Part shown: positions 1 through 64,000 of the stretch, piece by piece
How the letters are laid out: each line of letters starts with the position of its first letter
Position numbering within the stretch: position 1 is the stretch's first letter
Source of the DNA: Rhodocyclaceae bacterium
Lineage (GTDB): Bacteria > Pseudomonadota > Gammaproteobacteria > Burkholderiales > Rhodocyclaceae
Assembly (NCBI GenBank): GCA_019455325.1
Contig: JACFMQ010000010.1
Span: forward strand, 62,001-126,000
DNA length: 64,000 bases
Reading direction: 5' to 3'
Translations under genes and position numbers: made by a program
Notes under the pieces: model-generated
Told to the model about the DNA's origin: nothing
What the model saw: only the letters and a program-made list of their open reading frames with translations
Databases searched by the model: none

Positions 1-612
1 GACGAGGCTGAGCAGCTTGAGCAGCTTCAGCCGGCTGGTGTCGGCGTCGACCGGCGCGCGCGGGTCGTCGACGGCGATGAATTCGGCGGCGGCGAGCGAG
101 AAGCGCTTGGCGCAGGCCCAGTCGAACAGTTCGTGGCTGTGGACGCCGCTCGCCACCAGGTGAAGGCCGTGCTGGTGCGCGTTGATCAGGTCGATCAGGG
201 CAATGTCGCTGCGCGCCGACTGCGCGTCGATGACGGCGTGGTCGAACACCGCCGGCTGCAGGCTGCGCAGCGTTTCGCCGTCGGCGACCTCGACGGCGAC
301 GTGGCTGTCGGCGGCGCGCAGGCGGCTGCAGTGGGCTTCCGCCGCAGCATCCCCCGCCGCTTCCGCGGGCAGGCACGGGATCACCCTGCCCGGGCCGAAG
401 TCGTGCTGCAGACGGCGGAAGGCGGCGTCGCCGAGCCAGTCCGGCCGGCAGGGCACGAAGAGCGGGTAGAGGCGGGCCAGCGGCGCGACCGCTGCGGCCG
501 TCGCGGTCAGCGCCGGCAGGTCGCCGGCGGCGGCCGGGAACGGCTGCCAGCGGAAGGCCGTCCAGGCCTTCACGGACGAGAGCAGCGGTCTGAAGAAGTG
601 ATACGCCTGCAT
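1..612 (-). CDS. EAL/HDOD-type signalling protein (N-terminal part, runs off the left edge)
   Basis: Open from the ATG at 612 to the left edge, giving the first 204 residues (starting MQAYHFFRPLLSSVKAWTAF). The stretch LINAHQHGLHLVASGV...HELFDWA resembles the C-terminal half of a degenerate EAL domain, and no EAL triplet is visible. The end (DTSRLKLLKLLSLV) looks like the linker into an HDOD domain, as in YuxH-type proteins. The fragment shows no catalytic residues for c-di-GMP hydrolysis, so a regulatory role is inferred. It is transcribed divergently from the response regulator at 880, across a 267-bp spacer in which no convincing promoter was seen. Family assignment is moderate because the HDOD part is outside the window. 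Confidence 0.6.
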   Translation of the reverse strand, partial: MQAYHFFRPLLSSVKAWTAFRWQPFPAAAGDLPALTATAAAVAPLARLYPLFVPCRPDWLGDAAFRRLQHDFGPGRVIPCLPAEAAGDAAAEAHCSRLRAADSHVAVEVADGETLRSLQPAVFDHAVIDAQSARSDIALIDLINAHQHGLHLVASGVHSHELFDWACAKRFSLAAAEFIAVDDPRAPVDADTSRLKLLKLLSLV

Positions 613-879
613 GACTGTGTTCCTGTTTCCTGTTGGCGGCGCCGGCCGGCCGCGACGCCTGTCCGGACGGGGCGTCTCCCGGAGCCGCCGGGAGCGATCC
701 GAACGCGATCAGGCGTGCCGACGATTATGCAGGATTTTCAGTTGCTTGCGCCATAATCCCGACGTGATTTGTGATTCCCGGGCGCCGGCATGCGCTTGTC
801 CGCCGGCGTCGGCGCATGGTCGAATGGCGGCTGTGCGCACCGACCGGGACCACGGGCGGGCGGAGGAGAGAGAGAGAAA

Positions 880-2297
<1,418 letters not shown>

Positions 2298-2301
<4 letters not shown>

Positions 2302-4370
2302 GCCCGATCTCGCGCCTGGTCGGGGTGTTCGCCGCCTCGGTCCGCGCCAAGCTGCTCTTCCTCGTGCTGGCGCCGCTGCTGATCGGCTGCCCGCTGATCA
2401 TGGCGCTCGTCTGGTACTGGAGCAACACCGGCTACCACCAGTTGCTCACCTACAAGGTCGGCAGCGATCTGGTGATCGCGCACGAATACTTCGACCGCGT
2501 CGTCCGCGGCGTCGGCGCCAGCGTCGAGGCGCTTGCCGAGGAGCGCCGCCTGCACCGGGCGCTGGCCGACGGCGACGGCGCGCGCGTCGCCGAGGAGATC
2601 GGCCGCGCGCGGCAGCGGCACGGCCTTGACTTCATGTACGTGCTCGACGCCGAGGGGCGCGTGCGCCACGCCAGCGCCGCCGCCGCGCGGACGGCGCGGC
2701 ACGACGGCTGGCCGGTCGTCGCCGGCGCGCTCGCCGGCCGCGCCGGCAGCGTCATCGACGTCTACGACGCGGCGGCGCTGGCGGCGATCGACCCCTCGCT
2801 CGCCGACCGCGCGGCGATCAACATCGTGTCGACGCCGCGCGCGGCGCCGGACGCGCGGACCAGCGAAGGGCGCGGCATGGTCATCCACGCCGCGGCGCCG
2901 ATCGTCGACGACGCCGGCCGCGTCGTCGGCGCGCTCGAAGGCGGCATGCTGCTCAACGGCAACCTCGGCTTCGTCGACACGATCAACGCCATCGTCTACC
3001 GCGAGGGCTCGCTGCCGCTCGGCAGCAAGGGCACGGCCACGCTCTTTCTCGGCGACACGCGCATCGCCACCAACGTCCGCCTGTTCGGCGACGAGCGCGC
3101 GCTCGGCACGCGCGTCTCGAAACAGGTGCGCGAGCACGTGCTGGACGAGGGCAAGGTCTGGCTGGACACCGCCTTCGTCGTGAACGACTTCTACGTGTCC
3201 GGCTACGAGCCGGTGGTGGACAGCTTCGGCGAGCGCGTCGGCATGCTCTACGTCGGCTTCCTCGAAGCGCCGTTCCGCGTTGCCAAGGAGAACGCGCTGG
3301 CGCTGATCTTCGCCGTCTTCGCGGTGATCAGCCTGGCCGGCTGCGCCTGGTCGCTGAAATGGGCGGGCGACATCATGACGCCGATCGCGGCGATGAACCG
3401 GACCATCGGCCGCATCGAGGGCGGCGAGACCGGCGCCCGCGTCGGCGACACCGGCAGCCGCGACGAGCTGGGGCGGCTGGCCGCCGAGTTCGACCGCCTG
3501 CTCGGCGTGCTCGACGACAAGCGCCGCGAGCTGCAGCGCTGGGCGGACGCGCTCGACGCCAAGGTGATCGAGCGCACGCGCGAGCTGAAGGCGACCAACG
3601 AGGAGCTGCGGCGGACGCAGCGCCAGCTCGTGACCAGCGAGAAGCTCGCCGCCATCGGCGAGCTGACCGCCGGCGTCGCGCACGAGATCAACAACCCGGT
3701 GGCCGTCATCCAGGGCAATCTCGACGTGCTGCGCGAGGTGCTCGGCGAGCGCGCCGAGCCGGTGCGCGAGGAGATCCGCCTGATCGACGAGCAGGTGCAC
3801 CGCATCCGGGTGATCGTCACCAAGCTCCTGCAGTTCGCGCGGCCGGGCGAGTTCGCCGGCTACGTCGAGGCGGTGGACGCGAACGCGGCGCTCGCCGACT
3901 GCCTGGTGCTGGCGCAGCACCACCTCGGCAAGCGCAGCATCGAGGTGGTGCGCGCGCTGAACGCCACGCAGTGGGTGCAGATCAACCGCCAGGAGCTGCA
4001 GCAGGTGCTGATCAACCTGATCGTGAACGCGGTGCAGGCCATGCCCGCGGGCGGCACGCTGACGCTGGCCAGCGAGGACTGGCACGAGGACGGCGCCTGC
4101 CGCGGCGTGCGCCTCTCCGTGCGCGACACCGGCGCCGGCATCCGGGCGGAAGACCTGGCGCGCGTCTTCGATCCCTTCTTCACGACGAAGAAGAACCAGG
4201 GCACCGGCCTCGGCCTGTCGATCAGCCACTCGCTGATCAAGCGCTATGGCGGCGGCATCGCCGTGGACAGCGCGCCCGGCGAGGGCGCGACCTTCACCGT
4301 GAGCCTGCTGGCCGAGCCGGAATACGAGCTCGACGCGGGCGCGCCGTCGCCGGCGGATTCGGGCGGCTGA
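2298..4370 (+). CDS. Membrane sensor histidine kinase with periplasmic Cache domain
   Basis: 690 residues. Transmembrane helix 1 lies at about 19-42, followed by a long periplasmic Cache-type sensor (about 45-330), helix 2 at about 334-358, HAMP, a coiled coil, and a kinase core with phospho-acceptor His near 462 (VAHEINNP), N-box (NLIVNAVQAMP, about 575), G1 (DTGAGI) and G2 (GTGLGLS). It should autophosphorylate and pass phosphate to the regulator encoded just upstream, whose stop codon overlaps this start. The architecture is DctB/NtrY-like: a small-molecule sensing kinase paired with a sigma54 activator. The ligand, possibly a carboxylate as for many Cache domains, is inference. Confidence 0.88.
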
Positions 4371-4375
4371 CGGCG

Positions 4376-5188
4376 ATGCAGGTCCTGTGCCGCTTCCCGG
4401 CGCCGCCGCTGCGCCCTTTCGTCGACCGCTTCTGGGGCTGGCGGAGCGCGCCGGGCGAGCGCGTCGCACTGCCGCGGGTGCTGCCCGGTACCGGGGCCGA
4501 GGTGTTCTTCCACGACGCAGCGCCGTTTCGCGCCGCCGACCGCGACGGCGCGCTACCCCTGCCGCAGGCTCACCTGCTGTGCCTGCGCAGTCGGTCGCTG
4601 CCGCTGCTGCCGCAGGATGTGCCCGGCTTCGTCGCCGTGCGCCTGCGCGCCGGCCGCTTCGGCCGGCTGTCGGCGACGCCGCTCGCCGAGTGCGTCGATG
4701 AGCCGCTGCCGGTCGAGGCGCTGTGGGGCGCCGCCGGCCGGGCGCTGGCGGCGCAGGTCGCCGAGGCCGCGGGCTTCGACGCACGGGTCGATCTGATCGA
4801 AGCCTTTCTACTGCGCCGGCTCGGGTGCGGCGTGCCGGACCGGCTCGTCGAGGCCGCCGTCGACCGCCTCTACGGCGACCCCGCCGGCACCACGGTGGCG
4901 CGGCTGGCCGACGCGCTGGCCGTCGGCTGTCGCCAGCTCGAACGGCGCTTTCTCGCCGCCGAAGGGATCGCGCCAGCGGCGTTCCGGCGCCGCGTACGCT
5001 TCCAGAAGACGGTGCGCCGCCTGCTCCTCGATCCGGGCCGCCCGCTGCTCGACGCCGCGCTCGAACAGGGCTTCCACGACCAGCCGCATTTCTGCCGGGA
5101 CTGCCGGGACCTCGCCGGCCGGCCGCCGGGCGCGCTGCTCGCCGAGATCCGCGGCGCGACGCATTTCTACAATACTTCGCGCCGCTGA
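4376..5188 (+). CDS. AraC-family transcriptional regulator
   Basis: 270 residues starting MQVLCRFPAPPLRPFVDRFWGW, the pattern seen in the N-terminal DUF6597 domain of AraC regulators. The C-terminal third holds two helix-turn-helix units (about 165-260: TTVARLADALAVGCRQLERRF and the FHDQPHFCRDCRDLAGRPPG unit, matching the usual G(F)xDQ(S/P)HFxRxF pattern). It starts 5 bp after the kinase stop, so it is probably in the same transcript. The target genes are unknown; the adjacent SRPBCC gene is a candidate. Confidence 0.8.
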   Translation: MQVLCRFPAPPLRPFVDRFWGWRSAPGERVALPRVLPGTGAEVFFHDAAPFRAADRDGALPLPQAHLLCLRSRSLPLLPQDVPGFVAVRLRAGRFGRLSATPLAECVDEPLPVEALWGAAGRALAAQVAEAAGFDARVDLIEAFLLRRLGCGVPDRLVEAAVDRLYGDPAGTTVARLADALAVGCRQLERRFLAAEGIAPAAFRRRVRFQKTVRRLLLDPGRPLLDAALEQGFHDQPHFCRDCRDLAGRPPGALLAEIRGATHFYNTSRR

Positions 5189-5231
5189 CGCGCGACCATC
5201 GGCCTTCCACGAATCGCCGAGAGGAAATCCG

Positions 5232-5699
5232 ATGCCGCCGACAGCCCCATCCCTTGCCCCACGCCGCGCCGACGCGCCGCTGCGCGTATCGCGCGCGATC
5301 GACATCGCCGCCTCGCCCGAGCGGGTCTGGGCGCTCGTCGGCGACTTCGGCGAGCTTGGCTACCTGGGCGCGCTGGTGGCGGGGAGCGAGATCATCCGCG
5401 GCCGCAACAACCGGGTCGGCGCACAGCGCCTGATCGTGCTCGGCGACGGCGGGCGCATCCGCGAGACGCTGACGGCGCGCCGGCCGCAGCGGCGCTTTCT
5501 TGCCTACCGGATGGACGACGGTCCGCTGCCGGTCATCGGCTATCGCGCGACGATCCGCGTCGCGCCGATCGCCGGCGGCAGCCGCGTGGCGTGGTCGGGC
5601 CGCTTCCGCGGCGCGGGCGACGACGCATTTGCCGCCGGGCTGGTCGGCGGCATCTACGAAGCCGGGCTGGCGGCGCTGAAGGCGGCCGCCGAACGCTAG
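5232..5699 (+). CDS. SRPBCC (START-like) family protein
   Basis: 155 residues. After a short Pro/Ala-rich leader comes the typical opening of polyketide-cyclase/START-like folds (VSRAIDIAASPERVWALVGDFGELGYL), then alternating beta strands and a C-terminal helix (GLVGGIYEAGLAALKAAAER). The fold binds a hydrophobic ligand; no catalytic residue can be assigned, so the function is unknown. A GAGAGGAAA ribosome site precedes the ATG. Its stop codon overlaps the stop of the convergent mobA gene inside the hexamer GCTAGC. Confidence 0.75.
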   Translation: MPPTAPSLAPRRADAPLRVSRAIDIAASPERVWALVGDFGELGYLGALVAGSEIIRGRNNRVGAQRLIVLGDGGRIRETLTARRPQRRFLAYRMDDGPLPVIGYRATIRVAPIAGGSRVAWSGRFRGAGDDAFAAGLVGGIYEAGLAALKAAAER

Positions 5700-6280
5700 C
5701 CGAGCGCGTCGAGCTCGTCGACGGTGTTGATGTTGACGAAGGCTTCGGCCTCGTCGTCGAAGTCCACCTCGACCGCCCGCTGCGCGCGGAACCAGGTCTC
5801 GAAGCGCCGCTCGCCGCGCGCGAGGTAGTCGGCAAGGCCGGGCAGCAGCTCGCGCCGGCACAGGCAGAAGACCGGGTGCAGCCGGCCGCCGGTGCGGGCG
5901 ACGGCGATCGTTGCGCCGGCCGCGTCCAGCCCGGCGGCGAGGCGGGCGACGAGGTCGGCCGGCAGGAAGGGCGAGTCGCACGGCACCGTCGCCAGCAGCG
6001 GCCGGGCGGCGTGCGTCAGCGCCGCGTGCAGGCCGGCGAGCGGGCCGGCGTAGCCGGCGACGACGTCGCCGATCACCGGATGGCCGAAGCCGGCATAGAC
6101 CTCGACGTTGCGGTTGGCGCTGACGAACAGCTCATCCACCTGCGGCGCCAACCGTTCGATCGCCCAGGCCGCCAGCGGCCGGCCGCGAAATTCGCGCAGG
6201 CCCTTGTCCACGCTGCCCATGCGGCGCCCCTGGCCGCCGGCGAGGACGACGCCGGCGATTCCCTTCTCGCTCCGTTCCAT
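5696..6280 (-). CDS. mobA: Molybdenum cofactor guanylyltransferase MobA
   Basis: 194 residues. The nucleotidyltransferase signature VVLAGGQGRRMGSVDKGL follows directly on the N-terminus, then GPLAGLHAAL and VPCDSPFLP (Mg/GTP site), the usual MobA motifs. It attaches GMP to molybdopterin to give the bis-MGD cofactor of nitrate reductases and DMSO-reductase-family enzymes. The ATG at 6280 (MERSEKG) is preferred to the ATG at 6319 because it places the motif at the usual distance from the N-terminus. It stands alone, without other molybdenum genes nearby. Confidence 0.9.
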   Translation of the reverse strand: MERSEKGIAGVVLAGGQGRRMGSVDKGLREFRGRPLAAWAIERLAPQVDELFVSANRNVEVYAGFGHPVIGDVVAGYAGPLAGLHAALTHAARPLLATVPCDSPFLPADLVARLAAGLDAAGATIAVARTGGRLHPVFCLCRRELLPGLADYLARGERRFETWFRAQRAVEVDFDDEAEAFVNINTVDELDALG

Positions 6281-6350
6281 GCTTCGCGCGCTCCGCGCCA
6301 GTGTGACTGGAGCCGGCATTGTACGCGCCGGCGCCGGCTACAATGTCGCC

Positions 6351-6968
6351 ATGGTTCCCGACTACTGGCAGAAGGCGTCGCGCGCGCTGGCGCGCGAGGA
6401 CAGGACGATGGCGGCGCTGGTGCGGCGCTATCGCGGCATGTCGCTGGTCTCGCGCGGCGACGCCTTCGGCACGCTGGCGCGCTCGATCGTCGGCCAGCAG
6501 ATTTCCGTGAAGGCGGCGGACGCGGTCTGGGCGCGCTTCGCCGCCGCCGTCGGCGCGGTGTCGCCGGCCGCGGTGCACGCCGCCGGCGCCGGCGGGCTGG
6601 CCGGCTGCGGCCTCTCCGCGCGCAAGACCGAGTATCTCGTCGACCTCGCCGCGCACTTCGTCGAGGGGCGCGTCGATCCGGCGCGCTGGTCGGCGATGGA
6701 CGACGAGGCGGTGATCGTCGAGCTGTGCGACGTGCGCGGCATCGGCCGGTGGACCGCGGAGATGTTCCTGATCTTCAGCCTGCTGCGCCCGGACGTTTTT
6801 CCGCTCGACGACATCGGCCTGCAGAAGGCGGTGTCGCTGCACTACTGCGCCGGCGAGCGGCCGTCGAAGAAGGCGCTGGCCGAGTTCGGCGAACGCTGGC
6901 GGCCGTGGCGCTCGGTGGCGACCTGGTATCTGTGGCGCAGCCTCGATCCGCTGCCGGTCGAATATTGA
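6351..6968 (+). CDS. DNA-3-methyladenine glycosylase (AlkA-like, HhH-GPD)
   Basis: 205 residues of the HhH-GPD superfamily: GTLARSIVGQQISVKAADAV is the conserved first-helix region, and VRGIGRWTAEMFLIF is the helix-hairpin-helix followed by the catalytic-Asp region FPLDDIGLQKA. It should remove alkylated purines from DNA by base excision. The start MVPDYWQKASRALA matches betaproteobacterial relatives. It lies head-to-head with mobA across 70 bp and precedes a second glycosylase gene, forming a small base-excision repair cluster. Confidence 0.88.
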   Translation: MVPDYWQKASRALAREDRTMAALVRRYRGMSLVSRGDAFGTLARSIVGQQISVKAADAVWARFAAAVGAVSPAAVHAAGAGGLAGCGLSARKTEYLVDLAAHFVEGRVDPARWSAMDDEAVIVELCDVRGIGRWTAEMFLIFSLLRPDVFPLDDIGLQKAVSLHYCAGERPSKKALAEFGERWRPWRSVATWYLWRSLDPLPVEY

Positions 6969-7010
6969 ATCAAAGGATGTAAACGCAACCCATGAAAGGA
7001 AGAACTCCCC

Positions 7011-7802
7011 ATGCCTGAAGGCCCGGAAATCCGCCGGGCGGCCGATGCCCTGAATCAGGCCGTCGCCGGTCGCCCGTTGACCGAAGTGTGGTTTGCCTTT
7101 CCCCACCTGCAAGCCTTCCGGCCCCGCCTGCTGGGGGCCGAGGTGATGCGCATCGAGCCGCGCGGCAAGGCGCTGCTCACCCATTTTTCGAGCGGGCTGA
7201 CGCTCTACAGCCACAACCAGTTGTACGGCCGCTGGCGGATCGCCCGGCCGGGCGAGAACCCGTTGCCGAGCCGGACGCCGAGAGTCCGCCTGGAAACCGC
7301 CGACACGGCGGCGGTGCTCTACAGTGCCTCGGACATCGACCTCCGGCCGAGCGCCGAAATCGAATCGCACCCCTTCCTGCAACGCATCGGCCCCGACGTG
7401 CTCGACGCGCGGCTCGACGCCGAAACCATCGTCGCGCGTCTGCGGGAAAAGCGTTTCGCCCGCCGCCGGCTGGGCGCGCTGCTGCTCGATCAGGCTTTCC
7501 TCGCCGGGCTGGGCAACTACCTGCGCGCGGAAATTCTCTGGCAGGCGCGCCTGAATCCCGAATTGCGGCCGGTCGACCTTTCGCCCGAGGCGCTGGCCGC
7601 GCTCGTACAGGCCCTGCTCGACGTGCCGCTGCGCTCGTACACCACGCGCGAAGCGGCCGGCAGCGGGGCGTACCACGAGGCGGTGTTCCGCTTCCACGTC
7701 TTCAAGCAGGACGGCCAGCCCTGCTCGCGCTGCGGCACGCCGGTGGCGAAGATCGCCCATTCGTCGCGGCCGCTGTACCTCTGCACCGCCTGCCAGGCAT
7801 AG
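7011..7802 (+). CDS. nei: Endonuclease VIII-type DNA glycosylase/AP lyase
   Basis: 263 residues, close to the Nei length. The N-terminus [12 protein letters not shown] contains the catalytic Pro2 and Glu3 of the Fpg/Nei family (exposed after Met removal), and the C-terminus carries a four-cysteine zinc finger (CSRCGTP...LYLCTACQA). [10 protein letters not shown] together with [10 protein letters not shown] is more Nei-like than MutM-like. It excises oxidised pyrimidines and nicks the abasic site. A GAAAGGAAG ribosome site precedes the ATG, 42 bp after the AlkA-like gene. Confidence 0.9.
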
Positions 7803-7890
7803 TCCGCGCCGGCCGGGGAGTACGACGCCCGGCCGGCGGCAGCGAGCCTTTGCGGTAGAATACGCGCCGACCAGAACCGGCAGACCTTCC

Positions 7891-8859
<969 letters not shown>

Positions 8860-10148
8860 TCTGCCGGAACGCGTCGCGGCCTTCTTCGCGCCGCGGCTGC
8901 CGCGGGGGCGGCACGTCTGCGTTGGCCTTTCCGGCGGGCGCGATTCGGTCGCCCTGCTGCAGGCGCTGGCGGAAGCCGGCGCCGCGCTGCCGCTGCAGCT
9001 CTCCGCGCTGCACGTCCACCACGGCCTGTCGGCGAACGCCGACGCCTGGGCCGATTTCTGCGCCGACCTGTGCCGTTCCCTCGGCGTGCCGCTGCGAATC
9101 GTGCGCGTGCGCGTCGACGACGCATGCGGCGAGGGGCTGGAGGCCGCCGCCCGGCGCGCACGCTATGCCGCCTTCGCCGAGGTCGAGGCCGACTGGCTGG
9201 CGCTCGCGCACCACCGCGACGACCAGGCGGAGACGCTGCTGCTCAACCTGCTGCGCGGTGCCGGTGCGCACGGCCTGGCGGCGATGCCGGCGGAGCGGCC
9301 GCTGACGCCGGGCGCCGCGCTTCGTCTCGTGCGGCCGCTGCTCGCCGCGTCCCGCCGCGAGATCGAGGACTGGCTGACGTCGCGCGGCGCCGCCTGGATC
9401 GACGACGAAAGCAACGCCGATGAGCGGCTGCGCCGCAATTTCCTGAGAAACGAAATCCTGCCCCGGCTCGCCGGCGTCTTTCCGGAGCCGTCGGCGGCGC
9501 TGGCGCGCGCCGCCGCCCGGCTGGCCGAGAGCGCGGCGCTGGCCGATGCGGTGGCAAGGGCCGACGCCGCCGGCGTCGTCGACGGCGAGACGCTGCTGCT
9601 GCCGGCCTTCAACGCGCTGCCGGCGGCGCGGCGCGCCAACCTGCTGCGCCGCGAGCTGCATTGCCGCGGTCGGCGCATGCCGGACGCGCGCCACCTGGCG
9701 GAAATCCTGCGGCAACTGGCGTCGGCCGCCGCCGATGCGGCGCCGCGCTTCGCCGTCGACGGCGGCGAGCTGCGCGTCGAGCGCGGCCGCCTTCATTTCG
9801 GCGCCGCTCCGGCAGCGGCGCCGGCATCGCTGCCCTGGCGCGGCGAGGTCAGCCTGCCGTGGGCCGGCGGCGTGCTGCGCTTCGTTGAGGGCGTCGGCGT
9901 CGGCCTGTCGCGCGCGCGGCTGGCCGACGCCGAGGTGTGCGTCCGCGGCCGTATCGGCGGCGAGCGCCTGCAGCCGCATCCGCGGCGGCCGCGGCGGCCG
10001 CTGAAGAAACTGCTGCAGGAGGGCGGCGTGCCGGCGTCGGCGCGGCAGGCGCTGCCGCTGCTCTACTGCGGCGACGAGCTGGTCTGGGTCGCCGGCGTCG
10101 GCGTCGATGTCCGCTTCGCGGCGGCGCCGGGCGAGGCCGGCGTGCTGC

Positions 10149-12296
10149 CTATCTGGGAGCCGCCGGCGGCCGGCTGAAGTGGCCGCCGCAGCCGCGGTAG
10201 AGCGCGGCGAAGTCGTCGGCGGCGAGCGGCGGCGAATAGAGGAAGCCCTGCGCCTCGCAGCAGCCCTCGGCGAGCAGGAAGCGGGTCTGCTCGACGGTCT
10301 CCGTGCCCTCGGCGATGAGCTTCAGGCGCAGGCTGCGCGCCATCTGCGTGACGGCGCGGACGATGGCGTCGTCGTCCGGGTCGCTGCCGATGTCGCGGAT
10401 GAACGAGCGGTCGATCTTCAGGCGGTCGACGTCGAGCTGCTTCAGGTAGGCCAGGCTGGAATAGCCGGTGCCGAAGTCGTCGATGGCGATGCTGATGCCG
10501 ATCGCCTTCAGCCGCCGCACCTGGTCGAGAACGCGGGCGATGTCCTGGATCAGGATCGATTCGGTGAATTCCAGTTCGAGCATGGCCGGGTCGTGCCCGG
10601 TCTCGTCGAGGGTGCGCAGCACGCGTTCGACGAAGTCGCCGTGGCGCAGTTGCAGCGCCGAGATGTTCACCGCCACCGGCAGCGCCGGCAGCCCTTCGTC
10701 GCACCAGGCCCGCGCCTGCCGGCAGGCTTCGCGCAGCACCCAGTCGCCGACGTCGACGATGGCGCCGCTTTCCTCGGCCATGGGGATGAAGCGGTCGGGC
10801 GGCACCAGCCCGAGTTCCGGGCTGCGCCAGCGCACCAGCGCCTCGACGCCGACGATGCGGCCGCTGTCGAGCGCCACCTGCGGCTGGAAGTGCAGGACCA
10901 GCTCGTTCCGCTCGATCGCCTGGCGCAGGTGGTTCTGCACGAGCAGCCGTTCGTGCGCGTGCGCGTTCATCTGCTCGGTGAAGAAGCGGTAGGTGTTCCG
11001 GCCGGCGTCCTTGGCGTGGTACATGGCGATGTCCGCCTTCTTCAGCAGCGTGTCGAAGTCGGCGCCGTCGTCCGGGTAGAGGGTGATGCCGATCGAGGTC
11101 GAGGTGGACAGCCGGTGGCTGTCGACGAGGAAGGGCCGGTGCACGGCGGCGAGGATCTTGGCGGCGATGTCGGCGGCCATTTCCGGATCGCCGAGGCCGC
11201 CGGCGAGGATGACGAACTCGTCGCCGCCGAGGCGGCTGACGGTGTCGGTCTCGCGCACGGCGCCCTTCAGCCGGCGCGTCAGCTCCTGCAGCAGCGCGTC
11301 GCCGACCGGGTGGCCGAGCGAGTCGTTGATCGTCTTGAAGCGGTCGAGGTCGAGGAAGAGCAGGGCGATGCGCGTCTGCGTCCGTTCGGCGTGCGCCAGC
11401 GCCTGCTCCAGGCGGTCGGCCAGCGTCATCCGGTTGGGCAGGCCGGTCAGCGGGTCGTGGCGGGCGAGGTACTCGATGCGCTCCTGCGCCGCCTTGCGCT
11501 CGCTGATGTCGGAGAAGACGGCGACGTAGTGCGTCAGCCGCTCCTGCGGGTCGCGCACCGCCGAGATGCCGAGCCACTTCGGGTACACCTCGCCGCTCTT
11601 CCTGCGGTCCCAGATTTCGCCCTGCCAGTGCCCGTAGGCGTTGAGCCGGCGCCACATCTCGGCGAAGAAGGCGGCGTCGTGCCGGCCGGAGCCGAGCACC
11701 GAGGGGTTGCGTCCGATGACCTCGCCGGGCGCGTAGCCGGTGATGTGGGTGAAGGCCTGGTTGACCGAGACGATATGGTTCGCCGGGTCGGTGATCATCA
11801 CCGCCTCGCCGCTGTTCTCGAAGACGGTGGCCCACAGGCGGATCGTCTCCTCGTTTTCCTTGCGCGCGGAGATGTCCTCCTGGATGCTCAGGTAGTGAGC
11901 GACCCTGCCGGTCTCGTCGAGGATCGGCACGATGTGCACGCTGTCCCAGTAGAGCCGGCCGTCCTTGCGCCGGTTGCACAGCTCGCCGCGCCAGTCGTCG
12001 CCGCGCCGGATGGTGCGCCAGAGGTCGGCGTAGACCTCGGGCGGCGTCAGCCCGGAGCGCATGGCGCCGGCCTTCTGGCCGAGCACTTCGTCGGCGGCGT
12101 AGCCGGTGATCTCGGTGTAGCGCGCGTTGACGTATTCGACGCGGCCGGCGGTGTCGGTGATCAGGATCGACACCGGGCTCTGGTCGACGGCGCGCGCGAG
12201 CATGCGCTGCAGCTCGGCGGCGGCGACCCCGCCGGTGTGAGCGGGGGCGTCGGCCTCGTCGGCGGCGATCTGCGTGTCCTGGCGGCGGGCGTCCAT
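10149..12296 (-). CDS. PAS-PAS-GGDEF-EAL c-di-GMP signalling protein
   Basis: 715 residues, no transmembrane segment. Two PAS domains (about 30-145 and 150-275, each followed by a PAC-like tail), a GGDEF domain (about 285-445, motif intact in RLGGDEFVILAGG) and an EAL domain (about 460-705, VEALVRWRS, with DDFGTGYSSLAYLKQL and KIDRSFI). Both catalytic signatures are present, so it could make and/or hydrolyse c-di-GMP; which activity dominates cannot be told. Only 7 bp separate it from the upstream dctR-like gene in the same orientation, so it may be co-expressed with the dicarboxylate regulators. Confidence 0.93.
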   Translation of the reverse strand: MDARRQDTQIAADEADAPAHTGGVAAAELQRMLARAVDQSPVSILITDTAGRVEYVNARYTEITGYAADEVLGQKAGAMRSGLTPPEVYADLWRTIRRGDDWRGELCNRRKDGRLYWDSVHIVPILDETGRVAHYLSIQEDISARKENEETIRLWATVFENSGEAVMITDPANHIVSVNQAFTHITGYAPGEVIGRNPSVLGSGRHDAAFFAEMWRRLNAYGHWQGEIWDRRKSGEVYPKWLGISAVRDPQERLTHYVAVFSDISERKAAQERIEYLARHDPLTGLPNRMTLADRLEQALAHAERTQTRIALLFLDLDRFKTINDSLGHPVGDALLQELTRRLKGAVRETDTVSRLGGDEFVILAGGLGDPEMAADIAAKILAAVHRPFLVDSHRLSTSTSIGITLYPDDGADFDTLLKKADIAMYHAKDAGRNTYRFFTEQMNAHAHERLLVQNHLRQAIERNELVLHFQPQVALDSGRIVGVEALVRWRSPELGLVPPDRFIPMAEESGAIVDVGDWVLREACRQARAWCDEGLPALPVAVNISALQLRHGDFVERVLRTLDETGHDPAMLELEFTESILIQDIARVLDQVRRLKAIGISIAIDDFGTGYSSLAYLKQLDVDRLKIDRSFIRDIGSDPDDDAIVRAVTQMARSLRLKLIAEGTETVEQTRFLLAEGCCEAQGFLYSPPLAADDFAALYRGCGGHFSRPPAAPR

Positions 12297-12303
12297 CTTC
12301 CGC

Positions 12304-12903
12304 TCAGCGCCGGCCGGTCATCAACTGCGACAGCTCGACCGCCGTGCGCACGCCCATCTTCTCGAAGAGGTGAGCGCGGTGCACCTCGACGGTACGCATG
12401 CTGATCTGCAGTTCGTCGGCGATCACCTTGTTGTACTTGCCGGCGAGGATCAGCTCCATGATCTGCCGTTCGCGCACGGTCAGCCGTTCGAGGCGGCTGT
12501 TCAGCGATTCGCTGCTCGCCGCCGAGGCCCGGTTGCCGGCGTCCAGGCGCAGGGCCTCTTCCACCCGGTCGAGCAATTCGTTGTCGTTGAACGGCTTCTC
12601 GACGAAGTCGAAGGCGCCCTTCTTCAGCGCCGAGACGGCCATCGGCACGTCGCCGTGGCCGGTGAGGAAGATCACCGGCAGCGCGTTGCCGAGTTCGAGC
12701 AGGCGGTCGAAGAGCTGCAGGCCGCTCATGCCGCTCATGCGGATGTCGAGCAGCAGGCAGCCGGCCATCTGCGGCGACCAGGCGGCGAGGAAATCCTCGG
12801 CGGAGGCGTGGGGGATGCAGGCGAGTCCGCGCGATTGCAGCAGCCAGCCGAGGGCGTCGCGGATGGCGTCGTCGTCGTCGACTAGATAGACCTGGGCGCT
12901 CAT
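12304..12903 (-). CDS. dctR: FixJ/DctR-type response regulator
   Basis: 199 residues: receiver domain (1-120, phosphoacceptor Asp53 in LLLDIRMSGMSG, Lys in FVEKPF) and a LuxR/FixJ HTH (about 138-185, LTVRERQIMELILAGKYNKVIADELQ split across the scaffold and turn). Located between the sensor kinase dctS and opposite the dctPQM operon, the DctSR layout of Rhodobacter. It is expected to activate the TRAP transporter genes when C4-dicarboxylates are sensed. The symbol rests on this context; the regulator family itself is broad. Confidence 0.85.
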   Translation of the reverse strand: MSAQVYLVDDDDAIRDALGWLLQSRGLACIPHASAEDFLAAWSPQMAGCLLLDIRMSGMSGLQLFDRLLELGNALPVIFLTGHGDVPMAVSALKKGAFDFVEKPFNDNELLDRVEEALRLDAGNRASAASSESLNSRLERLTVRERQIMELILAGKYNKVIADELQISMRTVEVHRAHLFEKMGVRTAVELSQLMTGRR

Positions 12904-12946
12904 GATCGGTGCGGGGCGGTATGTTCGGGATCGGTTCCGGACGCGG

Positions 12947-14920
12947 TCAGTTTAGCGAAAAGGGCAGGGTGAAGGCGAACACACAGCCGCCCTGCGGATT
13001 GTCCTCGACCCACAGGCGGCCCTTGTGGAATTCGATGATCGAGCGGCAGATGTTGAGGCCCATGCCCATGCCCTCCGGCTTGGTCGAGAAGAAGGGGGTG
13101 AACAGCCGCTCGCGCACGGCGTCGGCGAGGCCGCTGCCGCTGTCGACGACGCGCACCTCGACCTCGCGTTCGCCGAGGACGACGCGCACGCTCAGGCGCC
13201 GGCGCGCCGGCGGCGTCTCGCCCATGGCTTCGATGCCGTTGCGCATCAGGTTGAGCAGCACCTGCTCGATCATCACCTGGTCGGCGAAGAGCGGCGGCCG
13301 CCAGCCGGGAATCTCGCGGTCGATGCGCACGCCGCGCTTCTGCGCCAGGTGCTCGATGAAGCCGACCGCGTCGTCGACCACCTCGGCGAGGTCGCACTCG
13401 GCGAGCTTCGGTTCGCGCTTGCGCACGAAGTCGTGCACGCGCCGGATGATGCGGCCGGCGCGCTGCGCCTGCACGCCGAGCTTTTCGAGCGCGCTCTTCA
13501 GCTCGGCGGCGCTGTAGCTGCCGCTCTCCAGCCGGTTGAGGCAGCCGGCGTTGTAGCCGGAGATCGCCGCCAGCGGCTGGTTCAGCTCGTGCGCCAGCGT
13601 CGACGCCAGTTCGCCCATGGTGATCAGGCGCGAGGTGGCCTGCAGTTTTTCCTGCTGCTGCCGGGCCAGTTCCTCGGCCCGCTTGCGCTCGGTGACGTCG
13701 AGCACCGAGGCCATCCAGCCGGTGTGCCGGCCGTCGGCGTCGATCAGCGGCGATTCGTAGACGAGGGCGTCGAAGATCTCGCCGCTCTTGCGCCGGAAGT
13801 GCAGCTCGAAGCCGCCGGTCGGCGCCTGGCCGCCGAGCACCTTGTCGTGCAGCTCGCGGGTTTGCTCGATCTCCTCCGGATTCCAGTAGGGATAGGGCGG
13901 CAGCACGCCGACCAGTTCGCCGGGATCGAAGCCGGTCATCTCGCAGAAGGCGGGGTTCACGTAGGTGATGCGGCCTTCGCGGTCGCGCGCGCGCATGCCG
14001 ACGGTGAGCGAATCCTCCATCGCCTTGCGGAAGGCGTGCTCGCGGCGCAGCGCCTGCTCGGCGGCGAGGCGGTGGCGCATCAGGCCGCGGATCGCCCACA
14101 GGCTCCAGAAGACGGCGCCGGCGAGGAAGATGATGAGGGTGATGATCAGCGTCTGCGCGACGCTGGTGGCGGCCCGGTTGGCGGCGACGTGCAGCGTCAG
14201 GCCGTGGCCGGGCGGGTCGAGGAGGACCTGGTGGCTGATCTCGGGCTGTCCGGCGGCGACCTTCGATTTGCTGGCGAGGACGCGGCCGTCGTCGTCGGTG
14301 ATCTGCATGCGGTATTTCTCGACGAACCACCAGGGCACCAGTTCGACGACCAGGGCCGACAGCGAATGCGTGGCGACGAGCATGCCGGCCAGCCGGCCGC
14401 CGCGGTAGACCGGGACGTGCAGCTCGAAGTAGGCGACGCCGTCCTCGCTGTACGGACGGGAGAAGACCGGCTTGCCGAGCTTGCGGGCGAGGTCGAAGGC
14501 GCCGCCGTCGCGTTCCTCCGGCGGCGTGCGCCGCGGCGACTCCGCGCTCGGCTGCGCGGCGCGCGGCCTGCCGTCGGCGCCGAGCCAGGCGACGTGCAGC
14601 AGTTCGGCGCTGGTGCGGACGAGGTGGCGTGCGCGCGCGTCGAAGAGCTTCTCCGGCGCATCCTCGCTGCCGAGGTCGAGCGCGAGCTGCTGCAGGTGCG
14701 TGGTGCCGCCCTCGATGTGGAAGCGGATGCTCTGCTCCAGCCAGAGCACGTCGGCGATCAGCGTCGCGCGCTGCTCTTCCTTCTCGTTCTCCTGCAGCAG
14801 CCAGAGGAGGGCGACCAGCAGCAGGACGAGCAGGCCGACGGCGAGCTTGGGCATCGTCAGATACCAGCTCGACCAGAGCGGCGCGCGCGGGGGCTGTCCT
14901 GCGGAATTCATGGCCGGCAT
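12947..14920 (-). CDS. dctS: DctS-type sensor histidine kinase with PAS domain
   Basis: 657 residues. Transmembrane helix 1 at about 27-45, a periplasmic sensor of about 200 residues, helix 2 at about 250-275 (LIITLIIFLAGAVFWSLWAI), a PAS domain (about 285-410, with PAC), and a kinase core with H-box STLAHELNQPLAAISG, N-box LLNLMRNGIEAM and G2 GMGMGLNICRS. Divergent from the TRAP transporter genes and followed after 43 bp by the FixJ-like regulator. By homology it senses C4-dicarboxylates; substrate identity is inferred. The start could be the ATG at 14920 or at 14911. Confidence 0.85.
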   Translation of the reverse strand: MPAMNSAGQPPRAPLWSSWYLTMPKLAVGLLVLLLVALLWLLQENEKEEQRATLIADVLWLEQSIRFHIEGGTTHLQQLALDLGSEDAPEKLFDARARHLVRTSAELLHVAWLGADGRPRAAQPSAESPRRTPPEERDGGAFDLARKLGKPVFSRPYSEDGVAYFELHVPVYRGGRLAGMLVATHSLSALVVELVPWWFVEKYRMQITDDDGRVLASKSKVAAGQPEISHQVLLDPPGHGLTLHVAANRAATSVAQTLIITLIIFLAGAVFWSLWAIRGLMRHRLAAEQALRREHAFRKAMEDSLTVGMRARDREGRITYVNPAFCEMTGFDPGELVGVLPPYPYWNPEEIEQTRELHDKVLGGQAPTGGFELHFRRKSGEIFDALVYESPLIDADGRHTGWMASVLDVTERKRAEELARQQQEKLQATSRLITMGELASTLAHELNQPLAAISGYNAGCLNRLESGSYSAAELKSALEKLGVQAQRAGRIIRRVHDFVRKREPKLAECDLAEVVDDAVGFIEHLAQKRGVRIDREIPGWRPPLFADQVMIEQVLLNLMRNGIEAMGETPPARRRLSVRVVLGEREVEVRVVDSGSGLADAVRERLFTPFFSTKPEGMGMGLNICRSIIEFHKGRLWVEDNPQGGCVFAFTLPFSLN

Positions 14921-14951
14921 CTTAACTCGGCGCTACCGGCCCTGATCGGCG

Positions 14952-14969
14952 ATTGTGGATATCCACAAT
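14952..14969. promoter_or_regulatory. Perfect 18-bp palindrome between dctS and dctP (candidate operator)
   Basis: ATTGTGGATATCCACAAT is a perfect inverted repeat with no spacer, 83 bp upstream of the dctP ATG and 31 bp upstream of dctS. It sits in the only sizeable non-coding gap of the dct locus, a good place for a DctR binding site controlling one or both directions. That DctR is the binder is inference. Confidence 0.55.
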
Positions 14970-15052
14970 TAATCGGCGGAAGTCGTTTTGTGATACTCCG
15001 CCCGGTCGGGAATCCGTCCCGTCCTTTCGTTCTACCTCTGGAGGAGAGATCA

Positions 15053-16060
15053 ATGAAATTTTCCAAGAAGCTGATCGTCGGTCTGGCCGCTTGCGCCTTC
15101 TCGGTCGCGGCATTCGCGCAGCAGCCGGTCGTCATCAAGTTCAGCCACGTCGTCGCCGCCGACACGCCGAAGGGCAAGGCCGCCGAATATTTCGCCAAGA
15201 AGGCCGATGAGCTGACCGGCGGCAAGGTCAAGGTCGAGGTCTACGCCAACTCGACTCTCTACAAGGACAAGGAAGAAATGGAGGCGCTGCAGCTCGGCGC
15301 CGTGCAGATGCTGGCCCCGTCGCTGGCCAAGTTCGGCCCGCTCGGCGTGCGCGAGTTCGAGGTCTTCGATCTGCCGTTCATCTTCGACAACTACGACGAC
15401 CTGCACAAGGTGACCACCGGCGACGTCGGCAAGCAGTTGCTGGCCAAGCTGGAGCCGAAGGGCATCCGCGGCATCGCCTTCTGGGACAACGGCTTCAAGT
15501 CGTTCTCGGCGAACACGCCGATCAAGACGCCGGCCGACCTGAAGGGCAAGAAGCTGCGCATCCAGTCGTCGAAAGTGCTCGAAGAGCAGGTCCGCGCGCT
15601 GAGCGCGCTGCCGCAGGTGATGGCCTTCTCCGAGGTCTACCAGGCGCTGCAGACCGGCGTCGTCGACGGCACCGAAAACCCGATCTCCAACCTGTACACC
15701 CAGAAGATGCACGAAGTGCAGAAGCATCTGGCGCTGACCGACCACGGCTACCTCGGCTATGCGGTCATCGTGAACAAGAAGTTCTGGGACGGTCTGCCGG
15801 CCGACCTTCGCAAGCAGCTCGAGGACGCCATGGAGCAGGCGACCCGCTACGCCAACCAGATCGCCAAGCTGGAGAACGACAACGCCCTGGATCTGGTGAA
15901 GAAGTCGGGCAAGACCCAGGTCTACGCGCCGACGGCGGAAGAGCGCGCCGCCTTCAAGAAGGCGCTGGTGCCGGTCCACAAGAAGATGGAAAGCCGCATC
16001 GGCAAGGGCACCATCGACGCTGTCTACAAGGCCACGGGCTTCGATCCGAACAAGCTGTAA
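15053..16060 (+). CDS. dctP: TRAP transporter solute-binding protein DctP
   Basis: 335 residues. A signal peptide (about 1-22, positive MKFSKK, hydrophobic core, AFA cleavage) precedes a DctP domain: VVIKFSHVVAADTPKGKAAEYFAKK, ...ADLKGKKLRIQ, the substrate-carboxylate Arg region, and FSEVYQALQTGVVDGTENP. It binds C4-dicarboxylates such as malate, succinate and fumarate in the periplasm and hands them to DctQM. The strong GGAGGAGAG ribosome site and a following terminator suggest it is made in excess over the membrane subunits. Confidence 0.95.
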   Translation: MKFSKKLIVGLAACAFSVAAFAQQPVVIKFSHVVAADTPKGKAAEYFAKKADELTGGKVKVEVYANSTLYKDKEEMEALQLGAVQMLAPSLAKFGPLGVREFEVFDLPFIFDNYDDLHKVTTGDVGKQLLAKLEPKGIRGIAFWDNGFKSFSANTPIKTPADLKGKKLRIQSSKVLEEQVRALSALPQVMAFSEVYQALQTGVVDGTENPISNLYTQKMHEVQKHLALTDHGYLGYAVIVNKKFWDGLPADLRKQLEDAMEQATRYANQIAKLENDNALDLVKKSGKTQVYAPTAEERAAFKKALVPVHKKMESRIGKGTIDAVYKATGFDPNKL

Positions 16061-16079
16061 TCGATTTCGTTCCTCAGCG

Positions 16080-16115
16080 CGCCCGCTGTTGCCTATGGTG
16101 GCAGCGGGCGTTTTT
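16080..16115 (+). terminator. Intra-operon terminator between dctP and dctQ
   Basis: Stem CGCCCGCTG / CAGCGGGCG with a 13-base loop followed by TTTTT. It lies between the dctP stop and the dctQ start, so most transcripts should end after dctP, giving more binding protein than permease. Confidence 0.8.
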
Positions 16116-16134
16116 GTAGCGAGGAGAGGGAACT

Positions 16135-16851
16135 ATGGGAAAAATCATTGACCGTCTGGAAGAGTGGATCATCGGTTCGCTGATGGCCGTGGCGACGATC
16201 ATCATCTTCGTTTCGGTAGTGCATCGTTACGCTTCGGGTTTCGATATTCCGGGAGTGCAGGACTGGCTGCTCGAAATCAATCTCGGCTGGGCGCAGGAAC
16301 TGTGCATCATCCTTTTCGTGTGGATGGCCAAGTTCGGAGCCGCCTATGGCGTGCGCACCGGCATCCACGTCGGGGTCGACATCCTGATCAACAAGGCGAC
16401 CGGCGGCGTGCGGGCGACGATGATCCAGTTGGGCCTGGTGTGCGGCATTCTTTTCACTGCTCTGATCGGCATCTTCGGCGCGCTGTTCGTCTGGGAGAAC
16501 GGGATGGCGCATGCGCTGTTGACGCTGATCGGCAGCGATCCCGGCGATTACTTCGAAGGGCCGACCACGCCCGATCTGGAGTGGCCGACCTGGATCGTTT
16601 ACGCGGCGGTGCCGTTGGGCTCCTTCCTGATGTGCTTCCGTTTTCTTCAGGTCATGGTCGGTTTTGCCCGCACGGGCGAACTGCCGTCGCACGATCATGG
16701 TCACGTCGAGGGCATGGACGACGAGACCGAGACGCTGTCCGTCGGCGAGGCGATCGTCGCCGCCGAGGATCGTGAACACGCGCATGCGGGCCTGAGCGAC
16801 GAGGAATGGGAAAAGACCCATCATCCGAGGCGGCCTGAAGAGAAGAACTGA
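16135..16851 (+). CDS. dctQ: TRAP transporter small permease DctQ
   Basis: 238 residues with four membrane segments (about 12-35, 60-80, 97-118, 155-175) and the DctQ pattern of a long loop between helices. The C-terminal tail (about 180-238, acidic and His-rich, HDHGHVEG...EEKN) is longer than in most DctQ proteins and probably cytoplasmic. It works with DctM to drive sodium- or proton-coupled dicarboxylate uptake. GAGGAGAGGG precedes the ATG. Confidence 0.93.
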   Translation: MGKIIDRLEEWIIGSLMAVATIIIFVSVVHRYASGFDIPGVQDWLLEINLGWAQELCIILFVWMAKFGAAYGVRTGIHVGVDILINKATGGVRATMIQLGLVCGILFTALIGIFGALFVWENGMAHALLTLIGSDPGDYFEGPTTPDLEWPTWIVYAAVPLGSFLMCFRFLQVMVGFARTGELPSHDHGHVEGMDDETETLSVGEAIVAAEDREHAHAGLSDEEWEKTHHPRRPEEKN

Positions 16852-16864
16852 CGGGAGCGCTTAA

Positions 16865-18151
16865 ATGACCAATACGATTGCAATCTTCGGCCTGCTCGTC
16901 GTCCTCATGGCGATCGGCATGCCGGTTGGCGTGGCGCTCGGCCTGACCGTGCTGAGCTTCATGTTCCTCTTTACCGATGTGCCGCTGGAGTCGGTGGCGC
17001 TGAAGATGTTCACCGGCATCGAGAAGTTCGAGATCATGGCTATCCCGTTCTTCATCCTCGCCGGCAATTTCCTCACCCACGGCGGCGTCGCCCGGCGGAT
17101 GATCAATTTCGCCACGGCGATGGTCGGCCACCTGCGCGGCGGCCTCGGCATGTCGGCGGTGCTCGCCTGCGCACTGTTCGCGGCGGTTTCCGGTTCGTCG
17201 CCGGCGACCGTGGTGGCGATCGGCTCGATCCTGATCCCGGCGATGCTCAAGCAGGGGTATCCGCTGCGTTTCAGCGCCGGCGTCGTCGCTTCGGCCGGCG
17301 GCCTCGGCATCCTGATCCCGCCGTCGATCGTCATGGTGATGTACTCGGTGACGACCAACACCTCGGTCGGTGCGCTGTTCATGGCCGGCGTCGTTCCCGG
17401 TCTGTTGCTGGCCTTCATGCTCGGTCTGTGCACCTGGTACGTGGCCACGAAGAACCACTATCCGACGCTGCCGCGGACCGGCTGGGCCGATCGCTTCAAA
17501 CATTTCCGCAAGGCTTTCTGGGGGCTGATGCTGATCGTCGTCGTCATGGGCGGCATCTATTCCGGCCTGTTCACCCCGACCGAGGCGGCCGCGATGAGCG
17601 CGGTATATGCGTTCTTCATCTCGGTGTTCGTGTACAAGGATCTGACCTTCAAGCAGATTCCGCGCGTGCTGCTCGATTCGGCCAACATGAGCGCGATGCT
17701 GCTCTTCATCATCGCCAGCGCGGTGCTGTTCTCCTTCATCCTCACCAGCGAGCAGATTCCGCAGCGCATGGCCGATGCCATCGTCGCCAGCGGCATGGGG
17801 CCGATCGGCTTCCTGATCGTCGTAAACCTGCTGCTGCTGGTGGCCGGCGCGCTCATGGAACCGTCGTCCATCATCCTGATCCTGGCACCGATCCTGTTCC
17901 CGGTGGCGGTGGCGCTCGGCATCGACCCGATCCACTTCGGCGTGATGATCGTGGTGAACATGGAAATCGGCATGATCACGCCGCCGGTCGGCCTCAACCT
18001 GTTCGTCGCCAGCGGCGTCACCAAGGCTGGTCTGACGGAGATGAGCAAGGCGGTGATGCCGTGGCTGATCACGATGCTGGTGTTCCTGATGTTGATTACC
18101 TACATCCCGAGCATTTCGCTCGTCCTGCCGAAGGTGCTGGGCATGCTGTAG
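16865..18151 (+). CDS. dctM: TRAP transporter large permease DctM
   Basis: 428 residues of very hydrophobic sequence with about 11-12 helices. Conserved DctM regions include MAIPFFILAGNFL, AVSGSSPATVVAIGSILIPAM and IGMITPPVGLNLFVASG. It is the membrane channel subunit that performs ion-coupled transport. It starts 13 bp after dctQ and is followed by a strong terminator, closing the dctPQM operon. Confidence 0.96.
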   Translation: MTNTIAIFGLLVVLMAIGMPVGVALGLTVLSFMFLFTDVPLESVALKMFTGIEKFEIMAIPFFILAGNFLTHGGVARRMINFATAMVGHLRGGLGMSAVLACALFAAVSGSSPATVVAIGSILIPAMLKQGYPLRFSAGVVASAGGLGILIPPSIVMVMYSVTTNTSVGALFMAGVVPGLLLAFMLGLCTWYVATKNHYPTLPRTGWADRFKHFRKAFWGLMLIVVVMGGIYSGLFTPTEAAAMSAVYAFFISVFVYKDLTFKQIPRVLLDSANMSAMLLFIIASAVLFSFILTSEQIPQRMADAIVASGMGPIGFLIVVNLLLLVAGALMEPSSIILILAPILFPVAVALGIDPIHFGVMIVVNMEIGMITPPVGLNLFVASGVTKAGLTEMSKAVMPWLITMLVFLMLITYIPSISLVLPKVLGML

Positions 18152-18262
18152 CGCCCTTTGCTTCGGCGAACGCAAGAAACCCGGCCTCGGCCCTGATACC
18201 GTTCAGTTAGTGTTTTTCTTCAGATGGCGGACGGTGCAGCGAGCAGGGTGTGCCTTGACGAC

Positions 18263-18291
18263 ACGGGGGCTTTGACGCCCCCGTCGTTTTT
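18263..18291 (+). terminator. Terminator after dctM
   Basis: ACGGGGGC - TTTGAC - GCCCCCGT stem-loop followed by CGTTTTT, a rho-independent terminator about 110 bp after the dctM stop. Confidence 0.85.
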
Positions 18292-18644
18292 CGACGACGG
18301 CAAACGGCATCCGGGTGCGCAGTCGCAGCAGCTAGGCAGGTAGTTTCCCCGGGGCCATGCCGACAGCCCAGATCATCTCGTGCTGCGGGATATGCAGAGC
18401 GCGCACGAAACTCAGATCAGTCGGTTTGGCCTTTGCCACGATGGCGGCTTTGGCCATCTCCTGCCGGATAAGCAATCAGGGCACCTCGGGTTTCTATGCC
18501 TCGCGGCGGCTGGCTGCGCAGGGTCGATGCGCCCCCCAACCCGGATCGCTTGACTTCGCGATAGCCCGTTTCGATTGGCTCTGTCTGAAATGGCTGTTGA
18601 GCTGCCCCAGATTGAAAGCATGGTTCGACCGAAGGATGGGAGTC

Positions 18645-19109
18645 ATGCGAAAACTGCCGGTGGATCTGGAAGCGCTGACACCACTGCAAAAAGCCATTGT
18701 GCTTCGCCGCCGCCTGGATGGTGAGCGGGGCCTGGAGGTGGCCCGCGTTGCTGACAAGTTGCCAGAGCCGATACGGTGTCCCCGCTGCGAAGCGCCAAAG
18801 GATCGGTTTGGCAGTTGGGGCCAGAGCCATGGGGTCAAGCGATATCGGTGCAAGAGCTGCGGCCGGACCTTCAATGCACTGACCGGCACCGCTTCGGCGG
18901 ATTTACGCAAACGTGAGCAGTGGGAGCGTTTCGCGCAGGCATTGATCGAGGGCATCGGCGTGCGGGGTGCCGCACGCCGATGCCAGATCGACAAGAACGC
19001 GGCCCTGTGGCGGCAGCGCTTTCTGAAATGCGCGGCCGGCTACCGGGCAACGCATGAGGCAAGCATCGTCGAAGCCGACGAAACCTTCTTTCTGGAATCC
19101 TTCAAAGGC
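18645..19109 (+). pseudogene. Truncated IS1595-family transposase
   Basis: Reads [20 protein letters not shown], then a zinc ribbon (CPRC...CKSCGRTF), FNALTGT, a helix-turn-helix-like region ([18 protein letters not shown]) and the start of the DDE domain ([14 protein letters not shown]). Similarity to IS1595 transposases stops at about 19109; the remaining two acidic residues and the whole C-terminus are absent, and the frame continues into sequence opposite the mgtC-like gene. It is therefore an inactive relic. No terminal inverted repeat could be recognised in 18292-18644, which otherwise holds no gene I can support. A GGATGGGAG ribosome site precedes the ATG. Confidence 0.75.
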
Positions 19110-19183
19110 CCTTTTTTACGGCCCGTCTTTGCCTGGCGAGCGGCAAGGGATGTCCTGTCGCAGGCCCCGGCGCGTCAGCCGGA

Positions 19184-19882
19184 TCAGTCGCCGGTCGGCG
19201 ACACGCGGAAGGCGACGACGCGGTCGAGCCGGCGCAGGGATTCGATCAGGGGCGCCGTGTTGGCGGCTTGGCTGGTGCGGATGACCATCTTGTACTCGAA
19301 CGATGCGCCGTCGTCGGAGAGCCGGTAGCTCATGTTGGCGACGGTGAAGCCGTGCGCGGCGAGAAAGTCCCGGACCTCGGCCTCCGGCATCACGTCCTGG
19401 CGCCTGAAGCGGATGAAGTGGTGGGCGTAGGCGTGCGACGGCAGCTTCGCCTCGACCCACCGGAACGCCGACAGCACGCCCAGGGTCAGCAGGGTGGCGA
19501 GGATGGCCGGCGCATAGAAGCCGACGCCGATGAGGATGCCGATCGCCGCCGTGACCCAGATCGACGCCGCCGTGGTCAGGCCGCGCACGGTCAGCCCTTC
19601 CTTGAAGATGACGCCGGCGCCGAGGAAGCCGATGCCGGTCATGATGCCCTGCGCCATGCGCGTGGGGTCCGTCCTGACGGTGTCCATGGGCACGCCGGGC
19701 AGCCATTTCCACTGATAGAGCGTGACCAGCATGAGCAGGCTCGACGCCAGGCAGACCAGCGTATGGGTGCGGAAGCCGGCGGGCCGGGCGTGGAAGCTGC
19801 GCTCCAGGCCGATGGCGCCGCCGGCGGCGACGGCGGCCAGGAGATGGATGACGACGGTCTCGAACTCGGCGCTTACGTTCAT
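19184..19882 (-). CDS. MgtC/SapB family inner-membrane protein
   Basis: 232 residues. The N-terminal membrane domain has about five helices and MgtC signatures ([21 protein letters not shown] split by helices; [35 protein letters not shown]). A soluble C-terminal domain of about 80 residues ([20 protein letters not shown]...) has an ACT-like predicted layout. MgtC proteins affect F-ATPase activity and survival at low magnesium; the exact role here is not known. Its 3' end abuts the IS1595 relic. Confidence 0.88.
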
Positions 19883-19995
19883 GGCGCTCCTCCATGCAGG
19901 ACGTGGGCTACGGTTCCGGCGGGCACGGCGTCGCGGCGGCCGGTGCCTGCATTGTATGCGGAATTCAGGCTGGCTGCGCCCCTGTCGGCGGGCGC

Positions 19996-20982
19996 TCAGG
20001 CGAAGAAGCGGCCGAGCGCATCGTCGGGCAGGGCGACGCCGGTGGTGCGGGCGCGCTGCAGCAGCTCCCAGTAGTAGCGGTAGGAGGCGCGGTCGTGCAG
20101 CTTGCCGTCGTGGCGAATCGGCCCCCAGTCGGCGTCCTGCGCGGCGGCGAGGATTTCGGTCGCGGTGCGCGTTTCCGAGAAGTCCGGACGCATCGCCTCG
20201 ACGATCGGCACGATCTGGTTGGGGTGGATGCTCCACATGCGCAGGTAGCCGAATTCCAGACGGGCGCGGCGCGCGTCGTCGCGGATGACGTCGAGGTCGG
20301 CGAGCTCGGTGGTCACGTTGTGCGAGGGGACGACGCCGTTCGCCAGCGCGGCGGCGGCGATCTCGCACTTGGCGCGGGCGACGAGCGGGTGCGTGAACTG
20401 GCCGGGGCTCTTCATCGCGCTGCCGGGGATGGCGCCGTGGTGGCCGGAGACGAAGTCCATCAGGCCGAAGTCGAGCGACTCGACGCCGGGCAGCGCGGCG
20501 ATTTCCCAGGCCTCGCGCAGCGCGCCGTGCGTCTCGATCAGTACGTGCACCGGGATCTCGCGGTCGTCGAGGCCGGCGGCGCGCTCGACCTCGCGCAGCG
20601 CGGCGATCTGCGTCGCCACGTCGGCGGCGCTGCACGGCTTGGGCAGCGTGACGAAGGGCAGGCGGCGGCCGGCGCGGCCGACGAGGATTTCCAGATCCTG
20701 CCGCCAGCAGTCGTGCGCGACGTCGTGGATGCGCGCGGCGACGCGGCCGAAGGCGTTGTCCGCGCCCATGATCAGCTCGGCGCACATCTCGGCGTGCTCG
20801 CGCTCGGCGCCGGCGCGGGCGCCGTCCTCGCAGTCGCAGGTGACGTCGAAGATCGGCCCCAGCTCGCGCTGCAACTGCATCGCCTTCCGCATCAGCTTCT
20901 CGGCGCCGGCATAGTGGTCGACGGCGGGCAGGACGGGGAAGGGCTTCTCGCCCGCGAACAGGACTTCGGCAGGATGGCGCAT
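19996..20982 (-). CDS. HpcH/HpaI aldolase/CitE-like CoA-ester lyase
   Basis: 328 residues. The pattern (LPAVDHYAGAEKLMRKAMQLQ; DVTCDCEDGARAG; LPFVTLPKPCSA; VHVLIETHGALREAWEIA; LDFGLMDFVSGHHG; MWSIHPNQIVPIVEAM) fits the CitE/malyl-CoA lyase superfamily, with acidic metal ligands in ETHGA and LDFGLMDF. Relatives cleave or hydrolyse (3S)-malyl-CoA or citramalyl-CoA. Lying beside mdh, a role in malyl-CoA metabolism is plausible but not shown. ATG 20982 is preferred because the upstream extension to 21039 is Arg-rich and unlike the family. Confidence 0.75.
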   Translation of the reverse strand: MRHPAEVLFAGEKPFPVLPAVDHYAGAEKLMRKAMQLQRELGPIFDVTCDCEDGARAGAEREHAEMCAELIMGADNAFGRVAARIHDVAHDCWRQDLEILVGRAGRRLPFVTLPKPCSAADVATQIAALREVERAAGLDDREIPVHVLIETHGALREAWEIAALPGVESLDFGLMDFVSGHHGAIPGSAMKSPGQFTHPLVARAKCEIAAAALANGVVPSHNVTTELADLDVIRDDARRARLEFGYLRMWSIHPNQIVPIVEAMRPDFSETRTATEILAAAQDADWGPIRHDGKLHDRASYRYYWELLQRARTTGVALPDDALGRFFA

Positions 20983-21045
20983 GGCGGTATTCGTGTCGGA
21001 TCGATGGCGGCGGCGCGGGCGCGGCCGCCGGAAACGCAAGGGAAA

Positions 21046-21079
21046 AGAAAAAGGCCGCGGTATTCTACCGCGGCCTTTC
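21046..21079 (-). terminator. Terminator of mdh
   Basis: Perfect 12-bp stem AAGGCCGCGGTA / TACCGCGGCCTT with a 3-base loop. On the minus strand it is followed by TTTTTCTTTTCC, 25 bp after the mdh stop. Confidence 0.85.
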
Positions 21080-21103
21080 CCGTGTGCCGGAAGGCGCAGC
21101 CGC

Positions 21104-22090
<987 letters not shown>

Positions 22091-22242
22091 GTTGCGCTCC
22101 TGTTGAAAACGGTGAACAAGAAAAATCGGAAACCTTCGGCTTCGCGCCGTCTGCCTTGCGGGCGGCCTCTCGGGATGCCCGTGCGGAGCTAAAGCCGGGC
22201 GATCATATTCCCCGTCCGGGTGAGTGTCAATGTTCAGTCTTT

Positions 22243-22258
22243 TGTCTTATAAAAGACA
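22243..22258. promoter_or_regulatory. Candidate GntR operator between mdh and the GntR gene
   Basis: TGTCTT-ATAA-AAGACA: 6-bp inverted arms around a 4-base centre, in an AT-rich island 52 bp before the GntR start, just upstream of a possible -10 (TACAAT at 22269). Size and symmetry suit a GntR dimer; autoregulation and control of mdh are inferred. Confidence 0.5.
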
Positions 22259-22310
22259 TAAGAAGTACTACAATAGACGAAGCCGCCGAATTGTGGTCCA
22301 ATAGGGCCTC

Positions 22311-23063
22311 ATGAACCGGTCTCCGCATTCGCGCGCCGCCGCGCCTTCTCCGACTTTCAGCCCGCTGTACAGGCAGATCAAGGATTTGATCCTGAAGAGC
22401 TTGGAAGCCGGCGAATGGCAGCCGGGCGACGCGATCCCCAGCGAATCGGAGCTGGCCGTCCGCTTCAACGTCAGCCAGGGCACGGTCAGGAAGGCCATCG
22501 ACGAGATGGCCGCCGAGAACCTGCTGGTGCGTCGCCAGGGCAAGGGCACCTTCGTCGCCACGCACAGCGACCCGCGTTCCTTCTTCCGTTTCCTCCGTCT
22601 GATCCCGAACGAGGGCGAGCTGCAGCCGTCGACCAGCGTGCCGATCGAGTGCGGCCGCGCCAAGGCCGGCGCCGACGTCGCGCGCATGCTCGGCCTGGCG
22701 CCGGGCGCGCCGATCATCATCATGCGCCGGCTGCTCGAGCTCGGCGGCGAGGCGGTGGTCTTCGACGAAATCTACCTGCCCGGCGAGCTGTTCCAGGATC
22801 TCACGCTCGACGTCCTGAAGCAGAGCGACAAGTCCCTCTACGATCTGTTCGAGAGCCGCTACGGCGTGCGCATGATCCGCGCCGAGGAGCGTCTGCGCGC
22901 GGTCGCCGCCGAGGGCGTCGCCGCCGAACTTCTGCACGTCGACGAGGGCAGTCCGCTGCTGCTCGTCGAGCGCGTCGCCTTCACCTACGGCAACAAGCCG
23001 GTCGAGTGGCGGCGGGGGTTTTATGCGACCCGCAATTTCCATTACTTCAACGAATTGGCGTAG
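22311..23063 (+). CDS. GntR-family (HutC-type) transcriptional regulator
   Basis: 250 residues. An N-terminal winged HTH (about 20-90: LYRQIKDLILKSLEAGEWQPGD, IPSESELAVRFNVSQGTVRKA, LLVRRQGKGTFVA) and a C-terminal UTRA effector domain (about 105-245, ending EWRRGFYATRNFHYF). Placed upstream of and co-directional with sdhCDAB and divergent from mdh, it is a good candidate regulator of TCA-cycle genes; the effector may be a TCA intermediate, which is inference. Confidence 0.88.
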   Translation: MNRSPHSRAAAPSPTFSPLYRQIKDLILKSLEAGEWQPGDAIPSESELAVRFNVSQGTVRKAIDEMAAENLLVRRQGKGTFVATHSDPRSFFRFLRLIPNEGELQPSTSVPIECGRAKAGADVARMLGLAPGAPIIIMRRLLELGGEAVVFDEIYLPGELFQDLTLDVLKQSDKSLYDLFESRYGVRMIRAEERLRAVAAEGVAAELLHVDEGSPLLLVERVAFTYGNKPVEWRRGFYATRNFHYFNELA

Positions 23064-23072
23064 GCGGAATGG

Positions 23073-23101
23073 TTCTACAGGGTAGGGGCTTAAGTTATAA
23101 T
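23073..23101 (+). promoter_or_regulatory. Possible sdh operon promoter
   Basis: Consensus -10 TATAAT at 23096-23101 with a weak -35 TTCTAC at 23073-23078 and a 17-bp spacer. It lies 10 bp after the GntR stop and about 73 bp before sdhC. Confidence 0.5.
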
Positions 23102-23173
23102 TCATAGTTCTGATCGGTTTCACAATCAACTCAAATAAGCGGCATCAGCCGTACAACACGAGGGATGACGTTC

Positions 23174-23566
23174 ATGGCAGAAATTGCTATCAAGAAAAAG
23201 CGTCCGAAGAATCTGGACATTCCAACGATCAGAATGCCGCTACCGAGCGTTCTGTCGATCCTGCACCGAATCAGCGGTGCCGTGCTTTTCCTTCTCCTGC
23301 CTTGCCTGCTGTGGCTGTTCCAGCAGAGTCTGGCGTCTCCCGAAGCCTATGCCGCCGCCAAGGCGGTGACGAGCAACGTCCTCGTCAAGATCGTCCTGCT
23401 CGGCCTGCTCTGGCTGTACATGCACCACTTCTGCGCCGGCATCCGCTATCTGCTGCTCGACCTGCACAAGGGCGTCGACCTGCAGCCGGCCCGCTTCTCC
23501 AGCAAGGTCGTTTTCGCCGTGAGCATCGCCCTCACCCTGATCGTCGGAGCGAAGGTTCTTCTATGA
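23174..23566 (+). CDS. sdhC: Succinate dehydrogenase cytochrome b556 subunit
   Basis: 130 residues, three membrane helices. RPKNLDIPTIRMPLPSVLSILHRISG is the quinone-site region with Ser and Arg before helix 1, and the heme-ligand His lies in YMHHFCAGIRYLLLDLHKG. It anchors SdhAB and carries heme b and ubiquinone. The ATG at 23174 is preferred to 23165 because the GAGGG site lies at workable spacing only for it. Stop overlaps sdhD start (ATGA). Confidence 0.94.
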   Translation: MAEIAIKKKRPKNLDIPTIRMPLPSVLSILHRISGAVLFLLLPCLLWLFQQSLASPEAYAAAKAVTSNVLVKIVLLGLLWLYMHHFCAGIRYLLLDLHKGVDLQPARFSSKVVFAVSIALTLIVGAKVLL

Positions 23567-23910
23567 TTAATCGAATCGTTGTCGGGGCCGGCTACGGCCT
23601 CAAGGACTGGATCGTCCAGCGCGCCACCGCGCTGATCATGGCGGTCTACACCCTCATCCTCCTCGTCGCCCTCGGCGCCATGGGGCCGGGCGGCTACGAA
23701 GCCTGGCGGGCGATCTTCGCCAACGGCTTCATGCAGTTCATGACCTTCCTCTTCTTCGTCAGCCTTTTCTGGCACGTCTGGATCGGCGTGCGCGACATCT
23801 GGATGGACTACGCCAAGCCGGATGGACTGCGCCTGGTTCTGATGATTGCAACGGCTGCTGCGCTGGTCGGCTACGCCGGCTGGGCTGCCAAGATTCTGTG
23901 GAGGCTGTAA
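23563..23910 (+). CDS. sdhD: Succinate dehydrogenase membrane anchor subunit
   Basis: 115 residues, three membrane helices. GLKDWIVQRATALIMAVYTL and LFWHVWIGVRDIWMDYAKPDGLR are SdhD signatures, with the His-Xn-Asp-Tyr region used for heme and quinone. It pairs with SdhC to hold the complex in the inner membrane. Starts inside the sdhC stop codon. Confidence 0.93.
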   Translation: MINRIVVGAGYGLKDWIVQRATALIMAVYTLILLVALGAMGPGGYEAWRAIFANGFMQFMTFLFFVSLFWHVWIGVRDIWMDYAKPDGLRLVLMIATAAALVGYAGWAAKILWRL

Positions 23911-23911
23911 G

Positions 23912-25687
23912 GTGAGTATTCCTGTCCGTAAGTACGATGCGGTGATCGTCGGCGCCGGCGGCGCCGGCCTGCGCGCCGCGATCCAGTTGTCCGAGGCCGG
24001 CCTGAAGACGGCCGTGCTGTCCAAGGTCTTCCCGACCCGCTCGCACACCGTCGCTGCCCAGGGCGGCGTTTCCGCCTCGCTCGGCAACTCCGAGGAGGAT
24101 CACTGGCACTGGCACATGTACGACACCGTCAAGGGTTCCGACTGGCTCGGCGACCAGGACGCGATCGAGTTCATGTGCCGCAAGGCGCCGGAAGTGGTCG
24201 TCGAGCTCGAACACTTCGGCATGCCCTTCGACCGCACCGATGAAGGCAAGATCTACCAGCGTCCGTTCGGCGGCCACATGTCGAATTTCGGCGAGAAGCC
24301 GGTGCGCCGCGCCTGCGCGGCCGCCGACCGCACCGGCCACGCCATGTTGCATGCGCTCTATCAGCGCAACGTGCGCGCGCAGACCCAGTTCTTCGTCGAG
24401 TGGATGGCGCTCGACCTGATCCGCGACGAAGAAGGCCAGGTGCTCGGCGTCATCGCGCTGGAAATGGAGACCGGCGAGGTCGTCGCCTTCCACGCCAAGG
24501 CCACGATCTTCGCGACCGGCGGCGCCGGCCGCATCTTCTACTCCTCGACCAACGCCTTCATCAACACCGGCGACGGCCTCGGCATGGCGGCGCGCGCCGG
24601 CATCCCGCTGGAAGACATGGAGTTCTGGCAGTTCCACCCGACCGGCGTCGCCGGCGCCGGCGTGCTGATCACCGAGGGCGTCCGCGGCGAAGGCGGCATC
24701 CTCCGGAACGACAAGGGCGAGCGCTTCATGGAGCGCTACGCGCCGAACGCCAAGGACCTCGCCTCGCGCGACGTGGTCTCGCGCGCCATGGTCACCGAGA
24801 TCAACGAAGGCCGCGGCTGCGGCCCGAACAAGGATTTCGTCACGCTCGACATCACGCACCTGCCGCCGGAGACGATCATGAAGCGTCTGCCGGGCATCCG
24901 CGAGATCTCGATCCAGTTCGCCGGCATCGACCCGATCAAGGCGCCGATCCCGGTGGTGCCGACCTGCCACTACCAGATGGGCGGCATTCCGACCAACTAC
25001 AAGGGCCAGGTCGTGCTGGAAGACGGCGCGACCGTCGCCGGCTTCTACGCCGCCGGCGAATGCGCCTGCGCCTCGGTGCACGGCGCCAACCGCCTGGGCA
25101 CCAATTCGCTGCTCGACCTGCTGGTCTTCGGCAAGTCCTCGGGTGACACCGTCATCGAAGACCTTGCCAGCATGCCGAAGGCGCACAAGGAACTGCCGGC
25201 CGGCTTCGCCGACCGGACGCTGGCCCGCCTCGGCCGCCTGGAGTCGCAGAAGGACGGCGCCGATGTGCACGAGACGCGGCTGGCCATGCAGCGCACGATG
25301 CAGAACCACTGCGGCGTCTTCCGCTTCAAGGACAAGCTGGAAGAGGGCGTGCGGAAGATCCTCGACATCGAGAAGCAGGCCGCGCAGACCCAGATCAAGG
25401 ACAAGTCCAAGGTCTGGAACACCGCCCGCGTCGAGGCGCTGGAATTCGACAACCTGATCGAGGTGGCGAAGGCGACGATGATCTGCGCCGAGGCGCGCAA
25501 GGAATCGCGCGGCGCCCACGTCCGCGACGATGCGCCGGACACGCCGGAATTCCCGAACGGCCGCGACGACAAGGAATGGCTCAAGCACTCGCTGTGGTAC
25601 CGCGACGGCAACAAGCTCAGCTACAAGCCGGTCACCCTGAAGCCGCTGTCCGTCGAAACCATTGCGCTGAAGACGCGCTCGTACTGA
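23912..25687 (+). CDS. sdhA: Succinate dehydrogenase flavoprotein subunit
   Basis: 591 residues. VIVGAGGAGLRAAIQLSEAG binds FAD, and the covalent flavinylation His is His45 in RSHTVAAQGG. Active-site regions FHPTG, EGVRGEGG and a C-terminal YRDGNKLSYKPV tail agree with SdhA. It oxidises succinate to fumarate. The GTG at 23912, one base after the sdhD stop and preceded by GGAGG, gives the usual N-terminus; upstream in-frame codons lie inside sdhD. Confidence 0.97.
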   Translation: MSIPVRKYDAVIVGAGGAGLRAAIQLSEAGLKTAVLSKVFPTRSHTVAAQGGVSASLGNSEEDHWHWHMYDTVKGSDWLGDQDAIEFMCRKAPEVVVELEHFGMPFDRTDEGKIYQRPFGGHMSNFGEKPVRRACAAADRTGHAMLHALYQRNVRAQTQFFVEWMALDLIRDEEGQVLGVIALEMETGEVVAFHAKATIFATGGAGRIFYSSTNAFINTGDGLGMAARAGIPLEDMEFWQFHPTGVAGAGVLITEGVRGEGGILRNDKGERFMERYAPNAKDLASRDVVSRAMVTEINEGRGCGPNKDFVTLDITHLPPETIMKRLPGIREISIQFAGIDPIKAPIPVVPTCHYQMGGIPTNYKGQVVLEDGATVAGFYAAGECACASVHGANRLGTNSLLDLLVFGKSSGDTVIEDLASMPKAHKELPAGFADRTLARLGRLESQKDGADVHETRLAMQRTMQNHCGVFRFKDKLEEGVRKILDIEKQAAQTQIKDKSKVWNTARVEALEFDNLIEVAKATMICAEARKESRGAHVRDDAPDTPEFPNGRDDKEWLKHSLWYRDGNKLSYKPVTLKPLSVETIALKTRSY

Positions 25688-25709
25688 TCGCGTGAGGAGT
25701 CAAGAAAAA

Positions 25710-26423
25710 ATGGCTACCCGTACCATGCAGTTCAAGATCTACCGCTACGATCCGGACAAGGACAATGCGCCGTACATGCAGGACGTCTCGGTCGAGGTCG
25801 ACGACGTCACCGACCGCAAGCTGCTCGACGTGCTGACCAAGCTCAAGGCGCAGGACGACACGCTGTCGTACCGCCGCTCCTGCCGCGAGGGCATCTGCGG
25901 TTCCGACGCGATGAACATCAACGGCAAGAACGGCCTCGCCTGCCTGACCGAGATCAAGGATCTCAAGCAGCCGGTTGTCCTGCGTCCGCTGCCCGGCCTG
26001 CCGATCATCCGCGACCTGATCGTGGACATGACCCAGTTCTTCAAGCAATACCACTCGATCAAGCCGTACCTGATCAACGACACGCCGCCGCCCGAGCGCG
26101 AGCGCTTGCAGTCGCCGGAGGACCGCGAGGAGCTGAACGGCCTCTACGAGTGCATCCTGTGTGCCTGCTGCTCGACCTCCTGTCCGTCGTTCTGGTGGAA
26201 CCCGGACAAGTTCGTCGGCCCGGCCGGCCTGCTCAACGCCTACCGTTTCATCGCCGACACGCGCGACCAGGCGACCAATGCGCGCCTCGACGATCTCGAG
26301 GACCCCTACCGCCTGTTCCGCTGCCACTCCATCATGAACTGCGTCGACGTCTGTCCGAAGGGCCTCAACCCGACCAAGGCGATCGGCAAGATCAAGGAGA
26401 TGATGGTCAGGCGCGCCGTCTGA
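25710..26423 (+). CDS. sdhB: Succinate dehydrogenase iron-sulfur subunit
   Basis: 237 residues. The [2Fe-2S] ligands lie in SCREGICGSDAM...LAC; the [4Fe-4S] and [3Fe-4S] ligands in CILCACCSTSCPS and CHSIMNCVDVCPKGLNP. Carries electrons from SdhA flavin to quinone. The ATG at 25710 has GAGGAG at good spacing and is preferred to the GTG at 25692. Confidence 0.97.
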   Translation: MATRTMQFKIYRYDPDKDNAPYMQDVSVEVDDVTDRKLLDVLTKLKAQDDTLSYRRSCREGICGSDAMNINGKNGLACLTEIKDLKQPVVLRPLPGLPIIRDLIVDMTQFFKQYHSIKPYLINDTPPPERERLQSPEDREELNGLYECILCACCSTSCPSFWWNPDKFVGPAGLLNAYRFIADTRDQATNARLDDLEDPYRLFRCHSIMNCVDVCPKGLNPTKAIGKIKEMMVRRAV

Positions 26424-26433
26424 CGGGGGCGTC

Positions 26434-26694
26434 TTGGACCACGACGACCTCAACCGCCTGCAGTGGCGCTGCACCCGCCGCGCCCTGCTGGAGCTGGACC
26501 TGATCCTCGGCAAATTCCTCGCCGAGGAATTCCCCGCTCTCGACGAGGACGACAAGCGCGTCTTCGCCGAACTGGCGGACATGGAAGATCATGACCTCTG
26601 GCCGCTGGTAAACGGGACGGAGGCGTGTGACGACGCACGGCAGGGCCGCATCGTGGCCATGCTGCGTAAGAGTGGAGTAAGGCAGCCGCTGTAG
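26434..26694 (+). CDS. sdhE: SdhE flavinylation factor
   Basis: 86 residues, usual SdhE length. [18 protein letters not shown] covers the conserved helix (RGxxE region, here RALLE) that helps attach FAD to SdhA. The start is the TTG at 26434 with GGGGG upstream; no in-frame ATG precedes the conserved region. Lies 10 bp after sdhB in the operon. Confidence 0.88.
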
Positions 26695-26749
26695 CTTGGC
26701 GGACTTCCTTGGAAGCTGGAAAACACAACCTGAACAAGGGATCAACACC

Positions 26750-28048
<1,299 letters not shown>

Positions 28049-28055
28049 GAAAAAC

Positions 28056-28080
28056 GGGGGCGGCGATGGACCGCCCCCTT
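28056..28080. terminator. Hairpin after gltA
   Basis: GGGGGCGG / CCGCCCCC stem with a 7-base loop, 7 bp after the gltA stop. The T-run is poor on the plus strand and better on the minus, so it may only partly end gltA transcripts before odhA. Confidence 0.5.
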
Positions 28081-28153
28081 CCGCATGGACCGGCGGCTCT
28101 GACGTGCCGCCGGCGGCGCCAACCGCAACAACACCGTGACCACAGGTGAAGCC

Positions 28154-30985
28154 ATGATGACGCAGCTTTTCGGCAACTCCTACCTCTTCGGCGGCAACGC
28201 GCCGTTCGTCGAGGAGCTGTACGAGAACTATCTCGACAATCCCGCCTCCGTGCCCGACGAGTGGCGCGACTACTTCGACAAGCTGGCGCAGATGCCCGGC
28301 TTCATCGCCCGCGACGTGCCGCACGCGCCGGTCATCGCCGCCTTCGCCGAGCAGGCGAAGCAGGGCGGTTTCCGCCCGGCCGCCGCCGGCCCCCAGATCG
28401 ACGACAAGAAGCAGGTCAGCGTCCTGCAGTTGATCAACGCCTACCGCTTCCTCGGCACCCGCTGGGCCAACCTCGACCCGCTGAAGCGCACGCCGCGTCC
28501 GGATCTGCCCGAGCTCGACCCGGCCTTCTACGGCTTCACCGACGCCGACAAGAACGCCAGCTTCAACACCGGCTCGTTCAGGGCCTGCGCCGATCACGCG
28601 CAGTTCGGCCAGATCCTCGAGGCGCTGAAGGAGACCTACTGCGGCTCCGTCGGCGTCGAATACATGTACATGAACGAGATCGCCGAGAAGCGCTGGATCC
28701 AGGAGCGCCTCGAACCGATCCGCTCCACCGGCACCTACACGCCCGAGCAGAAGAAGCGCTTCCTCGAACGCCTGACCGCCGCCGAGACCCTGGAGCGCTA
28801 CCTGCACACCCGCTACGTCGGCCAGAAGCGCTTCTCGCTCGAAGGCGGCGAGCCGCTGATCCTGTCGATGGACGAGCTGATCCGCACCGCCGGCGGCCTC
28901 GGCGTCGACGAGATCGTCATCGGCATGGCCCACCGCGGCCGCCTGAACGTGCTGGTGAACACGCTCGGCAAGGCGCCGGCCATGCTTTTCGACGAGTTCG
29001 AGGGCAAGAAGGCGCAGGACCTCACCGCCGGCGACGTCAAGTACCACATGGGCTACTCGTCCGACGTCTCCACGCCGGGAGGACCGTGCCACCTGACGCT
29101 GGCCTTCAACCCGTCGCACCTGGAGATCGTGAACCCGGTCGTCACCGGTTCGGTCTACGCCCGCCAGCGCCGCCGCGGCGAGGAAGGCAAGAGCAAGGTG
29201 CTGCCGGTGCTGATCCACGGCGACGCCGCCGTCGCCGGCCAGGGCGTGAACCAGGAGATGATCAACTTCGCGCAGACCCGTGGCTACGGCACGGGCGGCA
29301 CGGTGCACATCGTGGTGAACAACCAGATCGGTTTCACCACGTCGGACCCGCGCGACTACCGCTCCTCGCTGTACTGCACGGACATCTTCAAGATGGCCGA
29401 CGCGCCGATCTTCCACGTGAACGGCGACGATCCGGAGGCCGTGGCCCTGGTCACCCAGGTGGCGATGGAGTTCCGCCAGCAGTTCAAGAAGGACGTGGTC
29501 ATCGACATCATCTGCTTCCGCAAGCTCGGCCACAACGAGCAGGACGAGCCGATGGTGACGCAGCCGCTGATGTACAAGAAGATCGCCCAGCATCCGGGCA
29601 CGCGCAAGCTGTACGCCGACCGGCTGGTGGCCGAGGGCGTGCTGCCGGCCGAGGGCCCGGACGAGATGATCAAGGAGTTCCGCGCCCACCTCGACAAGGG
29701 TGAGCTGCTCTACAACCCGGTGCTCGCCGGCTACAAGCACCCGATGACCATCGACTGGGCGCCGTTCCTGGCGAAGACGTACATCCCGAACTGCGACACG
29801 ACGGTGCCGCTCAAGGAGCTCAAGCGTCTGGCCGAGCGCCTGACGACGGTGCCCGAGGGCTTCGCGCTGCACAGCCGCGTCAAGAAGATCATCGACGACC
29901 GCCGCGCCATGGGCGAGGGCAAGCAGCCGATCGACTGGGGCATGGCCGAGAACCTGGCCTACGCGACCCTGCTCGTCTCCGGCTACGGCGTGCGCCTCTC
30001 CGGCGAGGACGTCGGCCGCGGCACCTTCTTCCACCGCCACGCCGCGCTGCATGACCAGAACCGCGAGAACTGGGCGGACGGCACCTACTATCCGCTGGCC
30101 AACCTGCAGGAACAGCAGGCCGGCTTCCAGTGCTTCGACTCGGTGCTCTCGGAAGAGGGCGTGCTCGCCTTCGACTACGGTTACGCCACCGCCAACCCGT
30201 ACGAGCTGGTCGTCTGGGAAGCCCAGTTCGGCGACTTCGCCAACGGCGCGCAGGTCGTCATCGACCAGTTCATCTCGTCCGGCGAAGCCAAGTGGGGCCG
30301 CGCCTGCGGCCTGACCATGCTGTTGCCGCACGGCTACGAAGGCCAGGGGCCGGAGCACTCGTCGGCGCGCATCGAGCGCTACATGCAGGCCTGCGCCGAG
30401 ATGAACATGGAAGTGTGCCAGCCGACGACGCCGGCGCAGATCTTCCACCTGCTGCGCCGCCAGGCCGTGCGCATGCAAAGGAAGCCGCTGATCATCTTCT
30501 CGCCGAAGTCGCTGCTGCGCCACAAGGATGCGACCAACTCGATCGAGGACCTCGCCGACGGCCGCTTCCAGGAAGTGATCGGCGAAGTCGACAAGCTCGA
30601 CGCGAAGAAGGTGACGCGCCTCATCCTGTGCTCGGGCAAGGTCTATTACGACCTCGTCGCCGCCCGCCGCGAGAAGAAGGCCAACCACATCGCCATCGCC
30701 CGCGTCGAGCAGCTCTACCCGTTCCCGGACGAGGCGCTCAAGGAAGAGCTGGCCAAATACCCGAAGGCCACCGAGGTGGTCTGGGTGCAGGACGAGCCGC
30801 GCAACCAGGGCGCCTGGTACTGGCTGGCCTCGCGCCAGCACCTGGTGCGCTCGGTCGGCTCGAAGCACCGCCTGCTGCTCGTCTCGCGCCCGGCCTCGGC
30901 CTCGCCGGCCGTCGGCTACGCCGCCAAGCACGCCCTGCAGCAGAAGACGCTCATCGAGTCCGCTCTGGGCAAGATCGAGTACTAA
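28154..30985 (+). CDS. odhA: 2-oxoglutarate dehydrogenase E1 component
   Basis: 943 residues. The N-terminal segment NSYLFGGNAPFVEELYENYLD is the E2-contact helix, and the thiamine-diphosphate core shows MAHRGRLNVLVN, IHGDAAVAGQG, NNQIGFTTSDPRD and GHNEQDEP. It decarboxylates 2-oxoglutarate and passes the succinyl group to the E2 lipoyl arm. Start ATG ATG at 28154/28157 with AGGTGA upstream; the more distal GTG at 28136 is unlikely. Confidence 0.97.
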   Translation: MMTQLFGNSYLFGGNAPFVEELYENYLDNPASVPDEWRDYFDKLAQMPGFIARDVPHAPVIAAFAEQAKQGGFRPAAAGPQIDDKKQVSVLQLINAYRFLGTRWANLDPLKRTPRPDLPELDPAFYGFTDADKNASFNTGSFRACADHAQFGQILEALKETYCGSVGVEYMYMNEIAEKRWIQERLEPIRSTGTYTPEQKKRFLERLTAAETLERYLHTRYVGQKRFSLEGGEPLILSMDELIRTAGGLGVDEIVIGMAHRGRLNVLVNTLGKAPAMLFDEFEGKKAQDLTAGDVKYHMGYSSDVSTPGGPCHLTLAFNPSHLEIVNPVVTGSVYARQRRRGEEGKSKVLPVLIHGDAAVAGQGVNQEMINFAQTRGYGTGGTVHIVVNNQIGFTTSDPRDYRSSLYCTDIFKMADAPIFHVNGDDPEAVALVTQVAMEFRQQFKKDVVIDIICFRKLGHNEQDEPMVTQPLMYKKIAQHPGTRKLYADRLVAEGVLPAEGPDEMIKEFRAHLDKGELLYNPVLAGYKHPMTIDWAPFLAKTYIPNCDTTVPLKELKRLAERLTTVPEGFALHSRVKKIIDDRRAMGEGKQPIDWGMAENLAYATLLVSGYGVRLSGEDVGRGTFFHRHAALHDQNRENWADGTYYPLANLQEQQAGFQCFDSVLSEEGVLAFDYGYATANPYELVVWEAQFGDFANGAQVVIDQFISSGEAKWGRACGLTMLLPHGYEGQGPEHSSARIERYMQACAEMNMEVCQPTTPAQIFHLLRRQAVRMQRKPLIIFSPKSLLRHKDATNSIEDLADGRFQEVIGEVDKLDAKKVTRLILCSGKVYYDLVAARREKKANHIAIARVEQLYPFPDEALKEELAKYPKATEVVWVQDEPRNQGAWYWLASRQHLVRSVGSKHRLLLVSRPASASPAVGYAAKHALQQKTLIESALGKIEY

Positions 30986-31009
30986 CCCAGCACGAAGTAC
31001 GGAGACAAC

Positions 31010-32239
31010 ATGATCATCGACGTCAAAGTTCCGCAACTGTCCGAATCCGTCGCCGAGGCCACGCTGGTCTCGTGGCACAAGAAGGCCGGGGAGGCCGTGT
31101 CGCGCGACGAGAACCTGATCGACATCGAGACCGACAAGGTCGTGCTCGAACTGCCGGCCCCGGACGCCGGCGTGCTGGTGGAAATCATCAAGGGCGACGG
31201 CGACACCGTCGTCTCGGGTGAAGTGATCGCCAAGATCGACACCGCCGCCAAGGCCGGCGCCGCTCTGCCTGCGGCGGAGGCCAAGGCCGAGGCGCCGAAG
31301 GCCGCCGCCCCCGCAGCGCCCGCCGCCGCCCCGGCTGCCGCCGGCGTCGCGCTGCCGGCCGCGCGCAAGATTCTCGACGAGAAGGGCATCGCCGCCGCCG
31401 ACGTCGCCGGCACCGGCCGCGGCGGCCGCGTGACCAAGGCCGACGCGCTGGCCGCGCAGCCGAAGGCCGGTCCGGTCGCCGCGCCGGCCGCCGCCAAGGC
31501 GGCGCTGCCGACGCCGCCGGTTCCGGTGGCGCTGGGCGACCGTCCGGAGCAGCGCGTGCCGATGTCGCGCCTGCGCGCGCGCATCGCCGAGCGCCTGGTC
31601 GAATCGCAGTCGACCAACGCCATCCTGACCACCTTCAACGAAGTGAACATGGCCCCGGTCATGGCGCTCAGGAAGCAGTACGGCGAGAAGTTCGAGAAGG
31701 CGCACGGCGTCCGCCTCGGCTTCATGGGCTTCTTCGTCAAGGCCGCGGTCGCCGCACTGCAGAAGTTCCCGATCCTCAACGCCTCGGTCGACGGCAACGA
31801 CATCGTCTATCACGGCTACATCGACATCGGCATCGCCGTCGGCTCGCCGCGCGGCCTGGTCGTGCCGATCCTGCGCGACGCCGACCAGATGAGCATCGCC
31901 GACATCGAGAAGAAGATCGGCGAGTTCGGCCAGAAGGCCAAGGACGGCAAGCTCTCCATCGAGGATCTGACCGGCGGCACCTTCTCCATCTCCAACGGCG
32001 GTGTGTTCGGCTCGATGCTGTCGACGCCGATCATCAATCCGCCGCAGTCGGCGATCCTCGGCATCCACGCGACCAAGGACCGCGCCGTCGTCGAAAACGG
32101 CCAGGTCGTCGTGCGCCCGATCAACTACCTGGCGATGTCCTACGACCACCGCATCATCGACGGCCGCGAAGCCGTCCTCGGTCTGGTGACGATGAAGGAA
32201 GCGCTGGAAGATCCGGCCCGCCTGCTGCTAGGCGTGTAA
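31010..32239 (+). CDS. odhB: 2-oxoglutarate dehydrogenase E2 (dihydrolipoyl succinyltransferase)
   Basis: 409 residues: lipoyl domain (1-80, lipoylated Lys43 in [10 protein letters not shown]), Ala/Pro-rich flexible linker (about 83-115), peripheral-subunit-binding domain (about 116-152, [20 protein letters not shown]), second linker, and catalytic domain with [12 protein letters not shown] (His and Asp of the acyltransferase). Forms the core of the complex and transfers succinyl to CoA. Separated by 24 bp from odhA. Confidence 0.97.
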
Positions 32240-32243
32240 GAAG

Positions 32244-32324
32244 CCGTGAGGAGCGGGGCGCGAGGAGAGAGGAGCAAACTCTCCCGCATCCTCCTCCTCA
32301 CTCCCAACTCCTTACTCCTCACGG
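32244..32324. repeat. GTGAGGAG/CTCCTCAC inverted repeat between odhB and lpd
   Basis: Outer 10-bp arms CCGTGAGGAG (32244-32253) and CTCCTCACGG (32315-32324) enclose purine-rich GAGGAG then pyrimidine-rich CTCCTC stretches that can also pair. It fills the odhB-lpd gap and looks like a mobile palindromic element inserted in the operon. It leaves no evident ribosome site in front of lpd. Confidence 0.65.
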
Positions 32325-32333
32325 TGTAAAAAT

Positions 32334-33761
32334 ATGTCCAAACAATTCGACGTCCTCGTCATCGGCGGCGGCCCCGGCGGCTACGTCGCCGCGATCCGCG
32401 CCGCGCAGCTCGGCTTTTCCGTCGCCTGCTGCGAATCCAACCCCTACGCCGATCCGAAGGGCGAGCCGCGCCTCGGCGGCACCTGCCTGAACGTCGGCTG
32501 CATCCCGTCGAAGGCTCTGCTGCACACCTCGCACATGTTCGAGGAAGCGGCGCACGACTTCGCCGGCCAGGGCATCCAGGTCGGCACGCCGAAAATCGAC
32601 GTGGCCAAGATGCTCGAACGCAAGAGCGGCATCGTCACGCAGCTCACCGGCGGCATCAAGGGTCTGTTCAAGAAGAACAAGGTGACGATGCTCAACGGCC
32701 ACGGAGCCTTCGTCGGTGCCGGCAAAGACGGCGGCTGGCAGGTCAAGGTCGGCGACGAGGTCGTCGACGCCAGGCAGGTGGTCGTCGCCACCGGCTCGAA
32801 GCCGCGCCATCTGCCGGGCGTCCCGGTCGACCAGGAGATCGTCTGCGACAACGTCGGCGCGCTCGACATCGACGCCGTGCCGAAGAAGCTGGCGATCATC
32901 GGCGCCGGCGTCATCGGCCTGGAAATGGGCTCGGTCTGGCGCCGCCTCGGCTCGGAAGTGACGATCCTCGAAGCCATGCCCGACTTCCTGTCGGTGGCCG
33001 ACGTCGACGTCGCCAAGGAAGCGCTCAAGGTGTTCGCCAAGCAGGGCCTCGGCATCCACACCGGCGTCAAGATCGGCGAAGTCAAGGTGTCGAAGAAGGG
33101 CGTCGCCATCGACTACACGGACAAGGACGGCAAGGCGCAGAAGCTCGACGCCGACCGTCTGATCGTCTCCGTCGGCCGCGTGCCGAACACCGACGGCCTG
33201 AACGCCGAAACCGTCGGCCTGCAGCTCACCGAGCGCAGCCAGATCAACGTCGACGGCCACTGCCGCACCAACCTGCCGGGCGTCTGGGCCATCGGCGACG
33301 TCGTCTCCGGCCCGATGCTGGCGCACAAGGCCATGGAAGAGGCGGTGATGGTCGCCGAGCTGATGGCCGGCCAGGCCGGTCACTGCAACTTCGACACCAT
33401 CCCCTACGTGATCTACACCAGCCCGGAGATCGCCTGGGTCGGCAAGACCGAGCAGCAGTTGAAGGCCGACGGCGTCGCCTACAAGGCCGGCAAGATCCCG
33501 TTCCTGGCCAACGGCCGCGCGCTCGGCATGGGCGCGCCGGCCGGCTTCGTGAAAATGCTGGCCTGTGCCGAGACCGACCGCATCCTCGGCGTGCACGTGA
33601 TCGGCGCCAATGCTTCCGAACTGATCTCGGAAGGCGTCGTGGCGATGGAGTTCGGCGCCGCGTCGGAAGACCTGGCGCGCATCTGTCACGCGCACCCGAC
33701 GCTCTCCGAAGCGGTGCACGAGGCGGCGCTCGCCTGCGACAAGCGGCCGCTGCACTTCTAG
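32334..33761 (+). CDS. lpdA: Dihydrolipoamide dehydrogenase (E3)
   Basis: 475 residues. FAD-binding [19 protein letters not shown], redox disulfide Cys51/Cys56 in [16 protein letters not shown]-binding [15 protein letters not shown] and C-terminal [13 protein letters not shown] (active-site His-Glu). Reoxidises the lipoyl group of OdhB. The 5' leader is unusual: the repeat at 32244-32324 ends 9 bp before the ATG and only GGTG could serve as a Shine-Dalgarno. Confidence 0.97.
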
Positions 33762-33770
33762 CGGCCCGCC

Positions 33771-33803
33771 CGGCGGATGGGCGCTGCGACGTTCCATCCG
33801 CCG
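33771..33803 (+). terminator. Terminator after lpd
   Basis: Perfect 10-bp stem CGGCGGATGG / CCATCCGCCG with a 13-base loop, 9 bp after the lpd stop, followed by GTTGTGT. The T-run is weak, but the position fits the end of the TCA operon. Confidence 0.65.
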
Positions 33804-33809
33804 GTTGTG

Positions 33810-33893
33810 TCAGAAAATGTTGCTTAAATGTGAAATTTTCTGATTTGCGTCATGCCCGATAGATGGGCAAACGCTTAGGATGACGTTTTCTGA
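33810..33893. promoter_or_regulatory. Three TTTTCTGA elements upstream of a small ORF
   Basis: TCAGAAAAT (33810-33818) and ATTTTCTGA (33835-33843) form perfect 9-bp inverted arms 16 bp apart, and TTTTCTGA recurs at 33886-33893. All lie in the AT-rich 117 bp between the lpd terminator and the ATG at 33921. A regulator-binding region is plausible; the binder is unknown. A small hairpin (TGCCC/GGGCA) lies at about 33853-33868. Confidence 0.45.
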
Positions 33894-33920
33894 ACTCGAC
33901 GCAGACATCCGCATTCGACG

Positions 33921-34121
33921 ATGAATCACGACATTCCGCCGGCCTTCCTTCCGTCCAGGCGCTGTGGCAACTGCCACCATGCCGCGCGCACCGGCGCCTT
34001 CGACGGCACCATCGTCACCTGCCTGGCGCGCCTGGAGTACCAGTGTGCCGACCACATCGCCGACTGCAGCCAGTACCATCCGTCGGCCGATGGCCATGGG
34101 CCGGAAAGCGCCGCCGCCTGA
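33921..34121 (+). CDS. Small cysteine-rich hypothetical protein
   Basis: 66 residues. RRCGNCHHAARTGAFDG...TCLARLEYQCADHIADCSQYHP has five Cys and three His arranged as in a small metal-binding (zinc-ribbon-like) protein. It has an upstream region with repeated elements and a downstream terminator, which supports a real gene, though its ribosome site is weak. Function unknown. Confidence 0.55.
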   Translation: MNHDIPPAFLPSRRCGNCHHAARTGAFDGTIVTCLARLEYQCADHIADCSQYHPSADGHGPESAAA

Positions 34122-34142
34122 GCCGCGCCGCCGCCACGAACA

Positions 34143-34173
34143 AAAAAAGCCGGTCTTGCGACCGGCTTTTTTG
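34143..34173. terminator. Bidirectional terminator
   Basis: AAAAAGCCGGT - CTTGCG - ACCGGCTTTTTT. T-runs on both strands; it serves the small ORF to the left and the convergent lipoprotein gene to the right. Confidence 0.88.
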
Positions 34174-34196
34174 CTGACCGCGAGGTCTGGGCTTGC

Positions 34197-34457
34197 TTAC
34201 TTCTTCTCTTCGGCGGCAGGGGCGGCGGCTTCGGCCGGTGCAGCCGGGGCGGCGTCGGCAGGCGCAGCGGGAGCAGCAGCATCGGCAGGGGCGGCAGGCG
34301 CAGCGGCATCGGCCGGGGCAGCAGCCGGAGCGGGTTCGGCCGGAGCAGCGACCGGAGCAGGTGCCGGCGCCGGGGCTTCGACGGGCTTGGCTTCTTCCTT
34401 GCCACAGGCGCTGACGGCCAGGGCGACGAGGGCAGCAACGAGGAGAGAACGGTTCAT
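34197..34457 (-). CDS. Ala/Pro-rich small lipoprotein
   Basis: 86 residues. Signal peptide MNRSLLVAALVALAVSAC with a lipobox (VSAC, lipidated Cys18) followed by KEEAKP and then about 55 residues made of APA/AAPADAA repeats, ending EEKK. The mature part should be an extended Ala/Pro rod in the periplasm. ATG 34457 is chosen since it starts the signal peptide. The low-complexity repeats prevent any functional call. Confidence 0.7.
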   Translation of the reverse strand: MNRSLLVAALVALAVSACGKEEAKPVEAPAPAPAPVAAPAEPAPAAAPADAAAPAAPADAAAPAAPADAAPAAPAEAAAPAAEEKK

Positions 34458-34709
34458 TTCGTATTTCCTTATCAATAAAGAAAATTTCTGCATTGTCGGA
34501 GTTGGGTAGACCAGCGCAGATTCCGGTCGGGGGTGAATGTTAGCACCAATTTGCCCGCTTATGACGGCAATGCGTCGAGAGCCGCATGGATAGGCCCTCG
34601 TGCTCCGGAACCGGCCGACGTTTCCGCTTGCCCCTGTCCGGACGGGGGCACGGAACGGTCGGTTGCCGGCTTCCGGGCGTCGGGGGTATGGGTGTCGCTC
34701 CGCGGCGGC

Positions 34710-36020
34710 TCAAGTTTTGACGTCGGGCAGTTCAAAAAGTGCGATCGACTCGACGTGCGAGGTGTTCGGGAACATGTTCACGACGCCGGCGCCGCGCATG
34801 CGGTAGCCGATCTGGTGCGTCAGCACCGCGGCGTCGCGGGCGAGCGTCGCCGGGTTGCAGGAGACGTAGACGATGCGCCGGGGGCCGTTCGCGCCGAGCG
34901 CCTTGACCAGCTCGACGGCGCCTTCGCGCGGCGGATCGATCAGCATCTTGTCGAAATGTCCGAGCGCCGCGAGGCTCTCCTCGCTCGCCTCGAACAGGTT
35001 GGCGACGCCGAATTCGGTATTCGCCGACAGTCCGTTGGCGGCGGCGTTCTCCGCGGCGCGCCGAACCAGCGCGGCGCTGCCCTCGATGCCGATGACGCGG
35101 GTGCCCGAGCGCGCGATCGGCAGCGTGAAGTTGCCGAGGCCGCAGAACATGTCGGCGATGCGCTCGCCCGGCCGCGGGTCGAGCAGCGCCATGGCGCGGC
35201 GCACCAGCACCTGGTTGATGGCGTGGTTCACCTGCGTGAATTCGGTCGGCGAGAAGAACAGTTCGAGATCGAACTCCGGCAGGCGGTAGCTGAGCGGCTC
35301 GGCGTCGAGCGGGTGGAAGCGGACGACGGTGTCCGGCCCCTTCGGCTGCAGCCAGATCTGTACGCTGCGACGGTCGCCGAAATCGCGCAGCAGCGCCTCG
35401 TCGGCGGCCGACAGCGGCTCCAGGATGCGGAAGACGAGCACCGTGCAGCGCTCGCCGACGGCGACCTCGATCTGCGGCATGCGGTCGCGGATGGAGAGAG
35501 CGCCGGTCAGCTCGCGCAGCGGCACAAGCAGGTCGGAGACGTGGCGCGGCAGGTTGCGGCACTCGCGCATGTCGGCGATGTAGCTGCTCTTTTTCTCGTG
35601 GAAGCCGACCAGCATGCCGCCCTTCTTCGGCACCAGGCGCACGCTGACGCGGGCGCGGTGGCGGTAGCCCCACTGCGGGCCGTGGATCGGCGAATAGAAC
35701 TGCTCGGGCCTGACGCGGCCGATATGCCACAGGTTGTCCTCGAGCACGCGCTGCTTGGCGGCGATCTGCGCCGGATGGTCAGCGTGCTGCATGCTGCATC
35801 CGCCGCAGACGCCGAAGTGCGGACAGGCCGGCTCGACGCGGTCGCCGGAAGCGCGGATCAGGCGCGTGACCTGCGCCAGCTCGTAGCTCGGCTTCCGGCG
35901 GTAGCTGGCGTATTCGACCTCTTCGAGCGGCAGCGCGCCCTCGACGAAGATGGTCTTGCCTTCGAGGCGGGTGATTCCGCGCGCTTCGTGATCCAGCGAT
36001 TCGATGATTCCGACGGGCAT
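34710..36020 (-). CDS. rlmD: 23S rRNA (uracil-1939-C5)-methyltransferase
   Basis: 436 residues. An N-terminal TRAM-like domain, Fe-S cysteines in [14 protein letters not shown] (fourth Cys in MRECRNLP), AdoMet-binding [14 protein letters not shown], and the catalytic Cys with general-base region in [12 protein letters not shown]. Methylates U1939 of 23S rRNA. The upstream 250 bp (34458-34709 on the far side) hold no gene I can support. Confidence 0.93.
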
Positions 36021-36039
36021 GCTTCGAGCACCTGAAAAG

Positions 36040-36072
36040 CAAAAAGCCGATTTCGCGAGAAATCGGCTTTTT
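36040..36072. terminator. Terminator of the tRNA-Arg gene
   Basis: AAAAAGCCGATTT / AAATCGGCTTTTT stem-loop, 9 bp past the tRNA 3' end on the minus strand and just upstream of rlmD. Confidence 0.85.
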
Positions 36073-36080
36073 GGTGGAAC

Positions 36081-36157
36081 TGGCGCGCCCGGCAGGATTC
36101 GAACCCACGACCCCCTGGTTCGTAGCCAGGTACTCTATCCAACTGAGCTACGGGCGC
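36081..36157 (-). tRNA. tRNA-Arg(ACG)
   Basis: 77 nt including encoded CCA. Acceptor GCGCCCG/CGGGCGC, D-arm GCTCAGTTGGATAGAGT, anticodon stem CCTGG/CCAGG around CTACGAA (anticodon ACG) and T-arm GTGGGTTCGAATCCTGC. ACG is read as ICG and decodes CGU/CGC/CGA. Confidence 0.97.
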
Positions 36158-36218
36158 GTAAAGAAGCGGAATTATATGGACCGCTCCGGATTTTGCCAAG
36201 TCTTTCTTGCGAAAATCT

Positions 36219-36246
36219 TGGCGGAGACGGAGGGATTCGAACCCTC
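36219..36246 (-). other. 3' fragment of a tRNA-Ser gene: prophage attachment site (att core)
   Basis: On the minus strand this reads GAGGGTTCGAATCCCTC (T-arm), CGTCTCC (acceptor 3' half), G and CCA. No matching 5' half (GGAGACG) or anticodon arm follows upstream, so the tRNA is split. The T-arm and acceptor match serine tRNAs of betaproteobacteria. The integrase gene begins to its right, so this is the host-side att junction. Repeats of CGGGGA at 36261-36288 may be integrase arm sites. Confidence 0.75.
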
Positions 36247-36310
36247 TCAAGCCGTTTCACCGGGGAATTCCGGGGAACGGCGGGGATTGTAATCAAGAGC
36301 TTGCCCACAA

Positions 36311-37558
36311 TCAATCCCCTACCACCCCCCTCTTTTCCCATAATTCCGCAGTAGATTCCGCAGTAGACGTGGAAATATTTTTTTCTGCGATGCTCGAATT
36401 GACCGCCTTGAGGTTCGCCCCGCGGTCCGCGTGCGGAATCCACCGGGCGTAGTCCCGCATCATCACCTGGACGCTGTGGCCGTGTTGCGCCGCGACCCAC
36501 ACCGGGTTCGCGCCGGCCATCAGTGCCAGCGTCACGCTGGTGTCCCGGCATTCCTTCGGCGGCCGGTAGCGCACGCCGGCGGTGCGCAGCACGCTGGTCC
36601 ATACCTTGCGCTGCTCCTGCTCGTCGTTCCACGGCCGGCCGGTGGCTGGATTGCGGAAGACGTGATCGCCGGCGAGCTGTGTCCGTGCACGCTGGCGCTC
36701 GATCACCGCCGCGGCGCGGGTGTTGAGTTCGACGTCGCGCTCTCTGGCCGTCTTCGTTCGTTCCTTGTCCTTGGCGAGCACGCGCGATCGTCGGATCTTG
36801 ATCGTGCCGGCCCGCAGGTCGACGTCCTGCCAGAGCAGAGCGATCTGCTCGCTCGGCCGCAGCCCGGAGAAGAATGCGAACTCGAAGTAGTCGCCGTAGT
36901 CGTCGCCGAATCGCTTGCGCATGGCGGCCAGGACAATCTCGACCTCGGCCGGCGCAAACGGGTCCGGGGGCGCCTTTTGCACCTTCAGGTTGTCGATGCC
37001 ATCGGTCGGGTCGCGTTGCAGCGGGTCTGCCTTGCAGATCAGCGCGAAGACGCCGCGCAACGGAATCAGGATGTTGTTCTGCGTCTTCCTGGACAGCGGC
37101 TTGATGATCTTGCCGGTCTGCTCGTCGAGTCGCTCGCTGGCCAGCCGGGCCAGGTGCTTGAGGATGCGCTCATGCGTGATTGCCGGCGGCATGTCGTCGC
37201 CGAATGCGGATGTCCAGTAGGCGGCCAGGTGCCGCTTGTAGATGCGCAGCGTCGAATCCTCGAGGTCGCGCACGGAAAGTTCGCCCCACAGCTCGGCCCA
37301 TTGCCGGAACGTACGGCCGCCTGCGTCGGCGGCGTGCTTCTCGGCGAATTTATAGCCGGGGAAGTAGGCGGCCAGGTTGAACGTGCCGGCCTTGATTTCG
37401 ATGAGGATGGCGTCGCGGATACGGCGCGCGTGCTTGAGGTTCGCTGCCGTCGGCCGCATGTCGAGCGTCGGCCGAAGCTCCTTGCCGCGCCACGAAAACC
37501 GGACCTGGATGCGATCGCCGAGCGGCGTTACGCCGCCTGTTTCTGACCTTCGACCCAT
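36311..37558 (-). CDS. int: Tyrosine-type site-specific integrase
   Basis: 415 residues. N-terminal DUF3596/arm-binding part (MGRRSETGGVTPLGDRIQVRFSWRGKE is split into a beta region), SAM-like core-binding domain (about 85-190), and catalytic domain (about 205-385) with Arg in FFSGLRPSEQ, Arg in CRDTSVTLAL (instead of the usual HxxR), His in QHGHSV and Tyr in MMRDYARW. The C-terminal tail contains a tandem 12-bp repeat (36343-36366) encoding STAESTAE. It lies next to the att site and overlaps xis. Confidence 0.93.
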   Translation of the reverse strand: MGRRSETGGVTPLGDRIQVRFSWRGKELRPTLDMRPTAANLKHARRIRDAILIEIKAGTFNLAAYFPGYKFAEKHAADAGGRTFRQWAELWGELSVRDLEDSTLRIYKRHLAAYWTSAFGDDMPPAITHERILKHLARLASERLDEQTGKIIKPLSRKTQNNILIPLRGVFALICKADPLQRDPTDGIDNLKVQKAPPDPFAPAEVEIVLAAMRKRFGDDYGDYFEFAFFSGLRPSEQIALLWQDVDLRAGTIKIRRSRVLAKDKERTKTARERDVELNTRAAAVIERQRARTQLAGDHVFRNPATGRPWNDEQEQRKVWTSVLRTAGVRYRPPKECRDTSVTLALMAGANPVWVAAQHGHSVQVMMRDYARWIPHADRGANLKAVNSSIAEKNISTSTAESTAELWEKRGVVGD

Positions 37559-37725
37559 GCGTAATAGCCGTCCATGCTCACGAGGATGTGACCGTCTGGC
37601 GCTCGCACGTACTGCTTTCCTTCCAGCCAGACGCCCTCTTCGATCTTCCGCCGAACAGCCTTTTCGGTGTACCCGGTCAGCGCCTCGAAGAGAGGCAGTT
37701 TGACATATTTTGCGGGGGCGATCAT
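37528..37725 (-). CDS. Excisionase-like DNA-binding protein
   Basis: 65 residues: MIAPAKYVKLPLFEALTGYT then EKAVRRKIEEGVWLEGKQYV...GHILVSMDGYYAWVEG, the winged-helix layout of small phage excisionases. It overlaps the integrase start by 31 bp, the usual xis-int order. It would direct recombination towards excision. Confidence 0.8.
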   Translation of the reverse strand: MIAPAKYVKLPLFEALTGYTEKAVRRKIEEGVWLEGKQYVRAPDGHILVSMDGYYAWVEGQKQAA

Positions 37726-37919
37726 TTCAGCATGTCCCTGTCGATCAGGTCGCCGTCTTTCGGCGTCGCGGAGAGCGGCTTCTTGGTGTAGCCGCCGAAC
37801 CTGAAGCACGGCTTGTGCAGCTTGTGCTCGTGCCCGAGGGGGTCGGCGTAGGTCTCGAACGATGGCTCGCCGTTGAATACCCGGATCGGTTTGCCACAGT
37901 GCCAGCAGATGTCGCTCAT
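37722..37919 (-). CDS. Small phage protein with zinc-binding motif
   Basis: 65 residues, MSDICWHCGKPIRVF...GHEHKLHKPCFRFGGYTKKPL. CxxC and HxxHxxxC suggest one bound zinc. Its stop overlaps the xis start by 4 bp. Function unknown. Confidence 0.6.
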   Translation of the reverse strand: MSDICWHCGKPIRVFNGEPSFETYADPLGHEHKLHKPCFRFGGYTKKPLSATPKDGDLIDRDMLK

Positions 37920-37932
37920 GATGCGTTGGGCT

Positions 37933-38124
37933 TCATGGTTGCGCCTCGTCGCCGACCGGCGATTCGCCAATAAGCATTTGCAGCCGTTGGATGGCAGCAT
38001 CCGGGTCGCCGTCTTCGATTTCCATGATCGCGTTGCGAATCTGCGTGGCCATGATGCTCCGATAGCGCATCTCTTCCTGCGCCTGCTGCCGCCTGAATGC
38101 TTCGCTAAATACGCTCGTCATCAT
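37933..38124 (-). CDS. Small phage protein, unknown
   Basis: 63 residues (MMTSVFSEAFRRQQAQEEM...IQRLQMLIGES), helical and charged. AAGGAGG precedes the ATG at good spacing, and the start overlaps the methyltransferase stop by 4 bp, so it is part of the operon. Function unknown. Confidence 0.6.
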   Translation of the reverse strand: MMTSVFSEAFRRQQAQEEMRYRSIMATQIRNAIMEIEDGDPDAAIQRLQMLIGESPVGDEAQP

Positions 38125-39821
38125 GCCGTTCCTCCTTGCGCCACCGACAGCGCCACCGCCACCGGCCGCACCCAGATCGGCGTGGACGACAGCAGGAACG
38201 TCTCGCCGGACCAGGCCAACAGCAGGGTCTGGTACATGGTCGAGGCGATGGCCTCGGCGGCGGCAGGGGGGACGGCGTTGCCGATGCGTTCGCGCCAGGC
38301 ACTGTCGTTGAGGCCGTCCAGTTCGAGGTATTCCTCCGGTTCGATGATCGACTGCAGGACGGCCAGTTCCAGCGTCGTGAAGGGCCGGTGCCAGGTGCCG
38401 TCCATGGCGCGGATGACGGCGACCAGCTTGTCGGTGGCGGCCGGCATGCGGTGGTCGGCGACGGACCAGAAACCGTTGTCGTGGCAGGCGGCCGACGAGA
38501 CGGCGCCGCTGGTGTCGGTCATGCGCCGGACACCGTAATGGCCGCCGGTCAGGTAGTGGTCGCCTTTCTGCGGGATGCCACTCGGGCGCGGATCGGCCAC
38601 GCATTGACCGCTGCCGTGGGCGCCGGTGACAGCCATGGCGGCGCCATCGAAGGGCACGATGCGGAATTCGTTGCTGTGTTTCTCCGGCCCCTGGTGGCGC
38701 GGGTCCGCCACGCTGAACGTGCCTTGCCCAGGCGATTTCACGTTGATCACCGCGCCGGCCGTGTCTTCCATGCGCATCACGCCGTACTGCGAGTATTCCA
38801 GCGTGCCGGCCGGCGGGCGCGGATCGGCGATCGAGAAGGCGCCGTTGCTCGGCCCGGAGCGGCCGGCCACGGTGCCCATCGAGGCGTCAAAGCGATTCAC
38901 GCCGAGGAAGCCGGCGCGGTACTCCGGCACGATCAGGAAATCCTGCAAGTAGCCGTCCTCGACGTTCAGCCGGTTCAGGCTGCGCCAGTCGCTCCCGGCC
39001 TCGACGAAGGCGAGCCGCACCCACGTCTTCCACTGCAACTGCGGAATGCGGTGCATCGGGCCGCCGGCCGGATCGCCCGGCAGCGGCATCCGGTCCAGGA
39101 CCGTGCCGACCGCCTGCAGCCGATGCTGTGGCGGTTCGTACAGGAAGGGCGGCACCTTCTCCATGTGCCGGGCGACGCCCAGGAAACGCTTGCGGCTCTG
39201 TGCCAGCCGGCCCAGCTTGCCGCAGTCGTGCGTCGTCTCCGCCCAGGCATAGCCATAGGCCCGGAACAGCTTGGCGATCCGATCCAGCAGATGCCGGCCC
39301 CGGGTGGCGATGCGCGGCACGTTCTCGAACACGATCAGTTCCGGCAGGCAATCCTTGAAGGCTTCCAGCATCAGGAACACGCCGCGTTCGGTCAGGCCGT
39401 TGAGCGCAACGTACTTGTCCGTCTTGCTCCGCGTCTCGTTCAACAGTCCGGAAAAACCCTTGCACGGGGCGGACAGGAAAACGATGTGCGGGAACTCGTA
39501 GCCGGCGGCGCGAAGGATGTCCTCCGGCGTGGCTTCCTTCCAGCCGGCCGGCGGCATGCGGCCGTGGAAGGCGATGTACTGTTCGAGCGAGAACATGTCC
39601 AGCGTCGTCGCCTCGACGCCGACCAGCCGCCTGAAATCTCGGTTGGCGGCGGGGTCGACGTCGACCGAACCGATGCAGCGCGGCCGAGCGACCATGTTGC
39701 CGACCCGGGCGCTGCCGCGCATGAAGCCGCTGGCGCCGGCGCCTATGGCGCCGAAGAGATGGAAGTGGCGGATCTCGCGGACGTCGACGGGGGCGGCGGT
39801 GAAGCGATCGCGGGCGGTCAT
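38121..39821 (-). CDS. Phage DNA (cytosine-5-)-methyltransferase
   Basis: 566 residues. C5-MTase motifs: AdoMet motif I HLFGAIGAGASGF (about 21-33), catalytic Cys120 in APCKGFSG (motif IV with Lys in place of the common Gln), ENV at 166-168 (motif VI), QSRKRFLGVA (motif VIII, about 208) and RIGNAVPP near 512 (motif X). Residues 315-465, where a target-recognition domain is expected, hold four modules with the hallmark (S/C)(I/V)ADxR (at about 331, 371, 408, 454). It probably protects phage DNA from restriction. The start overlaps the upstream stop by 4 bp. Confidence 0.88.
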   Translation of the reverse strand: MTARDRFTAAPVDVREIRHFHLFGAIGAGASGFMRGSARVGNMVARPRCIGSVDVDPAANRDFRRLVGVEATTLDMFSLEQYIAFHGRMPPAGWKEATPEDILRAAGYEFPHIVFLSAPCKGFSGLLNETRSKTDKYVALNGLTERGVFLMLEAFKDCLPELIVFENVPRIATRGRHLLDRIAKLFRAYGYAWAETTHDCGKLGRLAQSRKRFLGVARHMEKVPPFLYEPPQHRLQAVGTVLDRMPLPGDPAGGPMHRIPQLQWKTWVRLAFVEAGSDWRSLNRLNVEDGYLQDFLIVPEYRAGFLGVNRFDASMGTVAGRSGPSNGAFSIADPRPPAGTLEYSQYGVMRMEDTAGAVINVKSPGQGTFSVADPRHQGPEKHSNEFRIVPFDGAAMAVTGAHGSGQCVADPRPSGIPQKGDHYLTGGHYGVRRMTDTSGAVSSAACHDNGFWSVADHRMPAATDKLVAVIRAMDGTWHRPFTTLELAVLQSIIEPEEYLELDGLNDSAWRERIGNAVPPAAAEAIASTMYQTLLLAWSGETFLLSSTPIWVRPVAVALSVAQGGTA

Positions 39822-40237
39822 GCGGGCACCTCGGCGGGAAACAGCGCCTCCTTGGCGAGTTCCTTGAGGCCGGTCTTGGTGCGGTTGGAGTGGGCGATTT
39901 CGTCGAGGGCGGCACGCAGGCGCCGCCTCTCCTGCTCGCAGCGCTCGAACCTCGGATGCACTTCCAGCGTGTCCGCCGCCGGGTCGACCATCTCGTTCCG
40001 AGGGTCGAGCAGCGCCAGCATGCCGTAGGCCACGCGGCCGATGGAGCCCGTCGACGCGACGACCAGGATCAGTCGCGCCACCTCGCGCAGGTGCTCAGGG
40101 TTGTCGATGTCGAACCTGTCGTCGCCGAACTTCTCGGCCAGTCCGGCGGGAAGCCACTGCCTGTCCAGTCCTTCCAGGATGGCGGTCACCGCCATCGCCG
40201 CCTTCAGGTCGGCCGCCGTCGCTTTCGCCATCTTCAT
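39818..40237 (-). CDS. Hypothetical phage protein
   Basis: 139 residues, mainly helical (MKMAKATAADLKAAMAVTAI...KTGLKELAKEALFPAEVPA). GGGAG ribosome site; coupled to the methyltransferase by a 4-bp overlap. No family recognised. Confidence 0.65.
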   Translation of the reverse strand: MKMAKATAADLKAAMAVTAILEGLDRQWLPAGLAEKFGDDRFDIDNPEHLREVARLILVVASTGSIGRVAYGMLALLDPRNEMVDPAADTLEVHPRFERCEQERRRLRAALDEIAHSNRTKTGLKELAKEALFPAEVPA

Positions 40238-40437
40238 GCTTCGCTCCCTTGGAAAGTCGAAACCGGCGCCGCCGGCAAGAACTGATCGCACGCGCTCGCG
40301 CCCGCCTCGCGGCGCATGTCCATCGCCGCCCATGGCGCCGTCGCGCCGGCGGTGTCGCGGCGGGTGTAGCGCAGGCACCGGCTGCGGCTCGGGCAGTTGC
40401 CGCCCGGGCAACGTGCGAAATCGTGTGGCAGGTCCAT
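40234..40437 (-). CDS. Small Cys-containing phage protein
   Basis: 67 residues starting MDLPHDFARCPGGNCPSRSR; C-P-G..C-P....C resembles a short conserved phage protein with a metal-binding knuckle. ATG 40437 has AGGAGA upstream, while the ATG at 40458 has none. Function unknown. Confidence 0.55.
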   Translation of the reverse strand: MDLPHDFARCPGGNCPSRSRCLRYTRRDTAGATAPWAAMDMRREAGASACDQFLPAAPVSTFQGSEA

Positions 40438-40454
40438 TTCCTGGAATCTCCTGG

Positions 40455-40577
40455 TCATCGGGTGGGGCCGGTGTGGGCCAGCGCCGCGCGGTAGGAGTGC
40501 AGCGCCTCGGTTCGATCGCGGCCGTCGGCGCGGCGGACGTGGAATTTCTCGATGAGGCCCTGTTCTCGCATGTTCAT
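40455..40577 (-). CDS. Very small phage protein
   Basis: 40 residues, MNMREQGLIEKFHVRRADGR... The KFHVRRADGRD stretch resembles the N-terminus of a longer phage protein family, so this may be a truncated relative. AGGAGCG precedes the ATG. Confidence 0.45.
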   Translation of the reverse strand: MNMREQGLIEKFHVRRADGRDRTEALHSYRAALAHTGPTR

Positions 40578-40596
40578 GGTTTCGCTCCTGTGGCGG

Positions 40597-41388
40597 TCAC
40601 GGCTGCGCCGCGACCAGGGACCGGGGATCAGAGACCCCGATGGGTTGGGTGCAGCGGACGGCGACGAGGTCGTAGCGGAGGTCGGGCCAGCCGCCGACGA
40701 GGTAGAACGCGCCGGCACACCGCCCCGAGAGCCAGCAGCCGCCCCGGAAGAGCGCATAGCCGGACCAGTCACACCGCTCCTCCGGCCGCCAGCCCATCCC
40801 CTTCTTCATGCTCGGGTAGGGGGTCGCGGTCAGGCTCGGCGAATCGGCCTCGATGATGGTCGTCAGGCCGTTCTCGTCGCCCTGCAGGTCGTCGAAGACC
40901 CACTGCCAGACGTTGCCGTTGAGGTCGCAGATGCGCTCGCCGTTCGAGAGCGTCAGCCAGCGGCGTTCTTTCTCGTCCGCGGGGGTGTAGTCGCCCGGCT
41001 GCGGGCCGCTCACGCTGCCCTTGCGCAGGCCGCGGAACAGCTTGCCGGCGCCGACCCGGCCGCCCGTCCAGTTGCAGTCCTGCCGCGCGGCGTCGATGGC
41101 GACGGCCAGCCACTGGCGCTCAGTGACCTGCGCATAGCCGGCCGCCGCGCAGGCGGCGCGCGCCTCGTGGTAGTTGATGTTGACCCACGGCACGCCGGTG
41201 GCGGTCACGGCCAGGCGGCCGTCATCCCCCTTGCTGCAGGCGAACTGCCCGACGCGGAAGCTCGGCACGACGATGCCGCCGGGCAGGGTGACGTCGGGAA
41301 CGGTAATGAAGCAGTCGGTCGCGGCCGCCGTGGCGGCGGCGCCGCTGGCCGCCGGCTGGCCGGCGACAGGGTTCAGGGCTTGGTCCAT
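40597..41388 (-). CDS. FGE-sulfatase/C-type-lectin-fold protein, putative DGR target (VP1)
   Basis: 263 residues related to the formylglycine-generating-enzyme (SUMF1) fold: WVNINYHEARAACAAAGYAQ, ERQWLAVAIDA, ICDLNGNVWQWVFDD and the C-terminal FRGGCWLSGRCAGAFYLVGG...AVRC. No catalytic Cys pair of true FGE is evident. The last part matches VP2 (42914-43627) base for base except at clustered non-synonymous sites. This is how diversity-generating-retroelement targets look, so the protein probably displays a variable ligand-binding surface. AGGAG precedes the ATG at 41388, which lies 16 bp inside the preceding gene. Confidence 0.8.
   Translation of the reverse strand: MDQALNPVAGQPAASGAAATAAATDCFITVPDVTLPGGIVVPSFRVGQFACSKGDDGRLAVTATGVPWVNINYHEARAACAAAGYAQVTERQWLAVAIDAARQDCNWTGGRVGAGKLFRGLRKGSVSGPQPGDYTPADEKERRWLTLSNGERICDLNGNVWQWVFDDLQGDENGLTTIIEADSPSLTATPYPSMKKGMGWRPEERCDWSGYALFRGGCWLSGRCAGAFYLVGGWPDLRYDLVAVRCTQPIGVSDPRSLVAAQP
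40648..40767 (-). repeat. Variable repeat 1 (VR1) of a putative diversity-generating retroelement
   Basis: 40 codons from Trp to Thr of VP1, aligned with 42929-43048. Nine codons differ (Tyr/Leu, Phe/Val, Cys/Phe, Leu/His, Cys/His, Tyr/Gly, Val/Asp, Leu/Ser, Leu/His). All 13 changed bases are at positions 1 or 2 and the third base is the same pyrimidine in each; 31 codons are identical. A template with AAY at these nine codons would explain both copies by adenine mutagenesis. Confidence 0.75.
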
Positions 41389-41648
41389 GAGGACTCCTTT
41401 GCGCGAGTGAAAAAGCGCCGATGGAAGGCCATCGACGAGACGATTCCGAAGGGGCCGCCGAGCAGGAAGGCGGCGATGTCGATGCCGCCGGCGTCCGGCG
41501 CGAGCTTGAAGAGCACGAGGTTGCTGCCGCCGATGGCGAAGCTGGTGACGAAGGCGGCGCGGTAGTGGCCACCGTTGACGTTCAGCGACTGCAGGCCGAG
41601 GAAGAAGACCAGGGCGAAGGTGCTGACGAAGAGGGCGAGGGCGGTCAT
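41373..41648 (-). CDS. Small phage membrane protein
   Basis: 91 residues with three hydrophobic segments (MTALALFVSTFALVFFLGLQ; AAFVTSFAIGGSNLVLFKL; IAAFLLGGPFGIVSSMAF). Similar short membrane proteins occur in phages of Burkholderiales and relatives; the role is unknown. Overlaps neighbours at both ends. Confidence 0.7.
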   Translation of the reverse strand: MTALALFVSTFALVFFLGLQSLNVNGGHYRAAFVTSFAIGGSNLVLFKLAPDAGGIDIAAFLLGGPFGIVSSMAFHRRFFTRAKESSWTKP

Positions 41649-41848
41649 TCGGCCGATCTCCTCAAATCCTCGGCGCGCGCGTTGTTCGCCGCGTCGATCA
41701 CACCGGCCATGCCGGTGATCAGCAGCATCTCCAGCAGCGTCGCGTCGTCGGCGAGCGGGTGGCGTTCGCGCAGGAGTTCGACGGCACGGTTGAGCACGGC
41801 CGAAAAACGCCCCGGCAGGCTGATGCCGATGAGGATCGGTTCGTTCAT
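41645..41848 (-). CDS. Small phage protein, unknown
   Basis: 67 residues, MNEPILIGISLPGRFSAVLN..., helical; 4-bp overlap with the membrane-protein gene. No family recognised. Confidence 0.55.
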   Translation of the reverse strand: MNEPILIGISLPGRFSAVLNRAVELLRERHPLADDATLLEMLLITGMAGVIDAANNARAEDLRRSAE

Positions 41849-41973
41849 CGCGCGGCCTTTGCCCAAGCGAGCCGGGGCGAGTAGTTGAGCCGGCGCATGT
41901 AGCGCCAAGCGATCAGGCAGCGCATGACGAACCGCGCGGCGCGGGTGGCGATGGTGAGTCGGCGCGCAGTCAT
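41845..41973 (-). CDS. Short basic phage protein
   Basis: 42 residues, MTARRLTIATRAARFVMRCL..., strongly basic and aromatic. GGAGG precedes the ATG and both ends overlap neighbours by 4 bp, as in a tight phage operon. Function unknown. Confidence 0.5.
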   Translation of the reverse strand: MTARRLTIATRAARFVMRCLIAWRYMRRLNYSPRLAWAKAAR

Positions 41974-42179
41974 GCGGCCTCCGGCGGTTGCGGTTCGTCG
42001 GCGGCGCGCGGCCGGGCGGCGACCAGCGCCCATCCCTTGCACGGGCGCGGCAGCAGCGCCACCTGGCGGCCGTTGGTGTAGAGCCTCTGGCCGGCCCCGC
42101 GCGCGGCGAGCGCCGCCTCGATGAGGTCAAAGGCGGCGGCGTCCGGGTGTGCCGGGAAGATGACGGCGGCGGGGATCAT
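41970..42179 (-). CDS. Small phage protein, unknown
   Basis: 69 residues, MIPAAVIFPAHPDAAAFDLI...NGRQVALLPRPCKGW. Conserved-looking operon member; 4-bp overlaps on both sides. Confidence 0.55.
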   Translation of the reverse strand: MIPAAVIFPAHPDAAAFDLIEAALAARGAGQRLYTNGRQVALLPRPCKGWALVAARPRAADEPQPPEAA

Positions 42180-42466
42180 TCCCTCCACCCCCCATCCCTC
42201 GGCAGGACGCGTTCGCGCGGCAGGAACTTGATTACGTGCGCGAAGTGGTCTTCGGTGCGCTGCATTGAGCCGTCCGGAACGATCTCCGGCGCGTCGAGCG
42301 GGCCATCGAACACGCGGATGCCGGGCCGGACGTCGACGCGGAACGAATGCCTCGCCGAGGCTTGGAGCGATCCGTCGTCGTCGCCGAAGTCTGGCCAGCG
42401 CTCGTAGTTGAGCTCCGCCTGGATCGGGCAGCCCTTGCCGCGATGCATGGCGATCAGGTGAGGCAT
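42176..42466 (-). CDS. Hypothetical phage protein
   Basis: 96 residues, MPHLIAMHRGKGCPIQAELNY... The ATG at 42466 or a GTG at 42472 could start it; GGAGG lies upstream. No family recognised. Confidence 0.55.
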   Translation of the reverse strand: MPHLIAMHRGKGCPIQAELNYERWPDFGDDDGSLQASARHSFRVDVRPGIRVFDGPLDAPEIVPDGSMQRTEDHFAHVIKFLPRERVLPRDGGWRE

Positions 42467-42468
42467 GA

Positions 42469-42858
42469 TCACGCGGCCTCCGCGAGTGGCATGCGCGGCG
42501 TGACGTTCGCCGCGACGCTGATCGGGACGTCGAAGCCTTCGAGGTGGATAAGGGTGTCTTCCCGATTCCACGGCTTTTCGCTCTCACTGGCGATGCGCAG
42601 GCCTGCGCCGGTGATGGCGGCGATGATCTCGTGGCGCGATACGTGGCCGGGGCTGAACTGGACCCAGACGGTAATGCCTTGGGGGGCCACGCTGGCCACC
42701 GGGCAGCCAGTGCAGCATTCCTCCGGCAGGTGCGCGCGGAGTTTCTCGGAGAGGACTTCGGCCTCGGCGAGCAGCCCGGCGTTGGCACGCACGATCTCGA
42801 CCATCTGCGCAGCTTCGCGCTCGATCCGATCGATGACTTTCTGTTTGAGTTTCATCAT
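42469..42858 (-). CDS. Hypothetical phage protein with coiled-coil N-terminus
   Basis: 129 residues. A helical N-terminus (KQKVIDRIEREAAQMVEIVR...) with two adjacent cysteines (EECCTGC) precedes an alpha/beta part. Excellent GGAGG site before ATG ATG. It lies directly downstream of VP2. It does not show the four-helix pattern of a DGR accessory (Avd) protein clearly enough to be called one. Confidence 0.6.
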   Translation of the reverse strand: MMKLKQKVIDRIEREAAQMVEIVRANAGLLAEAEVLSEKLRAHLPEECCTGCPVASVAPQGITVWVQFSPGHVSRHEIIAAITGAGLRIASESEKPWNREDTLIHLEGFDVPISVAANVTPRMPLAEAA

Positions 42859-42913
42859 GTTCCTCCGTTGTCGCGGGCTAGGTCACCGCTGCGCGGCGAC
42901 CCGAGACCAGGGA

Positions 42914-43627
42914 TCAGAGACCGGGCAGGGTGCAGCGGACGGCGACGTGGTCGTAGCGGGAGTCGGGCCAGCCGCCGTCGAGGCCGAACGCGCCGGCATG
43001 CCGCCCCGAGTGCCAGAAGCCGCCCCGGACGAGCGCAAGGCCGGACCAATCGACGCCGGCCCTCGGCGTCCAGCCCTGGCCCTTCTCTTCGGCCGGGTAG
43101 GGAATGACGATGCTCGGCGAGTCGGCGGCGAAGGGGCGGGCGACCAGACCGTTCTCGTTGCCCTGGATGTCGTCGAAGACCCACGAGAAGGCGTTGCCGG
43201 CGATGTCGTAGATGCGCTGGCCGCCCGGCAGCTCGAACCAGCGGCGCTCGTCCGGGTCCGGCGATTCGTAGGTGGCCGGCTGCGCGCTGCTCATGCGGCC
43301 CTTGCGCAGCCCCTGGTAGAGCTTGCCGGCGCCGACCCGGCCGCCGGTCCAGTTCGCCGGCTGCAGGGCGATCTGGTAGGCGAGCGCGAGGCTCTGGCTG
43401 TCGGCGATCATCGGCGTGCCGGCGGCGGCCGCGACGCGGCGCGCCTCGTGGTAGTCGATGCGTACCCACGGCGCGAGGTCCGCCACGCTGACGGGCAGCC
43501 CGTCGTCGCCGCGGGCGGCGAGGTACTGCCCGGCGCGGAAGCCCGGCACCACGAGCCCGCCCGGCAGCACGGTCTCCGGCACGGTGACGAATTCGCCGCG
43601 GTCTGCGGCCGGCGTTGCTTGGCTCAT
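42914..43627 (-). CDS. FGE-sulfatase/C-type-lectin-fold protein, putative DGR target (VP2)
   Basis: 237 residues, paralogue of VP1. Shared landmarks include VPETVLPGGLVVPGFRAGQY, WVRIDYHEARR, ANWTGGRVGAGKLYQGLRKG, YDIAGNAFSWVFDDIQGNENGL and LALVRGGFWHSGRHAGAFGL...VAVRC. The N-terminal 190 residues differ widely from VP1, whereas the C-terminal 40 codons are nearly identical apart from nine hypervariable positions. GGAGG before the ATG at 43627. A terminator lies 12 bp upstream, so expression probably needs read-through from the early promoter. Confidence 0.8.
   Translation of the reverse strand: MSQATPAADRGEFVTVPETVLPGGLVVPGFRAGQYLAARGDDGLPVSVADLAPWVRIDYHEARRVAAAAGTPMIADSQSLALAYQIALQPANWTGGRVGAGKLYQGLRKGRMSSAQPATYESPDPDERRWFELPGGQRIYDIAGNAFSWVFDDIQGNENGLVARPFAADSPSIVIPYPAEEKGQGWTPRAGVDWSGLALVRGGFWHSGRHAGAFGLDGGWPDSRYDHVAVRCTLPGL
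42929..43048 (-). repeat. Variable repeat 2 (VR2) of a putative diversity-generating retroelement
   Basis: Partner of 40648-40767 (see there for the codon pattern). Downstream of both copies the sequence GTCTCTGATCCC then GGTC and GCGCAGC/GTGACC is conserved, although it is coding in VP1 and past the stop in VP2. That is consistent with a conserved homing (IMH-like) segment. Confidence 0.75.
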
Positions 43628-43639
43628 GACGCCTCCCTG

Positions 43640-43671
43640 AAAAAACCGGCCGAGGCACAGGCCCCGGCCGG
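43640..43671 (-). terminator. Terminator between the DUF2303-like gene and VP2
   Basis: CGGCCGG / CCGGCCG stem followed by TTTTTT on the minus strand. The ribosome site of VP2 begins a few bases beyond, leaving no room for a promoter. Confidence 0.75.
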
Positions 43672-43749
43672 GGCAACCACCACTGCTTTGCTTGCTGCAT
43701 GCCGGTGGCCGACCGGCGGCGGGTGGGCGGGGCGCCCGAACTCGGTTGG

Positions 43750-44574
43750 TCAGGCGGACAGGTCCGGCTTGCCGTTGAGGATGGTCGTCTGGGTGGCGTC
43801 GGTGATTTCCTTCCACACCGCCAGCACAGCGTCTTCCAACACCTTGTGCTCGCGCAACAGGTCGAACCACATCACCAGCGCGCCGCTGTCGATGCGGTAG
43901 CGCAGCCGCGCCGTCACCTTGTAGCGCGGCCCGCCTTCCAGCACCGGGATGCCGAGGACGAAGATTTCCGGGATCTGCAACTTGCCCTTGCTGGCCGTGC
44001 CCTCGATCTGCTCTTCGTAGGTCAGCTCCTGCTGCCCGTTGGAAAGGCGGATGCCGCTGGCGAAGTTGATCTTCTTCTTCGCCTCCAGCGTGCGGCTGAT
44101 TTCGAGCATGTCGGCGCCGGTCGGCTCCACGATGTCGGGCAGGTTGTCCTCGATGAACTGCGCGAACTCCGCCTGCTTGAGCGGCTTCTGGTTCGCCGCC
44201 TGCCAGGTCTTCCATTCCCGCGAGAGCGGGCAGTCGTAGCTGGCCGTGTGGTCGCGCCAGCCGGCTTCGTCGGTGCGGTGGTCGTCGAAGACCGCGATGA
44301 ATCCCGGCGGATCGATGCGGCCGTACAGCGTGCTCCCCGCCTGATGCCTCTTGAAGTAGGCCACGAAGCTGGCGGCGTCGCGGAACACGAAGGCGCCGCG
44401 CTTGCGCGCCGGCGCCGGCAGCATTTTTTCGAGGTCGTGGACCGCGTAGCCTTCCGGCAGGACGACGACCTTGGTGTCGCCGATGTCCTGGGGCTTCGTC
44501 AGCGCGGCGCCAGTGTCGAGCGCCCGGCTGAGTGCGCAGCCGGTGCCGACGGCGAGGTCGGTCTGGTTGTTCAT
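43750..44574 (-). CDS. DUF2303/YfdQ-family phage protein
   Basis: 274 residues. VVVLPEGYAVHDLEKMLPAP, FVAYFKRH...YGRIDPPGFIAVFDDHR and DCPLSREWKTWQAAN match the DUF2303 (YfdQ) family found in early regions of lambdoid prophages. Function unknown. Start overlaps the upstream gene's stop by 4 bp. Confidence 0.82.
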   Translation of the reverse strand: MNNQTDLAVGTGCALSRALDTGAALTKPQDIGDTKVVVLPEGYAVHDLEKMLPAPARKRGAFVFRDAASFVAYFKRHQAGSTLYGRIDPPGFIAVFDDHRTDEAGWRDHTASYDCPLSREWKTWQAANQKPLKQAEFAQFIEDNLPDIVEPTGADMLEISRTLEAKKKINFASGIRLSNGQQELTYEEQIEGTASKGKLQIPEIFVLGIPVLEGGPRYKVTARLRYRIDSGALVMWFDLLREHKVLEDAVLAVWKEITDATQTTILNGKPDLSA

Positions 44575-44909
44575 GCCGCCACCTCCTTCAGTTCAGCGGC
44601 GGGCGCGGCGGCGACTTCCTTGAGGCCGCTCAGTTCCGGCTGGCGCGGATCGTTGCGCACCAGGTTGTTCTCCGGCGTGGCGAAGAAGACCGAGGAGCCC
44701 TTCGGCAGCGTCGGGATCTTGGCCTTGATGTCGTCGGTGACTTCGATGGCGCCGCCGCCGACGGGCTTGAGCTTGATCGTCAGCGTGATCGATCCGGCCT
44801 TGCCGGTGTCGCCGACGGCGGCGACCAGCTTGCCGATCTCGGCGGTGAGTTCGTCGAGGCATTCGCCGAAGCGAATCTCGCGCAGGGTGTGGTCGAACGG
44901 GCGGTTCAT
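44571..44909 (-). CDS. First gene of the leftward early operon, unknown
   Basis: 112 residues, MNRPFDHTLREIRFGECLDE... Commonly paired with DUF2303 genes. GGAGGG precedes the ATG. It is the first gene after the operator-containing promoter at 45073-45114, with a leader of about 155 nt. Confidence 0.7.
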   Translation of the reverse strand: MNRPFDHTLREIRFGECLDELTAEIGKLVAAVGDTGKAGSITLTIKLKPVGGGAIEVTDDIKAKIPTLPKGSSVFFATPENNLVRNDPRQPELSGLKEVAAAPAAELKEVAA

Positions 44910-45072
44910 ATTCCCTCCGGGTGGATCGGCTGCGCTTCGCGTCCGGCGGCGGCCGTGTGCCGGTCTGCTGCCCGGTGGTTCTCTGCGGCGCTCATGCTGT
45001 CGGCGGTGCCAGGGAGCCGTCTTGCGCCGGGTCGATGCCCGCGTCGCGGGTTTTGCCGGGTTGGTGGAATCC

Positions 45073-45114
45073 ACTGTACCCATATGTGGGTTTATTGTCA
45101 ATCCATAAGTGGGT
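45073..45114 (-). promoter_or_regulatory. Early leftward promoter with two operators (PL/OL)
   Basis: On the minus strand -35 TTGACA (45101-45096), 17-bp spacer, -10 TACAGT (45078-45073). Operator 1 ACCCATATGTGGGT (45078-45091) fills the spacer, and operator 2 ATCCATAAGTGGGT (45101-45114) overlaps the -35; their centres are 23 bp apart. The same 14-mer as operator 1 recurs at 48566. Repression by the product of 48063-48518 is inferred. Confidence 0.8.
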
Positions 45115-45304
45115 TTTGGTGCGCGGCCCATCGGGCGGCGGGTTGTGCCTCACGCAGAAGGCTGGGAACGAATCAGTCGGTTCGGGGTTTTTCTAGGGGG
45201 CGCTGATAACCGGGGCGCATATTTACGAATCGCGGCGAGCGCCGCATACTCCACCGTCTCATGGATTGCGCCGCACGCCTTTCAGCATGCGGAGGGTGTT
45301 TTGC

Positions 45305-45862
45305 ATGGAGGCAGTGATTCTGACGCTGGCCGTTCTTGTTTTTGTTTTCGTGATCGCCTACAGGGCGATCAGGGCGGAGGGGCGCGCGCGGCCGCCGCCC
45401 GCCACCGAGAGGGCGGCGCCCTCTGACGATCGTGATTACTGGGCGCGAATCAAGGCACTCAACGGGAAATACGGCGGCGCAACGCAAGGCGACCGTGCGG
45501 CGCTTCTTCTCACTACGGAAGTTCGGGGCGACTCGGGCCGTGACAGTTGGGAGGGTTCATTCTATGAGGTAGAAGATCCTCGCGAGCTCGCCGCCAATCT
45601 GCGCATCACGTATCGGACTGGCGCCGGCTCGCAGACAACGCGTGATATTCGGCTGATGAGGTATGGCGAATGGGAGGGCGGCGCCATCCTCTGGGCGCAT
45701 TGCCGTTTGCGCCGCGCGAATCGCACATTCCGGACGGATCGGGTTCTCTCCTGCATCGATCTCGACACCGGCGAGATCATCGATGACCTTCATGCTTGGC
45801 TGGATGATAGGTATGAGGCGCTCATTGGCGACGCCGTCGAGCGCGCCGACGACGCCGCCTGA
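45305..45862 (+). CDS. Membrane-anchored protein with WYL-like domain
   Basis: 185 residues. One N-terminal membrane helix (about 3-24, VILTLAVLVFVFVIAYRAI), then a domain whose C-terminal half (LRITYRTGAGSQTTRDIRLM...RTFRTDRVLSCIDLDTGEII) follows the WYL pattern: a strand, then R.F..DR. WYL domains sense ligands or nucleic acids in defence and regulation. It is a cargo gene between the two operator clusters. GGAGGG lies 10 bp upstream of the ATG. Confidence 0.6.
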   Translation: MEAVILTLAVLVFVFVIAYRAIRAEGRARPPPATERAAPSDDRDYWARIKALNGKYGGATQGDRAALLLTTEVRGDSGRDSWEGSFYEVEDPRELAANLRITYRTGAGSQTTRDIRLMRYGEWEGGAILWAHCRLRRANRTFRTDRVLSCIDLDTGEIIDDLHAWLDDRYEALIGDAVERADDAA

Positions 45863-45918
45863 CGCGTTCTGCGCACAGTGGCGGTGGTAGCTAATAACCT
45901 AGAAGAGGCGCAGACGAA

Positions 45919-46236
45919 ATGATTATTTGCACAACTTGCGGATACAGAGGGGAGCCAAATCGTAGGACGAAGGGAAGCATGCTGATCGAGCTCGTACTAT
46001 GGCTTTGCGTTATCGTCCCCGGTCTTGTTTACTCGATTTGGCGCCTCAGCTCAAAATATGATGCGTGCCCGTCTTGTGGCGGCACTGCACTCATCCCGGA
46101 AGATTCGCCGCTGGGTAAAAAATTCGTTGCCGAGCACTTCCCCGGCGACCCTGCGTCAAAAATTCGGTCGCCGTCTCCTGTGGCAGTGAAGGCTGGCGCC
46201 GCGCTGGGCCGTGTTGTCGGCCGCTTCCTCAAGTAG
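45919..46236 (+). CDS. Zinc-ribbon membrane protein
   Basis: 105 residues. CTTCGYRG at the N-terminus and CPSCGG near 50 form a split zinc ribbon around one membrane helix (LIELVLWLCVIVPGLVYSIW). The tail is basic. Low GC. Possibly a surface or exclusion function, as for small cargo membrane proteins; not known. Confidence 0.62.
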   Translation: MIICTTCGYRGEPNRRTKGSMLIELVLWLCVIVPGLVYSIWRLSSKYDACPSCGGTALIPEDSPLGKKFVAEHFPGDPASKIRSPSPVAVKAGAALGRVVGRFLK

Positions 46237-46376
46237 CCCGGCCGATATTCGCAAAAATCCAGGCTGCCCGATGCCGCCCCATAACGGCCGCCTGGGGGGC
46301 TTTACAAGGGCCGCAGCATGGCATTATCATGCGCGCATTACCGGCGCCCGACCTTCGTCGGCGCTTCCTTCTTTTG

Positions 46377-46781
46377 ATGCCGACACTTGTGAACAAGAAC
46401 GAACTGGAATATCACAAGGCCCGCGCGAATGCCGAGCGGTTCGGCCACATCATACAGTTGGTCAGCAGGCTAATGCTCGGTCTGATTGTGCTTGCTGGAA
46501 TCTGGGTGTTTTTCGATGGGCTCGCCAAGGTGCTTACCGGGCAATCTCCCGAAGGTATCAGCGCATTCGCCAAGGTGATTGAGGCGCTGGAATTGGGATC
46601 CATCATTGGCTATCTGTGGGGGGCTGGCGCCTCCGCGGCATGGTATCGTGAGCGCAGGGGCAAACAGCGGATTATCCAGGAGAAGAGCCGGCTTCAACGA
46701 CAGGCGGAAGATGGCGACCCTTATCGCACGACAAGCGGGCTTACCGAAATCGGCGGCTCGCCTGCAAGAGAGGAGGCATGA
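46377..46781 (+). CDS. Small membrane protein, cargo region
   Basis: 134 residues with two predicted membrane helices (HIIQLVSRLMLGLIVLAGIW and LELGSIIGYLWGAGASAAWY) and a charged C-terminal coiled segment (ERRGKQRIIQEKSRLQRQA). The start is uncertain (ATG 46329 also in frame; no good ribosome site for either). Stop overlaps the next start (ATGA). Confidence 0.55.
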   Translation: MPTLVNKNELEYHKARANAERFGHIIQLVSRLMLGLIVLAGIWVFFDGLAKVLTGQSPEGISAFAKVIEALELGSIIGYLWGAGASAAWYRERRGKQRIIQEKSRLQRQAEDGDPYRTTSGLTEIGGSPAREEA

Positions 46782-47413
46782 TGGAACTCGCTCTGACGGG
46801 AATCGGGATCGTTCTCTGTGCCATCACGTGGCGAGGCATGTGGAAACCCTCAACCCTGGATACCGCGCGCGACCGTCTTTTTGACCTCAGGGACCGCCAG
46901 GTTCGCGGGTGGTTTCTTGAGCATGGCATTCCGCTGGATCACCCGATCTATGTCGCGTTGCGCGATCTTCTGAACGGAATGCTCAAGAATACCGACACGC
47001 TGACCTTCTCGCACGTGGTCTGGCTGCTCGCATGGGCGGAGGAGCACCCGGATATTGAAGCGCGGCGCCGCAAGATACTGGAAGCGCGATTTGCGACCGA
47101 CGATCCCCGATTGAAGCAGTTGGTTCGGGAGGTTCGCGAAAACGCCTCCGGGGTCATGTTTGCATACGTCATTGAGTCGTCGCCGGCCGCATTGTTTTTC
47201 GCATTGATGGGGGCGATAGCTGTATTCGTCGCGCGTGCCTGTCGCTGGGTCATTACGGTCTTCCGCAATGGCGGGGGTATGGTCCGCGCGCCGCTGCGAA
47301 CCCATCTGGCAGCCGCGCTTCTTACCTGCGCAACCTTGATGGGCCTGACCTCTCGGGCCACCGCGCAGGCCACGATGGAAGAAAAGGCTTTTTCGGTGCA
47401 ATACCCGGCGTAA
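46778..47413 (+). CDS. Membrane protein, cargo region
   Basis: 211 residues. N-terminal helix (LALTGIGIVLCAITWRGMW), a soluble helical middle (about 30-125), and two later helices (SPAALFFALMGAIAVFVARA; HLAAALLTCATLMGLTSRA). GAGAGGAGG precedes the ATG, which overlaps the previous stop; the two likely act together. No known family. Confidence 0.6.
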   Translation: MMELALTGIGIVLCAITWRGMWKPSTLDTARDRLFDLRDRQVRGWFLEHGIPLDHPIYVALRDLLNGMLKNTDTLTFSHVVWLLAWAEEHPDIEARRRKILEARFATDDPRLKQLVREVRENASGVMFAYVIESSPAALFFALMGAIAVFVARACRWVITVFRNGGGMVRAPLRTHLAAALLTCATLMGLTSRATAQATMEEKAFSVQYPA

Positions 47414-47440
47414 TGCAGGCCTCGCCATCTGACTCCTGAA

Positions 47441-47470
47441 AGCCCGGCCCCGCGCCGGGCTTCTCGTTTC
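47441..47470 (+). terminator. Terminator after the cargo membrane-protein pair
   Basis: AGCCCGGC / GCCGGGCT hairpin followed by TCTCGTTT, 28 bp past the stop at 47413. Confidence 0.65.
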
Positions 47471-47593
47471 TGAGCCCCTTCCTCTGACCGCTGTTACGCG
47501 CAGTGACGATCGGCTCTCGATTCCCTGCGGATGCCAATCGGGTCTTGGCGGTGGCATAATCGGTGCGCATACCAACATCCACAGGGAGACATC

Positions 47594-47941
47594 ATGAAAC
47601 GCTTGGTCGCGAGCGCGCTTGTTCTTGCCCTTCTCTCCGCCTGCGCAGGGGCAACCTACCGGCCCCTGGTCGATCGACCCGGCCCGCAGTTCGAGCAGGA
47701 TTTGGCCGAGTGCCAGCGATATGCGGAGGGCGAGGCGAATGCCGCCGCGGGGGCGGCGATCGGCGCCTTGCTCGGCGCCCTGCTTGGTCTCGCGGCCGGG
47801 CATAAGACGGGATACCAGAGTGATTTTGCCCGAGCAGGCGCCATTGGCGGCGCCCTCGGAGGTAGCGTGTCCGCCGAACGGAATCAGCAGACCGTCATCG
47901 CCAACTGTCTGCGCGGCCGAGGTTACAGCGTGCTGCGCTGA
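47594..47941 (+). CDS. Glycine-zipper lipoprotein
   Basis: 115 residues. Lipoprotein signal (MKRLVASALVLALLSAC, lipidated Cys17), a soluble start (DLAECQRYAEG), then glycine-zipper helices (AAAGAAIGALLGALLGLAAGH and AGAIGGALGGSV) and a C-terminal Cys (NCLRGRGY). Similar proteins sit in the outer membrane of many proteobacteria. A phage-borne copy suggests envelope modification or exclusion. AGGGAG precedes the ATG. Confidence 0.72.
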   Translation: MKRLVASALVLALLSACAGATYRPLVDRPGPQFEQDLAECQRYAEGEANAAAGAAIGALLGALLGLAAGHKTGYQSDFARAGAIGGALGGSVSAERNQQTVIANCLRGRGYSVLR

Positions 47942-48062
47942 TCCGCCCGGATCGGCTGCGCTTGCCATGGCGACGGCGGCGGGCGGCGCGACTATTCTGC
48001 CCGATTGTCATCTTTTCTCGATTTGACTACCCTCCCTGCTGCGGGCGCCTCCGGGAAGAGAA

Positions 48063-48518
48063 TCAGTTGGCAGGGTTTGCCTTGGCCTTCGGGTGCGTGG
48101 TGGCCAGCAGCTTCGCCTGGCCCATGAGCTGCCAGCGCCCCTCGTCGCTCATGGCCTCGGCCAGCTTCGCCAGTTCGCGCATGTAGGTTCCTTGCGGATC
48201 GACCTTCGGTAGCTGGGTGACGCTGCCTGCCGCCGACTTGTTCGAGGCTTGCGTATAGGGAGGGGGGCTCGGTTCGGCAACGCCCGACGGCGGCGTGCCG
48301 GCAAGGCGTGGTTCGGCGATCAGGTCAACAGCGCGTCGTCCGAAGGCGCGGGCGAGGGCGTCCAGATTCTGCACGGTGATATTGCCGTCGCCGTTTTTCG
48401 TGCGCTGTATCGTGCCAAACCCGACGCCGGATTTTACCGCCAACTGCTTGATCGTCAGTTCAGGCGGGCCTTGCATCCAGCTGCCCAGGTTTTGCGCAAT
48501 CGCCTTTTTAATGTCCAT
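48063..48518 (-). CDS. Phage repressor (CI-like, XRE family)
   Basis: 151 residues from the ATG at 48518: XRE-type HTH (about 12-65, LTIKQLAVKSGVGFGTIQRT), then a Ser/Pro linker and a helical C-terminus (MRELAKLAEAMSDEGRWQLM) without a LexA-type Ser/Lys protease, so it is not obviously RecA-cleavable. The ATG lies inside an operator-like site (48514-48526) and has no Shine-Dalgarno, suggesting a leaderless message as for lambda cI. In-frame upstream ATGs extend to 48614 but would cross the operators. Confidence 0.78.
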   Translation of the reverse strand: MDIKKAIAQNLGSWMQGPPELTIKQLAVKSGVGFGTIQRTKNGDGNITVQNLDALARAFGRRAVDLIAEPRLAGTPPSGVAEPSPPPYTQASNKSAAGSVTQLPKVDPQGTYMRELAKLAEAMSDEGRWQLMGQAKLLATTHPKAKANPAN

Positions 48519-48586
48519 TTGTGGATTGTCATAGATCGAATAACCCATGGGTGGGTATTGACCAAACCCATATGTGGGTTTAACCT
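48514..48586. promoter_or_regulatory. OR/PR-PRM region with three operators
   Basis: Operators: TCCATTTGTGGAT (48514), ACCCATGGGTGGGT (48543) and ACCCATATGTGGGT (48566). The last two centres are 23 bp apart, as at OL. Rightward promoter PR: -35 TTGACC (48558-48563), 17-bp spacer holding the third operator, -10 TAACCT (48581-48586). A weak leftward PRM with -10-like GACAAT lies 7 bp before the repressor ATG. Confidence 0.78.
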
Positions 48587-48594
48587 CTGCGGGT

Positions 48595-48813
48595 ATGACT
48601 TCAGAGATCGGCATCTACGACTTCGTGATGGCGCATTTGCGCGAGAAGCGCATTCCGCAGCGGCGTGTCGCCGTCGAGAGCGGCGTGCCGTTCTCTACCG
48701 TCGCCAAGATCGCCCAAGGCAGCATCAAGGACCCCTCGGTTCACTCGGTCCAGCGTCTCTACGACTACTTCGTCCGCGTGGATGCAGAAGCTGACCGCAA
48801 GGAAGCGGCGTGA
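48595..48813 (+). CDS. Cro-like HTH protein
   Basis: 72 residues, MTSEIGIYDFVMAHLREKRI...QRRVAVESGVPFSTVAKIAQGSIKDPSVHSVQRLYDYF, an XRE-type HTH. Divergent from the repressor across the operators, with a short leader behind PR: the Cro position. Confidence 0.78.
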   Translation: MTSEIGIYDFVMAHLREKRIPQRRVAVESGVPFSTVAKIAQGSIKDPSVHSVQRLYDYFVRVDAEADRKEAA

Positions 48814-48815
48814 TG

Positions 48816-49046
48816 TCATCGAAGAATCAGCCGCTCGCCCGTCGGCAGGTAGAAGCCTGCATCGTCCCGGTTCACTGGCGCGACGGTGCCGTGCAGCCGG
48901 TATTTCTTCTGTCCCTCCATAGTTGTGGTCGTGCCATCGAGCAGGTCGTACTCGATGAAGTCGGTGAATTCATCAATCGTCACCTCGCGGCCCTCCAGGA
49001 CGGCGAAAAGGGTTGCGGTCACTCTGGACGTGATGCGTTTGGTCAT
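48816..49046 (-). CDS. Small phage protein, unknown
   Basis: 76 residues, MTKRITSRVTATLFAVLEGREV...YRLHGTVAPVNRDDAGFYLP. A good AGGAG site before the ATG on the minus strand supports it, although it is embedded among rightward genes. Possibly antisense-regulated or separately expressed. Confidence 0.55.
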   Translation of the reverse strand: MTKRITSRVTATLFAVLEGREVTIDEFTDFIEYDLLDGTTTTMEGQKKYRLHGTVAPVNRDDAGFYLPTGERLILR

Positions 49047-49061
49047 GACGAATCTCCTGAT

Positions 49062-49211
49062 GTGGTCTTTTCAAACTTGCTCAATCAGTTCGAGAACTGG
49101 GTGAAGGATGCCGGACTGTCGGCCGACGAACTCCAGGCAGCGTTCGATATCGCGGTGTGCTACACGGCCTTCATGCGCCGCGCTGGCGGTGGCCACAAGG
49201 AGGCAGCGTGA
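49062..49211 (+). CDS. Short phage protein, possible paralogue of the gene at 49455
   Basis: 49 residues from a GTG (VVFSNLLNQFENWVKDAGLS...). The piece LSADELQAAFDIAV parallels FSADEVELAMDLAV in the protein at 49455. No Shine-Dalgarno, so the start is uncertain. Confidence 0.4.
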   Translation: MVFSNLLNQFENWVKDAGLSADELQAAFDIAVCYTAFMRRAGGGHKEAA

Positions 49212-49213
49212 TG

Positions 49214-49456
49214 CTATTCGCGCGTCAACCGCCTGCGATCCTCGGCCAGCTCGAATTGCCCGTCGTCTGTTGTGTTGATGGAGCGCCCTTCGGCAGTCTC
49301 GTACTTCCATCCCATGGTCGTGACGTCCGTCTCTCCGGAAAGAAATGTCGTCACGACCCTGTATTTCCAGTACCGAATCTCGTAACGATTCCCGTCGTCG
49401 TCCTGGGCGAAGAAGCACTCGGCAATGAACGGGGTTTTTTTCGTGGGGTTTGCCAT
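49214..49456 (-). CDS. Small phage protein, unknown
   Basis: 80 residues, MANPTKKTPFIAECFFAQDD..., beta-rich (NRYEIRYWKYRVVTTFLSGE). Very good AGGAGGAAAC before the ATG. Its ATG shares the CATG tetramer with the start of the rightward gene at 49455. Confidence 0.6.
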   Translation of the reverse strand: MANPTKKTPFIAECFFAQDDDGNRYEIRYWKYRVVTTFLSGETDVTTMGWKYETAEGRSINTTDDGQFELAEDRRRLTRE

Positions 49457-49829
49457 GTTTCCTCCTGAAGTTGTCGAAGAACTCAAAAAGCATAAATCCA
49501 ATTGGGATGTGCTGTCCGAATCGCAGAAGGTCGAATCTTTGATCTCTCGCGTTCGCATCCTGGTCGGCGCCAGCGAGTTTTCCGCCGATGAGGTCGAGTT
49601 GGCGATGGATTTGGCGGTGAGCGCGCTGACTACGATGCGCGGTCGCGTTGTCACCGCGTTCGCTGGCGCCGCAGCACGTCCGGTATGCCAACCTGGGGGC
49701 GTCTGCTTCCCCGTCGGGACATCCGGCCTTGTCAAGGAGCTTCCCGATCCACTCCCTTCCCGTGGCGCCTGTTCCCCTGTTGAAGCGTCCGTTCTTGAAC
49801 GCGATGGAGGCAAGAGGTGCGCAGAGTGA
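49455..49829 (+). CDS. Small phage protein, unknown
   Basis: 124 residues, MFPPEVVEELKKHKSNWDVL..., with helical N-terminal half similar to 49062-49211. The C-terminal 45 residues are low in recognisable structure. GGGG lies 6 bp before the ATG. Confidence 0.5.
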   Translation: MFPPEVVEELKKHKSNWDVLSESQKVESLISRVRILVGASEFSADEVELAMDLAVSALTTMRGRVVTAFAGAAARPVCQPGGVCFPVGTSGLVKELPDPLPSRGACSPVEASVLERDGGKRCAE

Positions 49830-50107
49830 TCCGCAGTCATCTGGACATCCCGGCTGACGCTGACGACCACTGCCGCCTGGTTCTCCAGTTGGCAAATCGT
49901 TGTGCCGGCATGTTTTCCGGCGCGGGTCTCCACGTCTCGTTCCACATGAGATGCGGCGATCTGGTGGCCATCCCGGATTTGATGCAGCGCGGGGTGTTGC
50001 TGGCTGCAATCGAGATTCGCGAGGTGCTTGCATCGTCAGCGGATGGACGGAAAGCCTTGCGTGATCTCGGATTTGAGCCACTCCTTGAGGATGTCGAAGG
50101 TAAATGA
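49817..50107 (+). CDS. Small phage protein, unknown
   Basis: 96 residues from a GTG with GGAGG upstream (VRRVIRSHLDIPADADDHCR...). Overlaps the end of the previous gene by 13 bp and the convergent DUF2513 gene by 72 bp. Confidence 0.5.
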   Translation: MRRVIRSHLDIPADADDHCRLVLQLANRCAGMFSGAGLHVSFHMRCGDLVAIPDLMQRGVLLAAIEIREVLASSADGRKALRDLGFEPLLEDVEGK

Positions 50108-50398
50108 AATGCCGGGCTTGAATACGTTGTCCCTGGCTTTCGCCCACAGCGTTTCGTCCGCGATGGCGGCGGCGAACTCGCATCCATCCCATGTGAGGCG
50201 CGTCACGATCGCGTACACGGCTTTGGACCCGCTGCCAGCCATGGCGCTGGCCTCGATCAGTCCGGCCTCTTTCAGCCAGATGACGTGGGTAACGAAGACA
50301 TTTTCTTCCACGCCGTCGATTGCCTCTAGCGTCTCGCCATACGGCATGTCCTCCGTCGCCAGAATGATCTTCCTGACGATGTCCATATCCCTTTTCAT
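50036..50398 (-). CDS. DUF2513 family protein
   Basis: 120 residues, MKRDMDIVRKIILATEDMPYG...HVIWLKEAGLIEAS...VTRLTWDGCEFAAAI, the DUF2513 winged-helix-like pattern seen in phages and plasmids. GGAGG before the ATG. Function unknown; probably DNA-binding. Confidence 0.8.
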   Translation of the reverse strand: MKRDMDIVRKIILATEDMPYGETLEAIDGVEENVFVTHVIWLKEAGLIEASAMAGSGSKAVYAIVTRLTWDGCEFAAAIADETLWAKARDNVFKPGISFTFDILKEWLKSEITQGFPSIR

Positions 50399-50503
50399 GA
50401 CCGCCTCCTTCCTGATGGGTTGATGACGTGAGAATCAACAATTCTATCAGCATGGTTGCGGTCTCCTCGCTCTCGCGCCCCTCCCTCGCGAGAGAAGTGC
50501 TTG

Positions 50504-50537
50504 CCCGCGCCGGCCGGTGGTCGGCGCGGGTTTTTTT
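50504..50537 (+). terminator. Rho-independent terminator upstream of the CII-type gene
   Basis: CCCGCGCCG / CGGCGCGGG stem with a 9-base loop and T7. A second small hairpin (CTCTCGCG/CGCGAGAG) lies at 50470-50494. Together they could be an early-transcript stop bypassed by antitermination, like lambda tR1. Confidence 0.85.
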
Positions 50538-50624
50538 CGGGAGGTGGCGGCGCGGCGCGTCGTTGCTGTTCATGGCGCCATCATCGCTCCACGACGCCGT
50601 GGCGTGAACTGAGGGAGGTTCGGT

Positions 50625-51128
50625 ATGACTCATGGAAACGAAGCCCTGCGCGGCCGGCGTGACCCGGTCGCGGTGCTGCATCAGGATTTGCTCGCGGCGC
50701 CCGGTGGAATCGCCGGCGCAGCGCGGCTTGTTGGCCGGTCGGCCGGGGTAATGCACAACAAGTTCAGCGAGGCGATGCCGCAGTACGAGATCACCGTGCG
50801 TGAGGCCATCGCCCTGGCGCACGCCGTCAGTTCGACCGGATTCGCCGAGGCGGTCTGCGACCAGTTCGACGGCGTGTTCCTGCCGCTGCCGCCGCAGCGG
50901 CCGGGCGAGGACGACGTGTTGCAGGCGTACCTCGACATCGTCAGGCAGATGGGCGACCTCGCGCGCGAGTTCACTGAGGCCCGCGAGGACGGAGTCATCG
51001 AGCCGGCCGAATTCGCGGCGCTCAGGCTGCGCGGGCACCGGACCATCGGCGCGATCCAGTGCCTGCTGTCCGAGCTGCAGTTGCTGGTGCGCGAGGTTCC
51101 CGCGCCGGCGCTGGCTGCGGCGTGCTGA
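50625..51128 (+). CDS. Phage regulatory protein, CII-like
   Basis: 167 residues. ALRGRRDPVAVLHQDLLAAP, ARLVGRSAGVMHNKF and YEITVREAIALAHAV follow the phage_CII (PF06892-type) pattern of helical regulators that act early in infection. It lies past a strong terminator and ahead of the replication gene, the cII position. GAGGGAGG precedes the ATG. Confidence 0.75.
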   Translation: MTHGNEALRGRRDPVAVLHQDLLAAPGGIAGAARLVGRSAGVMHNKFSEAMPQYEITVREAIALAHAVSSTGFAEAVCDQFDGVFLPLPPQRPGEDDVLQAYLDIVRQMGDLAREFTEAREDGVIEPAEFAALRLRGHRTIGAIQCLLSELQLLVREVPAPALAAAC

Positions 51129-51147
51129 TCCGCCGGGGGTTGCCGCT

Positions 51148-52125
51148 GTGCAGATGATCGTCCTCACCGAAGCGGAACTGGATCTGCTCTCCGGCGAGCC
51201 GGCCGAGGTACTGAAGCTCTACGTCTGCCTGCGGCGGCGAATGGATTTCGCGACGGGCCTCGTCGGCGCGATGACCGGCGTGTCGTGGTGGGCGCTGCGC
51301 GAGGACATGCACGTGAGCGGCGCCCAGGGCCGCGCGCGCGGCGAAAGCGGCACGCCGAGCGAGCGCATGGTCGAGCGGAAGGTGGATCGCCTCGTCGCGC
51401 TCGGCCTCGTCGAGCGCCGGTCGCTCTACCGCAAACTCGTTTTTTTGCTCCCCATGGCCCACCGCGCATCGGCACGTCCAAAAGAAGTGGGGCCGAGTTG
51501 GGGCCGAGAGGCGGGGCCGGAAGTGGGGCCGGAAGTGGGTCCGACCGAATCCCAGACGGCGCAATGGTTTGCGGAAGAAGTGGGGCCGAAAGTGGGGCCG
51601 GAAGTGGGGCCGAGTTGGGGCCGAGAAGTGGGGCCAACATCAGGTATCAGGGTAAACCATCTCTCTAAATCAAAGCCAGCGGCAGCACTACCCGCGGTGG
51701 TAGACGCGCGCGAGGCGCTGTTGCTGGCGCCGCAGCAGATGGCCGAATGGCTGCGAGAGGCCGAGAGGCGCCGGGGCAAGATTCTGCGTGTGGTGCCGAC
51801 CGATCCGCTGCTGAAAACCTGGTCTTCAGAGAGGGTGCAACTCGACGACCTGCGCGCCGCCCATGCCATGGCGGTTGCGGACCGCGATGCGCGCGGCGAG
51901 CCGGCGCCGGTCTCGCCGGGCTTCCTGCGCATCTTCCTCGACCGGCTGCGCAGGCGAAACGGCGGCGTCGAAAACGACGTGCCGTGGTTCCGGTCGGCGG
52001 CGGGCATCGAGGCGCAGGGCGCGGCGCTCGGGGTTTTCAGGCAACCGGGCGAGCGGTTCCCGAGCTTCAGGGCGCGGGTCTATGCCGCGGCCGGAATCAC
52101 CGACGACGTTGCGAGGAGGTTGTAG
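51148..52125 (+). CDS. Replication initiation protein (lambda O-like) with internal repeats
   Basis: 325 residues. The N-terminal part (about 1-105) looks like a winged helix (LLSGEPAEVLKLYVCLRRRM...SERMVERKVDRLVALGLVER). A central Gly/Pro/Val segment (about 113-163) is made of EVGP units encoded by 12-bp DNA repeats. The C-terminal part (AMAVADRDARGEPAPVSPGF...RRNGGVEND) resembles the ends of phage replication proteins. Likely initiates phage replication from repeats within its own gene, as lambda O does. Start GTG 51148 or ATG 51154. Confidence 0.65.
   Translation: MQMIVLTEAELDLLSGEPAEVLKLYVCLRRRMDFATGLVGAMTGVSWWALREDMHVSGAQGRARGESGTPSERMVERKVDRLVALGLVERRSLYRKLVFLLPMAHRASARPKEVGPSWGREAGPEVGPEVGPTESQTAQWFAEEVGPKVGPEVGPSWGREVGPTSGIRVNHLSKSKPAAALPAVVDAREALLLAPQQMAEWLREAERRRGKILRVVPTDPLLKTWSSERVQLDDLRAAHAMAVADRDARGEPAPVSPGFLRIFLDRLRRRNGGVENDVPWFRSAAGIEAQGAALGVFRQPGERFPSFRARVYAAAGITDDVARRL
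51485..51635 (+). repeat. AAGTGGGGCC iteron-like repeats (candidate phage origin)
   Basis: AAGTGGGGCC occurs six times exactly (51485, 51521, 51578, 51590, 51602, 51626) and once as AAGTGGGTCC (51533), mostly at 12-bp steps, with two GTTGGGGCC variants between them. An AT-richer stretch follows (51640-51685). The arrangement matches iterons plus an unwinding region inside a replication gene. Confidence 0.6.
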
Positions 52126-52127
52126 CC

Positions 52128-52343
52128 ATGAGCTTTGCATGCGGCAACAAGGAATGGGCCGTCGCCGTCGAGCGCCGCGCCCAAAGCGGCGAGCGCATTC
52201 CTCACCACCTGCTGCGCATCGCCGGCGAGGCGCTGGGCCGGACGATCGAGCGCCGCGTTCCGGCGTGCCGCCCCGACCACGCCGACCTCGCCGCGGGCGA
52301 CGACAGCTTCGCCCAGGCCGACGACGAGATGGTGCCGCTATGA
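52128..52343 (+). CDS. Small phage protein
   Basis: 71 residues, MSFACGNKEWAVAVERRAQS...IAGEALGRTIERRVP. GAGGAGG before the ATG, directly after the replication gene. Function unknown. Confidence 0.6.
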   Translation: MSFACGNKEWAVAVERRAQSGERIPHHLLRIAGEALGRTIERRVPACRPDHADLAAGDDSFAQADDEMVPL

Positions 52344-52588
52344 GCGTCGTCGTCAGCAAACAGACCGGCGATGCGCTGGCCAGGGTGATGACCTTCTTCG
52401 GTATCGACGAGTACAACCGGCCGCTGTTCCGCGCGGCGGCCGAGTCCTGTGGCGTCGAGGCGTTCAGCGCCTTCATTGGTGCGCTCGATGCGGCCGTTCA
52501 ACGAGACAGTCGATACGGCGTCGGCTCGCGTATTCGCGAGCAGGCGAAGGCGGGGATTCGTGACGGAGCGAGGCGAAACAATGGATGA
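52340..52588 (+). CDS. Small phage protein
   Basis: 82 residues, MSVVVSKQTGDALARVMTFF..., helical. Coupled to its neighbours by short overlaps (4 bp and 8 bp). Function unknown. Confidence 0.55.
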   Translation: MSVVVSKQTGDALARVMTFFGIDEYNRPLFRAAAESCGVEAFSAFIGALDAAVQRDSRYGVGSRIREQAKAGIRDGARRNNG

Positions 52589-53162
52589 GCTGCTGAGAGT
52601 GGAGGGCGCGGTTTCTGCAACGGCCTCCGGCAATCTGACGTGGGAACGCTGGCCGCACGATGTGGCGACTGCGCTCGGATTTGCCGGCCAGCGCAACCCG
52701 GTCGGGTTCGCGGTGGTGCGCTACCTGGCGGATCCACCGAGCTCGGCGGCCGTGTGGAACGTGGTGCTGTGCCTGACCAGCGAGTTGATCCGCCGCGGCG
52801 TATCCGCTGACGATGCGAAGAACGCCGCCTGGCATGCCTTCGACTTCTGGCGCGACATCCGCTGCCGGTCATGCCACGGACGCGGGCATGTCGGTGCCAC
52901 GCAGCAGCCTTGCCCTGTGTGCGGCGGCTCCGGTCATCGCCGATTGCCGGATGGACCGGAGACTCTTCGCGATGCGATCTCGGCGCTGATCAATGCCGAG
53001 CAGTGGATGGAGGGGCAACTGGCGAAGCGCCTGAAGGATGCGGCGCCACAGGCGGCAGCCGGAGAGTATTCGGTACATCTCCCGGCGCTGCCGGGAGTGC
53101 AGGATTCCGGCTTCAACAGCAGCGCGGCTGCTGGGTTTCGCGGGCGGTTCGATGGCGAGTAG
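52581..53162 (+). CDS. DnaJ-type zinc-finger phage protein (possible late antiterminator)
   Basis: 193 residues. CRSCHGRGHV...CPVCGGSGHRR (about 94-117) is a DnaJ-like double CxxCxGxG knuckle as found in lambdoid Q-type and related late regulators. N-terminal half helical. Its place, last of the early genes before HNH and terminase, fits a late-gene regulator; not proven. Confidence 0.5.
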   Translation: MDELLRVEGAVSATASGNLTWERWPHDVATALGFAGQRNPVGFAVVRYLADPPSSAAVWNVVLCLTSELIRRGVSADDAKNAAWHAFDFWRDIRCRSCHGRGHVGATQQPCPVCGGSGHRRLPDGPETLRDAISALINAEQWMEGQLAKRLKDAAPQAAAGEYSVHLPALPGVQDSGFNSSAAAGFRGRFDGE

Positions 53163-53213
53163 TGCGCGGGGTGTTGACAGCGTGTTGTACTCTGTCAATG
53201 AGGGGCTGCATTT

Positions 53214-53606
53214 GTGCCAGTAGCAGCCCCCCGGCCCTGCCGGCATTTGGGTTGCAGCAAGCTGGTCCGCGACGGATCGGGCTACTGCGAATCCCACCAG
53301 CCCGACCGGCAACGCGGAAAATTCTCCGACCGACAACGAGGCAGCCGCCATGAGCGCGGCTACGGTGCCGACTGGGTGCGCCGGCGAATCGTAATCCTCC
53401 GCCGCGATGGCGGGCTGTGCCAGCCATGTCTGCGCGCAGGCAGGGTTACGACGGCGACGCAGGTCGACCACATCACGCCGAAGTCTGACGGCGGCACGGA
53501 TGCCGAAGACAACCTGCAGTCCATCTGCGCCGACTGCCACGCCGCGAAGACCGCCGCCGAGGCCGGCGGCGCCCGCCGCCGGCCATCGAGCCGCCGGGAG
53601 GGGTAG
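53214..53606 (+). CDS. HNH endonuclease
   Basis: 130 residues from a GTG. An N-terminal Cys/His knuckle (CRHLGCSKLV...YCESH), then the HNH core: CQPCLRAGR, VDHITPKSDGGTDAEDNLQSICADCHAAKT. Located just upstream of the terminase genes, as in HK97-type phages where it aids DNA cleavage in packaging. GAGGGG upstream. An inverted repeat TTGACAG/CTGTCAA lies at 53174-53198. Confidence 0.9.
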   Translation: MPVAAPRPCRHLGCSKLVRDGSGYCESHQPDRQRGKFSDRQRGSRHERGYGADWVRRRIVILRRDGGLCQPCLRAGRVTTATQVDHITPKSDGGTDAEDNLQSICADCHAAKTAAEAGGARRRPSSRREG

Positions 53607-53770
53607 GGGGGGTCGAATCTCCCCCGCCTTTTCCCAGGGGACCGGGCCGTTCCCCGATCTTTCATGGGGAGGTTTTTGGGGAGGGGGAGGGGTAAGAATT
53701 TGCCCGCCCAGGATTGACGATCATCTCGCCTCGAACCGTTTTTGAACCCAAGGATTGAACTGGAGCCGCT

Positions 53771-54256
53771 GTGGACGACGGAAAGCCGAAGCTGGTGCCG
53801 TTGGAAGGCGGTGCCTCGGATAGCAAAAGGCGGGTGGTTGGTGGCGTCGAGATTCCGTCGCCGCCACCGGGCTCCCATTTAACGACCGGTGGCCGGCGGC
53901 TCTACGACTGGATCTGCGAGGCGCTGATAAGGGACGGACGGAAGATCAGCGCGGCTGGGCTCCAGATCGTCCTGCTGGTGCACACATTCCAGACCTGGTC
54001 GGCGGACATGAAGCTGTGTCTCGACCACGGGCGGTATGGAGAGAGTAAAGACGGCAACCGGTTCGAGCTGCCGCACAGCTACAACGAGCGGAACGCGCGC
54101 GCAGAGATCAAACGGGAGTTGCCCGAGGCATGCTTGACGGTGATGTCGCAGATCGAGGCCAGGCTCAAGGAGAGCAAGGTGGCCACCGGCGTGCAGGACG
54201 ACCTGTTCGCCGATCTGGTGGATCACGCAAGGGATCGGCCAAGCGCGAGCGCCTGA
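53771..54256 (+). CDS. Terminase small subunit (P27-like)
   Basis: 161 residues from a GTG. The segment GRRLYDWICEALIRDGRKIS, LQIVLLVHTFQTWSADM and a C-terminal ARLKESKVATGVQDDLFADL fit P27-family small terminases. Binds the packaging site and recruits TerL. The 164 bp before it (53607-53770) hold no gene; a G-rich run lies at about 53670-53695. Confidence 0.8.
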   Translation: MDDGKPKLVPLEGGASDSKRRVVGGVEIPSPPPGSHLTTGGRRLYDWICEALIRDGRKISAAGLQIVLLVHTFQTWSADMKLCLDHGRYGESKDGNRFELPHSYNERNARAEIKRELPEACLTVMSQIEARLKESKVATGVQDDLFADLVDHARDRPSASA

Positions 54257-55962
54257 TCCCGCCGGAGTCCGGGTGGGTTGAGTGGGATCGTGATTACGGC
54301 GTGCCTGTCCTGCGCGGCGAGATCGTCGTCGGGAGGTTCGTGCTGCTGGCGGTGGAGCGCCACTACAGAGATCTGCAGCAAGCCGGGAAGCGCGGGCTGG
54401 TCTTCAGTCCTTCGCACGCCTGGCACATGATCCGGTTCATCGAGCGGTACTTCGTCCATATCAAGGGAGCGCTCGCCGGAAAGCCGATCCGGCTCGATCC
54501 GTGGCAGAAGTTCTGGACGGCGGTCCTGTACGGCTGGCGCCGCGCGGATGGGCGCCGAAGGTTTACGCGTGCCTACGAGGAGGTTGCCCGGAAGAACGGG
54601 AAGAGCACCTGGAAAGGCCCGCAGGGTGCCTACCTGTTCATGATGGATGGCGAGCCGGGCGCCGAAGTCTACGCCGTCGCCACGACGCGCGAGCAGGCGA
54701 TGACGGTGTTCAAGCCGGCCTTCGAGAATTTCAAGCGCTGGCGCCGTCAGTCTGCCGGGGTCGCGCGAAGTTTCCGGATCTTCGAGGGGCTGAACCAGGA
54801 GCGCATCGAGGCCGGGTCGTCGGTGTTCAAGCCGATCGCCAGCAACGCCGATGCGCAGGACGGGTTCAACCCGTCGGCCGTGCTCTACGACGAGCTGCAT
54901 GCGCAGAAGTCGCGAGAGCAGTGGGACGTTCTTGAGTCCGGGTTCGGCGCACGCTCGCAGCCGCTGCTGTCCGCGATCACAACGGCCGGATTCATCCTTG
55001 ACGGGATCTGTACGGAGGTGCGCAGCTACCTGGTGTCCGTGCTCGAAGCGCGGCGCGCCGACGACGACCTTTTCGGCTACATCTACACCCTCGACGAAGG
55101 CGACGACCCTTTCGACGAGCGGACATGGATCAAGGCGAACCCCGGCCTCGGCTCGTCGAAGGGGATCGACTACATGCGCGGTATGGCACGGAAGGCGAAG
55201 GCCCTGCCGTCGGCGCTGGCGAACTTCAAGACCAAGGATCTGAACATCTGGTGCAACGATGCCGAGGGGTGGATCGACCTGTCGGTGTGGGACAAGGGTG
55301 GGAAGAAGTTCTGTGCGGAATTGCTGGCCGGCCGCGAGTGCTACGGCGGCCTGGACCTGGCCAGCACGCGCGACCTGACGGCCTTCGCGCTGGTGTTTCC
55401 GCCCAAGGATGGCGGCGGCGACTGGTACGCCATCGTTCGCACGTGGTGCCCGCGTGCCAAGGTCGATGAGCAGGCAGACGATGCCGCGCCCTACGACAGA
55501 TGGGAGAAGGAAGGTTGGCTGACGGTGACGGACGGAAATGTCACCGACTACCAGCCGGTCGCCGCGGCCATCCTGGATGCGATCGCGACCTACGATGTCC
55601 GGGAGATCGGATTCGACCGCTGGAACGCGCAGCAGCTGAGCAACGAGCTGATCGAACGCGAGGTGCCGCTGGTCGAGGTGCCGCAGAACACCGGCGGCAT
55701 GTATCCGGGGTCGAAGAAGCTCGAAGAACTGATCTACGGCCGCCGCTTGCGCCATGCCGCAAACCCTGTGCTCCGCTGGGCCGTCGGCAACGTCTCGCTG
55801 CTGTACGACAGCAACGAGAATTTCCGCCCCGACAAGAAGCGCAGTCGGCCGAAGGGGCGCATCGATCCGGCCGTCGCCGTCGTCATGGCGCTGAGTCGGG
55901 CCGTTGCCTACGTCGAAGAGGAATCGTCCTTCTGGGAGACCGGGGAGGGCAAACAGGACTGA
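54130..55962 (+). CDS. Terminase large subunit (HK97 type)
   Basis: Up to 610 residues. ATPase part: DPWQKFWTAVLYGWRR, EEVARKNGKST (Walker A), LYDELHAQKSREQWDVL (Walker B) and TTAG; nuclease part: GLDLASTRDLTAFAL, IGFDRWNAQQL and RIDPAVAVVMAL with metal-binding Asp residues. Cuts and pumps phage DNA into proheads. The ATG at 54130 implies a 127-bp overlap with the small subunit; the conserved part begins near RLIPPESGW (54250), where no ATG or GTG is close, so the true start is uncertain. Confidence 0.92.
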   Translation: MLDGDVADRGQAQGEQGGHRRAGRPVRRSGGSRKGSAKRERLIPPESGWVEWDRDYGVPVLRGEIVVGRFVLLAVERHYRDLQQAGKRGLVFSPSHAWHMIRFIERYFVHIKGALAGKPIRLDPWQKFWTAVLYGWRRADGRRRFTRAYEEVARKNGKSTWKGPQGAYLFMMDGEPGAEVYAVATTREQAMTVFKPAFENFKRWRRQSAGVARSFRIFEGLNQERIEAGSSVFKPIASNADAQDGFNPSAVLYDELHAQKSREQWDVLESGFGARSQPLLSAITTAGFILDGICTEVRSYLVSVLEARRADDDLFGYIYTLDEGDDPFDERTWIKANPGLGSSKGIDYMRGMARKAKALPSALANFKTKDLNIWCNDAEGWIDLSVWDKGGKKFCAELLAGRECYGGLDLASTRDLTAFALVFPPKDGGGDWYAIVRTWCPRAKVDEQADDAAPYDRWEKEGWLTVTDGNVTDYQPVAAAILDAIATYDVREIGFDRWNAQQLSNELIEREVPLVEVPQNTGGMYPGSKKLEELIYGRRLRHAANPVLRWAVGNVSLLYDSNENFRPDKKRSRPKGRIDPAVAVVMALSRAVAYVEEESSFWETGEGKQD

Positions 55963-55965
55963 TCC

Positions 55966-57183
55966 ATGAATCTACGCGCAATCTGGCCGTTCGGCCGAAA
56001 AAGCGGCGATGGCCCGATTGTCGACTCGCATGGGCTGTGGCAGGCGCTTCATGGCGGCCGCGTCGCCAAGACCGGAACGGCGGTGACGCTCGAATCCGCG
56101 ATGCGCGTCACTGCCGTCCTGGCCTGCGCCCGGGTCATCGCCGAGGGCATCGCCCAGGTGCCGTTCAAGCTCTACCGCGGCGAGGGTCGGTCGCGCGAGG
56201 CGGCGAAGGATCATCCGCTGTACGAGGTTCTGCATCGTCGCCCGAACGGCTGGATGTCGTCGTTCGAGCTGCGCGAGGTCATGGGTTACCACTGCGTTCT
56301 GGCGCGCGGCTTCACCGCGTTCGCGAACCGCGGCAGGGGCGGCCGCGTCGTCGAGCTGATCCCGCTTCTGCCGAACACCGTCAAGGTGAGGCAGAACAAG
56401 GACTGGTCGCTCACCTACGAGGTGACGGCCAGCAATGGCAGCGTGCGCGAATTTTCGCAGGAATCGATCTGGCATGTGCGCGGCCCGAGCTGGAATGGCG
56501 TGGTCGGCATGGATGTGATCGGTCTCGCGCGCGAAGCCATCGGACTCTCCATCGCCGCCGAGGACAGCCAGTCCGCGTTGCATGCGCGAGGCGCCAGGCC
56601 GAGCGGCCTGTATTCGGTCGAGGGCACGCTGAGCGACAAGCAGTACAAGGACCTCAAGAAGTGGATCGACGATAACTACGCCGGCGACGCGCAGGCGGGC
56701 ACCACCATGCTGCTCGATCGGATGGCGAAGTTCACGCCGATCCGGATGTCCGGTATCGATGCGCAGCACCTGGAGACGCGCCGCTTCCAGATCGAAGAGA
56801 TCTGCCGCGCCTTGCGCGTGATGCCGATCATGGCCGGCTACAGCGATAAAGCGGCGACCTACGCCAGCGCCGAGCAGATGTTCCTCGCGCACGTCGTGCA
56901 TACGCTGTCGCCGTGGTACGAGCGCATCGAGCAGTCGGCCGACTGCCAGCTCCTGACAGAGGACGACCGGCGTGCCGGCTGCTACGCGAAGTTCGCCGCC
57001 GCCGGACTGCTGCGCGGCGCGCTGAAAGACACGGCCGAGTACCTCGGGCTCCTGACGGATCGCGGCATCATGACCCGGAACGAAGCGCGCGAGAAGCTCG
57101 AACTGAACCCGCTGGACGGCCTGGACGAACCGATGACACCGATGAACATGCGCATCGGCAATGAAGAGGAAACCGGAAGATGA
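55966..57183 (+). CDS. Portal protein (HK97 family)
   Basis: 405 residues. LESAMRVTAVLACARVIAEG, VPFKLYR, LLPNTVKV and IFHVRG-like IWHVRGPSWNG, GLSIAAEDSQSALHARGARP and MAGYSDKAATYASAEQMFLA are phage portal (HK97 gp3-like) landmarks. Forms the dodecameric vertex for DNA passage. Confidence 0.95.
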   Translation: MNLRAIWPFGRKSGDGPIVDSHGLWQALHGGRVAKTGTAVTLESAMRVTAVLACARVIAEGIAQVPFKLYRGEGRSREAAKDHPLYEVLHRRPNGWMSSFELREVMGYHCVLARGFTAFANRGRGGRVVELIPLLPNTVKVRQNKDWSLTYEVTASNGSVREFSQESIWHVRGPSWNGVVGMDVIGLAREAIGLSIAAEDSQSALHARGARPSGLYSVEGTLSDKQYKDLKKWIDDNYAGDAQAGTTMLLDRMAKFTPIRMSGIDAQHLETRRFQIEEICRALRVMPIMAGYSDKAATYASAEQMFLAHVVHTLSPWYERIEQSADCQLLTEDDRRAGCYAKFAAAGLLRGALKDTAEYLGLLTDRGIMTRNEAREKLELNPLDGLDEPMTPMNMRIGNEEETGR

Positions 57184-57872
57184 ACCGATTTGACTGCTCG
57201 CTCGTCGAGCTGAAGTTCGCAGCCGACGCAGACGCCGAGGCGATGACCTTCGAGGGCTACGGCGCCGTTTTCGGCAACGTCGACTCCTACGGCGACGTGA
57301 TCGAGCCCGGCGCTTTCTCCCGCTTCCTGGCGGACGTCAAGTCCGGTGCGCAGCCGTGGCCGGCCATGCTCTCGCAGCACGGCGGCTGGCAGATGACGGC
57401 GGACGACATGACGCCCATCGGCGTCTGGACCGATTTCGCCGAGGACGGCCATGGCCTGAAGGTGAGCGGCAAGCTCGCCGACACGCCGCGCGGCCGCGAG
57501 ATGCACGCCCTCATGAAAATGGCGCCGCGCCCGGCCATCGACGGCATGAGCATCGGCTACATCGCCAAGGAATGGGAGCCGCGCAGCAAGCCGGAAGAGC
57601 CCAAGCGCCGCCTGAAGCGCATCGACCTGGTGGAGATTTCGCTCGTCACGAGGCCGGCGAACGGCCAGGCGCGCGTGCAGGCGGTCAAGTCCATCGAACA
57701 GATCTTCACGCTCGCGGACGCCGAGCGCTACCTGCGCGATGCCGGTGGCCTGTCACGCAGCGAAGCCGTGGCCGTCGTGTCGCGGATCAAGAGCATCGGC
57801 CGGGGCGATTCCGGCGATCTCGCCGAGCTGGCGGAGTTGATCAAGCGCAACACCGCCATTCTGAAGCACTGA
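57180..57872 (+). CDS. Prohead protease (HK97 family)
   Basis: 230 residues. EGYGAVFGNVDSYGDVIEPG, catalytic His in AMLSQHGGW, catalytic Ser in DGMSIGYIAKEW, and RRLKRIDLVEISLVTRPAN. Processes the capsid protein scaffold. 4-bp overlap with the portal gene. Confidence 0.94.
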   Translation: MNRFDCSLVELKFAADADAEAMTFEGYGAVFGNVDSYGDVIEPGAFSRFLADVKSGAQPWPAMLSQHGGWQMTADDMTPIGVWTDFAEDGHGLKVSGKLADTPRGREMHALMKMAPRPAIDGMSIGYIAKEWEPRSKPEEPKRRLKRIDLVEISLVTRPANGQARVQAVKSIEQIFTLADAERYLRDAGGLSRSEAVAVVSRIKSIGRGDSGDLAELAELIKRNTAILKH

Positions 57873-57900
57873 CGCACACAGCCGTTTCACGATCATCACC

Positions 57901-57924
57901 AGCCCGCCGCGCGCGGGCTTTTTA
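57901..57924 (+). terminator. Short hairpin before the capsid gene
   Basis: AGCCCGC - CGCGC - GCGGGCT followed by TTTTTA, 15 bp before the capsid ATG. Close relatives precede the tail-tube and tape-measure genes. Confidence 0.65.
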
Positions 57925-57938
57925 CTTTGGAGGCCGAC

Positions 57939-59252
57939 ATGAGCGACCTGCTCGAAATCAAGAAAATCATCGAAGCCCAAGGCCAGGCCTGGGAAGAGTT
58001 CAAGCGGACCAACGACGAACTGCTCAAGGCCAAGGCCGAGGGCAAGGCGGTCGCCGACATCGAGGCCAAGCTCGCCAAGATTAGCGACAGCATGGACGCG
58101 CTCGCCGAACTCAAAAACGAGTTCGACGAAGTGCTCAAGAAGATCGGCCGTCCGGAGAACGGCCAGGCCAAGGGCGAGAACGACCTGCAGGTCGAGTGCA
58201 AGAGCTTCAACGCCATGCTGCGCGCGGACCTGCAGTCGAAAGGCCGCGCGGTTTCCGAGGTCGATGTCGAGACCTACCAGCAGTACAAGAGCGGGTTCTT
58301 CAAGCTCGTGCGCACCGGCAATCTCGAAAGCCTCTCCGCCGACGAGCGCAAGGCCATGTCGGTCGGTTCCGATCCGGACGGCGGCTACCTGGTTCCCGCG
58401 CCGACGGTCGGCCACATCGTCGCCAAGGTGTACGAACAGTCCGTCATCCGCCAGCTCGCCAGCGTGCAGACCATCAGCACGAACGAGCTGGAGGGCATCG
58501 TCGACAACGACGAGGCCGAGGCCGGGTGGGTCGCCGAGATGGACGCCCGGAACGACACCGGCACGCCGCAGGTCGGCAAATACCGCATCGAGGCGCACGA
58601 GATGTACGCCCAGCCCAAGGTCACCCAGAAGCTGATCGACGACGCAGCGGTCGATGTCGAGGTCTGGCTGGCCGGCAAGGTGGCCGACAAGTTCGCTCGC
58701 GTCGAGGGCGCCGCCTTCATGACCGGCAACGGCGTCGGCAAGCCGCGCGGCATCTTCGCCTATCCGACCGCCGCCACCGGCGACGACACGCGCGCCTGGG
58801 GCACCTTCGAGCACGTCAAGACCGGCGCCAACGGCGATTTCCACACCACGAAAGCCGATCCGCTGCAGGATCTGATCGGCGCGTTCCGGGACCGCTACCT
58901 GCAGAACGCCACCTTCCTCATGCGGCGCGAAGTGCGCACTAAGATCCGCAAGATGAAGGAAGCCACCAGCGACCGCTACCTGTGGGAGCCGTCGCTCCAG
59001 GCCGGCCAGCCCGACCGCCTGCTCGGCTACCCGGCGCGCGTCGACCAGTACGTTCCGGCGCTGAGCGCCGGCTCGCTCTCGCTCGGCTTCGGCGACTTCC
59101 GCGAGGCCTACACCATCGTCGACCGCATCGGCATTCGCACGCTGCGCGATCCCTACACCGCCAAGCCCTACATCCGCTTCTACAGCACCCGGCGCACCGG
59201 CGGCGGCGCGGTGAATTTCGAGGCGGTCAAGTTCCTCCAGTTCGCTTCCTGA
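57939..59252 (+). CDS. Major capsid protein (HK97 fold)
   Basis: 437 residues. The N-terminal 90 residues form a coiled-coil delta/scaffold domain (LLEIKKIIEAQGQAWEEFKR...FDEVLKKIGRP) removed by the protease. The HK97 body follows: SDPDGGYLVP-like VGSDPDGGYLVPAPT, WVAEMDARNDTGTPQ, FMTGNGVGKPRGI, LMRREVRTKIRKMK and FRAYTIVDR-like FREAYTIVDRIGIRTLRDPY. TGGAGG before ATG 57939. Confidence 0.96.
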   Translation: MSDLLEIKKIIEAQGQAWEEFKRTNDELLKAKAEGKAVADIEAKLAKISDSMDALAELKNEFDEVLKKIGRPENGQAKGENDLQVECKSFNAMLRADLQSKGRAVSEVDVETYQQYKSGFFKLVRTGNLESLSADERKAMSVGSDPDGGYLVPAPTVGHIVAKVYEQSVIRQLASVQTISTNELEGIVDNDEAEAGWVAEMDARNDTGTPQVGKYRIEAHEMYAQPKVTQKLIDDAAVDVEVWLAGKVADKFARVEGAAFMTGNGVGKPRGIFAYPTAATGDDTRAWGTFEHVKTGANGDFHTTKADPLQDLIGAFRDRYLQNATFLMRREVRTKIRKMKEATSDRYLWEPSLQAGQPDRLLGYPARVDQYVPALSAGSLSLGFGDFREAYTIVDRIGIRTLRDPYTAKPYIRFYSTRRTGGGAVNFEAVKFLQFAS

Positions 59253-59299
59253 CAACCCCATCGCGAGCCGGCTCGCCGGCCCGCAACGAGGAGAAAACC

Positions 59300-59689
59300 A
59301 TGCGTGACCTCAAGAGCAATATTTTCACCGCCCTCTGCATCGCCCCGTCCGTCCATTCGGCAACCAAGAGCGACGGCGCAGTTGTCGACCTCCAGGGCTG
59401 CGGCTCGGCCGCCGTCGTGGTGACGACCGGCGCCATTGCCGGCGACGGCGACTTCACCGCCTCGCTGGTGGTCGGCGACGCGGCCGATCTGTCCGGCGGC
59501 GCCGCCGCGACGGCCGACGAATTGATCGGCGCATTCCCCGCCACGCTGGCCGCCAACAGCGCCGTGACGGTCGGCTACCGCGGCGGCAAGCGCTACGCGC
59601 GTGTCGTGCTGACCAAGAACGGCGGAACCTCGATTGCCGCCAGCGCGGTGATCGTCAAGGGTGATCTCGCGCTCCGGGGCGGTCTGTAA
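59300..59689 (+). CDS. Putative head decoration/minor head protein
   Basis: 129 residues, beta-rich and Ala/Gly-rich (MRDLKSNIFTALCIAPSVHS...GYRGGKRYARVVLTKNGGTS). Between capsid and connector genes. Proteins of this sort are annotated as head or fibre accessory proteins; role unproven. GAGGAG precedes the ATG. Confidence 0.6.
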   Translation: MRDLKSNIFTALCIAPSVHSATKSDGAVVDLQGCGSAAVVVTTGAIAGDGDFTASLVVGDAADLSGGAAATADELIGAFPATLAANSAVTVGYRGGKRYARVVLTKNGGTSIAASAVIVKGDLALRGGL

Positions 59690-59700
59690 CAGGCTGGCCC

Positions 59701-60015
59701 ATGTCCACCACGCTCGATCCCGGTGTCGTCAAGGTCTGGTGTCGCATCGACGGCGATGAATTCGATGCCGTCCTGCCGATGATGCTCGCCGATGCCGTCG
59801 CCCAGGCCGGCCACCTCGTCGCCGGTCGGGCGGACTACTACGCCAGCGGCCCCATGCCGGCGTCGGTGCAGATGTGGTGCTGCGCGCAGATTGCTCACTG
59901 GCTGGAGACGCCGTCGGCGTCCGTTTCGCCGTCGGGGAACAACCCGCAACGCAACCTGTTCCTCGACGGCCTACTCGACCCGTACCGGCTGTACGGAGAC
60001 GAGAGGGCGCAATGA
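59701..60015 (+). CDS. Head-tail connector protein (gp6-like)
   Basis: 104 residues, MSTTLDPGVVKVWCRIDGDEFDAVLPMMLADAV..., the helical gp6/gp15-like adaptor pattern (FDAVLPMMLADAVAQAGHLV). Adapts the portal ring to the tail. Confidence 0.82.
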   Translation: MSTTLDPGVVKVWCRIDGDEFDAVLPMMLADAVAQAGHLVAGRADYYASGPMPASVQMWCCAQIAHWLETPSASVSPSGNNPQRNLFLDGLLDPYRLYGDERAQ

Positions 60016-60329
60016 TCGCCGCCGGCCGCCTCCGCCAGCGCATCGCGATCGAGCGCCCGCCGACGGACCAGGATGATGTCGGCCAGCCGCTCGGCCCTTG
60101 GGCGCCGGTCGCCACGGTGTGGGCTGATATTCGCCACGTGTCGGGCATCGAGACGGTCAAGTCCGGCGCCGACACCAGCATCGTCCGCGCCAGCATCCGC
60201 ATCCGCACTCGCGGCGACCTCGATGCCGGCATGCGCGCGGTACACGGCGCGGCGATCTACGACATCAAGGCCCTGCTGCCGTCGCCGGCGGCCGGATACA
60301 TCGACCTGGTCTGCGAGTCCGTTTCATGA
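60012..60329 (+). CDS. Head closure protein
   Basis: 105 residues, GRLRQRIAIERPPTDQDDVG...VWADIRHVSGIE, the head-tail joining (SPP1 gp16-like) beta-barrel pattern. 4-bp overlap upstream and downstream. Confidence 0.85.
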   Translation: MIAAGRLRQRIAIERPPTDQDDVGQPLGPWAPVATVWADIRHVSGIETVKSGADTSIVRASIRIRTRGDLDAGMRAVHGAAIYDIKALLPSPAAGYIDLVCESVS

Positions 60330-60757
60330 TCACCGTGGATTTCGATTTCAACAAAATATCGGTCGACCTCGACCGGATCACCGCCGCCGCGAATTCGGCC
60401 GTCCGTCCGGCGGCGCAGGCCGCGGCGCAGGTGTTCTACGACGAGGCCCGGGCGCGCGTTCCGGTGTCGGCCGCCCCGCACATTTTCCACGGCACGCACA
60501 ACAAGTACCTGTTCAAGTCGGGCACGCTGCGCGACGCGATCTTCCAGTTTCACAAGGGTTCGACCGCCGCCCACGCCACCTACATCGTCTCGTGGAACCA
60601 CCGTAAGGCGCCCTACGGGTACATGGTTGAGTACGGCACCAGCCGCGCGCCGGCGCATCCCTTCCTGCGGCCGGCATACGACGCCGCGAAGGAGCGCGCC
60701 GCGACGTTCGCCCAGTCGCGGATGGCGGCCGCCGTGAAAGAGGCGCTGCTGCGATGA
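60326..60757 (+). CDS. HK97 gp10-like tail completion protein
   Basis: 143 residues. VRPAAQAAAQVFYDEARARV...GTLRDAIFQ and YMVEYGTSRAPAHPFLRPAYD match the HK97-gp10 family. Confidence 0.88.
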   Translation: MITVDFDFNKISVDLDRITAAANSAVRPAAQAAAQVFYDEARARVPVSAAPHIFHGTHNKYLFKSGTLRDAIFQFHKGSTAAHATYIVSWNHRKAPYGYMVEYGTSRAPAHPFLRPAYDAAKERAATFAQSRMAAAVKEALLR

Positions 60758-61110
60758 ACGTCGAAGCCGAGATCAAGGCCCTGCTCGGCGGCCTCGTCGC
60801 CGGCCGCGTCTATCCCGACGTTGCCCCGGCCAAGGCTGGACTCCCGCGCATCGTCTACCAGCAGGTCGGCGGCCGGTCGCTGAACTACGTCGACCAGCAG
60901 GTTCCTGACGTCAAGAACGGCCGCTTCCAGCTCGCCTGCTGGGCGGCGACGCGCGAGGCCGCGACCGCCCTCGCGCTGCAGGTGGAGGCAATCATGATTC
61001 TCGCCGAGAAGATCCAGGCGCAACCGCTCGGCGCGCACGCCTCCACCCGTGAACCGGACACCGGCCTCTACGGTGCCCGGCAGGATTTCGACGTCTGGAG
61101 CGCCCGCTAG
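60754..61110 (+). CDS. Tail terminator-like protein (DUF3168)
   Basis: 118 residues, MNVEAEIKALLGGLVAGRVYPDVAP...GLYGARQDFDVW, the DUF3168/gp17-like pattern at the expected place before the tail tube gene. Confidence 0.82.
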   Translation: MNVEAEIKALLGGLVAGRVYPDVAPAKAGLPRIVYQQVGGRSLNYVDQQVPDVKNGRFQLACWAATREAATALALQVEAIMILAEKIQAQPLGAHASTREPDTGLYGARQDFDVWSAR

Positions 61111-61133
61111 GCGGCGCCCGGTCGTCACCCGAC

Positions 61134-61202
61134 AAACCCGCTCCGGCGGGTTTTTTCATGCCCGCAAGGGCGCCAACGACACCCGCCGCGTGCGGGTTTT
61201 TT
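61134..61202 (+). terminator. Two short hairpins before the tail-tube gene
   Basis: AAACCCGC-TCCG-GCGGGTTTTTT (61134-61156) and ACCCGC-CGCGT-GCGGGTTTTTT (61181-61202) stand in tandem 24-100 bp before the tail-tube start. The second shares its stem and loop with hairpins before the capsid and tape-measure genes. Confidence 0.7.
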
Positions 61203-61223
61203 GCTTTCAGAAAGGCCCACATC

Positions 61224-61874
61224 ATGGCAACGCTTCCCTCCGGAACCCTTCTCTCGATCGCGTCCGCCTTCGCGGCGGCGAAGGTCGTCTCCAGCATCAG
61301 CAACGCCGCCGAGGCCGTCGTCTCGTGCACGGCGCACGGCTACGCCGTCGGCGACATCGTCCAGCTCTATTCCGGCTGGGGCCGGCTCAACCGCCGCGTC
61401 GTGCGCGTCAAATCCGCCACCACCGATGCCTTCGTCGCCGAGAACATCGACACGACCAACCAGGAATTCTTCCCGGCCGGCAGCGGCGGCGGCAGCGTGC
61501 GCAAGGTGAACACCTTCACGCAGATTTCCAAGTACCTCAACCCCACGCAGTCCGGCGGCGACCCGAAGAACGTCACCGTCCGCTTCATGGATGAGGACAC
61601 GGAAACGAACCTCAACGACGGTTTCACCGCCGTCGCCGAGTCCTTCGAGGTGGATGCCGACCAGTTCGGCAGCGGCGCCTACAACGCCCTGCGCGCGCTT
61701 ACCGACGTCCAGTCCGATACCGTCCTGAAGAAGACGCTGAAGTCCGGCGCCACGATCTACACGCCCTGCACGGTCGCCCTGAACGAAAACGTCCGCCTGG
61801 CCGATGGCTCGATCATGACCAACGTCGTCGCCATCAACGGCAACGGGCGCATCACCCGCTACGCCGCCGCCTGA
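61224..61874 (+). CDS. Major tail (tube) protein
   Basis: 216 residues, MATLPSGTLLSIASAFAAAK... with beta-rich core (CTAHGYAVGDIVQLYSGWGR; TQISKYLNPTQSGGDPKNVT). Position after the tail terminator and before the G/GT chaperones identifies the tube protein. Start ATG 61224 at the conserved MAT. Confidence 0.85.
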   Translation: MATLPSGTLLSIASAFAAAKVVSSISNAAEAVVSCTAHGYAVGDIVQLYSGWGRLNRRVVRVKSATTDAFVAENIDTTNQEFFPAGSGGGSVRKVNTFTQISKYLNPTQSGGDPKNVTVRFMDEDTETNLNDGFTAVAESFEVDADQFGSGAYNALRALTDVQSDTVLKKTLKSGATIYTPCTVALNENVRLADGSIMTNVVAINGNGRITRYAAA

Positions 61875-61935
61875 ACCGAGTCGCCCGGCCTGCCGCCGGG
61901 CGGCCCGACCTTTCATACATATCGAGGACCCTCTC

Positions 61936-62256
61936 ATGGCACAGTTTTCCCTCACGCCCGATCCGACGTTCACCGCCACCGTGGAGATCCCGGTGCCCGG
62001 CAAGAAACCGGCGAAGATCGATTTCACCTTCAAGCACCGCGACCGAGAGCAGTTTGGTCAGTGGTTCGATGCTCTCCGCGACAACGAATCCGATGTTGAC
62101 GTCGTCCTCGACATCGCCAGCGGCTGGAATCTGAAGGAGCCGTTCGGCCGCGAGACGGTCGAGCAGCTCGTCACCGGCTACCTGGGGTCGGCCCGCTCGA
62201 TCATCGACAAGTACATCGCCGAGAACACGGGCGCCCGCCTGGGAAACTTGCGCTGA
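61936..62256 (+). CDS. Tail assembly chaperone (G-like)
   Basis: 106 residues, MAQFSLTPDPTFTATVEIPV...WFDALRDNESDVDVVLDIASG. Ends ...RLGNLR at 62256, with the slippery heptamer GGGAAAC over codons GGA AAC. A hairpin (CGCCCGGC/GCCGGGCG, 61882-61902) precedes it without a T-run. Confidence 0.82.
   Translation: MAQFSLTPDPTFTATVEIPVPGKKPAKIDFTFKHRDREQFGQWFDALRDNESDVDVVLDIASGWNLKEPFGRETVEQLVTGYLGSARSIIDKYIAENTGARLGNLR
62241..62247 (+). promoter_or_regulatory. Programmed -1 frameshift site GGGAAAC
   Basis: G GGA AAC in the 0 frame of the chaperone gene meets the X-XXY-YYZ rule. A -1 slip continues CTT GCG CTG ATC... without a stop for 108 codons to 62570, fusing the G-like protein to the downstream frame. 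Confidence 0.8.
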
Positions 62257-62570
62257 TCGCCGGCAAGCTCCACGAACGCCTGCCGTCCGTGGAGGAGATG
62301 CGCGCGCATGGCTTGGAGCCGGAGGACTTCGAATGCGAGACCGTCGAGGTCTGGCCGAACAACTGGCGCGCATTCGACTTTTTCCGCCGCCTCGGCTCTC
62401 GCTGGATGCCAGGCCCTGCCGGCGTGATCGGTCTGCGCTGGGAGGCGATCTACCCGCTCATGGACCGCCTGGCGCTCGCGCCGGACGAGTGGGATGCGCT
62501 GCGCAGCGACCTCGAAGTCATGGAGGCGGCGGCGCTGAAGGAGATCAACAAGCCGGGGAGGGGCAGCTAG
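62247..62570 (+). CDS. T-part of the G/GT tail chaperone (DUF1799-like), reached by -1 frameshift
   Basis: Continuing in the -1 frame gives about 107 residues (LALIAGKLHERLPSVEEMRA... to NKPGRGS). FDFFRRLGSRWMPGPAGVIGLRWEAIYPLMDRL is the DUF1799 pattern that usually follows tail chaperones. An internal GTG at 62289 could start a free 93-residue protein, but the slippery site upstream favours the fusion, as in lambda G-GT. The long form binds the tape-measure protein. Confidence 0.78.
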   Translation, partial: LALIAGKLHERLPSVEEMRAHGLEPEDFECETVEVWPNNWRAFDFFRRLGSRWMPGPAGVIGLRWEAIYPLMDRLALAPDEWDALRSDLEVMEAAALKEINKPGRGS

Positions 62571-62603
62571 TCGCCGCAGTCCTGCTGAGTGTCACCGACT
62601 TCC

Positions 62604-62663
62604 CCTTGCGGTGAAAACCGCAGGGCATCCAATTCATATCAAGCCCGCCGCGTGCGGGCTTTT
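62604..62663 (+). other. GAAA-tetraloop hairpin and CCCGC-CGCGT-GCGGG hairpin before the tape-measure gene
   Basis: 62604-62625 folds to a 9-bp stem closed by a GAAA tetraloop. 62641-62663 repeats the AAGCCCGC-CGCGT-GCGGGCTT hairpin with TTTT. The leader is 110 bp long and has no gene. Confidence 0.6.
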
Positions 62664-62680
62664 CGCTTCTTGAGGCCGTC

Positions 62681-64000
62681 ATGTCGGACAGTCTGAACAC
62701 CGAGATCAGGATCGATGCCGACGCAACCGGCGTCGAGGCCGGCGTCAGCCGTGCCAAGCGCTCGCTCGCCGATCTCGGCGCCACCGCGAAGAGAGCGGGC
62801 GCGGAGGCCGCCGAAGGCGTCGCCGGCATCGGCGAGGGTGGTGAGCAGTCGTCGAGGAAGGTCGAGCGAGCCACGAAGTCCATGGCGGCCAGCCTTGAAC
62901 GCCTCATCGCACTGCAGCGCTCGGGTAGCAGGGAAAGCCGCGAATACTGGGAGGTGCTCGCCAGCCAGCGCGGCGTAAACCTGGATGCAATCAAGCCGCT
63001 GCTCGACCAGCTCGACCAGGCACGGCAGAAGACCCGTGCTGCCAAAGAAGCCAGCGACGCCTGGGCCGCCAGCCTGGGCCGCCAGCGCGGCGCCGGTGCG
63101 CTTGATCCACTGCTTGGCCAGTTCGATCAGGTGCGACTGAAGACAAGCGCGGCGAAGGAAGCAAGCGATGCATGGGCGGCCAGCCTCGGAAAAATCACCC
63201 CGATTCTTTCCACGGTGGCGGCGGCTTTTTCTGTGCGTGAAGTCTCGTCGGCTGTCGACGCCTGGAAGAACCTCAATGCGCAGTTGAACATCGCTACAGG
63301 CAGCATGCGCGGCGGTGCCGAGGCGTATCGCGCGACACTCGACAATGCCCTGCTCGCCGGTCAAGCAATCGATCAGGTGGGCACGGTCTACCGGCGCTTT
63401 GCCGAGAACTCGATGGAACTCGGCATCTCTCAGCAAAAGGTTGCCGACCTGACGCGCACGGTGTCGCAGAGCATCGCCATTTCCGGCGGCAGTGCGCAGG
63501 CGGCGCAGGCCTCTCTGACGCAGTTCGGGCAGGCGCTCGCATCCGGGGCGCTGCGCGGCGAGGAGCTCAACAGCGTCCTCGAACAGGCGCCGGCATTGGC
63601 GCGGGCGCTGGCTGCCGGCCTTGGCATATCTGTCGGGCAATTGCGCAATCTGGCTGCCGAAGGGCGTATCACCTCGGAAGAAATTGTGCGTGCCCTCGAC
63701 AACCAGGCCGAGCGGATCGCCGCCAACTTCGAGAAGTTGCCGCTGACCATGACCAGGGCGCTGGAGAACATGCGCACGCGGTGGGTCGACGTCATGGGTG
63801 GGTTCGAATCGTCGTCGGGCGCATTCGGGCAGATGGCGGAAGCCGTTGACGCCGCGGCGAGGAATCTTGACGTGCTTGTGGTTGCTGGCGCCGCGATTGC
63901 TGCGCTCTACGGTGGTCGTATGGCTGGAGCGATTGCTGTCGGTACGGCCGCCAAGCTGGCCGATGTGTCGGCAACGCTGCGGCAGGTGCAGGCGACGGAG
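62681..64000 (+). CDS. Tail tape-measure protein (N-terminal 440 residues; runs off the right edge)
   Basis: MSDSLNTEIRIDADATGVEA...AKRSLADLG starts with the coiled-coil pattern of tape-measure proteins. Residues about 290-370 (SQSIAISGGSAQAAQASLTQ...LARALAAGLGISVGQLRNLAAEGRIT) match the conserved tape-measure N-terminal domain. A segment of about 37 residues is duplicated (KTRAAKEASDAWAASLG near 108-125 and KTSAAKEASDAWAASLG near 145-162). Sets tail length. TGAGG lies 8 bp before the ATG. Confidence 0.93.
   Translation, partial: MSDSLNTEIRIDADATGVEAGVSRAKRSLADLGATAKRAGAEAAEGVAGIGEGGEQSSRKVERATKSMAASLERLIALQRSGSRESREYWEVLASQRGVNLDAIKPLLDQLDQARQKTRAAKEASDAWAASLGRQRGAGALDPLLGQFDQVRLKTSAAKEASDAWAASLGKITPILSTVAAAFSVREVSSAVDAWKNLNAQLNIATGSMRGGAEAYRATLDNALLAGQAIDQVGTVYRRFAENSMELGISQQKVADLTRTVSQSIAISGGSAQAAQASLTQFGQALASGALRGEELNSVLEQAPALARALAAGLGISVGQLRNLAAEGRITSEEIVRALDNQAERIAANFEKLPLTMTRALENMRTRWVDVMGGFESSSGAFGQMAEAVDAAARNLDVLVVAGAAIAALYGGRMAGAIAVGTAAKLADVSATLRQVQATE

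What the first reader, a model, noticed from the sequence alone, without database searches (positions are those of the whole stretch)
40648..43048. Two protein C-termini carry the mutational footprint of a diversity-generating retroelement
The 120-bp segments 40648-40767 and 42929-43048 (minus strand) were aligned by eye. Of 40 codons, 31 are identical at all bases. The other 9 differ at 13 bases, all at codon positions 1 and 2, and the third base is always the same pyrimidine in both copies. Ordinary paralogue divergence would add synonymous third-base changes, of which there are none, and would not spare the framework. Adenine-directed mutagenesis of AAY codons in a template repeat predicts exactly this pattern. 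The host proteins have the FGE/C-type-lectin fold typical of DGR targets, and the segment lies at the C-terminus as expected.
Basis: partly seen in the sequence, partly recalled or inferred. Interest (0 to 1): 0.92.

Follow-up and report, generated by a model that had tools for sequence, protein, structure and literature searches.

The report
Retroelement targets stranded in a prophage
Two prophage genes carry the signature of a known system that randomises protein tips; this prophage has lost the machinery, but a second prophage in the same genome still has it.

Summary
The DGR reading is supported. A template repeat (TR) and a reverse transcriptase gene lie on another contig of the same genome, C29, in a second prophage with an Avd-like accessory gene and two more targets. 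Over a fixed 117-bp span, all 14 VR1/VR2 differences fall on TR adenines (P = 2e-12); the window VRs differ from the TR at 18 and 16 of 23 adenines but at only 2 of 94 other bases. So the window holds orphan DGR targets. A 1,000-bp tract identical to C29 lacks 3,762 bp of it (most of a target gene, the accessory gene, TR, a methylase, nearly all of the RT), joined at a 12-bp repeat that leaves a 40-aa fusion scar. Of 10 viral contigs with the RT tail motif, 2 also lack the rest of the RT. Whether C29 still diversifies VR1/VR2 in trans is not shown. VR1 equals its C29 copy, and the C29 TR has two non-adenine bases found in none of the four VRs, which argues against recent activity. DGRs, remote targets and degenerate loci are already known.

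The parts
40652..40768 (-). Variable repeat VR1 (117-bp span compared with the C29 TR); 5' limit of the repeat not fixed to the base
   Evidence: 18 of 23 TR adenines changed, 2 of 94 other bases
42933..43049 (-). Variable repeat VR2, same span
   Evidence: 16 of 23 TR adenines changed, 2 of 94 other bases; 14 of 14 VR1/VR2 differences on TR adenines
40597..41388 (-). VR1 target gene, 263 aa, FGE/C-type-lectin fold, VR at its C-terminus
   Evidence: Translation; PF03781 E 6e-5, 0.1 bit under its cut-off; model pLDDT 90, Foldseek hits 5nyy and 5vf4 TaqVP
42914..43627 (-). VR2 target gene, 237 aa, paralogue of the VR1 protein (57% identity)
   Evidence: Translation, alignment A3, PHROG 9572 sulfatase-modifying factor; no Pfam hit
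40652..40665 (-). GC-rich 14 bases (GTCGCCGTCCGCTG) at the VR1 3' end, identical in the TR; IMH-like
   Evidence: that this corresponds to the (GC)14 of IMH is by analogy with Guo 2011 (passages)
42933..42946 (-). Same 14 bases at the VR2 3' end
40595..40615 (-). Inverted repeat GGTCGCGGC-GCA-GCCGTGACC after VR1 (hairpin/cruciform candidate)
   Evidence: 9-bp stem, 1 mismatch; shuffle p 0.05; motif in 30 of 39 VR flanks, not after the C29 TR
42881..42901 (-). Inverted repeat GGTCGCCGC-GCA-GCGGTGACC after VR2, with a compensatory change relative to VR1
   Evidence: (shuffle p 0.055)
40251..41250 (-). 1,000-bp tract without mismatch to C29 (C29:4778-5504 and 9255-9531), flanks 81-93% identical
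40516..40527 (-). Deletion junction: 12-bp repeat CGACGGCCGCGA present at C29:5493-5504 and 9255-9266; 3,762 bp absent here
40455..40577 (-). Scar ORF of 40 aa: start of the C29 VR4 gene fused in frame to the last residues of the RT
36081..37558 (-). Prophage end: tRNA-Arg(acg) 36081-36157 and integrase 36311-37558
38121..39821 (-). C5 cytosine DNA methylase gene beside the VR1 gene; 81-84% DNA identity to C29's copy

Best explanation
The two C-terminal segments are variable repeats of a diversity-generating retroelement. An RNA copy of a template repeat was reverse transcribed with random bases at adenines and written over the 3' ends of two FGE/lectin-fold genes, 5' of a conserved GC-rich stretch and hairpin. 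Both window VRs and both C29 VRs were written from one template lineage, the one now in the C29 prophage. The window prophage exchanged DNA with a C29-type cassette (1,000 bp without mismatch) and, by a 3,762-bp deletion between 12-bp repeats, lacks target gene VR4, accessory gene, TR, methylase and nearly all of the RT. VR1 and VR2 are therefore orphan, probably frozen, targets that still have the 3' features of a target. Shown: TR, RT gene, adenine-only differences, homologous cassettes, junction and scar. Inferred: past retrohoming as the writing mechanism, order of exchange and deletion, present inactivity.
For: Exact footprint. TR and RT gene on C29. 14 of 14 VR1/VR2, 16 of 16 VR3/VR4 and 16 of 16 VR2/VR4 differences on TR adenines. 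In 17 related cassettes with a TR (two pairs near-identical), 33 TR-VR pairs: 518 of 899 adenines changed against 30 of 3,048 other bases (the segment finder penalised non-adenine mismatches, so the second figure is biased low; one search is not). RT: PF00078 81.7 bits, over the cut-off; best PDB match 8ub7. Avd-like C-terminal domain in 14 of 14 homologues at E <= 1. VR protein fold matches TaqVP. Hairpin motif in 30 of 39 VR flanks, with CGGC/GCCG, CCGC/GCGG and CTGC/GCAG stems. TR-RT spacer with 18 of 36 predicted pairs showing double changes in 15 systems. Deletion junction and scar.
Against: No retrohoming was observed. C29's TR has two non-adenine bases that no VR in the genome has. VR1 and its C29 copy are identical over 201 bp, so neither has been rewritten since the exchange. 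Pfam/NCBIfam scores for FGE and Avd are below curated cut-offs. The RT tree did not resolve the placement of the Bordetella phage RT, and held no non-DGR outgroup. Shuffle p for the two window hairpins is only 0.05 and 0.055.
Confidence: 0.93

Rival explanations
1. The orphan VRs are still live targets: the C29 retroelement diversifies VR1 and VR2 of the window prophage in trans.
For: VR2 lies outside the exchanged tract, in a gene of different ancestry, yet agrees with VR1, VR3 and VR4 at all 94 non-adenine positions, while 14 other TRs differ from C29's at 7 to 18 such positions: the same template lineage wrote it. Both window VRs keep the GC stretch and inverted repeat. C29's RT ORF is open with YVDD. 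Trans diversification of degenerate loci was inferred in Thiohalocapsa (Dore 2024, passages).
Against: VR1 equals VR3; C29's TR has two bases not passed to any VR; VR2 could have been written in cis before the deletion.
Confidence: 0.2
2. The two genes are ordinary paralogues with diversifying selection or gene conversion at a binding surface.
For: They are real paralogues (57% identical), and the C-terminus is a plausible binding surface of the fold.
Against: Every change sits on an adenine of a separate template copy next to an RT gene; no third-base changes; 33 TR-VR pairs in relatives show the same.
Confidence: 0.02
3. No deletion: the 1,000-bp identity and junction are an assembly artefact of two similar prophages, and the window prophage really has its own cassette.
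For: The genome is in 31 contigs; C29 begins inside phage sequence; the two prophages share long similar stretches.
Against: The junction is a 12-bp repeat, short for an assembler to join on, inside one contig; flanks at 81-93% are distinct from C29. A genome-wide search finds one TR-like copy and two RT genes, none on C3. Two viral contigs show comparable RT loss.
Confidence: 0.05

Closest known systems
Bordetella phage BPP-1 DGR (mtd/avd/TR/brt)
   Same: Order target gene, accessory gene, TR, spacer, RT; adenine-only TR-VR differences; GC-rich 3' stretch and downstream inverted repeat; a Rauchvirus BPP1 relative's RT is 33% identical
   Different: Two targets per cassette in C29; Avd domain fused to a MutS_I-like domain; a D12 methylase gene between spacer and RT in C29; target genes not in the late structural block of the window prophage
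Thiohalocapsa PB-PSB1 DGRs (Dore 2024, PMC10907252, passages)
   Same: One complete locus plus degenerate loci lacking RT or TR, whose VRs match a distant TR at non-adenine sites
   Different: There, transposons are held responsible for duplication and field data show diversification; here it is two prophages, a microhomology deletion, and two mismatched non-adenine TR bases
Gut prophage DGRs with a distal second VR (Nature 2025, PMC12629997, passages)
   Same: VR distal to the RT cassette, near a DNA methyltransferase gene
   Different: There the RT cassette is in the same phage; here it is gone from this prophage
Thermus aquaticus variable protein TaqVP (PDB 5vf4)
   Same: FGE/C-type-lectin fold of a DGR variable protein; Foldseek E 5.6e-7
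   Different: 18% sequence identity, TM-score 0.37-0.52

Membership tests
Diversity-generating retroelement (genome level) | TR and VR that differ only at TR adenines | tested here: met
   18 and 16 of 23 adenines, 2 of 94 other bases; the two exceptions are shared by all four VRs
Diversity-generating retroelement (genome level) | Reverse transcriptase of DGR type near the TR | tested here: met
   C29:8341-9327, RVT_1 81.7 bits, best PDB match 8ub7, IGNQPSQ and YVDD. That 8ub7 is the Bordetella DGR RT and that IGxxxSQ marks DGR RTs is recalled; the tree had no non-DGR outgroup
Diversity-generating retroelement (genome level) | Accessory protein (Avd) | tested here: met
   NCBIfam DivGenRetAVD E 5e-6 and PHROG 'Avd protein of DGR' E 1e-5, the former below its cut-off; bAvd in 14 of 14 homologues at E <= 1, MutS_I in 3 of 14
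Diversity-generating retroelement (genome level) | GC-rich stretch and hairpin/cruciform 3' of the VR, not of the TR | tested here: met
   14 identical bases at the end of TR and all four VRs; motif in 30 of 39 VR flanks, absent after C29's TR; single-site shuffle p 0.05 and 0.055 in the window
Diversity-generating retroelement (genome level) | Structured spacer RNA between TR and RT | tested here: met
   15 systems, 36 predicted pairs, 18 with double changes
Diversity-generating retroelement (genome level) | Target with C-type-lectin/FGE fold | tested here: met
Complete DGR in the window prophage itself | TR and RT in the same element | tested here: not met
   Only an RT tail and the deletion junction remain; genome search places TR-like copy and RT genes on C29 and C31
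DGR target diversified in trans | Variation at TR-adenine positions in a population, dependent on a distant RT | not testable with these tools
   No reads, no second isolate; 0 of 6 same-genus genomes sampled have the VR2 protein or close RT

The most novel reading that the evidence does not exclude
Loss of the retroelement core with retention of its targets is a recurrent state in this phage group: the phage keeps a lucky variant frozen, or becomes a non-autonomous client whose targets are rewritten in trans by a co-resident prophage's DGR. VR2, whose gene is of different ancestry but matches the C29 template lineage at all 94 non-adenine bases, would be a target captured by an incoming cassette.
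Probability: 0.25. Interest if true: 0.62.

Novelty: new member of a known kind. Interest (0 to 1): 0.45.

Why it matters
The finding shows that a DGR can be recognised from its targets alone, when TR and RT lie on another contig; the contig-based survey of Roux 2021 states that it would miss such remote targets (passage). It also gives a dated-looking loss event (1,000 bp without mismatch, a clean 12-bp junction, a readable scar) in a genome that still holds a complete cassette of the same lineage, so that freezing versus trans diversification can be tested by sequencing two short amplicons.

Tried and rejected
Rejected: ordinary paralogue divergence, by the template copy. The weak genome hits on C7 and C24 have no VR-protein relative at those places. 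Looking for live variation in near-identical viral contigs led nowhere: L063/L064 (30 mismatches in the longest match), L065/L067 (92) and L074/L078 (38) gave no clear VR-confined change; L064's second VR and L078's VR are cut off by the contig end. L081/L077 and L018/L032 are identical and so uninformative. The VR2 protein has no match in the annotated phage collection at E <= 1e-5, the VR1 protein none in the PDB by sequence at E <= 0.1. A PDB profile search with the accessory protein gave only one chance-level hit, E 0.42, and its AlphaFold2 model was poor (pLDDT 68.5), so it was not searched by fold. Whether C3 and C29 are one prophage was considered: each has its own repressor-like gene and integrase(s), so I read them as two, but neither is seen whole. 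The eight viral records without a full RT in my loci were searched whole: 2 have only an RT tail, 6 none; two of those six are fragments under 10 kb and I count none of the six as loss. The phrase 'recurrent loss' therefore rests on the window, L034 and L073; in L073 only the last 25-27 RT residues remain and the left side of the break is unidentified. Literature searches for degenerate or deleted DGRs, MutS-Avd fusions and methylase genes in DGRs were read as listings; passages only were read of PMC8144416, PMC8867640, PMC10907252, PMC6642488, PMC3240598, PMC12875486, PMC12135933 and PMC12629997. I recall, without a call, that Wu and colleagues (2018) listed a MutS-like accessory gene in DGRs.
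Full report
OBSERVATION. The two minus-strand segments differ at 13 bases in 9 of 40 codons, only at codon positions 1 and 2, and 31 codons are identical. Both are the C-termini of paralogous genes, 40597-41388 and 42914-43627. Immediately upstream the genes match at 68 of 120 bases, within the repeat at 101 of 114.

TEMPLATE AND ENZYME. A search of the window's own genome (31 contigs) with 201 bp around VR1 gave seven matches: two on C3 (the window), three on contig C29, and two weak ones on C7 and C24. On C29 they are a target gene identical to VR1 in this stretch (VR3), a second target (VR4), and a third copy at 7278-7398 with adenines at the variable positions. RVT_1 has two matches in the genome, at C29:8536-9180 and on C31. 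The C29 order is VR3 gene 4635-5423, VR4 gene 5443-6354, accessory gene 6406-7254, TR 7276-7392, D12-type adenine methylase, RT 8341-9327. The RT is RVT_1 at 81.7 bits, its best PDB relative is 8ub7, and it has IGNQPSQ and YVDD. The accessory protein has an Avd-like C-terminal part; bAvd is found in 14 of 14 homologues and MutS_I in 3 of 14 at E <= 1.

ADENINE RULE. In a fixed 117-bp span VR1 differs from the TR at 18 of 23 adenines and 2 of 94 other bases, VR2 at 16 and 2, VR3 at 18 and 2, VR4 at 15 and 2. All 14 VR1/VR2 differences, all 16 VR3/VR4 and all 16 VR2/VR4 differences are on TR adenines. The first two bases of the span may lie outside the true repeat. In 17 related cassettes with a TR (one pair identical and one 97% identical), 33 TR-VR pairs have 518 of 899 adenines and 30 of 3,048 other bases changed. 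That finder penalised non-adenine mismatches, so its second number is biased low; many of the 30 are the single base just beyond the end of the repeat.

OTHER DGR FEATURES. TR and all four VRs end in the same GC-rich 14 bases. An inverted repeat of the form GGTCnCnGC-loop-GCnGTGACC follows 30 of 39 VRs examined and is not after the C29 TR; stems of three matched kinds occur (CGGC/GCCG 12, CCGC/GCGG 5, CTGC/GCAG 2) plus CTGC/GCGG 6. For the two window sites alone the shuffle p is 0.05 and 0.055. Guo 2011 reports that such hairpins are needed for BPP-1 homing (passages). The spacer between TR and RT is conserved in 15 systems with 18 of 36 predicted pairs changed on both sides in at least one. 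The model of the VR1 protein (39-sequence alignment, pLDDT 90.2) matches formylglycine-generating enzymes (5nyy, E 1.9e-7) and TaqVP (5vf4, E 5.6e-7), at TM 0.42-0.52 by query length for these and similar hits.

THE LOSS. The window lies in a prophage: tRNA-Arg and integrase at 36081-37558, terminase, portal and major head genes from 54211 on. C29 holds phage-like genes with their own repressor-like and integrase genes; by eye its second half looks chromosomal. From 40251 to 41250 the window has no mismatch to C29, while beyond it identity falls to 81-93%. Inside this tract the window jumps from C29:5504 to C29:9255 at the 12-bp repeat CGACGGCCGCGA, so 3,762 bp are missing: nearly all of the VR4 gene, the accessory gene, TR, spacer, methylase and RT except its last residues. 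The result is a 40-aa ORF (40455-40577) that begins as the VR4 gene and ends as the RT.

RELATIVES. In 395 genomes drawn from the family, 5 (G000 included) have an RT at 62% identity or more, and the same 5 have a VR2-like protein at E <= 1e-20; none of the 6 other same-genus genomes listed has either. Of 10 viral contigs with the RT tail motif, 8 have the RT (one cut off by the contig end) and 2 only the tail. One of these two, L034, keeps two target genes and joins residue ~69 of the accessory protein to residue ~262 of the RT; the other, L073, keeps one target gene and 25-27 RT residues. Whole-record searches confirm that no other RT is in those two records, which are incomplete.

MECHANISM. 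Most likely the VRs were written by mutagenic retrohoming from one template lineage. All four VRs agree at all 94 non-adenine positions, while 14 other TRs differ from C29's at 7 to 18 such positions. VR2 lies outside the exchanged tract, so it too was written by this template lineage, either in cis before the deletion or in trans from C29. Against recent activity: VR1 and VR3 are identical, and the C29 TR has two non-adenine bases in none of the four VRs. I put 0.2 on live trans diversification.

KNOWN KINDS. This is a DGR with remote, orphaned targets. Dore 2024 describes complete and degenerate DGR loci in one genome with inferred trans action (passages); a 2025 gut-phage study reports distal second VRs near methyltransferase genes (passages). 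In the searches made (listings and passages) I saw no report of a prophage that lost its DGR core by a short-repeat deletion while another prophage of the genome keeps it; that is a statement about those searches only.

Noticed in passing
L013 (G000:C31:280000-290000), 3151-3257, 3626-3732, 4299-4405, 4325-5578: A second, different DGR in the same genome: TR, two VRs (11 of 27 and 13 of 27 adenines changed, 0 of 80 other bases each) and an RT with IGNLSSQ.
   Followed up: partly
C29 TR, L010:7276-7392: Two non-adenine bases of the TR (C in CGGGCC, T in TGGTAC) differ from all four VRs of the genome; the second change also occurs in one VR of L071. Unexplained: template drift after the last homing, or transfer of another template.
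   Followed up: partly
L010:7553-8348: A D12 adenine methylase gene sits between the TR spacer and the RT in C29; the closest cassette, L087, has a fragment of it there. Its role, if any, is unknown.
   Followed up: partly
L034:7837-8201 and L073:12192-12284: Two viral contigs with target genes and only an RT tail left.
   Followed up: yes
window 51482-51662: Short GC-rich direct repeats around AAGTGGGGCCG in the prophage.
   Followed up: no
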